Shown here: piece by piece, positions 1 to 37,648 of the stretch
Position numbering within the stretch: position 1 is the first letter of the stretch
Layout: each line of letters starts with the position of its first letter
From: Puniceicoccaceae bacterium
Lineage (GTDB): Bacteria > Verrucomicrobiota > Verrucomicrobiia > Opitutales > Coraliomargaritaceae
Assembly: GCA_017854655.1 (NCBI GenBank)
Contig: JAFMHF010000013.1
Coordinates: 1 to 37,648, forward strand
Length of the DNA: 37,648 bases
Reading direction: 5' to 3'
Notes under the pieces: model-generated
Seen by the model: the letters and a program-made list of their open reading frames with translations, nothing else
Databases searched by the model: none
What the model was told of the DNA's origin: nothing
Translations under genes and position numbers: made by a program

Positions 1-38
1 TCGACGACGGTGGTTGGGGATCCCGCGGCAGTGTATAG

Positions 39-115
39 GGGAGGGTCCGCCTCCGCGCGGACCGCAGTACATGGGCACCAAACACATTGCGGACGACGCG
101 GAGGTCGTCCCTCCC
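39..115. repeat. Inverted pair of REP-like hairpins with GCGGAG loop
   Basis: The hairpin at 44-63 has arms GGTCCGC and GCGGACC around the loop CTCCGC. The hairpin at 91-110 has arms GGACGAC and GTCGTCC around the loop GCGGAG, which is the reverse complement of the first loop. So the same element occurs in two orientations. Each is flanked on the loop-defined 3' side by CTCCC (111-115, and as GGGAG before 44). A near copy of 85-115 lies at 23375-23405 with 29 of 31 bases identical. The two differences fall at paired stem positions and preserve pairing. This resembles REP-type palindromic elements. No matching transposase lies in the window. Confidence 0.75.
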
Positions 116-121
116 GGAACT

Positions 122-151
122 GGAGGGCCTCCGCAAGCGGAGACGCCACGA
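122..151. repeat. Hairpin repeat, second family (CGCAAGCG core)
   Basis: A 6-bp stem CTCCGC/GCGGAG (129-134 and 137-142) encloses the dinucleotide AA. It is preceded by GGAGGGC and followed by ACGCCACGA. The copy at 22561-22591 has a different but still perfectly paired stem (CGTCGC/GCGACG), the same AA, a similar GGAGAGGC lead and the same CGCCACGA tail. Preserved flanks around a covarying stem indicate a dispersed structured repeat. Confidence 0.65.
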
Positions 152-271
152 TTAGGAGATGGTGCCAGTATAATCGTACAGTTTTGGGCGCTTAATTATG
201 CATAGCACAAAACATGATCAGATAATCGCGGGCGGCGTTAAAAAGCAATCCGCCGGCCGAGTAGAAATTAA

Positions 272-1579
272 CTAGCTTAAGATTTCAGGTAAATTACCCG
301 TGCTATGACTAAATTGCTTCGCAGGGACATCTGCTTGCTGCAACAGAGTCAGCCAATAGTTCGCCAGTGGGGTATCCTTCTCAGAGAGTATAATATGCTC
401 TCCTTTACGTAGATTCTTCGCGCCTCCACCAGCGACAATCGCGGGGAGGTTCTTCAGTTGGTGCCCGGTGCGAAGATTGGTGCCGTAGCTGACGATACAA
501 TTGTCATACAAGCGGCTGCCATCGCTATCTTTCGCCTCTTTTAAGCGATCCAGGAAGTGTGCAAACAACTCGGAGCACTTTTTATCGCGTTCGCGGGAGG
601 CATTTTTGCGAGGTTCGGAAAAGCCATAGTGGCTGAGTGAGTGCGCTTGCAGCGCGACCCCGATACCCACGAGCAGCGAGCACACGGGTTGGCGATACGT
701 CACCACTCGAGTCGAATCAGTCTGTAGCGCGACGATAATCATGTCGTACATCAACTTAATCTCTTCCTCACCAATCAGTTGGTCGATGGGCTCTGCAAAA
801 GGCGCGTTCGGTTTAGGGATATTTGCCCATTTCGCCTGCCGCTCTAGGCCGAGTTCGACCTGGCGCACGCCTTGGAAGTATTCATCCAGTTTTTCGCGGT
901 CATTGGTGCTTAGATTTCGCTTCATTGCGCTAGCATTGACCCGCACAATATCTAAAATACTTTCCTTCTTCTTCAAGCGATTATCTAGTTCGGCACGGGT
1001 GCCGGTCTGTTGTTCGAATATGGTGTGATATAAATCAATCGGCTGGTTAATGCCCGGCAACGGATTGCCACTGTCATTCCAGGAGAGCGAGAGGCCGTTG
1101 CCATGTCCGGAATTTTGTAGGCCACTTTTTTCTTTGGCAGAAAGTACCAAGGATGAAAAGCGCGTGTCCTCGCCCAGATGTTGCGCAGCCACTTGATCGC
1201 AGGAAATTGAATTAAAAAAACGTTTGCCGGGAGTGCCAGAAACATTAGCACCGGTGAGGTAGGATGAACTGCCGCCATGTGGATTTGTCGCACCTAAATT
1301 GGTTAGATTCGAAATCATGGTGAAATCGTCTTGGTGGCGCTTCAACGGCATCAAGCCTTCGGTGAGACCAATATCTGCAAACCGTCCCGCCTGTTTGGGA
1401 TAGAAAGTATCCTCAGTAAATCCAAACCCGCCTCCAAGGAAGATCATCCGTTTGGGTGCAACATAGGAGGACGCCGTCTTGCCGAATGAAAAGCTCTCGA
1501 GGAAGGGTAGTGCCAAGCAGGCGCCACTTGCTCTGAGGAAAGAACGACGAGTGATGGGGTTGGTTTTAAATTGGCTCAT
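272..1579 (-). CDS. DUF1552 domain protein, Tat-exported
   Basis: This 435-residue protein begins with a twin-arginine signal: TRRSFLRA at residues 10-17, then a hydrophobic stretch ending near residue 34, so export by the Tat pathway is expected. The rest matches the DUF1552 family, which is related to the sulfatase-like DUF1501 proteins and common in Planctomycetota and Verrucomicrobiota. Recognisable parts include the GGGFGFTEDTFYP segment after the signal and the repeated references to HGG/SSYLTG in the first third. The molecular role of the family is not established. It starts 12 bp after the stop of the DUF1592 gene, the usual pairing, so the two are almost certainly co-transcribed and act together outside the cytoplasmic membrane. 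Confidence 0.9.
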   Translation of the reverse strand: MSQFKTNPITRRSFLRASGACLALPFLESFSFGKTASSYVAPKRMIFLGGGFGFTEDTFYPKQAGRFADIGLTEGLMPLKRHQDDFTMISNLTNLGATNPHGGSSSYLTGANVSGTPGKRFFNSISCDQVAAQHLGEDTRFSSLVLSAKEKSGLQNSGHGNGLSLSWNDSGNPLPGINQPIDLYHTIFEQQTGTRAELDNRLKKKESILDIVRVNASAMKRNLSTNDREKLDEYFQGVRQVELGLERQAKWANIPKPNAPFAEPIDQLIGEEEIKLMYDMIIVALQTDSTRVVTYRQPVCSLLVGIGVALQAHSLSHYGFSEPRKNASRERDKKCSELFAHFLDRLKEAKDSDGSRLYDNCIVSYGTNLRTGHQLKNLPAIVAGGGAKNLRKGEHIILSEKDTPLANYWLTLLQQADVPAKQFSHSTGNLPEILS

Positions 1580-1591
1580 GGCATTCGGGGC

Positions 1592-4516
1592 TTACTTAGT
1601 TTTGAACAGAGGGTTTGAAGTAATAATGTGGATCATATCACGCATTCGGTAATTAGTATACTGAGAACGGTTCACCATCGCAAGGACCGCTTCCTCATCA
1701 GAGAACTCCATCGTGCGACCAAGGCCGTAGGCGGTCATCGATTCGATCATCTCCTTGGCCAACTTGTGTTTTTGGGTTTTAAGCAGGGCCTTTAAATGAT
1801 CGAGGTCACGATAAATCATGCCACTCACCAATTTACCGCTTTCTTGGATATTAATATCATCTTTGCCGACTGGTTCCGTATCGCGCCAGCGGCCAACTGT
1901 ATCAAAAATCTCTAGCCCAAATCCCAACGGATCCATCCGGCTGTGGCAGGATGCGCACGCTGCTTGAGATTGGTGTCGCTGGACCATTTCGCGATTGGTC
2001 AGTGGCTGCTTGGATGCACTGCTAAGTTCGGGGACATTCGGCGGTGGTGGCGCGGGCTTATCATTGAGTAATTTCTCAAGAATCATCGCGCCGCGAATGA
2101 CAGGTGAGGTGCGCTCGCCATTTGAACCCATGGTCAGGAATGCGCTTTGACCGAGTAAGCCGCCGCGTGGGGAGTTCCAGTCCAATGCAATCTTTTGAAA
2201 GGCATTCGGGTCCTCTGAGCGAGTGATCGGCATACCATAATAGTCAGCCAGCAGCGAGTTAGCGACGATGAATTCTGAATCAATTAAATTCGTAATCGGC
2301 AGATCTTCGCTCACTAAAGTCTTATAAAATTCGACGACTTCACGGTAGGCAGAGTAGCGCACACCCGAATTAAATAGATAGTATTGGTTTTCATCGACCG
2401 TGATTGCTTGGTAGCGGTCTAAGTCGCCCCATTGGCTGGAGAACCCTTCGTAAAAGGCCTCCGATTTCCAGTCCGTCAGCATGCGATTCACTTGGCCCTT
2501 CAATACCTTGGGGTCGGACAAGGATCCATTTTCAGCAAACCGATACAGCTCCTCGTCTGGGAGACTGCTCCAGAGGAAATATGCCAGCCTGACTGCAAAC
2601 TCTCGATCACTCAACTGGCGGTCCTTCGTGCCTGATCCGACTTCTTCTAAATATAGAAAACTAGGGGAGGCCAAAACGACCGCGATTGCCTCACCCATTG
2701 CTTGATTGAAGTTTTGCCCGTTCGCCCGATTCTCCTCAAAAAATGCCATTAGGCTGTCAATGTATGCCGGTTCAGGTTGCTTGTGGCGGAATGCTTGGTA
2801 GGCGAATCGCTCGATGAACTCCCGTGCATTGTCATCTGAATTCAACGAACTGCTGTAGCGCGATGCACCATCTTTAGCATTGATCAGTTCACCGAAGAAA
2901 TTGGTCTGTTGCCGGTAGAATGGCCCCTCGATTTCGAGCCAATCGACCCAGACGGCGGCCCAAGCTCCCGGCTTATCCACCAGCTTAATGTATTTGGAGA
3001 CCCCACCGTTGATTTCAGGTCGATTCTCATAGATGGTTAAATTGTGACTATTATCTCCAAAGCGAAGCCTCCTCAAGAGTTCGACTTCACTTGGTTGTCT
3101 GTCGGTGCCGTCGAGTTTGAAAATGCCGACAACGCCATCAACAGAATCCAGTTTTAAATATTTTCGCACTTCCGGCGCTCCCTCGACCGCACCGCCATTG
3201 ATGCGAATACGGTAACTAGCGCGAATGTCCGGATTACGTTCAAAGTTCACACCTATACGTGCGGAATTTCGAACATCGGCAAAATAAAACGCCTTATCTA
3301 CCAACGGATATTCCAGATACTTGACTGGCTTATCATAATCGAAGCGCTGTCTAAAGTAGATCTTCATATCTCCCGCGTCTTGAAATCCGATTTCTTGCCA
3401 GGTTTTGCCTGCATCCAGCATCTGCTTCTTACGCTTAAATTCGGCCACTTTTGCGCGGAGTCTTGCGGTGTGCGGGTTCTCTGGCTCTATTCGTTTATTC
3501 GTATTTTTTGCCAGCGGTCGGCCAGACCACTTAAATCCTTGTTCCACAATTTTTTTGCCCAGCTCGAAATACTTATCGAAATCATTGGCACTGAAGAATT
3601 GCTCTTCACCCACCGTATCAAATGAGTCTGCTTCAGCGTCGGGAGGGATGATGTGCGGTGAGATCTCAAAGCCGAATAAGTCACGAATGGTATTGGCATA
3701 TTCACGCTGATTGAGTCGGCGCATGGTGATTTCTCCGCCATTTGCGGTTAATCGCTTACGCGCGTCAACCAATGAGCGAGTCAATGAATCCAACACGTCG
3801 ATTAATTCCTGGTTCGACGGTTGAGGCTCGTCTTCTGGTGGCATTTCACCGCCGTTCAAAACATCTAGTACATCCTGCCAGCGTTGGGCGGCATCGTTGG
3901 TGGTGATTTCCCAGTGCACTTGATCGAATCGCAACTGACCTTTTTGCTTTTCCGAGCCATGGCACTGCATGCAATGTTGCTCCAGGAATGGCTGGATAAT
4001 TTCTTGCGAGAGAGGTGTGCCCTCGACCAGTGAGTCCAGATCTTGTTGGAATGAGTCACTTTGGTCTGCCAGCAGCTGAGAGGTATCTTCCAGTTCGGCT
4101 TTGAGTGAGCTGACAAATGCCGCTAGTTGAGCGGCATCAGGCCTGGGCTCCTCTTCAGGCGGCATTTCACCGTCTTCCAAGACAGTCAGTACCTCCGACC
4201 AAAATTCAATCGAATCGCGCCCGTCCAGACTCCATGAAGCACTGTCAAAGCGAACCTTGCCCTTTTGCTTATCTGGACCATGGCAGGCGATACAGTTTGC
4301 TTCAAGAAAGGGCTCAAGCTCCGATTGTAGAAATGGTGGGTGCTCCTGTGGGGCGGTAGGCGCAACGACTACCAGCGGCGGCTCTTCAATGATGACCGGC
4401 TCACTGCTTGGTTCTAACGGCGCGCTGGTAGTAGTTTGATTCGACCAATACACATAGCCCCCCACGCCTGAGACGAGTGCGAGTGTTAACAATATGGACG
4501 ATTTGCCGGGTGACAT
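1592..4516 (-). CDS. Membrane-anchored multi-heme DUF1592/DUF1588 family protein
   Basis: From the ATG at 4516 this is 974 residues with an N-terminal hydrophobic anchor (about residues 8-23) and a Pro/Glu-rich linker. A TTG at 4543 would add nine residues; I prefer the ATG because the anchor then sits at the N-terminus. Two successive planctomycete-type cytochrome domains follow, with CIACH near 75-79 and CMQCH near 182-186, each ending in a GEMPPE-type segment. Next come DUF1587 (MRRLNQREYANTIRDLFG), a carbohydrate-binding-like middle, DUF1592, DUF1588 with a third motif CASCH near 854, and C-terminal DUF1585. Such proteins are periplasmic; redox coupling to polymer or carbohydrate breakdown has been proposed but not shown. 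The DUF1552 gene follows by 12 bp. Confidence 0.9.
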   Translation of the reverse strand: MSPGKSSILLTLALVSGVGGYVYWSNQTTTSAPLEPSSEPVIIEEPPLVVVAPTAPQEHPPFLQSELEPFLEANCIACHGPDKQKGKVRFDSASWSLDGRDSIEFWSEVLTVLEDGEMPPEEEPRPDAAQLAAFVSSLKAELEDTSQLLADQSDSFQQDLDSLVEGTPLSQEIIQPFLEQHCMQCHGSEKQKGQLRFDQVHWEITTNDAAQRWQDVLDVLNGGEMPPEDEPQPSNQELIDVLDSLTRSLVDARKRLTANGGEITMRRLNQREYANTIRDLFGFEISPHIIPPDAEADSFDTVGEEQFFSANDFDKYFELGKKIVEQGFKWSGRPLAKNTNKRIEPENPHTARLRAKVAEFKRKKQMLDAGKTWQEIGFQDAGDMKIYFRQRFDYDKPVKYLEYPLVDKAFYFADVRNSARIGVNFERNPDIRASYRIRINGGAVEGAPEVRKYLKLDSVDGVVGIFKLDGTDRQPSEVELLRRLRFGDNSHNLTIYENRPEINGGVSKYIKLVDKPGAWAAVWVDWLEIEGPFYRQQTNFFGELINAKDGASRYSSSLNSDDNAREFIERFAYQAFRHKQPEPAYIDSLMAFFEENRANGQNFNQAMGEAIAVVLASPSFLYLEEVGSGTKDRQLSDREFAVRLAYFLWSSLPDEELYRFAENGSLSDPKVLKGQVNRMLTDWKSEAFYEGFSSQWGDLDRYQAITVDENQYYLFNSGVRYSAYREVVEFYKTLVSEDLPITNLIDSEFIVANSLLADYYGMPITRSEDPNAFQKIALDWNSPRGGLLGQSAFLTMGSNGERTSPVIRGAMILEKLLNDKPAPPPPNVPELSSASKQPLTNREMVQRHQSQAACASCHSRMDPLGFGLEIFDTVGRWRDTEPVGKDDINIQESGKLVSGMIYRDLDHLKALLKTQKHKLAKEMIESMTAYGLGRTMEFSDEEAVLAMVNRSQYTNYRMRDMIHIITSNPLFKTK

Positions 4517-4863
4517 AAGTATATGCTGCGGGTTAGGTAACAATAACCTATCTAATATTCTTTATGAGAGGCATATTCTAGCAAGTGGAAAAAACTCCGT
4601 AACGGACAAAAAAGACTAGCATAAGTCTGTCTGTTAGCTGCTAGCAGCAGCCCTGTTAGCCGGTTGTAGTCGAGCTTGCGCAGCAGCTTAGCCTACAATC
4701 ATTCTAAAAAATCGTGGAGGAAGCGTTTGCTTGAGTAGAATCTGCTCGCTAGTCAATTGTGCCAACTTGTGGTCATTTCGAAGCGATTGTTGACAGTACC
4801 AGTTGGCGGTTAACTATGTGCAGTTTACTTTGTAGCAGTGATATTTTTTACCGACAGATCATT
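4517..4863. other. Divergent intergenic region between the DUF1592 gene and moxR
   Basis: This 347-bp stretch separates two divergent operons and should hold both promoters. It has a 12-bp perfect palindrome GCTGCTAGCAGC at 4637-4648 within a region of repeated GCAGC/GCTGC words, and a sigma70-like candidate near moxR (given separately). No RNA gene or conserved short gene was recognised. Confidence 0.5.
4790..4818 (+). promoter_or_regulatory. Candidate sigma70-type promoter for the MoxR/Bat operon
   Basis: A perfect -35 hexamer TTGACA (4790-4795) is followed after 17 bp by ACTATG (4813-4818); the overlapping TAACTA at 4811-4816 gives a 15-bp spacing. Either would start transcription roughly 35-45 bp before the ATG at 4864. 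The assignment rests on sequence match and position only. Confidence 0.4.
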
Positions 4864-5838
4864 ATGACGAATCAAAAGTTTGAATCCAGCAGTGCGACGC
4901 TGCAAGCCGTACGAGAGCGTGTCGGCCAAGTGGTGGTTGGCCAAGAGGCTTTAGTTGAGCGTTTATTGTTGGCGTTGCTGTGTAACGGGCACGTGTTATT
5001 GGAGGGTGTCCCTGGAGTAGCAAAGACACTGACTGTCAATAGTTTGGCGCAGGCAATTCATGCGCAGTTTAGTCGCATTCAGTTCACCCCTGATTTATTG
5101 CCAGGTGATTTGACTGGCACTTTGGTGTACGACCCGCGCGCACATACTTTTACCGCCGAGAAGGGGCCGATCTTTACCAATTTACTACTTGCGGACGAAA
5201 TTAACCGTGCACCGGCCAAAGTGCAGAGTGCCTTGCTCGAGGCGATGCAGGAAAAGCAAGTGACGCTGGGCAAGGAGACCTATGACCTGCCGAAGCCGTT
5301 TTTGGTTCTCGCCACGCAAAATCCGATTGAACAGGAGGGCACTTACTCGTTGCCTGAGGCGCAGGTCGATCGCTTTATGTTTAAGCTTAAGGTTGGCTAC
5401 CCGTCGATGGATGAGGAGCTGATCGTGATGCAGCGAATGGCCAAAACCGAGCCGCTACTGGATGTCGAACCGTTGTTGTCGATTAAAGAGTTGATGGAGA
5501 TGCGCGTCACAATGGAGACGGTCTTTATCGATGAGAAGGTGGAGCGCTACATTTTGCGACTAGTCGATGCGACGCGTCAGCCCGAGAAGTATGAATTGGA
5601 TCTGGGGCGTTACTTACGTTTTGGCGCCTCGCCGCGTGCTTCGATTTACCTATCGTTGGCCGCTCGTGGCCATGCGCTGATGCAACAGCGTGACTATGTG
5701 ATCCCTCAGGATGTGAAGGATGTTGCGCATGATCTGTTGCGTCACCGTCTAGCGATTTCGTATCGAGCCGAGGCGGAATCGATTACTTCGGATGATCTAC
5801 TCGATCAGATCCTCGCGAAAGTACCTGTCTCTGCGTAA
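4864..5838 (+). CDS. MoxR-family AAA+ ATPase
   Basis: From the ATG at 4864 the protein is 324 residues, the normal MoxR length; an in-frame ATG at 4759 would add 35 residues with no family resemblance. It shows a Walker A GVPGVAKT near residues 47-54, a Walker B LLADEIN near 107-113, a sensor-1 ATQNP, and EGTYSLPEAQVDRF with the arginine-finger region, then an AAA lid domain. MoxR ATPases act as chaperone-like partners of von Willebrand factor A (VWA) proteins. Here it heads an operon containing a DUF58 protein and two VWA Bat proteins, the standard arrangement. A 110-bp gap holding a large inverted repeat separates it from the DUF58 gene. Confidence 0.95.
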   Translation: MTNQKFESSSATLQAVRERVGQVVVGQEALVERLLLALLCNGHVLLEGVPGVAKTLTVNSLAQAIHAQFSRIQFTPDLLPGDLTGTLVYDPRAHTFTAEKGPIFTNLLLADEINRAPAKVQSALLEAMQEKQVTLGKETYDLPKPFLVLATQNPIEQEGTYSLPEAQVDRFMFKLKVGYPSMDEELIVMQRMAKTEPLLDVEPLLSIKELMEMRVTMETVFIDEKVERYILRLVDATRQPEKYELDLGRYLRFGASPRASIYLSLAARGHALMQQRDYVIPQDVKDVAHDLLRHRLAISYRAEAESITSDDLLDQILAKVPVSA

Positions 5839-5849
5839 GTTGAATTTCG

Positions 5850-5922
5850 CACTGAGATACTGAGCCACTGAGACGCAGAGTTAATTAAATTTATGTCCTC
5901 TGCACCTCAGTGTCTCTGTGCG
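5850..5922. repeat. Large imperfect inverted repeat between moxR and the DUF58 gene
   Basis: The left arm (ending at 5880 in ACTGAGACGCAGAG) pairs with the right arm (starting CTCTGCACCTCAGTGTCTC at about 5898). Aligned over 23 positions, 18 are complementary. The loop is AT-rich (TTAATTAAATTTATGTC). The left arm also repeats the word ACTGAG three times. It lies wholly between two operon genes, so it would form a strong hairpin in the transcript and might lower downstream expression. Sequences of this ACTGAGACGCAGAG type recur as intergenic repeats in many environmental bacteria; this is a recollection, not a search. Confidence 0.7.
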
Positions 5923-5948
5923 CGACTTTATTTCTTCGTCCTCATTTT

Positions 5949-6818
5949 ATGCTTAGTGAACTAGAGAGTCAGCTGAATTTGCTGGAGCTGAAGTGCCGCC
6001 GTCCGGTGGAGCACTTGCTTGCCGGTGAGTATCGCTCTGTATTTCGCGGGCGTGGTGTCGAGTTTGAGGATGTGCGTCCGTATCAACCGGGCGACGATGT
6101 GCGCTCGATGGACTGGAAGGTCACGGCGCGCACGGGTGAACCGCATATCAAGCGCTACATTGAGGAGCGTGAGCAGTTTGTTTACCTGCTGGTCGATGTG
6201 TCGGCGTCGATGCTGCACGATGCCGATGGGCGCAAGCGTAAGACGATGGCCGAGGTGTGTGCATTGCTGACATTGGCTGCGGTTAAAAATCACGATCGTA
6301 TTGGTCTAATTTTATTTTCAGATCGTATCGAGCAGATTGTACCACCTGGCAAAGGGCGCAGTCATGCGATGCGGATTATGGATGAGTTGATGCATTTCAA
6401 GCCGCAGGGGCGTGGCACGGATTTTACAGAGATGTTGGGGCGCTTTGGCCATATGGCGCGTAAGCATTCGATCGCGTTTGTGGTGTCCGATTTTATGACC
6501 GACGACTATGTGCAAGAGCTACAAGCCTTGGCCTTTCGTCACGACGTTAACGCCATCAACCTTAGTGATCCCCATTTATTAGATGCCAAGGCGTCTGGAC
6601 TGGTGCGGATGCAGGATTCGGAGTCGAATGAACAACGCATTATCGATCTCGGTCGTAGCGGTGGAGAGACGCCTGCGCATAGTGCGCGTCTCAAGCAAGC
6701 GATGCTGGCGTCGGGGGTGGATCTATTGGATCTGCCAGTGGGGGGCGATTGCGTCGCGGCACTGGCTGGATTTTTCCAGCAACGGCAACGTCGCCAAGTG
6801 GATGAAACCGGAGGATAA
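5949..6818 (+). CDS. DUF58 domain protein (MoxR-associated)
   Basis: The ATG at 5949 gives 289 residues beginning MLSELESQ. An upstream in-frame start at 5910 would lie inside the preceding inverted repeat and adds no conserved sequence. The DUF58 signature FRGRGVEFEDVRPYQPGDDVR lies near residues 31-51, followed by the conserved MDWKVTAR segment. A VWA-like fold follows with DVSASM near residue 83, a MIDAS-type motif. DUF58 proteins nearly always sit next to MoxR and are thought to cooperate with it; their biochemical activity is unknown. No membrane segment is visible, so it is probably cytoplasmic. The next gene begins three bases after its stop. Confidence 0.92.
   Translation: MLSELESQLNLLELKCRRPVEHLLAGEYRSVFRGRGVEFEDVRPYQPGDDVRSMDWKVTARTGEPHIKRYIEEREQFVYLLVDVSASMLHDADGRKRKTMAEVCALLTLAAVKNHDRIGLILFSDRIEQIVPPGKGRSHAMRIMDELMHFKPQGRGTDFTEMLGRFGHMARKHSIAFVVSDFMTDDYVQELQALAFRHDVNAINLSDPHLLDAKASGLVRMQDSESNEQRIIDLGRSGGETPAHSARLKQAMLASGVDLLDLPVGGDCVAALAGFFQQRQRRQVDETGG
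6810..6814 (+). promoter_or_regulatory. Shine-Dalgarno site fixing a GTG start
   Basis: GGAGG at 6810-6814 lies 7 bases before the GTG at 6822. Most genes in this window lack a clear Shine-Dalgarno site. This one supports initiation at GTG and translational coupling to the DUF58 gene, whose last codons contain the site. Confidence 0.7.
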
Positions 6819-6821
6819 CCT

Positions 6822-7667
6822 GTGACACGTTTTATTTCATTTCTATGCCCGTGGCTACTGCCGCTGTTCGCCATGGCAAGCTCAGCGCCAGAGGTTGCAC
6901 TACGCTTGGTCGATGGGACGTATCGCCCGGGGGATATGCTTGAGCTGCAAGCCGAGATGCGTGGGGTGGACTATGCCGAGTTTGAATTGCATGTGCCTGC
7001 CAACACGCAGTGTCACTTCGTGACGCAGACACGTGAGCCCGTGCGCTACGTTGAGGGTGTTTATGTGCAGCGTGTCTTGTTGCAACTGCAACCGCTGAGC
7101 GCAGGAGACTTTGAGCTGAATGACATTACTGTGACGATTGCGCAAGGTGGCGAGGTGAGGGACGTCGCATTGCCGACGGTGTCGTTTACTGTCGCGACGT
7201 ACGCGGCCGAGGATAGGTCGGAGGCAGCTGCCGAGTTGGGCGCAGGTGCATCTTTGTTAGCTCAGGCGTCGAACAATTTGCGCATCATTATTGCGGTGTT
7301 GTTTATTGTTTTAATGGTTGTCTGGTGGTTGTTGCGTAAGGTGAATACAAAGCCAGTGAAAACCGCTGAGATCGAACTGGGTTTGAGTGATTTGATTGTG
7401 GCCTTGGAGGGAAACGCTCCGTCGTTTCCACCATGCGAACCTGACGAACGGAAACGACGGAGCGTTGGCTCGAAGAGTGTCGCTACGCTCGGAACCCTCC
7501 ACGGGGGCTCGGAGCTGACCTCCATGATGATTGCTGAGCAACTGTTGGAGCGAGCGGACCTTTCAATGTCGTCGGCCTTGCGTAAGGATTTAGAAGCGGC
7601 AGTCTACGCGAATCGTTTGAATTCGGGCGTGTTGTTACAGTTGCTGCGAGAGGAGGTTCAACGATGA
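6822..7667 (+). CDS. Bat-operon membrane protein carrying in-frame repeat insertions
   Basis: The protein has 281 residues and a GTG start. A signal peptide occupies about residues 1-19. A beta-rich periplasmic domain follows to about 140, then one membrane helix near 151-170 (IIIAVLFIVLMVVWWLL) and a cytoplasmic tail. Its position between DUF58 and BatA is where DUF4381-type genes are often found, and the last 35 residues (LSMSSALRKDLEAAVYANRLN) fit that idea, but I do not recognise a named family with certainty. Residues about 196-235, rich in Arg, Ser and Pro, are encoded by hairpin repeat DNA (7404-7510) and look like a later insertion that kept the frame. The stop overlaps the BatA start as ATGA. 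Confidence 0.85.
   Translation: MTRFISFLCPWLLPLFAMASSAPEVALRLVDGTYRPGDMLELQAEMRGVDYAEFELHVPANTQCHFVTQTREPVRYVEGVYVQRVLLQLQPLSAGDFELNDITVTIAQGGEVRDVALPTVSFTVATYAAEDRSEAAAELGAGASLLAQASNNLRIIIAVLFIVLMVVWWLLRKVNTKPVKTAEIELGLSDLIVALEGNAPSFPPCEPDERKRRSVGSKSVATLGTLHGGSELTSMMIAEQLLERADLSMSSALRKDLEAAVYANRLNSGVLLQLLREEVQR
7404..7510. repeat. Inverted hairpin repeats inside a coding sequence
   Basis: AACGCTCCGTCGTTTCC at 7413-7429 and its exact reverse complement at 7450-7466 form a perfect 17-bp inverted repeat with a 20-base spacer. Within it, 7410-7429 is a 7-bp stem (GGAAACG/CGTTTCC) with loop CTCCGT, preceded by GGAG. That is the same plan as the elements at 44-63, 91-110 and 23381-23400. A further stem GAGTGT/ACGCTC, with one G-T pair, follows at 7475-7490, then GGAACCCTCC. 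The reading frame stays open across all of it. Confidence 0.75.
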
Positions 7668-8689
7668 GTTTTCTCTATTTGTGGGTTTTGCTGTTAATTC
7701 CGCTGTTGCTATGGTTACTGCGCGGACGTTTGCGTCGCACTTCATTGCAAGTGTCATCACTCGGGCTATGGTCTGATGTGGATGCCGGACGTGCCCGCTA
7801 CTTATGGATTCCTGTATTTTTGCGCCGTATGACTTTGGTCTTATTGCTACTGGCGTTGGCACGCCCACAGGCGGGTTCAACTTACAGCATGAATGTCTCC
7901 GAGGGCATCGCGATACAACTGCTGGTTGATGTGTCGAGCAGTATGGATATGAATGTGCGCGATCTTGACGGCCAGAATCGCAGTCGCATGGAAGTGGCCA
8001 AGGAGATGGTACAGCGCTTTATCAGTGGCGATGGGGATACGCTACATGGCCGCGGGGAGGACCTTCTGGGGTTGATCACTTTTGCGCGCTATGCGGATAC
8101 ACGCAGTCCGTTGACGTTTGGGCACGATGCGTTGTTACAGATCGTGAGCAGCTTAGAGGTGCAAGAGCGGCCCAATGAGGATGGTACAGCTTATGGCGAT
8201 GCATTGGCACTGGCTGCGGCTCGATTGCAAAACATTGAAGAGCTGCAATTCGGATTAGGATCAGTCGAGGTCGATGCGATTGAGAGTCGTGTAATCATCC
8301 TGCTGACGGATGGTGAAAACAACTCGGGGGCACACTTGCCGCTAGAGGCGGCTGGCTTGGCTAAAGCGTGGGGCTGTCGGATCTATTGTATCAGTTTAGG
8401 GGATACGCGGGTCGGATTTTCTGGTGAGGTGCAGATCGATAAATTGACGGCAGCCGAGCAGACCTTGAAGCATATTAGCGATGAGACCGGCGGTATTTTT
8501 CGACAAGCAACTGACTATGAATCGTTGCTCTCTGTGTATGAAGAAATAGATCGTCTGGAGCGCTCGGATATTGCCACGCGCAGCTATGATCGAGTGGCGG
8601 AGTGGTTCTGGTTGCCATTGGGGTTGGCGCTGCTGAGTTTATTGATTGCGCTACTATTGGAGGCGTCTGTGTTACGTGTCGTGCCATGA
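7664..8689 (+). CDS. batA: BatA-type von Willebrand factor A membrane protein
   Basis: The protein has 341 residues. Two hydrophobic segments at the N-terminus (about 4-20 and 54-66) are followed by a VWA domain with the MIDAS motif DVSSSM at 89-94 and a LTDGENNSG segment further on, then a C-terminal membrane helix near 306-332. This is the normal plan of BatA/BatB proteins of the Bacteroides aerotolerance type: the VWA domain binds a divalent metal and is exposed outside the cytoplasmic membrane or just under it. The start overlaps the preceding stop and its own stop overlaps the next start, both as ATGA, so translation is coupled through the Bat cluster. Confidence 0.92.
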   Translation: MSFLYLWVLLLIPLLLWLLRGRLRRTSLQVSSLGLWSDVDAGRARYLWIPVFLRRMTLVLLLLALARPQAGSTYSMNVSEGIAIQLLVDVSSSMDMNVRDLDGQNRSRMEVAKEMVQRFISGDGDTLHGRGEDLLGLITFARYADTRSPLTFGHDALLQIVSSLEVQERPNEDGTAYGDALALAAARLQNIEELQFGLGSVEVDAIESRVIILLTDGENNSGAHLPLEAAGLAKAWGCRIYCISLGDTRVGFSGEVQIDKLTAAEQTLKHISDETGGIFRQATDYESLLSVYEEIDRLERSDIATRSYDRVAEWFWLPLGLALLSLLIALLLEASVLRVVP

Positions 8690-10809
8690 GTGGATTTGTA
8701 TTTCAATGGTCGGCAGTGTTGCCGCTTTTACTTTTGGCAGTGCCGCTTTGGTGGTTGCTGAGCTATGCACGTGTGCGTCGTGCTGAATTGATCAAGGCGA
8801 TGGGCGGCGGACTCAGCACGCATCGACGATTGCGTGATACGCTGCGGGTTGCAGCATTTGTATTGTTGGTGCTGGCGCTGGCGCGGCCGGGCTATTCGCC
8901 TGAGAGGTTGTCAATTTCTAGAATGGGCAGAGATGTCGTCTTTGCGCTGGATGTCTCGCAAAGTATGTTGACTGAAGATGTGGCACCTTCGCGCTTAGAA
9001 GTGGCGAAGCAAGCGGTGCGCGATGCGTTGAATACTTTTAGCAACGAGCGAGTGAGCTTGGTGGTGTATGCGGGCAGTGCCACGATTCTATGTCCGCTGA
9101 CCTATGATTACGATTTCGTGCGCTATATGCTTGAGCAGACGCATACACGCAGCGCGGATTTTGGTGGCACGACCTTGCAGTCGGCAGTCGAGAAAGTGGT
9201 CGATCAGGTGTTTATGGCAGATCGTGCTGGGGTGCAGGATCTGGTGGTGATCACTGATGGCGGCGATCATGGTTCGCAGATGCCAAAGGTTACGGAGCTG
9301 CTGCAGGAGCATGGTGTCGATTTATTGTTATTGGGCATTGGTAATCCTAATAAAGGTTCACCAATTCCGATCGAAGATACTGACGGTGTGCGCACCTTGC
9401 TGCGCTCGGAAGAATCGATTATTTATACGCAACTAGATGATGCGATGCTGCGTGATCTAGCCGCGCAAAGCACGGATGCGGAGTATGTGGCTGTGGGGGA
9501 TCGAGTATTCGACCTCGGGCAGATCTATGTCGAGTATGTGGCTGAACGGGCGGGCTCTGCTTCGCTGGAGGGCGATGGTATTGTTGTGTATCAAGAAGCG
9601 GCGTTGTTTTTTATGATGCCTGCGCTGCTGCTGTTATTGCTGTCGGAATGCTGGGGAGCGAATGGACTGCGGCTTGGGCAAGCGACTCTGTTCCTTGCGG
9701 TGCTCTGCGTGGTGCCTGAAGGCGAAGCGGCGACCAAACAATTGAAGGCGCAATTTACAGAAGCCTCAAAACTTTATGCCGACGGCTCATTTACGGAGGC
9801 AGAGATATTGTTTTCTGAAGTCGCTTACTCCGCTGATGAGGCTTCGATGAAGCGGAGTGAATTGGCGGCGGTGCAATTGAATCGTGGGTTGTGTTTGTTG
9901 CAACTTTCGCGCGCAGAAAGTGATGCATCGGCCGAACTTGGGCTGAACTATGCGCAACAAGCACAGTTGGCATTTCTCGCGGCGAAACGCTATGTGCCGA
10001 ATGATGATCGTTCAGGTATACGCTTGGAGTCGACTTCGACATGGGTGACAGAGCTGCAAGTTCGGATCGCTGAAGAAGCAGAAGAGCAAGATGAGATGGA
10101 CGCTCAGATCGAGCAGTTGCTGGATTTGTTACAGGCCTTGCTCGAAGCGCAGCAGGGTTTACGTCAGCAAGTGTCTGATAGTGATGTGGATCGTCGGCAG
10201 CCGAAGCGCGCGAAGAATGCACCGCCATTGCCGCCGATTGAAGCGCCATCGGATGCGGGGGCGAATGCACCGATTTTTATGAGATCGCAGCGGGCGTTAA
10301 AGTCTGAGGCGGAACGCCTACACATCGGCATGCAGAAGCTGGATACGCAAATGACACCGCCTACTTCTGAAGGTATGCCGCCGATGGATAGTATATTGGC
10401 TGAACCTTTGAAACTCATGGTAAAAGTGCCTGAAGCGATGGAGCGTGCGACGCATTTACTTAAGAGTTGGAACGGTTGGCCGGCGGGGCGTTCGGAACAG
10501 CAGATCGCGGAGCGATTGATCGAAGAGATTTTGAGTCTGCTGGGGAATCGTTCTTCCGATGAATCGGAGGGCGATGAGTGGGATGAAATGGATGAAGACG
10601 GGGAGTATGAATATTCGGACGAGATGGATGAGAGCATGATGAGCTCAATGCCGATGGAAGGCGATTTTGCGGCGGGGGGGGAGATGCAGGCCTTGCCAGT
10701 GCCTAACTATTCGGCCGAAGATATTTTGATGGAAGAGCAGGGTAGTCTTCAGTTTCGCCAACAACAACGTGCCAAGGCGAATGCCGGTAAAGTGGAGAAA
10801 GATTACTAA
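8686..10809 (+). CDS. batB: BatB-type VWA protein with TPR-like C-terminal extension (BatB-BatC-like)
   Basis: The ATG at 8686 overlaps the BatA stop and gives 707 residues; a start at 8602 would overlap BatA by 88 bp and adds no conserved sequence. N-terminal membrane segments (about 8-26 and 54-67) precede a VWA domain with DVSQSM at 89-94 and ITDGGDHGSQ. A further membrane segment lies near 308-323, where a standalone BatB would end. The extra 380 residues begin with a second hydrophobic stretch and a TPR-like helical part (AEILFSEVAYSADEA and following, resembling BatC). They continue with a Gln/Glu-rich region and a very acidic Met/Asp/Glu-rich segment near 625-660. I read this as a BatB-BatC fusion; the acidic tail has no assigned role. 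Confidence 0.9.
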   Translation: MSGFVFQWSAVLPLLLLAVPLWWLLSYARVRRAELIKAMGGGLSTHRRLRDTLRVAAFVLLVLALARPGYSPERLSISRMGRDVVFALDVSQSMLTEDVAPSRLEVAKQAVRDALNTFSNERVSLVVYAGSATILCPLTYDYDFVRYMLEQTHTRSADFGGTTLQSAVEKVVDQVFMADRAGVQDLVVITDGGDHGSQMPKVTELLQEHGVDLLLLGIGNPNKGSPIPIEDTDGVRTLLRSEESIIYTQLDDAMLRDLAAQSTDAEYVAVGDRVFDLGQIYVEYVAERAGSASLEGDGIVVYQEAALFFMMPALLLLLLSECWGANGLRLGQATLFLAVLCVVPEGEAATKQLKAQFTEASKLYADGSFTEAEILFSEVAYSADEASMKRSELAAVQLNRGLCLLQLSRAESDASAELGLNYAQQAQLAFLAAKRYVPNDDRSGIRLESTSTWVTELQVRIAEEAEEQDEMDAQIEQLLDLLQALLEAQQGLRQQVSDSDVDRRQPKRAKNAPPLPPIEAPSDAGANAPIFMRSQRALKSEAERLHIGMQKLDTQMTPPTSEGMPPMDSILAEPLKLMVKVPEAMERATHLLKSWNGWPAGRSEQQIAERLIEEILSLLGNRSSDESEGDEWDEMDEDGEYEYSDEMDESMMSSMPMEGDFAAGGEMQALPVPNYSAEDILMEEQGSLQFRQQQRAKANAGKVEKDY

Positions 10810-13382
10810 TGCGCACGTTTATTTGGATATTACCGTTGTTACTGTCTGTTTTTTTGAACGCTCAGAAGGTCGACCCAGATGTATCTGCGGTTGAGGCTCC
10901 GCCAGTGACTGTCGAGGAGGTTCAGGCAGCTGAATTGGAATCCGTTTCAGTGGCTGTGGAGATGATCAACCAGAGTTGGTTTACGGATCGCACGGGCACA
11001 GCGGTGATTCATTTTGATGATTTGGTAGTGACTCCGGAGTCACTGCCGTCCGGAGTGAAAGGTCTGAGCTTTATTGATATAGAGATACGTGAGGCGTCGG
11101 ATTCTAAATCGGACCAGTCGACCGTGATCATTCGATTTATACTGCGAGATACGGGGATTGTGACTTTTCCATCACTCGATTTTTTCAGCGAGACGAAGCA
11201 TTATCGGACGATTCCCGAACAACTTGCTGTGGGTTCAGTCGTTCGGACAGAGGCGATGTCACTCACGCTTAGCCCAGCGAAACGTCAGGTCTATGTCGGC
11301 GAGCCGTTGCGTATTGATGTGACGTGGCAATGCGATTTAGAGGCGAGCCGTTTGCAGGCGCTTAATTATTATCCACCGTTTTTTAATGATTCGACAGTCG
11401 AGATCGTCATCCCTCGGACTACGGAAGTTGAATCGCAACAGGTCGGGTTGCCGATTGGTGGGCGACGTGTGATTGGCAAGCGCACATTGAATGAGGGAAA
11501 TACGAAGGCGCTCGGTACGGTCGAGTTGCCGCTCTACTTACGACTATCAGAGCCTGGGGTGTATACGTTGCCCGCGACGCGTTTGGAGTGTGCGTATTTG
11601 AATGATGGTAATCGAAACTTCGGGCAGTATGCGGCGCATTTTAATAACAGTCTGTTTGCTCCTGAAGAGCCCGATGTGAGCTATGAGCGTTTCTATGTGG
11701 AGACTCCAGCGATTGAAATTGAGGTATTGCCTCTGCCTGCTGAAGGCCGAGCATCTAGTTTCAGTGGCTTATTCGCCCCCGTGCGTGTGGAGGTCGCTGT
11801 GACACCTGAAGCGCTCAAAGTGGGGGAGTTGATGCAAGCGGAGTTGAGGGTGTTTGCCGACGCTCCGCATAGTATGATCGAGCTGCCGCGCTTGAGCCGC
11901 CAGCGTGGTTTACGTGGCCGTTTTTTAGTCGACGACGATTTGGGCCGCACTTGGCGCACTGATGGCACGACCTTCCGTTGTCGCTTGCGAGCTTTGACGA
12001 CAGGGGTGGAAGCGTTTCCGTCGTTACAGATTCAGACGTTTGATCCCGAGGTCGGCGCGTATGTGATGATTGCGACTGAACCGGTAGTGCTCAGCGTGGA
12101 GCCAAATGAGGGGCAGGAATTTATTGACCTTAAATCTTATAAGGGAGCGGGGGTCACTTTAAGTAATCAGTCAGAAGGGATCTGGCACAATCGAGAAGCA
12201 AATAAGATGAATGATCTAATTAATAATATCGTCGTGTGTTTGGCGTCATGGTTTTGGCTTTGGATGTTACTGGGGTTCGCTGGCTTTTTGCTGATGTGGC
12301 CGGTCGTGCGAGAGCGTCGTCGCCGTGCGCTCGATGTGAAATATCGTGCCCGCGCTGAGTCGTATGCCGCATTCCGGAAATTAGCAGAAAGTGATCCAGC
12401 GAAATGGCCCGCATTTTTACAGTTTCTAGCCGTGAGTTTTGACTCCGAAGGTAAGGCTTGGACGGTGCGAGATTCCGAGCAAGCGTTGGAAGCGATCGGC
12501 GTTTCGACCGATGACATTGCATCGATTGTCGAGTTACACCGTGCGTCTGATGCGCATGATTACAGCGTGCAACATCCGGCAGCTCAGTTGAGTGCGCTCA
12601 ATGCCGTGGGCAAGCGAATCCTCAGCCTCGTCAGTAAGACCGCGTTGTTACTGTTATTGCTGGGAGTCAGTAGTATGCCGCAACAGATGCAGGCATCCGA
12701 TTGGTCTGAGGCGGATCAACTTTTCGATCAGGCGCTTTCTACGCAAGCTGGTAGCAATCATGCTGCGGCATTGTACGCGGAATCGGCTCTCAAGTTTCAG
12801 GCGGCAGCCGAGACGGGGGAACGCCCGGGAACCGCGTGGTATAATGCAGGCAATGCATGGTTTCAAACTGGGGCGCTGGGGCGTTCGATCGCGGCATATC
12901 GTCAGGCGCAGATTTATCGTCCATTTGATGCGGAGCTGGTTGATAATCTAAGTGCGGCGCGTGCGTTGGCGCTCAGTGATGTGCCAGATGAATCGGCAGC
13001 GTGGTTACAGTGGCCAACGGTTTGGCTAAAGGCGTTATTGCTCTGCCTGATTCTGTTGCTGGGTGTGTGCGTTCTAGTCACTGTGCGTTATAGAGGACGT
13101 GCCGCAGGGATCGCCTGTTTGCTGGTACTGTTACTCTGTTGCCTGACTTCTTGCCTCTGGTTTATGTCGGCCCAATTGTCAGGGCAGCATGGCGTCGTCA
13201 TTACCGAGTCGATCTTGGCACGTAAAGGGCCAAGCTATGCGTATGCGGCGGCGTTTCATGAACCGCTGCATGACGGCCTTGAATTTACTGTGCAAGAAAC
13301 CCGCAAAGGTTGGGCGCGTATTGAGCTAGCGGATGGTCGCGCGTGCTGGCTGCCACTGAGTCAGGTGCAGCTAATCTACTGA
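10809..13382 (+). CDS. batD: BatD-BatE-like fusion protein with TPR and SH3-like domains
   Basis: The protein has 857 residues, and its start overlaps the previous stop as TAATG. A signal peptide (about 1-18) leads into a long beta-rich BatD-type region (oxygen-tolerance family) up to about 440 and a membrane helix near 476-497. After a cytoplasmic stretch, a second hydrophobic segment (TALLLLLLGVSSMPQQ, near 616) resembles an internal signal or anchor. A TPR part follows (ALYAESALKFQAAAETG and AWYNAGNAWFQTGALGRSIAAYRQAQ), then two more membrane helices and a C-terminal SH3-like domain (about 795-857, with GWARIELADGRACWLPLSQVQ). The second half matches BatE, so two usually separate genes are joined here. 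It is the last gene of the operon. Confidence 0.9.
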   Translation: MRTFIWILPLLLSVFLNAQKVDPDVSAVEAPPVTVEEVQAAELESVSVAVEMINQSWFTDRTGTAVIHFDDLVVTPESLPSGVKGLSFIDIEIREASDSKSDQSTVIIRFILRDTGIVTFPSLDFFSETKHYRTIPEQLAVGSVVRTEAMSLTLSPAKRQVYVGEPLRIDVTWQCDLEASRLQALNYYPPFFNDSTVEIVIPRTTEVESQQVGLPIGGRRVIGKRTLNEGNTKALGTVELPLYLRLSEPGVYTLPATRLECAYLNDGNRNFGQYAAHFNNSLFAPEEPDVSYERFYVETPAIEIEVLPLPAEGRASSFSGLFAPVRVEVAVTPEALKVGELMQAELRVFADAPHSMIELPRLSRQRGLRGRFLVDDDLGRTWRTDGTTFRCRLRALTTGVEAFPSLQIQTFDPEVGAYVMIATEPVVLSVEPNEGQEFIDLKSYKGAGVTLSNQSEGIWHNREANKMNDLINNIVVCLASWFWLWMLLGFAGFLLMWPVVRERRRRALDVKYRARAESYAAFRKLAESDPAKWPAFLQFLAVSFDSEGKAWTVRDSEQALEAIGVSTDDIASIVELHRASDAHDYSVQHPAAQLSALNAVGKRILSLVSKTALLLLLLGVSSMPQQMQASDWSEADQLFDQALSTQAGSNHAAALYAESALKFQAAAETGERPGTAWYNAGNAWFQTGALGRSIAAYRQAQIYRPFDAELVDNLSAARALALSDVPDESAAWLQWPTVWLKALLLCLILLLGVCVLVTVRYRGRAAGIACLLVLLLCCLTSCLWFMSAQLSGQHGVVITESILARKGPSYAYAAAFHEPLHDGLEFTVQETRKGWARIELADGRACWLPLSQVQLIY

Positions 13383-13405
13383 AGGCTGGCGAGCGCGCAG
13401 TAGAT
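13374..13405 (+). terminator. Possible hairpin at the end of the Bat operon
   Basis: ATCTACTG (13374-13381) pairs perfectly with CAGTAGAT (13398-13405) around a GC-rich 16-base loop. It overlaps the stop codon of the BatD-like gene. No T-run follows, so it is at best a Rho-dependent or 3'-stabilising structure. Confidence 0.3.
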
Positions 13406-13528
13406 ATGTGTACTTAACTGTTGGTGAGCAAAATGACACGTCTTGGACGTGATGCCTCTAAGGTCATTTTACATATAATTCATCAGATGTGGGTTGTCTC
13501 AATCCAGTGTAAAGCTGATAGTTATGAC

Positions 13529-14416
13529 ATGGTTCGTAAATTAAGCTTTATTAATTATAAGGGCGGTGTCGGAAAAACGTCGCTAGTGGTTAATCTTGCT
13601 GCGTCACTGGCTGAAGCTGGTAAGCGTGTACTGTTGGTGGATTTGGACGCTCAATCAAATTCGAGTATTTGGCTTATGCGCTTGGATCGCTGGAATCCGT
13701 TGAATACGTCTGATACGGGGCATATTTACTCAATTTTTGAACCTGGCGTCTGTCGTTTGCGCGATTGCGTGAGCCGCGATGTCGTCTGCGGTAAAGAGGG
13801 TGAGGCCTTATTGCCAGGGCTAGATATATTACCGACGACTTTTACATTAGTCGATCTAGAGCACGATTTTGACTCGCCCGATGGCCGACCTGCATTCGCA
13901 ATTTTCCAAGAGCAATTGGCGGAGATTGAAAACGACTACGATTTCATTCTCTTCGATTGTCCGCCGAATGTACTGTATGCAGCGCAGTGTGGTATTTTTT
14001 GTAGTAGTGAAATCTATGTGCCGGCAAATCCTGATGCACTCAGCTTGATTGGATTTACTTTGTTAGTAGGGAAATTGCAGCAGTTTAATAATCTCTGTGC
14101 CAGCTTTCGCGTGTCGGGCATGCAACCACTTGCGCAAATTCGCGGCGTCATTTTTAACGCAATCAAGAGCAATATGGACATTGAGGTGCCGAAGATGCGC
14201 ATGCAGTTTCGCATCAATCAATTTAAAAATCAGGGTAAGGTCGCAAAGGATGCGCATATTTTTGATTCACAAATTCGAGATGCGATTATCGTGCGACGAG
14301 CAGTGACGCTTGGACTGCCAGTGAATCTAATTAGTAGTATCGGCAATGAAGCTTCGGTGCGTGATGATTATCGTGGTGTTGCTCAAGAAGTTCTAGCAGC
14401 CCCTAACTTAAATTAA
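13529..14416 (+). CDS. ParA/MinD-family P-loop ATPase
   Basis: The ATG at 13529 gives 296 residues starting MVRKLSFINYKGGVGKTS, with the deviant Walker A lysines at K11 and K16 in the usual N-terminal place. An in-frame ATG at 13421 would add 36 residues without family resemblance. VLLVDLDAQSNSS is the A' motif, and FILFDCPPN near residue 140 is Walker B. The family makes ATP-dependent dimers on DNA or membrane and positions cargo. No ParB gene or parS-like palindrome is visible nearby, so chromosome partition is not supported. The gene 9 bp downstream, encoding an unrecognised protein, is the obvious candidate partner. It lies 146 bp after the Bat operon on the same strand. Confidence 0.9.
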   Translation: MVRKLSFINYKGGVGKTSLVVNLAASLAEAGKRVLLVDLDAQSNSSIWLMRLDRWNPLNTSDTGHIYSIFEPGVCRLRDCVSRDVVCGKEGEALLPGLDILPTTFTLVDLEHDFDSPDGRPAFAIFQEQLAEIENDYDFILFDCPPNVLYAAQCGIFCSSEIYVPANPDALSLIGFTLLVGKLQQFNNLCASFRVSGMQPLAQIRGVIFNAIKSNMDIEVPKMRMQFRINQFKNQGKVAKDAHIFDSQIRDAIIVRRAVTLGLPVNLISSIGNEASVRDDYRGVAQEVLAAPNLN

Positions 14417-14425
14417 ATACTGATC

Positions 14426-15379
14426 ATGACACAGGCAATGCCAGTAAAATATTCAGCCGAGGAATGGGAGTACTTCCGTAAACGCTTTTTTAACTCGATG
14501 CTAAACGATACTCAGGTTGCCGCTTTGGGGCAGAATGTTGGAGTGTCTTGGCCGTTTAAAGGCAGTGATGAAACACCCGCAAAATATATCGAATTCGACT
14601 TTGTAGAACTTCAGTCAGTACCAGGATTGATTGGCAAAAAGACACGTATTAAAAAGTTAATGGACATCTTGCGCGAGACCTTGGCTTTCGACGATCCGTT
14701 TTCTGATATGGTGGAAACGGTTGATGCTGAGAGTGCCAAGGATGATGCCTTTGAGCGTATTTTGGCGAAGTTAGGAATCCCTAGTAACTATCCGGCGGCG
14801 TTGATTCATTTTTCTCCTGAAACTGAGGAGCTATTGAAAGCGGAAGGTATTGAAACGCTGATTCAAACGATTCAGTTCGCCCAAAACTTGGCGCGCACTG
14901 TCGTGATTGGTGGCGACCTAAAGTCTTTCCTTAATGGTTTGGCGCACACTGACATGGCGAGTATCATAAAGTACCTGCCGTATCGTCGTAATGAACGTGG
15001 CCTGTACTTGGCTGAGGCAGTCGGGTTGATAGCTCGTGACTTGGAAGAACCCGTACAGCTTGAATTGTTGTGTCAAGCTGGAGTCGCTCTGACGGATGAT
15101 GAAGAGGGATTACGCAAACGCGCTAGCCAAGTCGCAATTGATGCGGCACTAAAAACTGCGCTGGGGCGCTTTGATGCGCTGTGCATTTGGTTTACTGAAG
15201 AGGCTGCTGACCTCGAGCTAATTTGCGCTACTAGTGGTTCGGTGGAGCGTTACTTCATGTCAATTAATGAACCGCGACTTGAGCGCGTAGCCGTCACATT
15301 GGCTCGAGCTAAGTTTGGAAACACTGAAACTGAGGGTCGTGGCTTATTTGGTAAAATATCAGGTTTGTTTGGACGTTGA
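14426..15379 (+). CDS. Unrecognised protein paired with the ParA-type ATPase
   Basis: The 317-residue protein has no family I can name. The composition is mixed helical and soluble, with no signal peptide or membrane helix. A central part (about 125-170) is helix-rich, with EELLKAEGIETLIQTIQFAQNL-type spacing. The C-terminal residues 304-317 include GLFGKISGLFGR, which would form an amphipathic helix with Phe, Leu and Ile on one face and Lys/Arg on the other, like membrane-targeting tails of MinD or FtsA. It begins 9 bp after the ParA-type gene, so co-expression is nearly certain. An alternative start at 14438 (MPVKYSAEEW) is possible, as neither has a clear ribosome binding site. A cargo or membrane adaptor role is only an inference. 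Confidence 0.8.
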   Translation: MTQAMPVKYSAEEWEYFRKRFFNSMLNDTQVAALGQNVGVSWPFKGSDETPAKYIEFDFVELQSVPGLIGKKTRIKKLMDILRETLAFDDPFSDMVETVDAESAKDDAFERILAKLGIPSNYPAALIHFSPETEELLKAEGIETLIQTIQFAQNLARTVVIGGDLKSFLNGLAHTDMASIIKYLPYRRNERGLYLAEAVGLIARDLEEPVQLELLCQAGVALTDDEEGLRKRASQVAIDAALKTALGRFDALCIWFTEEAADLELICATSGSVERYFMSINEPRLERVAVTLARAKFGNTETEGRGLFGKISGLFGR

Positions 15380-15454
15380 ATACGCTTTACCGTAAGTCCC
15401 TGAGTCTGAGGCGGCTGATTATTTGACCCACAAGCTTGTCTAGCCTCTTAGCTG

Positions 15455-16858
15455 TTACGCGCTGTGAATGGCGTTGCCATCGACAGCAAGTGCGGCCTCT
15501 TTAATCGCTTCGCTTACAGTTGGGTGGGCGTGGACGGTACGGGCCAAGTCTTCAGCACTGCCGCCATATTCCATATGAGCCACTGCCGAAGCGATGAGCT
15601 CGGAAGCACCTTTGCCGATCAGTTGAACGCCGAGGATACGATCGGTCTTTTTGTCAGCGATGACTTTGGCAAAGCCGTCAGTTGCATCAGTCGCGATGGC
15701 GCGACCATTACCTGCAAAGTTGAACTTCCCAACTTTGGTTTCGTAGCCCTGTGCCTTTGCATCGGTATCGCCGAGCCCGACGCTGGCGATTTCGGGATCA
15801 GTGTAGATAACATTGGGGATCACGTCGTAGTTGACGTGACCCGCTTGCCCGGCGATGCATTCAACGCAAGCGACAGCTTCTTCCTCAGCCTTGTGTGCCA
15901 GCATCGGACCTGGAATAACATCGCCAATGGCATAGACGCCAGTTGCAGAGGTTTGGTAATGCGCGTCCACCACGATGCGGCCTTTGTCATCGGTTGCGAC
16001 ACCAGCTGTCTCGAGGCCGAGGCCCTCGGTGTAGGGCTTGCGGCCTACCGCGACGAGTACCTTATCCACTTCGAACTCGATCACTTTGCCGGCTTTTTCG
16101 GCAGTGAGGATTTGCTTACCCTTGGACTGCTTAATGCCGGTGACCTTAGTCTTGAGGTGGAAGTTGAGGCCTTGTTTTTTGAATAGACGTTCTGCCATTT
16201 TAGAAACGTCTTTGTCGAAGGTCGGTGCAATAACTGGGAGGAATTCAATCACGTTGACCTCTGCGCCGAGGCGCGCCCAGACGGAGCCGAGTTCGAGTCC
16301 GATGGCGCCAGCGCCAACCACTGCGAGTTGTTTGGGTACCTTTTCGAAGGCAATGGCTTCGGTGCTGCTGACGACGGTCTCGCCGTCATATTTAAGGAAA
16401 GGCAGTTCGATTGAAGCAGACCCAGTTGCGATGATGATGTGTTTACCGTTGAGAACCGTGTCTTCACCAGTGGCCCGCACACGGACTTTGCTGTCGCCCT
16501 CCAAGATGCCTAGGCCATTAAAAACTTTGATCTTGTTGGTCTTCATTAAGTGCTGAATGCCGCCACAAAGTTGAGTGACAGTTTTGTCTTTTTTCGCCAT
16601 CAACTGCTCAATGCTGATCGAGAGGTTGGTCAAATCGATGCCGTGTGCCGCTGCGCCATGGCCAACGAAATGAAACATCTCAGTCGAGTGTAGTAGCGCT
16701 TTGCTCGGGATACAGCCGACGTTGAGGCAAGTGCCGCCGAGCGTCTTGCTTTTCTCGACGAGTGCGGTTTTAAGGCCGAGTTGTGCGCCACGAATAGCTG
16801 CTACGTAGCCGCCAGGGCCGGAGCCGACAATGACGAGGTCGAAGGTGTTTTCAGACAT
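15455..16858 (-). CDS. lpdA: Dihydrolipoyl dehydrogenase (E3)
   Basis: The protein has 467 residues, the usual length. The N-terminal FAD-binding motif [11 protein letters not shown] (about 11-21) is followed by the redox-active disulfide GGTCLNVGC with C44 and C49. A second dinucleotide motif, [12 protein letters not shown], binds NAD. The C-terminal HAHPTVSEA carries the catalytic His-Glu pair. It reoxidises the dihydrolipoyl group of E2 and passes electrons to NAD+. It is the third gene of the sucA-sucB-lpd operon, after a 155-bp gap full of purine-rich repeated words. It may also serve a pyruvate or glycine complex, since no other E3 is seen here. Confidence 0.97.
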
Positions 16859-17013
16859 GATATTTTAAGTAGGAAGATCGGCTGTGCCGAGTGGGAAGGT
16901 ATGAAGGTGGGAAGTTCGACTGGGCGAGTGAGAAGGTAGCAATTTTTGAAGGTATAAAGGGTGGCTTGTTCTAATGTTATACATTCTTACCTTTAAACTC
17001 TGCCCAAGGTCGG
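16859..17013. repeat. Purine-rich low-complexity repeats between sucB and lpd
   Basis: The word GAAGGTA recurs three times (near 16894, 16943 and 16960) together with GGGAAG and GAGTG words, giving a degenerate direct repeat in the gap. A short hairpin TCGGC/GCCGA lies at 16878-16890. No gene is seen. Similar GAAAGT repeats fill the next gap of the operon (18296-18320). Confidence 0.5.
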
Positions 17014-18282
17014 CTAAATGCCGAAGAGCAAACGGCTCGGGTCTTCGATCGCATCCTTCACGGTATTGAGGAAAGTGACGGCTTCCTTGCCGTCGATGAG
17101 TCGATGATCGTAGCTGAGTGCGAGATACATCATCGGGCGAATGACGATTTCGCCATTTACGACGACAGCACGCTCGGTGATGTTGTGTAGGCCGAGTATT
17201 GCAGGTTGAGGGTAGTTAATGATCGGCGTGCTCAGCATCGAGCCGTAGATGCCGCCATTGGAGATGGTGAATACGCCACCTTCGAGGTCATTCATCTGGA
17301 TCTTACCCTCGCGGGCTGCTTTAGCATATCCGAGGATGTCTTGTTCGATTTCGGCAAAGCCCTTTTGATCACAATCTCGAATAGTTGGCACCATCAGCCC
17401 TTTGTCAGTGCCGACGGCGACGCCAATGTCGTAGAAATGTTGAGTGACGACTTCGTTACCTTCAATGCGTGCGTTGACAGCAGGCACGGCTTGTAGCGCG
17501 TGAGTTACCGCCTTGGTGAAAAAGGACATAAAGCCGAGCTTAATGCCATGGCGCTCGACGAATTTTTCCTGATGCTGCTTGCGCAACTTCATCACGCTGC
17601 TCATATCGACTTCATTAAAAGTCGTGAGTAATGCGCACTCTTGAGTGGCAGCTACAAGACGTTCGGCGATCTTGCGGCGTAGCGGGCTCATCTTCTTGCG
17701 CGTCTCACGAGTGGCTGGATCAACGGCGACTGGCGCAGGTGCGGAGGTGGCAGTAGGTACGGCAGCGACGGACGCTGGTGCAGCAACTGCCTCAGGTGCC
17801 GCAGCGACTGCAAGAATGTCTGACTTGGTCACACGACCGTCTTTACCTGAGCCAGCGATGTTGGAGGTATTAACGCCAGTTTCCTCGGCCGCTTTGCGAG
17901 CAGCAGGGGAGAGTGGGTGTTGTGTGCCAGTGGCAGCTTCGACTGCGGCAACTGCTGCGGTTGTGGCAACGGCTTCGACAGGAGCGACTGCGACCTGAGC
18001 TACGGGAACTGGAGATGCTGGCGCAGCACTACCAGCTGGAGCGGTGGCGCTTTCATCGATTGTGGCGACGACTTGGCCGATATCGACTTCGTCATCGACA
18101 GCGACATTCAGCGTAATAATACCAGCGACTTCAGCATTCGCCTCAGAGGTGATCTTGTCGGTTTCGAGCTCGTAGATCGCTTGATCTTTTTCGACGTAAT
18201 CGCCGTTTTTTACGTGCCAAACGGCAAGGATGCCGCTGCTGATGGATTCGCCCATCGCGGGGATTTTAACTTCAGTAGCCAT
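17014..18282 (-). CDS. sucB: 2-oxoglutarate dehydrogenase E2, dihydrolipoyllysine succinyltransferase
   Basis: The protein has 422 residues in three parts. An N-terminal lipoyl domain has the modified lysine at K43 in [10 protein letters not shown] long Ala/Val/Pro-rich linker follows, then a peripheral-subunit-binding domain ([14 protein letters not shown] to [10 protein letters not shown], about 124-162). After another Ala-rich linker comes the catalytic core, with the active-site [10 protein letters not shown] (H393, D397). The YDHRLIDG motif and the position next to sucA make it the succinyl, not acetyl, transferase. It forms the core of the complex and hands succinyl groups to CoA in the TCA cycle. 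The gene follows sucA by 75 bp. Confidence 0.96.
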
Positions 18283-18357
18283 GATATATTTGTGGGAAAG
18301 TGTGAAAGTTGAAAGTTTGAATAAAAATCGGCGACGTCGAGTATGACGGTTGAAACG
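18283..18357. repeat. GAAAGT-type short repeats between sucA and sucB
   Basis: Around 18296-18320 the words GAAAGTGT, GAAAGTT, GAAAGTTT and GAA follow one another as an imperfect 7-8 bp tandem array. The remainder of the gap has no recognisable site. Confidence 0.45.
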
Positions 18358-21090
18358 TTATTTACCGAATGCTTGTTCGACAAGTTTAGCTTGTTCGCGC
18401 TTGTGCAGTGCGAGTGAGCCGACGGCTGGGCTAGCTGCTTCGTCGCGACCAGCGAAACGCGGCATGCGCTCGATGGTTTCCATTAATCGTGGTGCGATAA
18501 ACGTCCAACCACCCATATTCTTCGGTTCTTCCTGGCACCAGACGATATCTTTGGCCTTCGGATAGTTGGCAATGATGCGCTTGAGCAGGTCAGTGTTGAG
18601 TGGGTAAAATTGCTCTAGGCGAACGATTGCGGTGTCCTTGATTTTGTTGGCTTGGCGGTATGCAGAGAGATCATAGTAAACCTTGCCGGAGCAAAACACG
18701 ACACGTTTGGCAGTCTTCTTGCTGACGAGTTCATCATCGAGAATGGACCAGAATTCATTGTCGGTAAAATTCTCGATCTTGGACACGCAGTCCTTGTGGC
18801 GCAGTAAACTTTTAGGAGCCATAATGATGAGTGGCTTCTTAAATTCGCGCTTCATTTGGCGACGCAACACGTGGAAATATTGTGCGGGTGTGGTCAGATT
18901 GCAGACTTGAATATTGTTCTCGGCACAGGCTTGCAGGAAACGCTCTAGGCGGGCAGAGGAATGCTCAGGCCCTTGGCCTTCATAACCATGCGGAAGTAGC
19001 ATGACGAGTCCGCTCAAACGGCCCCATTTTGACTCACTGCAAGTCAGGAACTGATCGATGATTACCTGAGCGCCGTTAACGAAATCACCAAACTGCGCCT
19101 CCCAAATCGAGAGCATTTGCGGGTAGTCGAGTGAGTAGCCGTAGTCGAAACCGAGCACAGCGGCCTCGGAGAGCGGCGAATTGTGCACGCAAAACTGCGC
19201 TTGTTCGGATTGCAGATCGAGAAGCGGTACATAGCGTTCTCGCGTTTCATTATCGTAGAGTACGGAGTGGCGATGGCTGAAGGTACCACGCTCACTATCT
19301 TGGCCACTGAGTCGGACTGGGGTACCGTCCATCAGCAAGCTGCCGAACGCAAGCGCTTCGCCCATGCCCCAGTCGATACCGCTGTCAGTCTTCAGTGCCT
19401 GCAACTTGGTGTTGAGCTGTCGAATGATTTTTTTGTTGGCGTTGAAGCCTTCGGGAAATTGCACTAGTCGCTCAGCGATGTGCTCGATCTGAGCCTGAGG
19501 CACGCGTGTGTTGTAGCCCTTGAAGTTGTAAGACGGCTGCTTTTTTGCGGTCGACTCAGAGAGTAGATTACCACTGAGGCTTTCCTCTTTTTTAGCGATT
19601 TTAAAAGCTGCTTCAAGCTGCTTATGATAATCTGCTTCGATCGTGCTGATTTCTTCCACGGTAAATTCTCCGGAAGCGATCAAACGCTCCCCAAGCGCGC
19701 GGCCAATCGGCTGCATACTGGAAATTTTCTTATACAGAGTGGGTTGCGTGAATGCAGGTTCGTCAGATTCATTGTGGCCGTGCTTACGCCAGCAATACAT
19801 GTCGATCACTACATCACTGCCAAAGGTTTGCCGGTAATCAAAGGCCGCTTCAATCGCTGCGATAGTCGCGAGCGGGTCGTTGCCGTTGACGTGAAAAATC
19901 GGTGCATCCACGATCTTGGCAACATCCGTACAGTAGCGACTGGAGCGTGCTTCATCGGGTCCGGTGGTGAATCCTATCTGATTATTTATCACAATATGAA
20001 TCGTACCGCCAGTACGGTAGCCCTGGAGTTGTGAGAAGTCGAAGACTTCGGCGACAATGCCTTGCCCCGCGATGGCCGCATCGCCATGGATCAGCAACGG
20101 AAGTACACGCTTACGCTCTAGGTCGCCGAGGATGCGCTGACGGGCGCGGGCTTTACCTTCGACCACTGGATTGACGGCTTCGAGGTGACTGGGGTTGGCC
20201 GCTAGGCGAATTTCAACAGCATGGCCACTGCTGGTCTTGCGTTTGGTTTCAAAGCCGAGGTGATACTTCACGTCACCATCGCCATGTATTGTGTCCGGAA
20301 TATAATTTTCCGAGAATTCGCGAAAGATGTATTCGAAAGACTTGCCGAGGAAGTTGGCCAAAACATTGAGGCGGCCACGGTGCGCCATACCCATCACGAT
20401 TTCATCGACTTTATTCTTTCCGCAGCGCTCAAGGATGCTTTCCAAACAAGCCATGAGCGTTTCACCGCCTTCAAGCGAAAAGCGCTTTTGGCCTACATAA
20501 CGCGTCTGCAGAAAGTTTTCAAAATCCTCAGCCTGCATGATGGTGCGGAGAATACGCTCCTTTTCGGGCTTAGTAAAACGAGGGACAAAGCATTCCGGCT
20601 CGATACGCGCTTGTAGCCAGCGGCGGCGCGGGGTTTCCTGAATATGAATATACTCGAAGCCGACGGTGTGGCAGTAAGTTTGCTGCAGGCGCTGCAGCAA
20701 TTCACGGGCGGTCATTTCGACACCGCCCAAATAGTTGCCACTATGAAATACAGTATCAAGATCCGACTCGTCCAAACCTAGGCGCTCAAGTGTGAGGCGT
20801 GGGTTGATCGGCACTTCCTTGGTTAGCGGATTGAACTGGGCGATGGTATGTCCGATTGAACGGTAGGCGTAGATCGCACCGATTAGGCGCGACTGCTTAC
20901 TCGCAAAACTATCCGAGCTCGTAGCACCGGTTTGCGCGGCTGCAGGAGGGTGGCTGTTCTGGGCAAGTTCGAAGCCTTCGAAGAAGGCGCACCACTCGAC
21001 GCTGAGCGAGTCCGGACTGGATTGCCAGGTCTCGTAGTTTTGGTCGATCAAATCTGCGTTCCAGCGGCTGGCGATTGTAGAGTGCTTCAT
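18358..21090 (-). CDS. sucA: 2-oxoglutarate dehydrogenase E1 component
   Basis: The protein has 910 residues, close to the usual length of about 930. The short N-terminal region FEGFELAQ precedes the catalytic thiamine-diphosphate part, with [40 protein letters not shown] and [18 protein letters not shown], which includes the GDG-type cofactor-binding region. The C-terminal half carries [28 protein letters not shown] and the [13 protein letters not shown] motif. It decarboxylates 2-oxoglutarate and reductively succinylates E2. It heads the sucA-sucB-lpd operon, with a divergent control region of about 210 bp upstream. No ribosome binding site is visible. Confidence 0.97.
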
Positions 21091-21198
21091 GGCTTTAATT
21101 GAGTGGTTACAAGTCCTACAACCTAGGATTCAGTCATTAGCAATACAAATCTTAAAAGCATATTTACTGTGTTATTCGCTTAGCTAATACTGGAATGG

Positions 21199-21230
21199 CT
21201 TGACGTCATGTTTTATATCTTGATGTCAAG
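21199..21230. promoter_or_regulatory. Operator-like inverted repeat upstream of sucA
   Basis: CTTGACGTCA (21199-21208) and TGATGTCAAG (21221-21230) are complementary at 9 of 10 positions and separated by an AT-rich 12 bp. The left arm contains the 8-bp palindrome TGACGTCA. The element lies between divergent sucA and the small plus-strand gene, about 110 bp from sucA, a good place for a transcription factor. On the minus strand TTGACA is embedded in it, so it may overlap a -35 box. Confidence 0.4.
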
Positions 21231-21301
21231 TATTACAGCAAAGCTTGAGTTCGATTCGTTATGATCTTGCACCTGATACGGCATCATTATGAAAGTAAGC
21301 A

Positions 21302-21514
21302 ATGGATCAAGAACAGCTAAGGATGGACTTGGAATACATCACGCAAGTGCGTGATTTGCCAGAGGGTGAATCATTGCGAACGGTGCTGGCGCGACTCGAT
21401 ACCTGTGCGCAAACAGCTGGATTGCAAGATCGACTGGAGCATTATTTGACTAAGCGCAGCTATGCCAAAGCATTGGTCTGGCTCGACCATCCCGACAGCC
21501 CACATCATCCATGA
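21302..21514 (+). CDS. Small unrecognised protein coupled to the SUI1 gene
   Basis: This 70-residue acidic, helical protein (MDQEQLRMDLEYITQ at the start, LEHYLTKRSYAKALVWLD near the end) has no signal or membrane segment and no family I recognise. Its stop overlaps the start of the SUI1 gene as ATGA. That overlap, together with coding-like composition, supports a real gene. An in-frame ATG at 21323 is a weaker alternative start. A role with the SUI1 protein is only suggested by the overlap. Confidence 0.7.
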   Translation: MDQEQLRMDLEYITQVRDLPEGESLRTVLARLDTCAQTAGLQDRLEHYLTKRSYAKALVWLDHPDSPHHP

Positions 21515-21909
21515 GTAAGCGTTCCAAAAGTAAAATCTCGACCGACGGTTCAGACCCGGCCTTTGCTAGTAACCCCTTTGAGACACTTAATACTGGCGGT
21601 CTGCCGAGTGGACCAACGTCCGAGCAAATGCGGCCGAAGGCGACCGAGAAGAAGGTGAAGTCCAAAGGGCGCGTGGAAGTGCGCCGCGAAAAAGCAGGCC
21701 GTGGCGGCAAGACGGTGACCACGTTACGCGAATTCCCGAGCTGCATCCCGCTCAAAGAACTCGAAGCGATGACCTTTAAGTTTAAAAAGATCTGTGCCTG
21801 TGGAGGCGCGCTCAAAGGACGCGCAATTGAATTGCAAGGTGATGTCTGCGACCGGGTCATGAGCGAACTCGAAAAGCTCGGTTATAAACCTGTACGTGCG
21901 GGTGGATGA
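21511..21909 (+). CDS. SUI1/YciH-family protein (translation initiation factor 1-like)
   Basis: The protein has 132 residues. A basic, disordered N-terminal half (about 1-50) is followed by the SUI1 domain. RVEVRREKAGRGGKTVTTLRE has the basic GRGGKTVT loop of eIF1/YciH, and FKKICACGGALKGRAIELQGD contains the CGG(S/A)xK turn. DRVMSELEKLGYKPVRAG closes the fold. Eukaryotic eIF1 checks start-codon fidelity. The function of bacterial YciH-like proteins is not settled, though a role in initiation fidelity or translation inhibition under stress has been reported for the E. coli protein. Translation is coupled to the 70-residue protein upstream. Confidence 0.92.
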   Translation: MSKRSKSKISTDGSDPAFASNPFETLNTGGLPSGPTSEQMRPKATEKKVKSKGRVEVRREKAGRGGKTVTTLREFPSCIPLKELEAMTFKFKKICACGGALKGRAIELQGDVCDRVMSELEKLGYKPVRAGG

Positions 21910-21977
21910 CCGCGTGCCGTGTTAGATCGCTGAGTCGGGAGTTGAAGGTCCTTGAAATCGACGCTGGCGTGCTGACT

Positions 21978-23267
21978 TTATTGGTCGCTTGACATTGCGA
22001 GTCCAGCAATTCGCCCGCCCGTCCAAGCAGCCTGAAAATTGAAGCCGCCAGTGATGCCATCAATATCCAAGCATTCGCCGGCGAAATAGAGGCCCGGGAC
22101 TTTACGACTCTGCATGGTTTTAAAATCAACCTCCTTGAGGCGCACGCCCCCGCAGGTAACGAACTCGTCTTTGTTGGTGGTCTTGCCTTGGACGCAATAA
22201 CGGGCGCCGATCAGCTCGTGGATGAGTGTGGTTTCGATCGTCTTGGAGAGTTGTGACCATTGCATCTCTTCGCTGATGCCAGCGGCTTCGACGATGCGTT
22301 CCCAAAGACGGCGTGGGATGGCTTCAAAGACTTTGCTTCTTACAAACGTGCGGCCTTTGTGTTTGCGGAGCTTGGCGAATTGCTCGCGGACTTGGTTTTC
22401 GGTTTGGTCGCCGAGCCAGTTGATTGTTATCTCGAAATGGTAATTCTGGTCTTGTAGACTGCGGGCTTCCCATGCGGAGAGGCGCAGGATTGCGGGGCCG
22501 CTGAAGCCCCGATGGGTAATGAGAATAGGGCCGGTCTGTGCGAGTGACTTAGATTTGCGCGGAGAGGCCGTCGCAAGCGACGCCGCCACGAGAGATACAC
22601 TCGCATTTTGCACCGAGAGGCCGGAAAGGCCGTGGGTGCGTTTGTCGGCGACGTTGAATGCAAATAGCGAAGGCGCGAGCGGTTCGATGGTATGTCCGAG
22701 GGTTTCGAGTGCACGGGTCAGCGGTGAGGCCTTGAGCGAGCCAGTCGCGATACAGATCGCGTCGGCGTGTACTTCGGCTCCGCTTGAAAGGTGAAGGGTG
22801 AAATGTGATGAGTGATGAGTGAGATTCTTGAGGCCAACCCCTTTAAGTAGTTTTACGCCGGCGTTGTCGGCGGCCGTATGAAAACAATCGATGATGGTCT
22901 GCGAGTCGTCGGTATCAGGAAACATGCGTCCGTCGGCTTCCGTCTTGAGCGTAATGCCGCGCTCAGCGAACCAATGAATCGTGTCTTGTGGTTGCCAGCG
23001 ATGAAAGGCACCGCGTAGCTCACGCGAACCGCGAGGATAATGAGTGGCGAGCTTGGCGGGATCGAAGCAACTGTGGGTGACATTACAGCGGCCCCCGCCA
23101 GAGATTTTCACTTTACTCAGCGTGTGCTGGCTACGCTCGTAGAGGGTGACGATCGCAGCAGGATTTGTTTCGGCTGCCGTGATCGCCGCAAAAAAACCGC
23201 CGGCGCCGCCACCGATGATGGCGATATGTTTTTGAGAGTGTGTGGCGTCGAGCGTTGAGGTCGTCAT
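21978..23267 (-). CDS. BaiN/HI0933-family FAD-dependent oxidoreductase
   Basis: The protein has 429 residues. It shows an N-terminal dinucleotide-binding motif IIGGGAGGFFAAI, the family hallmark GGGRCNVTH near residue 56, and a C-terminal GECLDIDGITGGFNFQ segment that contacts FAD. Members of this HI0933/YhiN family are soluble flavoproteins of mostly unknown substrate; one branch, BaiN, acts in bile-acid dehydroxylation, and another was named aminoacetone oxidase. Nothing here picks a substrate. A hairpin repeat at 22561-22591 lies within the frame and encodes part of SLVAASLATASPRKSKS, just before the conserved GPILITHRGFSGPA. It has probably lengthened that loop. Another stretch at 22790-22830 is low-complexity (GTGATGAGTGATGAGTGAG). 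Confidence 0.92.
   Translation of the reverse strand: MTTSTLDATHSQKHIAIIGGGAGGFFAAITAAETNPAAIVTLYERSQHTLSKVKISGGGRCNVTHSCFDPAKLATHYPRGSRELRGAFHRWQPQDTIHWFAERGITLKTEADGRMFPDTDDSQTIIDCFHTAADNAGVKLLKGVGLKNLTHHSSHFTLHLSSGAEVHADAICIATGSLKASPLTRALETLGHTIEPLAPSLFAFNVADKRTHGLSGLSVQNASVSLVAASLATASPRKSKSLAQTGPILITHRGFSGPAILRLSAWEARSLQDQNYHFEITINWLGDQTENQVREQFAKLRKHKGRTFVRSKVFEAIPRRLWERIVEAAGISEEMQWSQLSKTIETTLIHELIGARYCVQGKTTNKDEFVTCGGVRLKEVDFKTMQSRKVPGLYFAGECLDIDGITGGFNFQAAWTGGRIAGLAMSSDQ
22561..22591. repeat. CGCAAGCG hairpin repeat inside the BaiN-like gene
   Basis: CGTCGC (22569-22574), AA and GCGACG (22577-22582) form a perfect stem, with GGAGAGGC before and CCGCCACGA after. It is the counterpart of the element at 122-151: same flanks, different but compensated stem. 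The protein frame is preserved. Confidence 0.6.
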
Positions 23268-23374
23268 AGCGAGCTCAAAACATTGGCGAATGGCGACGTG
23301 GCAGACAATACTAGAATGCTAGTAGTAGATGGGGAGCGCAGTTGTGTCTGGCACCGCACGGTCTTACGAGGGGG

Positions 23375-23450
23375 CATTGCGGACGAGGCGGAGCTCGTCC
23401 CTCCCAAATGAGGCATGACAGGTTCTGGGAGGGATCACCTGCGCGTGGTC
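23375..23450. repeat. Inverted pair of REP-like hairpins upstream of the BaiN-like gene
   Basis: The hairpin at 23381-23400 (GGACGAG/CTCGTCC, loop GCGGAG) is followed by CTCCC and matches 85-115 at 29 of 31 bases. A second, more degenerate element in the opposite direction lies at 23433-23450: stem GATCAC/GTGGTC with one G-T pair, loop CTGCGC, preceded by GGGAGG. The pair sits in the 191-bp gap between the BaiN-like gene and the kinase-like gene, close to the end of the latter (stop at 23459). It could serve as its 3' end structure. Confidence 0.7.
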
Positions 23451-23458
23451 AGCGCTGC

Positions 23459-24160
23459 TTACCCAGCTTGTCTGGCCGCGACCGCAGAGAGCACCACTTG
23501 CACGACTGCTTCGTCGCTATAATGATCGGTGTTGATCACTAGGTCGTAGTGGAGCGGGTCTTCGACATCACAGTCGAAATGATTCTTCATATAGCGTTGG
23601 CGTGCATGGTCTTCATGCTTGATGTAATGCTTGGCCTCTTTGCTGGACATGCCATGGGCGTTGACCATCTGCTTGATGCGCTGTGGTAAGGTACCGACAA
23701 AACGCACATGTGTGACATTAGATAGACCTTCGGCAACTTTATTGCCGCCGCGGCCGACCAAGATACAATGGCCCATGTGACAGAGGTGCACCATTGTTTC
23801 CACCGTTTGCTCAAACAAGGTCCACAGCGACGGGTGTCGGCCGAGGATCTCATTGATCGTGCTGTCGATTTCGCTGACGGAATCATCAGGCATGAATTTT
23901 GCCAGGCTCGGTGGTAGGTCGTGATCTTTAAGCACTTTTTCAACTAGATCCTCGTCAAAAAAGGTCCATGGAATTGGGTCTTGAGGTGACCCGTCGCGGA
24001 GGGCGTGTTGAATTTTTTTGCCGATCGTACGTCCCCGTGCTCCGGCTTGTCGAGCGATGGTGATCGCTGGCGCGGGTTGCGCTTCTGCAGGTCGTGCTTT
24101 TGCTTGCATCAATGCAGTGACGTAGCTGCAGCATTCGTTGAAACTGGTGGTCTCATTCAT
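23459..24160 (-). CDS. Cytidylate kinase-like family protein
   Basis: The protein has 233 residues. ITIARQAGARGRTIGKKI (about 30-47) matches the phosphate-binding start of the cytidylate-kinase-like family, in which RQxGSGG replaces the classical P-loop. FFDEDLVEKVLKDH, GHCILVGRGGNKVAE and VRFVGTLPQRIKQM follow in the family order, then YDLVINTDHYSDEAVVQVVL. True CMP kinase activity is not shown for this group, and a separate cmk is likely elsewhere. The first 27 residues are not conserved. It is transcribed alone or with the downstream BaiN-like gene, 191 bp away across a repeat pair. The ABC-F gene upstream ends in a terminator. Confidence 0.9.
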   Translation of the reverse strand: MNETTSFNECCSYVTALMQAKARPAEAQPAPAITIARQAGARGRTIGKKIQHALRDGSPQDPIPWTFFDEDLVEKVLKDHDLPPSLAKFMPDDSVSEIDSTINEILGRHPSLWTLFEQTVETMVHLCHMGHCILVGRGGNKVAEGLSNVTHVRFVGTLPQRIKQMVNAHGMSSKEAKHYIKHEDHARQRYMKNHFDCDVEDPLHYDLVINTDHYSDEAVVQVVLSAVAARQAG

Positions 24161-24495
24161 GGCTCTGTCTTTCTATTTTTGAGAGTATGGTAACACGTAG
24201 CTCCCAAGGATGAGAGCTAGTTAAAACAATAAACAGTTGGTCCAATATTGCAATTCGGATTGATGAGTCTGAGGGATTTTCGAGCGGTCGGTAGCTTATC
24301 CATATTTGTATATGAATGCGTACCAAGGCACACCCAGATGCTTAATACTGCACGCGATAGGCTGCCTCTGCTTTAAGCGATTATGAGTAGGATTAGGACA
24401 ATGAAACGTGCTAGTTGTAATGAGGCACAACAAAAAAAGCAGGCTCCCTGCGGGAAGTCCGTTGCATAACTAATTCATCGGCCACACGACTGCGC
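24161..24495. other. Intergenic region between the ABC-F gene and the kinase-like gene
   Basis: The stretch is 335 bp and AT-richer than its surroundings. It holds the ABC-F terminator at its upper end and, near the kinase-like start, a small stem TAGCTC/GAGCTA (24198-24203 and 24214-24219) that would fall in the leader. I see no tRNA, small conserved gene or strong promoter match. Confidence 0.5.
24432..24451 (-). terminator. Rho-independent terminator of the ABC-F gene
   Basis: Read on the minus strand, the stem GCAGG/CCTGC with loop GAG (24439-24451) is followed directly by seven T residues (24438-24432). It lies 44 bp after the stop of the ABC-F gene in the correct orientation. Confidence 0.65.
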
Positions 24496-26397
24496 TTAAC
24501 CTTCCCCTGTCAGCGCCTCAAATTGTTCGTAGGCTGCTATCGTATCGGCTTCGAGTTGCTCTAGGCGCTTGGCGTCGCCAGCCATATCGCTGCTCTGGTC
24601 TTGGTAGTATTTCGCAGATGCCATTTTCTCGCTCAGAGCCGCATGTTCGGCTTCGAGCTGTTTAATTTTAGCGGGTAAGGCCTGAAGTGCTTCGCGTTCC
24701 TTATTGGTCAGCTTTCGCGCGAGCTTTGCCACAGCTGTCGGCTCAGTGGATTTTGCGACTGGAGCTGGTGCTTTGGCTGTGAGTGCTTCGGCAGCTTTGC
24801 GCGCTTCAAATTGTTCCAGCCAGTCTTCGCAGCCGCCATTGTATTCAGTCACTAGGCCGTCGCCTTCGAGAGCGATGGTGCTAGTCACGACATTGTCGAG
24901 GAAACTACGGTCGTGACTAACGAGTAGCAGGGTGCCGTCGTAATCAAGCAGACGCTCTTCGAGCAGTTCGACGGTTTCGATGTCGAGGTCATTGGTTGGC
25001 TCATCGAGCACCAGTACGTTGGCGGGTTGCAGGAAGAGGCGGGCAAGCAGTAGTCGGGCACGTTCACCGCCGGAAAGTTTGGTAATCGGCGAGCGCGAGG
25101 TTTGCGGAGTAAATAGGAAGTCTTGTAAGTAGGTAATAATATGGCGCGGTCGGCCATTGATCGTGACCATCTCACCAGATGGACAGACGTTTTCGGCGAC
25201 CGTTAGCTTGTCATCGAGCTGAGCGCGATGTTGGTCAAAGTACGCGACTTCGAGCTTGGTGCCAACGGTGACGGAGCCCTGTTGTGGCTGCAATTTCTCA
25301 AGTAGCAAGTTGAGTAGGGTGGTTTTACCGGAGCCATTGAGGCCGACGATGCCGATCTTATCACCGCGCCAAATGACGGTGGAAAAGTCTTGGATGAGTG
25401 GCTTGTTGCCCCAATCGTAACTGATGTTATCGACTGTCAGAACCTTGCGCCCAGATAGCTGTCCTTCGTTTACGCTAAGAGTCGAGGTGCCAATGATGTT
25501 GCGACGTTTGGCCCGCTCAATTCGAAGTTTTTGCAGTGAACGCACGCGGCCTTCGTTGCGAGTGCGGCGGGCTTGGATGCCTTTACGGATCCAGACTTCT
25601 TCTTCGGCTAGCTTCTTATCAAACACGGCTTGTTGCTTCGCTTCGCCAGCGAGTAGATCCGCCTTACGCGTGAGATAGGTCTCGTAGTCGCAGTTCCATG
25701 AAGTGAGCTGGCCGCGATCGAGGTCGATAATACGGTTGGCGACGCGGCGGATGAAGGCACGGTCGTGAGAGACGAACAGCAGGGAGATGTCGGCCTTACG
25801 CAGAAATTCTTCCAACCAACGGATACCAGGAATATCGAGATGATTAGTTGGTTCATCGAGCAACAAAATATGTGGATCGGCGGTGAGTGCTCGGGCGAGC
25901 AGGGCGCGGCGCTTGTTGCCACCAGAGAGCGAAGAGAACTGGGCATCGCCATCAAGTTCGACGCGGTTGAGAATATTTTCGACCTTGTGTTCCAATGACC
26001 AACCGTCGGTGCGGTCGAGCTCTTCCTGTAGATCGTCTAAGCGAGTCGCAATGGCGTCGTCCTGATTCTCATCGTATTCGTGTACCAGGCGGTGGTATTC
26101 CGCGACGACCTTGGCAGCGGGGCCGAGGCCATCGGCAACAATTTCAAAAACGCTACCATCTAAATGAGGTGGCACTTCTTGGTCTAGCTTACCAATGCGT
26201 AGACCTGGAATCGCTTCGATCTCGCCTGTGTCTGGCTTAATCTCGCCGTCGATGATGCGCAGCAGCGTGGACTTGCCCTCACCGTTACGGCCAATTAGGC
26301 AGATGCGTTCGCGCTTTTCGATGGTGATGCCTGCATCATCGAGTAGGCGAGGGCCGCCAAAGGAGACAGTTAGATTTCGGTATGTGAGTAGAGCCAC
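24496..26397 (-). CDS. uup: ABC-F family ATPase, Uup type
   Basis: The protein has 633 residues, nearly the length of E. coli Uup. There are two ABC domains and no membrane segment. The first has Walker [10 protein letters not shown], signature [15 protein letters not shown] and Walker [13 protein letters not shown]. The second has [24 protein letters not shown] and [12 protein letters not shown]. Between them lies the basic ABC-F linker ([19 protein letters not shown]), and the last 90 residues form the Lys/Glu-rich coiled coil typical of Uup. ABC-F proteins bind the ribosomal E site and adjust translation; Uup also affects transposon excision and DNA structures. It is expressed from the minus strand after a 189-bp gap with 14-bp tandem repeats. 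Confidence 0.93.
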
Positions 26398-26437
26398 GTT
26401 AGATAGTGAGAGTTAAAAAGGGAGACTGCAAAGCGGA

Positions 26438-26493
26438 GGGCTGAGACTTGAGGGCTGAGACTTGAGAGCTGAGACTTGAGGGCTGAGAGTTGA
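26438..26493. repeat. Four tandem 14-bp repeats upstream of the ABC-F gene
   Basis: The unit GGGCTGAGACTTGA occurs four times head to tail (26438, 26452, 26466 with one change, 26480 with one change), followed by a decayed fifth unit GAAATGAGAGAGTGA. It lies about 40 bp upstream of the ABC-F start, in the gap after galM, and would be in the leader or promoter of the ABC-F gene. Confidence 0.85.
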
Positions 26494-26586
26494 GAAATGA
26501 GAGAGTGAATGGCGACAACGCCGATCGCTGCCAATAATATTCAACCTCAGATTTCGCCAATCGCTAAGCAGCGACCCTGCAATACA

Positions 26587-27633
26587 TTATTTCGCGCTGA
26601 AGCGGTAGAGGGTGGTGGAGCTAAATGGCTCATCGGGCCTGAGGATCGCACCGCCCATTTCGGGACAGTTGACGCTATCGGCATAGTCCTGAGTTTCGAG
26701 GCAGAATCCTGTCATAGCGCCGTGAATGACGCCATCCTTGCCGATTTCTGGTGCATCGGCAGACAGAAAGAGTCCCGCATAGAATTGTACCCCGGGTTCA
26801 GTAGTGAAGACCTCCACCGTACGACCAGATGTAGGTTCGTGCACAATAGCGGCGACCTGTGGTAGCTTGGTGCGGGCATTTTCAAGGAAGAAGTGAATGT
26901 CGGCGTTATTGCCGTTGAGATCGCGACTGCCAAGCACGACAGGATCTCGGTAGTCGTTGAATCCGTCCACCACCGGTTCGCGGCGGCCAAGCAAGGTGCT
27001 ATTGGCATCTATTGATGCGACAGAGTCTGCGAAAATTTGCACTTCATGGCCTAGAATGTCTCCCTCGCCTGAGCCCTTGAGGTTGAAATAAGAGTGATTA
27101 GTCAGGTTCAACGGCGTGGTCTTGTCGGTGCTCGCCGTGTAGGCGATTTCGAGCGTGTTATCATCCAGCAGCGCGTAGGTGACGGTACATTCGACAGTTC
27201 CCGGAAAGCCATTGCTGCCGTCGGGGTCGGTGATCGAGAGGCGCAGTTTATTGACGCCATGGTCGTTGATCGTCTCAGCGGCCCATACAAGTTGATCATA
27301 GCCTTTTAGACCACCGTGTAGACAGTTGGGGCCATTGTTCGCCGCGAGAGGATAGGTTTTGCCTTCTAAGGTGAATTGAGCACCGGATATCCGCCCGGCG
27401 ACGCGACCAGTGATCGCACCAAAATACGGGTGCCCTGAGGCGTAGTCGTCTAGCGAGTCCTTACCTAGAACAATATCGGCAAACTTGCCATCTCGGTCTG
27501 GCACGCTGAGTGCAACGAGTATGCCACCATAGTTGGTGATTTTCGCGGATAGACCATTTTTGTTGGTCAGCGTGAAGAGACTGGCAGCTTCACCAGTTGA
27601 TAAATTGCCGAATGGCTGTACTTCAATGCTCAT
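26587..27633 (-). CDS. galM: Aldose 1-epimerase
   Basis: The protein has 348 residues, the family length. It has the sugar-contacting GRVAGRI (about 76-82), [13 protein letters not shown] with H106, the catalytic-acid histidine in NHSYFNL (H180), and the C-terminal [10 protein letters not shown] with the catalytic base glutamate near 313. It interconverts alpha and beta anomers of galactose or glucose. No signal peptide is visible, so it is cytoplasmic. It starts 23 bp after the universal stress gene, so it is probably part of the SulP-Usp transcription unit, although no functional link is obvious. Confidence 0.95.
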
Positions 27634-27656
27634 ATGATGGAGCGTAACAGCGGTTC

Positions 27657-28511
27657 CTAGCGGAACAGCAATACCGGGATTTGGACTGTCCGAATCATCG
27701 CTGTCGTGGTGCTACCAACAATAAGATGACGGATATGTGAATGCCCGTAAGCACCCATAACTAGTAAATCGATGTGATCTTCGGCAACGGCTTCGCCGAT
27801 CACTTTGTCTGGCTCGCCGTCGCGAATCTCGGCACTGACGTCAAAGCCCGCATCACTTAATGTTCGTTGGGCTTCATCGAGTGCCGCTTTGAGTTTATCA
27901 CTGCCCTTGCCGATGCTGAGCAGATGGCATTTCATGCCTTGCAGTAGTGGATTATTGGCAGCGTATTGAACCGCTTTTTTCGAGCTGGAGCCGGCATCAA
28001 AGGCCAGTATGAAGCTCTCCATTTTGCTGAACTCACGAGATGCCACCAGAACTGGGTGCTGACAGCTGCGCACGACACGCTCAAGGTTATGGCCGATGTG
28101 ACCTGCTGCGAAATCGGCGTGGTTGCCGCGCTTACCGATCACGACGAGATCAGCGTCGCGTTCGTAGTTGTCAATGGAATCGCTGAGGCGACCATGCTTC
28201 TGATCGGCAACAATCTGTTGTATGCCGGCGGCGCGGAGTTGAGTAGCGGCATCTTCAAGGATAACTTCGCCATGCTTACGGGCGACTTTAGCGCGTGCCG
28301 CTTCGAGTTCGACGATCTCAGCGAGCAGGGCACTCTTCGCACCTAAGCCAATACTGCCACTGGTGTCGGTTTTGACCGGGTCTTCATGATGCGGATTGAG
28401 CATGTGCAGCACGTGGACGGAGGCGGACATCTTAGCCGCAGCCCATGCTGTATGATTATAAACGCTAGTCGCGTAAATGGAGCCGTCGGTGCAAGCTAGT
28501 ATGTTTGGCAT
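27657..28511 (-). CDS. Tandem universal stress protein
   Basis: The protein has 284 residues containing two Usp domains. The first starts [11 protein letters not shown] and ends [27 protein letters not shown]. The second starts [13 protein letters not shown] and ends [21 protein letters not shown]. The GxxGxxxxxxxxxGST ATP-binding motif is intact in the second domain and degenerate in the first, where GHIGHNLE replaces the GS/T part. It starts 48 bp after the SulP gene and is followed after 23 bp by galM. Usp proteins next to SulP-type anion transporters are frequent, and they may sense energy or ion status to tune the transporter. That role is inferred. Confidence 0.93.
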
Positions 28512-28559
28512 CTTATAAATTTGGTATTGGGTAATAACTAATGGTGAATAGATTCGATA

Positions 28560-30044
28560 TTAATGACCACCAGATTCATCCATTGCACCAGGTTTGTCAT
28601 ACTTGGCAACTTCGAGAATTAGGGTCTGGCTCGCTTCGTTCATTCCGAATAGATCTACTTCTGTGCCTTCACGGCGAAATTTCAAGACAACACGATCGAG
28701 TGCATTAATTGCCGACAAGTCCCAAAAGTGTGCAGCCGATACATCGATACGTACTTTATCGACCACCTCGCGGAAGTCAAAAGCTTCGGCAAAGCTGCTA
28801 GCAGATACGAAGAACAGCTGCCCACGTACAGTATAGGTACGCTCTTTTTTAGAGACTTCCAAGGCAGATGTGATATTGAGCTGCCCGGATACCTTGTAGG
28901 CGAAAAACAATGCGCTAAGCAATACACCAGCGCCCACGCCGTAAGCCAAATTGTGAGTGAACACAGTCGTCAGGACAGTTGTAATCATCACGACACTCGA
29001 TGTGCGATGGTGTATACGTAAATCTTTGATCGACGACCAACTGAAGGTGCCGATTGAGACCATGATCATCACAGCAACCAGCGCGGCCATTGGGATCTGA
29101 CTAACCAATCCACCCATCGCCACGATTAAAATCAGCAGAATGATACCAGCTGAAAAAGTAGAGAGACGCCCGCGGCCACCTGATTGGACGTTGATCACGG
29201 ACTGACCTATCATCGCGCAACCTGCCATGCCGCCGAAGCAGCCGGAGACGATGTTGGCAACACCTTGACCCGTGCATTCACGGTTTTTGTCACTCGAAGT
29301 ATCTGTCAGATCATCGACTATGGTCGAAGTCATCAACGATTCGAGTAAGCCAACGATTGCAAGTGAGATTGCAAATGGCAAAATGATACCCAGCGTCTCG
29401 AAATTGAGCGGCACCTCTGGGAGCAAGAAGATCGGCAACGTAGAAGGCAGGTCGCCCATATCGCCCACGGTATTTAACGTTTCGAGGCCCATCGACATGG
29501 AGACGCCAGTCAGTACCACAATGCAAACGAGAGGCGAGGGGACTGCCGTAGTCAAAAGCGGTAAGCCATAGATGATCGCGAGACCTGCTGCGACCATACC
29601 ATACATAAGAAACCCCTGGTCGTGGAATTGTGGCAACTGCGCCATAAAGATGATAATCGCGAGTGCATTGACAAAGCCCGTGACGACAGACCGTGAGACG
29701 AAGCGCATCAAATTGCCTAATTTAAAGGCACCAGCTAAAATTTGCAGTAATCCCGTCAGGATAGTCGCGGGAAGCAAATATTCCAGACCATGATCACGCA
29801 CTAAAGAGACGAGTAACACAGCCATCGCACCCGTTGCGGCAGAGATCATGCCTGAACGGCCGCCGATGAACGCGATTACGACGGCGATACAAAACGAGGC
29901 GTAAAGACCGACCTTCGGATCGACACCGGCAATAATTGAGAAGGCGATCGCCTCAGGAATAAGCGCGAGGGCAACGACCGTGCCAGCGATGACATCGCGA
30001 CGCGGGTTCGAAAACCATTCTTGAAAATATTTGTTATTAGTCAT
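28560..30044 (-). CDS. SulP-family anion transporter with STAS domain
   Basis: The ATG at 30044 gives 494 residues beginning [23 protein letters not shown] further upstream in-frame start at 30242 would add 66 residues, run through a leader hairpin and lack family resemblance. The membrane part has the SulP hallmark [20 protein letters not shown] near residue 24 and about 11-12 hydrophobic segments. A C-terminal STAS domain (about 400-490) contains [20 protein letters not shown]. Family members carry sulfate, bicarbonate or other anions; the compact [19 protein letters not shown] segment is typical of bacterial bicarbonate/sulfate types, but substrate cannot be told from sequence. The gene leads the SulP-Usp-galM set and diverges from the SNF2 gene. 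Confidence 0.93.
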
Positions 30045-30056
30045 GTTCAATTTGAA

Positions 30057-30090
30057 AAACAGCAACGCCAACAGTAAGTGCTGCTGGCGT
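30057..30090 (-). promoter_or_regulatory. Leader hairpin before the SulP start
   Basis: ACGCCAACAG (30065-30074) and CTGCTGGCGT (30081-30090) pair at 9 of 10 positions. In minus-strand RNA the tenth is a G-U pair, so a full 10-bp stem with a 6-base loop forms. Seven bases later the minus strand has five T residues, and the SulP ATG lies about 20 bases from the stem. It may be an attenuator-like terminator or a translation control hairpin. Confidence 0.4.
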
Positions 30091-30297
30091 GATTGCCGCG
30101 CAGCAAGACAAAGAGTGCGCAGTTGATCAAGTAGAACTTTGATGACCTGCAATATTCGAGCCGTCGATGTGCCAATGGTGGCAAAGGATGCATGCAAAAA
30201 CTCACGTAAAATAACAAAATTAAAATCGAAAAATATCGCCAAAACGCTGCAAATTCACTTTATGGGCAGATTCGGTGATCTAGACCTCCGATACACC

Positions 30298-33200
30298 ATG
30301 ATTACCGATGCACTCAGAGTTTTTGAAGATCTACCCGTTGAAGCATATAAACGGGTGGTAGATTCGTCCTATCTGCAACAAGGCCTCACATACTTTAAAA
30401 CGCATGCGGTCAAGAATCTGAGCTGGAGTCCCGTTTCGCGTGAGCTGGTTGCAACGATTTGGGGCAGCCGTAGTAAGCCCTATCGGGTGGATCTGTGGGT
30501 TGAACAAGAGACCTTAGAACATCGATGTGATTGCCCGACTTGGGAACATCGGGGACAGTGCAAGCATTGTGCCGCTGCCGCTGCCGCAGTTTACAGTGCG
30601 GCACATATGAAGAGCTTCGAAGGCATCAGCATGCCGGACACGTATATTAAGGAACTGCGCCGACAGCTCGGTTATATTTCTCAGGCTGAGCCGACAGAAG
30701 AGCGATACACCCAATTCGTGGATGTCAAAAGCGTCGATAATTCGCTTTTATTGACGGTAGAGTCTACGACCGGGAACATTGTATTTAACATTCTCGGGCA
30801 ACTCCCCCAGGGGTTTCTGACTGCGATTGCTTCTATAATAGAGGGGGATCCTTTAGGGCGAGGTGCGGCGCGAGCGTTTAGTTTACAGGATGATGATGAA
30901 ATCCCTGAGTTGCTTGCAGAGGCAAAGCAGTACGGAGTCGCGGTTTTAATCGAAATCGGCCAGGCTCGAGAGTCGCTGAAAGTCGGGCAGGGCACTTTAC
31001 AGCCCTACTATGTCCTCAATTTGGAAGCTGATGCGGTCGAGGCGAAGATGATCGGGAAATCTGATACTGGTGAGCGTATCGAGATCGTTGGTGCCCTCGG
31101 AAACACCTATTGGGGCGTCGCAGAAGACGGCACCTTGTATGACTTAGGTGATAATTCTGCTGTCGAATATTATCACATGTTCAGTTCTGGTGACGACTCT
31201 CATCGAGCGGGCAGCTTCCTACCGCTGTCAGTTTCGCTGGATCAATTCAGCTCGGAAGCAACGGTCTTGCCTTTTGAACAAACTTGGATCGCTGAGGAGC
31301 ATCTGCGTTTTGAATGCGAGGGAGCTGCCGCCTCGCTGCTGAATGTCGGAGATGACGCAGTAAAACTCGCTGTCAATATGTCTGCAGGGCCGAACTCGCG
31401 GAGTGCGGCACTTAGTTTTTCAATTGATGTTCGGGGGCACCGCATCTCACTCTTGCCGCTTATTCAGCACATCCTAAAGCCGCTTATCGAGCAGCGTGGT
31501 GATTTTTTTAACGCCAAGTCACGCGTGCGCGTGTTGATGGATACTGTGCGCCAATATGTAGCGGCAGATTCAGCAGGTCGCCAACTTGTGCGTAAACGTG
31601 TTTCAGGAGAGATCCCAGAATTCTTTGGTGCGTATCAAGAGAGTATCGTACTAAAGATCTTCAACGGCCTAGATCAGGTGCTGAGTGCGGAAAATAGCGG
31701 CTATCAAGTACTTGGAGTTGATTCTGCGACGGCAGAGTGGGTGAGTTATCCGATCCCTATTCAGCGCTTGGCAATGTTGCTCTTCAGTTTTTTCGACCCA
31801 GAATCGAGGGACGATATTCGTTTGCTGGAGAAGTGCTTATTTTCCGTCGAAGGCACTGGAGCGCGTGAGTCGATGTTGCAACGCGCTTCGTTGCTGGCAC
31901 GAACACTGAATGTCGATTTTAAATATGAGAATCAGTCGGTTCGGTCTACGCCAGTTAAGGTTGAAATGATCAGCGAGCTGGAAAGTAAGCGTGATATTGA
32001 CTGGTTTGCACTGCACCCATCGATTCAATGTGGAGAACGAATATTAACTGGTGCTGAGTGGCAGTTGTTAGTTCGGGGTGAGCTGTTGTTACGCGATGAT
32101 GACGGCAACTGGATCATTCCAGATTTAGGTGTCGATCAAGAGGCGAGTTTACAGTTGCTCGCGGAGATGTTTTCCAAAAAAGATCGTGCAAAGTCATCCA
32201 AGCGCGGCGAGCACATGGAAGAAGCAATTCAAGTATCGCGCTTGGAGATGTTGGACTGGCTGTCGATGCGACGCAGCGGTTTAAGAATTTCACTGCCCCC
32301 GGAAGCTGAACAACTATTTCAAAGTCTGAGTGATTTCGACGAGCTCGATGCCTTTAAATTGCCGAAGGGATTTAATGCTGAGTTGCGCGCCTATCAAAAC
32401 GAAGGGTGCGCCTGGATTGAGTTTCTCTACCAGCATCGCTTCGGTGCCTGCCTTGCGGATGACATGGGGCTAGGTAAAACTGTGCAAACGATCGGGTTTA
32501 TCGCGCAGCGTTTGCGAAGCGATCTAGCGAAAAAGAAAGGTGCCATACTGATCGTTCTGCCGCCAAGTTTGGTGTTTAATTGGTTGGATGAATTTGAGCG
32601 CTTCGCACCAGGGATTGTTGTCCGAGACTGCTTGGTAAGAGGCGAGATTCATGAAGCCATTCAAACGGCTCAAGTGATACTTACCACGTATGATCGCGTC
32701 AGAGTTGAAATCGCTGCTTACGAAGAGTACCAATTCGACATCGTTGTATTTGATGAAGCCCATTGCTTGAAGAATGTGACAGCCGCGCGCACTAAGGCAG
32801 CAGCTCGTTTAGAACGGCGCTTTACACTGTGCCTAACTGGTACGCCGGTGGAAAATAACATCAGCGAGTTTTATTCGGTCATGACGACCGCGGTGCCAGG
32901 TATTTTTGGTAGTTTGAAGCAGTTTAAGGAATCCTTTCGAAGGGACCCTGAACGTCTACTGAGACGTGCAAAGCCCTTCATCCTTCGCCGTACGAAGGAT
33001 AAAATACTGAAAGAATTACCGCGCAAAGAGGAACACGAATTGTTCCTCGAAATGACACCTCTGCAGAAAGAAATGTATGCACGGACAGTGGCTGAAGTGC
33101 GCGACGAAGTGGCCGAAGCCTTTGAAGATCGCCCAGAGCAGCAGGCTGGGATCGTAGCACTCGCTGCTATATTGCGCTTACGCCAAGTCTGTGTCAGCCC

Positions 33201-33753
33201 TGAGTTGCTGAATAAGCCGGTCAAAGAGCTCGCACCAAAGTTTGCCTATATGGCTGACAAACTCGAAGAACTTGAGTCTGAAGGAAACGCAGCACTCGTC
33301 TTTTCGCAGTTTCGCGGCGGTTTGGATCTGATGGAGAAAGTTGCCAAGCAGGCAGGGGTGCGCTATTTGCGCATGGATGGGAATACGCCGATGGCAAAGC
33401 GTAAGAAGATTGTTCAAGAGTTTCAGTTAGAGAATGGCCCATCGTTTTTCTTTATCAGTTTAAAGACCGGGGGCGTCGGACTGAATTTAACACGCGCCAA
33501 TTATGTTTTTCATATCGACCCTTGGTGGAATCCTGCAGTGGAAAACCAGGCCAGCGATCGTGCGCATCGCATCGGCCAAAAACGTTCTGTTTTTGTGCAG
33601 CGTTTAATCATGAAGCATACCATCGAAGAGCGCATGCTAGACCTCAAAGCCCGTAAGGCAGAACTGTTCCGGCAATTAGTCGACGAGCCAGGTAGTCAGT
33701 CTTCGCGCACTGGCCTGACGCGTACCGACTTTGAATTTTTGATCAACGACTGA
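30298..33753 (+). CDS. SNF2-family ATPase with N-terminal SWIM zinc finger
   Basis: The chosen ATG at 30298 gives 1151 residues (MITDALRVFEDLP). In-frame ATGs at 30262 and 30139 would only add basic, unconserved sequence. A SWIM zinc finger CDC-x10-CKH lies near residues 77-92. A long middle part of several hundred residues of mixed beta/alpha content corresponds to the bacterial SNF2-associated domain. The SNF2 motor begins with the Q-motif-like RAYQNEGCAWI. It has DDMGLGKT (motif I, about 720), FDEAHCLKN (motif II, about 818), LTGTPVENN (III), and SLKTGGVGLNLT to ASDRAHRIGQ (V-VI, about 1060-1095). This is a DNA-stimulated translocase, not an unwinding helicase; RapA-like remodelling of nucleoprotein is the usual inference. 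It diverges from SulP. Confidence 0.94.
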   Translation: MITDALRVFEDLPVEAYKRVVDSSYLQQGLTYFKTHAVKNLSWSPVSRELVATIWGSRSKPYRVDLWVEQETLEHRCDCPTWEHRGQCKHCAAAAAAVYSAAHMKSFEGISMPDTYIKELRRQLGYISQAEPTEERYTQFVDVKSVDNSLLLTVESTTGNIVFNILGQLPQGFLTAIASIIEGDPLGRGAARAFSLQDDDEIPELLAEAKQYGVAVLIEIGQARESLKVGQGTLQPYYVLNLEADAVEAKMIGKSDTGERIEIVGALGNTYWGVAEDGTLYDLGDNSAVEYYHMFSSGDDSHRAGSFLPLSVSLDQFSSEATVLPFEQTWIAEEHLRFECEGAAASLLNVGDDAVKLAVNMSAGPNSRSAALSFSIDVRGHRISLLPLIQHILKPLIEQRGDFFNAKSRVRVLMDTVRQYVAADSAGRQLVRKRVSGEIPEFFGAYQESIVLKIFNGLDQVLSAENSGYQVLGVDSATAEWVSYPIPIQRLAMLLFSFFDPESRDDIRLLEKCLFSVEGTGARESMLQRASLLARTLNVDFKYENQSVRSTPVKVEMISELESKRDIDWFALHPSIQCGERILTGAEWQLLVRGELLLRDDDGNWIIPDLGVDQEASLQLLAEMFSKKDRAKSSKRGEHMEEAIQVSRLEMLDWLSMRRSGLRISLPPEAEQLFQSLSDFDELDAFKLPKGFNAELRAYQNEGCAWIEFLYQHRFGACLADDMGLGKTVQTIGFIAQRLRSDLAKKKGAILIVLPPSLVFNWLDEFERFAPGIVVRDCLVRGEIHEAIQTAQVILTTYDRVRVEIAAYEEYQFDIVVFDEAHCLKNVTAARTKAAARLERRFTLCLTGTPVENNISEFYSVMTTAVPGIFGSLKQFKESFRRDPERLLRRAKPFILRRTKDKILKELPRKEEHELFLEMTPLQKEMYARTVAEVRDEVAEAFEDRPEQQAGIVALAAILRLRQVCVSPELLNKPVKELAPKFAYMADKLEELESEGNAALVFSQFRGGLDLMEKVAKQAGVRYLRMDGNTPMAKRKKIVQEFQLENGPSFFFISLKTGGVGLNLTRANYVFHIDPWWNPAVENQASDRAHRIGQKRSVFVQRLIMKHTIEERMLDLKARKAELFRQLVDEPGSQSSRTGLTRTDFEFLIND

Positions 33754-33861
33754 GGTTGTCTTTGCTAATGCGTAACATTCAGTTGTGTAGCATGGCACGA
33801 CTCTACGCTCTAATGCCTAGTCCAGCAAACAGTACCTAAGGTAGTCGCGGCTACACAATAA

Positions 33862-33884
33862 TTGGCAAGGCGGAGACCTGCCAA
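33862..33884. repeat. Degenerate GCGGAG-loop hairpin between convergent genes
   Basis: TTGGCAAG and ACCTGCCAA flank GCGGAG (33870-33875). Six outer base pairs and one inner pair form, with one mismatch. It lacks the CTCCC tail but has the same loop as the family at 44-63, 91-110 and 23381-23400. It lies in the 163-bp gap between the convergent SNF2 gene and the small membrane protein gene, where it may help end transcripts from either side. Confidence 0.5.
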
Positions 33885-33916
33885 AAATGACCAAGCTATG
33901 CCTGCGTACGGCAACT

Positions 33917-34294
33917 CTAGTCGATTAGATAGGGCAGACCAAATAGGAAGAAGAGGAAGAGTAGGATGCCGCCAACGAAAAAGAGGAAGCATCCGACCTG
34001 GGCACGTCTAATATCAGAGGTGCCAGAAGTAAAGTGGCGCTCGTCGTCAATTTCAGACGCAGTGCCTGCTGGACCTATCGGCACTTTGGGCGCACCATTT
34101 AGAGGCGTAACGGCCGCCGACGGTTCAACTGTTGGCGTCGCCGCGCTAGCGCTTCGGGCGATGGAAGTCTGATCGGCCGAGATCTCGACCTGCCCCACAG
34201 ACCCTTCGGCATTCGTAATCTGAGTATCAAGCCAGATCAGGTGCCTTTTGATGAGGTCGCGTTGAGCGCGTAATTCTTTGAGTTGTTCAGACAT
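33917..34294 (-). CDS. Small membrane protein with C-terminal anchor, unrecognised
   Basis: The protein has 125 residues. A charged N-terminal helix with coiled-coil character (MSEQLKELRAQRDLIKRHL) leads into an Ala/Pro/Thr-rich, probably unstructured middle (about 40-90). One C-terminal membrane helix follows, CFLFFVGGILLFLFFLFG near residues 101-118. This plan suggests a tail-anchored protein of the cytoplasmic membrane. No family is recognised. Its ATG begins two bases after the T-run of the rpmA terminator. It would be translated only from readthrough or from a promoter inside the rpmA end, and the start may be misjudged. GGGA in the terminator stem is the only possible ribosome binding site. 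Confidence 0.6.
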   Translation of the reverse strand: MSEQLKELRAQRDLIKRHLIWLDTQITNAEGSVGQVEISADQTSIARSASAATPTVEPSAAVTPLNGAPKVPIGPAGTASEIDDERHFTSGTSDIRRAQVGCFLFFVGGILLFLFFLFGLPYLID

Positions 34295-34296
34295 AA

Positions 34297-34327
34297 AAAA
34301 TCCCGACTCTTAAAGAGTCGGGATTTT
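34297..34327 (-). terminator. Strong Rho-independent terminator of rplU-rpmA
   Basis: AAAATCCCGACTCTT (34297-34311) is followed after one base by its exact reverse complement (34313-34327). On the minus strand the GC-rich core AGAGTCGGGA ends in TTTTTT. It begins about 25 bp after the rpmA stop. Because both ends carry A/T runs, it could also work for plus-strand transcripts. Confidence 0.9.
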
Positions 34328-34351
34328 GAAAGTATGTCGATTTAAAATCGC

Positions 34352-34606
34352 TTATGCTGCGACGACTTCTTCGATGTTGATCTTGCGATGCAACTTATCG
34401 AAAGCAACCTTACCGGCTACCAATGCGAAGAGCGTGTGGTCACGGCCCATTCCGACGCCAGCGCCAGGGTGGTAACGTGTGCCGCGTTGGCGCAAGATAA
34501 TGTTACCAGGGATAACAGCTTCGCCACCGAATTTCTTAACACCGAGGCGTTTTGAATTACTATCGCGACCGTTACGTGAAGTTCCTTGTCCTTTTTTATG
34601 TGACAT
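34352..34606 (-). CDS. rpmA: 50S ribosomal protein L27
   Basis: The 84-residue protein has the L27 N-terminal extension [21 protein letters not shown], which reaches the peptidyl transferase centre, then [22 protein letters not shown] and [12 protein letters not shown]. It follows rplU by 27 bp, as in most bacteria, with an AGGAG ribosome binding site 10 bases before the ATG, one of the few clear ones here. No Firmicute-style cleavable leader is present. Confidence 0.98.
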
Positions 34607-34633
34607 TTTTTAAGTTCTCCTAAACTTGTTTAA

Positions 34634-34948
34634 TTATCCGTTGATGGATTCAATCTTGATGACGGAAAGATGCTGACGGTGGCCACGGCGCTTCTTGTAG
34701 CCTTGGCGACGCTTCTTTTTGAAGACGATTACCTTCTTGTCCTTCTTATTCTCGAGGATAGTTGCTTTAACGATTGCACCCTCAATAAGAGGAGCACCGA
34801 AACGAGCGTCTGCACCTTCACCGATCATGAGGACTTGATTGATGTCAATCGTGTCACCTGCTTCCGTGTCAGGGAAGGAGTTAACCTTGAGGACATCGCC
34901 TTCAGTTACAGTAAATTGGCGACCTTGTGTTTTGATAGTGGCTTTCAT
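34634..34948 (-). CDS. rplU: 50S ribosomal protein L21
   Basis: The 104-residue protein is the normal length. It starts [20 protein letters not shown] and ends with the highly basic [21 protein letters not shown], the L21 rRNA-binding signature. It is the first gene of the rplU-rpmA pair. A -10-like TATACT lies about 50 bp upstream on the minus strand. The bases just before the ATG contain no Shine-Dalgarno sequence. Divergent from the Fur-family gene across 143 bp. Confidence 0.97.
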
Positions 34949-35000
34949 TTGGAAAAACGGATGAGCAAAGCGTTGTGGGCCGTTTAATCAAGGCTTTTCT

Positions 35001-35006
35001 AGTATA
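35001..35006 (-). promoter_or_regulatory. Candidate -10 box of the rplU-rpmA promoter
   Basis: On the minus strand TATACT matches the sigma70 -10 box at five of six positions and is preceded by two A-tracts. No good -35 hexamer is seen at 16-18 bp. Transcription would begin near 34994, giving a leader of about 45 bases. Confidence 0.4.
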
Positions 35007-35091
35007 TTTTTGCGCTATTTTTTTGTGCTGATTGATTGGGGGCTTGCCATGCACAGTTCCCTAGTCTCAATTCTGTCTCAATAAGTATTTC

Positions 35092-35577
35092 ATGGAAGCT
35101 AAAACCCCAGATCTAGAGAGCATACGCGAAACTTTTAAGGAGTTTCTTACCAGCAAAGGCCTACGCGTAACTAACCAGCGCTTGGCCATCTTTGATGCTG
35201 CTTATGGCCATCCGGATCATTTTACGGCAGAGGATTTGCTCGATCGAGCGCGCGACATCGACGCCACTGTTTCACGCGCAACGGTCTATCGAGCATTGCC
35301 TATTTTGACCGAAAGTAGCCTCATCCGTGAAGTCGATGTCGGGCGAGATTACAAGTTTTACATGGCAAATAAGAATGCCACTACCTTCCAAGCCCAGGTG
35401 ATCTGCCTGGATTGTGATAAGATTTTCGAAATTGATGCGCCTTTCATGGAGTGGTATGGCAAGACAGTGGCCGACAAGTTATCGCTCGAAGTCGAGACGC
35501 AACGGCTGCAGGTTTCGGCGCATTGCACTGAATTGAAGGCGGCTGGAATCTGCGAACGCGGAGGCAAACAGCGCTAG
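35092..35577 (+). CDS. Fur-family transcriptional regulator with altered metal site
   Basis: The protein has 161 residues. The DNA-binding half is typical: [27 protein letters not shown] and the recognition helix [12 protein letters not shown]. The dimerisation half keeps [13 protein letters not shown] with the structural CxxC pair and [12 protein letters not shown] at the end. The usual histidine cluster just before CxxC (HHDH-type in Fur, Zur and PerR) is replaced by TTFQAQ. So the regulatory metal site is at least partly lost, and the ligand cannot be predicted as iron, zinc, manganese or peroxide. It is 12 bp before the TPR-like gene and likely co-transcribed with the ABC exporter. Confidence 0.9.
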
Positions 35578-35589
35578 CGCTGCAGTGGC

Positions 35590-35955
35590 ATGTTGAAGCG
35601 CGACAGTTTTGATTTCGAACTAAGTTTCTTCAAAGACTTACACAAGCGCATGCCCAAGGATGTGCGTGTCGTCTCGATGCTAGCGCATCTCTACACGCAG
35701 ACGGGGCAACTCGATGCGGGGCTTCGCTTGGATCGCAAACTGGTTCGCCTAACACCTGAAGATCCAACCGTGCATTATAATTTGGCGTGTAGTCTCGCAC
35801 TTAAGAAGCGCAAGCCTGATGCAATCAAAGCACTTCGCACAGCCATCACCTTTGGTTATGACGATTATGTTTGGATGTGTAATGATCCGGATCTCGCCGA
35901 TCTGCACGAATATAGCGCTTTTTTGAAGCTTTGTGACGAATTGGGGATTGGCTAA
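35590..35955 (+). CDS. Small TPR-like protein
   Basis: The 121-residue protein is mainly helical. VVSMLAHLYTQTGQLDAGLRLDRKLVRLTPEDP and VHYNLACSLALKKRKPDAIKALRTAITFG are two TPR-like repeats. The family-wide C-terminal part (DDYVWMCNDPDLADLHEYSAF) resembles the extra helix found in many short TPR proteins of Verrucomicrobiota. No signal or membrane segment is visible. It lies between the Fur-like gene (12 bp) and the ABC exporter (33 bp). Its partner is unknown. Confidence 0.85.
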   Translation: MLKRDSFDFELSFFKDLHKRMPKDVRVVSMLAHLYTQTGQLDAGLRLDRKLVRLTPEDPTVHYNLACSLALKKRKPDAIKALRTAITFGYDDYVWMCNDPDLADLHEYSAFLKLCDELGIG

Positions 35956-35988
35956 ATCGGGCGAATTTCATCTTCTGCTCTGACACAT

Positions 35989-37648
35989 ATGCATGTCGAT
36001 GAACACCTCGGGCTGAAGCGTCAGTCCCTAATATCCTACATCTGGAGCCAAAAGAAACATCTTTGGATCTATGCGTTCTTTCGCGTCATTAGCATCTTAG
36101 CGATCACACCGTTTCCTGTGATTACGCAGCGAATCGTTGATCAGTCCGTCGCAAATCGAGATCTGAATGAGGTTTTGTATTATACGGGTATCTCATTGGC
36201 GTTGCTGGGGTTGCACCTCGTCTCGATGAAAATTGCAGTGCGCTATCTCGCTGTTGATGTGCAGTTAATCCTGCGCGAGCTTCGCTCCCGCCTTTTTCAC
36301 AAGCTCAATTTCATGCATTTCAGGTTCTTGGATTCAGTCCAGACTGGTCGACTGCTTTCAAAATATACCTTCGATACCAACAACATTGAGTTCACGCTGA
36401 TCATGATCGTCACGGCGGTCATACCTGAGTTGTTCCGGTCATTTCTGCTGATCGCGATGCTGACGTATATTAATGCGTGGCTATTGCTAATCGTAGCGGT
36501 GTGCGTACCGATCTTCGCAATCGTTCGCTATTACTACTTCAAGCCGATCGAGGCGAGCAACCACGCTGTGCGTCTCGCTCGCGAGGACATGGCTGGGCAA
36601 GCCAACGAGTTCATCTCTGCGATTAAATTGGTGCGCGGCTATGGGCAGGAGCAGCAAGCGCGCCAGCAGATGGATCAACTGAGTGATGCCTATAGCGATG
36701 AGCGCGTCGATCAGATGCGCCTCAATCAAGGGCTCGGATACATTCTGTTTACTGCCGTCTCGGCACTCTCAATCATTGCCGTCGCAGCATGCGGATGGCT
36801 GGTAATTGAAGATAAACTGACCTTAGGTGCGATGGTCGCACTAGTCGCATCGCTACCGATTTGCTTTCAACCGATTCACATGCTCACGCAATTTAGTATG
36901 CAATATCTTCTCGGTGCCGAAAGTTTCCGTAGCATTAAGGAGCTAATGGATTCAGGCTATGTCGAGGAATGGCAGGGTACGCAATCATTGGGCGATGTCG
37001 CTGGTCAGATTGAGTTTAACAATGTTTCTTTCGCATACGATGAGTCGAAGCCCAGAGTCATACACGATTTTTCAACGACCATCAAAACGGGCGAACATGT
37101 TGCTTTTGTCGGGCCGAGTGGTTCAGGGAAAAGCACACTGGTAAGCCTAATGCTCGGTTTCTACGCAGCTACCGAAGGCGCCATTCAGATCGACGGCGTA
37201 CCTCAGCGCGAGATTGATATCCGCCAATTCCGCCTCAACTGCGCAATTGTCATGCAGGACAACCTGTTGCTCTCAGGCTCATTATTGGACAACATCCGCT
37301 TCGGTCGACCAACTGCTAGTATTGAAGAGGTGCGTGAAGCAGCCTTGAATGCAAATGCATTGGAATTCATCGAGGAACTACCGGACGGCTTCGATACCAA
37401 AGTAGGGGAACGCGGGGTGAGCTTATCTGGCGGACAGAGGCAACGCATCGCTATTGCGCGTGCGCTGCTACGTGACCCTAAGGTGCTGATCCTCGACGAG
37501 GCCACTAGTGCTCTGGACTACGAGAGTGAGCGTCTTGTCCAAGAAGCATTCGAACGGCTAGCTCATGGGCGCACGACTATCACGATAGCCCACCGACTGA
37601 GCACGATTCGAAATGCAGATCGTATCATCGTTCTCAAGAAGGGCAAAA
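35989..37648 (+). CDS. ABC exporter, MsbA/lipid-type (3' end beyond the window)
   Basis: The frame opens at ATG 35989 (MHVDEHLGLKRQSLISYIW) and is still open at the window end, giving 553 residues. The N-terminal half has six hydrophobic segments of a type-1 exporter (about residues 20-330). The ATPase domain has Walker A GPSGSGKST (about residue 375), the Q-loop VMQDN, signature LSGGQRQR, Walker B VLILDEATSALD and the H-loop TIAHRLSTI. The half-transporter layout matches MsbA-like exporters of lipids, drugs or peptides; substrate cannot be told from this. The missing part should be only the last few dozen residues. It follows the TPR-like gene by 33 bp. Confidence 0.93.
   Translation, partial: MHVDEHLGLKRQSLISYIWSQKKHLWIYAFFRVISILAITPFPVITQRIVDQSVANRDLNEVLYYTGISLALLGLHLVSMKIAVRYLAVDVQLILRELRSRLFHKLNFMHFRFLDSVQTGRLLSKYTFDTNNIEFTLIMIVTAVIPELFRSFLLIAMLTYINAWLLLIVAVCVPIFAIVRYYYFKPIEASNHAVRLAREDMAGQANEFISAIKLVRGYGQEQQARQQMDQLSDAYSDERVDQMRLNQGLGYILFTAVSALSIIAVAACGWLVIEDKLTLGAMVALVASLPICFQPIHMLTQFSMQYLLGAESFRSIKELMDSGYVEEWQGTQSLGDVAGQIEFNNVSFAYDESKPRVIHDFSTTIKTGEHVAFVGPSGSGKSTLVSLMLGFYAATEGAIQIDGVPQREIDIRQFRLNCAIVMQDNLLLSGSLLDNIRFGRPTASIEEVREAALNANALEFIEELPDGFDTKVGERGVSLSGGQRQRIAIARALLRDPKVLILDEATSALDYESERLVQEAFERLAHGRTTITIAHRLSTIRNADRIIVLKKGK

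Follow-up and report, generated by a model that had tools for sequence, protein, structure and literature searches.

Palindromic repeats lying in frame within protein-coding genes are already known from two bacterial groups. The Rickettsia RPEs (Ogata et al. 2000, 2002) occur in frame in unrelated protein genes, to which each adds a short peptide, and they are described as elements of about 150 bp or, for RPE-4/6, as CGTC-tagged (PMC10969869, PMC3733652). In Opitutus terrae (BMC Genomics 2013 14:522), REP monomers and dimers are reported inside many ORFs, and most intragenic dimers or groups are said there to encode 20-30 amino acids (PMC3733652). DNA repair genes figure among the targets in that account, both uvrA genes being hit at two sites each, and the tag is given as GTAG, with GTGG in most GTAG-20 elements (PMC3733652).

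Here we describe a further, well-resolved example, found in a stretch of 37,648 nt from a Puniceicoccaceae bacterium (hereafter, the window). Very probably, a REP/BIME palindrome inserted into the linker of a Bat-operon gene, kept the reading frame, is translated as a disordered linker, and is mostly tolerated. Like the O. terrae GTAG REPs, as far as their report describes them, this repeat family belongs to a host of the Verrucomicrobiota (Opitutia), enters ORFs, and has a uvrA or uvrA-like gene among its targets. The tag here is GGAG, neither GTAG nor GTGG/GYAG, and the loop is CTCCGT; we set the two families apart by their description, and they may be identical. Beyond the O. terrae report, the present case resolves which orthologues have the repeat and which lack it, and the list of genes that carry such repeats grows by a Bat-operon gene, PurL, a U32 peptidase, and an ArsP-type permease. 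With the RPEs, as described, the family shares insertion in frame in unrelated genes and the gain of a short peptide. It is unrelated to them in sequence, it is mostly intergenic (38 of 44 places in its own genome), and CGTC, which in RPE-4/6 stands at one end of the stem-loop, occurs solely inside the hairpin. What is new is a GGAG-tagged family with six stop-free frames, an orthologue-resolved pattern of presence and absence, and tandem expansion in one species. This is another Opitutia case of a mobile repeat writing protein segments, with several sites resolved among close relatives. Such sites allow the tolerance, decay, and expansion of the peptides to be measured, and they counsel caution against taking such segments for functional domains.

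A composite palindrome in a Bat-operon gene

The host gene (6822-7667, plus strand) lies in a Bat/MoxR operon, flanked by a DUF58 gene and by batA (VWA; 7664-8689, plus strand), with which it shares an ATGA overlap. It encodes a membrane protein of 281 amino acids that has no family match in Pfam or NCBIfam. A first, sequence-only reading of this DNA had reported a perfect 17-bp inverted repeat with a 20-base spacer inside the coding sequence, a CTCCGT-loop hairpin of a dispersed family nested within it, and an intact reading frame; all three observations proved correct. Specifically, the two 17-nt arms (7413-7429 and 7450-7466, plus strand) are 100% complementary across a 20-nt spacer, and the ORF is open throughout despite the palindromic element. 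This is the sole perfect inverted repeat of at least 13 bp in the window (spacer up to 60 nt), and eight first-order Markov simulations of the window produced none of that length, the longest arm being 12. The RNA fold of 7395-7520 is far more stable than those of shuffled sequences (z = -4.35). An Rfam search of the window returned no match.

The repeat is part of a complete composite REP element of 97 nt (7405-7501, plus strand), slightly narrower than the 7404-7510 proposed earlier. Its ends, TGGAGGG and CCCTCCA, recur in intergenic copies, and there are orthologues that do not carry the element. The element is in frame within the host gene, at about residues 195-227. Its first unit (7405-7429, plus strand), recognized by covariation and abundance, consists of a TGGAG tag, a GGAAACG stem, a CTCCGT loop, and CGTTTCC; thus the nested hairpin GGAAACG-CTCCGT-CGTTTCC (7410-7429) stands directly 3' of GGAG. 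This form is the commonest member of the family, accounting for 56 of the 216 units collected. The right arm of the inverted repeat is a partial, inverted second unit, and it is followed by a 35-nt right half (7467-7501, plus strand), GGCTCGAAGAGTGTCGCTACGCTCGGAACCCTCCA, that is identical in loci L002 and L003 of the bacterium's own genome (G000), in L028 of its congener G008, and in L030 of G009. The composite element also occurs between genes, in copies that carry the identical right half.

In the window, the bare motif CTCCGT shows no enrichment (10 occurrences, with 15 expected). The arrangement of GGAG, a 7-bp stem, and a CTYYGY loop is present at four positions (40-63, 91-114, 7406-7429, and 23381-23404) and never arose in 50 simulations. 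Three of these are sister units with GGAG and a CTCCGC loop, located outside the listed ORFs, at 40-63 on the plus strand and at 91-114 and 23381-23404 on the minus strand. One such unit, GGGAG-GGACGAC-CTCCGC-GTCGTCC, exemplifies the same plan of tag, stem, and loop as the unit in 7405-7501.

A dispersed GGAG-tagged repeat family

A BLAST search of the element against its own genome gave 49 matches. When copies of the 25-nt unit TGGAGGGNAAYGCTCCGTCRTTNCC were counted by pattern matching, with the reversed pattern as control, there were 67 units in G000, 86 in G005, 75 in G006, 58 in G011, 40 in G008, 17 in G002, and 15 in G009; the remaining genomes hold 0-8 each, G010 having none, and the control found 0. 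Across the order, 14 of 177 genomes searched had a match, four members of the genus being among the 14.

The family has REP/BIME anatomy: a palindromic, multicopy 25-nt unit with a 5' tetranucleotide, mostly intergenic and found either alone or, in many cases, in inverted (+-) pairs that usually span 55-100 nt. Each unit comprises the GGAG tag, the 7-bp stem, and the CTCCGT loop. Among 30 distinct units, the stem covaries strongly: 29 cells differ on both sides, whereas shuffling gives 12.2 +/- 2.5 (none of 500 shuffles reached the observed value) and slid versions give 1-3. The tag is conserved at 97-99.5% per position over 216 units, a range shaped by a collecting pattern that favors GGAG and allows at most two mismatches. 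GGAG is also the reverse complement of the CTCC in its own loop, and, read directly from the sequence, the unit is free of stop codons in all six frames.

The 67 units of the bacterium's own genome occupy 44 places. Gene context was judged by ORFs and codon score on stretches of 1.5-9 kb rather than from gene annotation, and by these tests no long frame runs through 38 of the 44. The codon-score scan overlooked the Bat site because the host gene stops shortly past the insert. The six intragenic places fall far below the coding density (85-90% coding assumed). Therefore, purifying selection or the choice of target excludes most copies from genes. Elsewhere in the genus, locus L080 (G005:C23:36022-36929) repeats the palindrome pair five times, once every 209 bp, so that the element and its neighborhood form a tandem array.

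In their short tagged hairpins, single or in inverted pairs, and their mostly intergenic position, the units resemble the BIME/REPIN dimers of enterobacteria and pseudomonads. They differ in having GGAG instead of GTAG and in the result of a search for a cognate transposase. RAYT (Y1_Tnp) genes are abundant in the genus, but among the approximately 30 RAYT matches examined with flanks of up to 1.5 kb, none was flanked by the GGAG family; only two of the loci had a GGAG-family unit, in each case single and stray. Two RAYT genes of the own genome, at L068 (G000:C45) and L067 (G000:C93), sit amid arrays of their own GTAG-type repeats and are REPtrons of other families. The GGAG family would presumably be mobilized by a RAYT-type single-strand transposase.

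Presence, absence, and history of the insert

The sequence-only reading proposed orthologue alignment as its check, and the alignment supports insertion: the segment is in frame in the Bat-gene orthologues of G000, G005, G008, G009, and G011, and it is missing from those of G002, G003, G004, G007, G010, and the outgroup G016. None of the orthologues aligned carries the segment in unrelated codons. With bearers such as G005 and G009, the insert is not an artefact confined to a single assembly. The suggestion that a mobile palindrome created a new cytoplasmic peptide thus stands as far as insertion is concerned, on the evidence of the orthologues, the 67 copies of the unit, the intergenic copies of the composite element, and the six other sites described below; that the peptide is made and faces the cytoplasm is what we infer.

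If the segment were ancient and had been lost repeatedly in relatives, this would fit the tree of the part N-terminal to the insert, on which the bearers are not monophyletic; two changes are forced, with G011 standing apart. We regard this reading as very improbable, given that other repeats in the bacterium's own genome match the segment almost exactly and that it is missing from the outgroup G016 as well as from the divergent G002 and G003. Under insertion, the scattered bearers require recombination or independent insertion at one site. Nucleotide identity along the Bat gene is mosaic: G005 matches G000 at 92-100% over nt 421-600 and at 58-88% before nt 421. Likewise, L010 and L012 compared with L009 display near-identical blocks beside blocks of 60-70% along the gene. 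Such mosaic blocks suggest that species of the genus have exchanged parts of the gene by homologous recombination, and some of the insert's movement among relatives was probably by this route.

Insertion was not always a plain addition of length. In G011, a 70-nt element accompanies a net change of about +48 nt, and at one of the UvrA-like sites (site A, below) a 65-nt element accompanies about +42 nt; therefore, either some target sequence disappeared or the ancestral sequence was different. We considered a simple rule governing what is lost from the target site upon insertion and abandoned it, since the sites disagree.

Proposed consequences for the protein and alternative explanations

We propose that a composite REP/BIME-type palindrome of the dispersed family entered a poorly conserved linker of the membrane-protein gene and that the insertion persisted because it altered the length by a net multiple of three and brought no stops into the frame used. 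The insert would then be translated as a disordered cytoplasmic linker of 30-40 residues, running from the membrane helix to the C-terminal helices, and would change by point mutation and in-frame tandem duplication. In an AlphaFold2 model with a mean pLDDT of 63, built from four sequences, the insert corresponds to a stretch with pLDDT below 50 (residues 197-232), one helix stopping at 198 and the next beginning at 234; the model is consistent with a disordered linker. Its placement on the cytoplasmic side is deduced from a single long hydrophobic helix that follows an N-terminal signal-like segment. Foldseek comparison of the modeled protein with the PDB ranked a TRAP translocon subunit and immunoglobulin-like/MHC chains highest at low TM-scores (0.2-0.3), matches that are uninformative beyond a beta-sandwich.

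Translation of the insert is plausible. Over the 39-codon insert region, pairwise dN/dS among G000, G008, and G009, computed from few changes, is 0.27, 0.61, and 0.46; the upstream flank gives 0.20-0.49 and the downstream flank 0.19-0.29, so that by this measure the insert appears no more constrained than its flanks. The G005 insert contains 27-bp units in tandem; as each spans 9 codons, the frame is kept. These units (L012, 2084-2234) encode an ADERQRRSE-type peptide and have the look of the birth of an in-frame minisatellite within a REP insert.

Three further explanations concern what the hairpin or its peptide might do. Were the basic DERKRRSV segment co-opted for binding or localization and held by selection, its retention in five genomes, dN/dS below 1, and the tandem expansion in G005 would all fit. 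We nevertheless think this unlikely: the dN/dS of the insert is no lower than that of the flanks, about half of the orthologues compared are without the segment, and the repeat family, read in two frames, supplies unrelated proteins with other peptides. Most likely, the insert is tolerated rather than selected. Another idea, raised in part by the sequence-only reading, is that the hairpin regulates translation of the coupled batA or the stability of the operon mRNA. The hairpin is indeed very stable and precedes the batA start by about 200 nt, and REPs elsewhere have been proposed to act on mRNA, according to the O. terrae report (PMC3733652). Control of batA was not borne out and is quite improbable because the ATGA overlap is conserved in orthologues with and without the insert and because the hairpin decays while the frame is kept. 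Specifically, pairing is 17/17 in G000 and G011, 16/17 in G008, and 13/17 (Watson-Crick) in G009, and in G005 the hairpin is rearranged. The presence of the same repeat family in unrelated genes likewise argues against a role particular to this mRNA.

Mobile hairpins that ribosomes bypass are known in yeast mitochondria, a precedent for supposing that the hairpin is present in the mRNA and absent from the protein. This supposition is the least credible of all, as the frame is kept in all aligned orthologues, the G005 insert has grown in multiples of 27 bp, and the insert has no stops. An insert that is translated as a disordered linker and mostly tolerated thus remains our preferred explanation.

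Other in-frame sites

Scanning the places of the element in genomic stretches of the genus, followed by translation, revealed six in-frame intragenic sites besides the Bat gene. A UvrA-like gene carries two: site A is occupied in G000, G005, and G011 and absent in G009, G004, and others, and site B is occupied in G000, G009, and partly in G008. An AddA-like UvrD/PD-(D/E)XK helicase/nuclease bears the repeat in six genomes, PurL in G000 and G005, a U32 peptidase in G000 and G008, and an ArsP-type permease in G007. As with the RPEs, then, the repeat is in frame in several unrelated genes, at seven sites in total, and insert-free orthologues are demonstrated for five of these (Bat, UvrA-like A, UvrA-like B, AddA-like, and PurL). 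The peptide read from the unit is EGNAPS or EGCAPS at five sites and GGKRSVV or GGQRSVV at two. Compared with solved UvrA structures, UvrA-like site A gives weak sequence matches only and aligns near a loop of the UvrB-binding-domain/insertion region.

We speculate, with little confidence, that these repeats represent an Opitutia REP class in which the GGAG tag, unlike GTAG with its stop codon, and the stem are stop-free in six frames and the tag is complementary to the loop (GGAG/CTCC). Such a class could act as a recurrent natural source from which core proteins receive disordered peptides in frame, with some of these peptides being retained and further elaborated.

Other repeats in the window

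Two 56-nt stretches (3825-3880 and 4146-4201), 77% identical, lie in a minus-strand ORF of 983 amino acids and match a duplicated C..CHG..KQKG..RFD (cytochrome-like) segment of its product. Between listed ORFs, 26436-26505 is a tandem repeat of a 14-bp unit (GAGGGCTGAGACTT).
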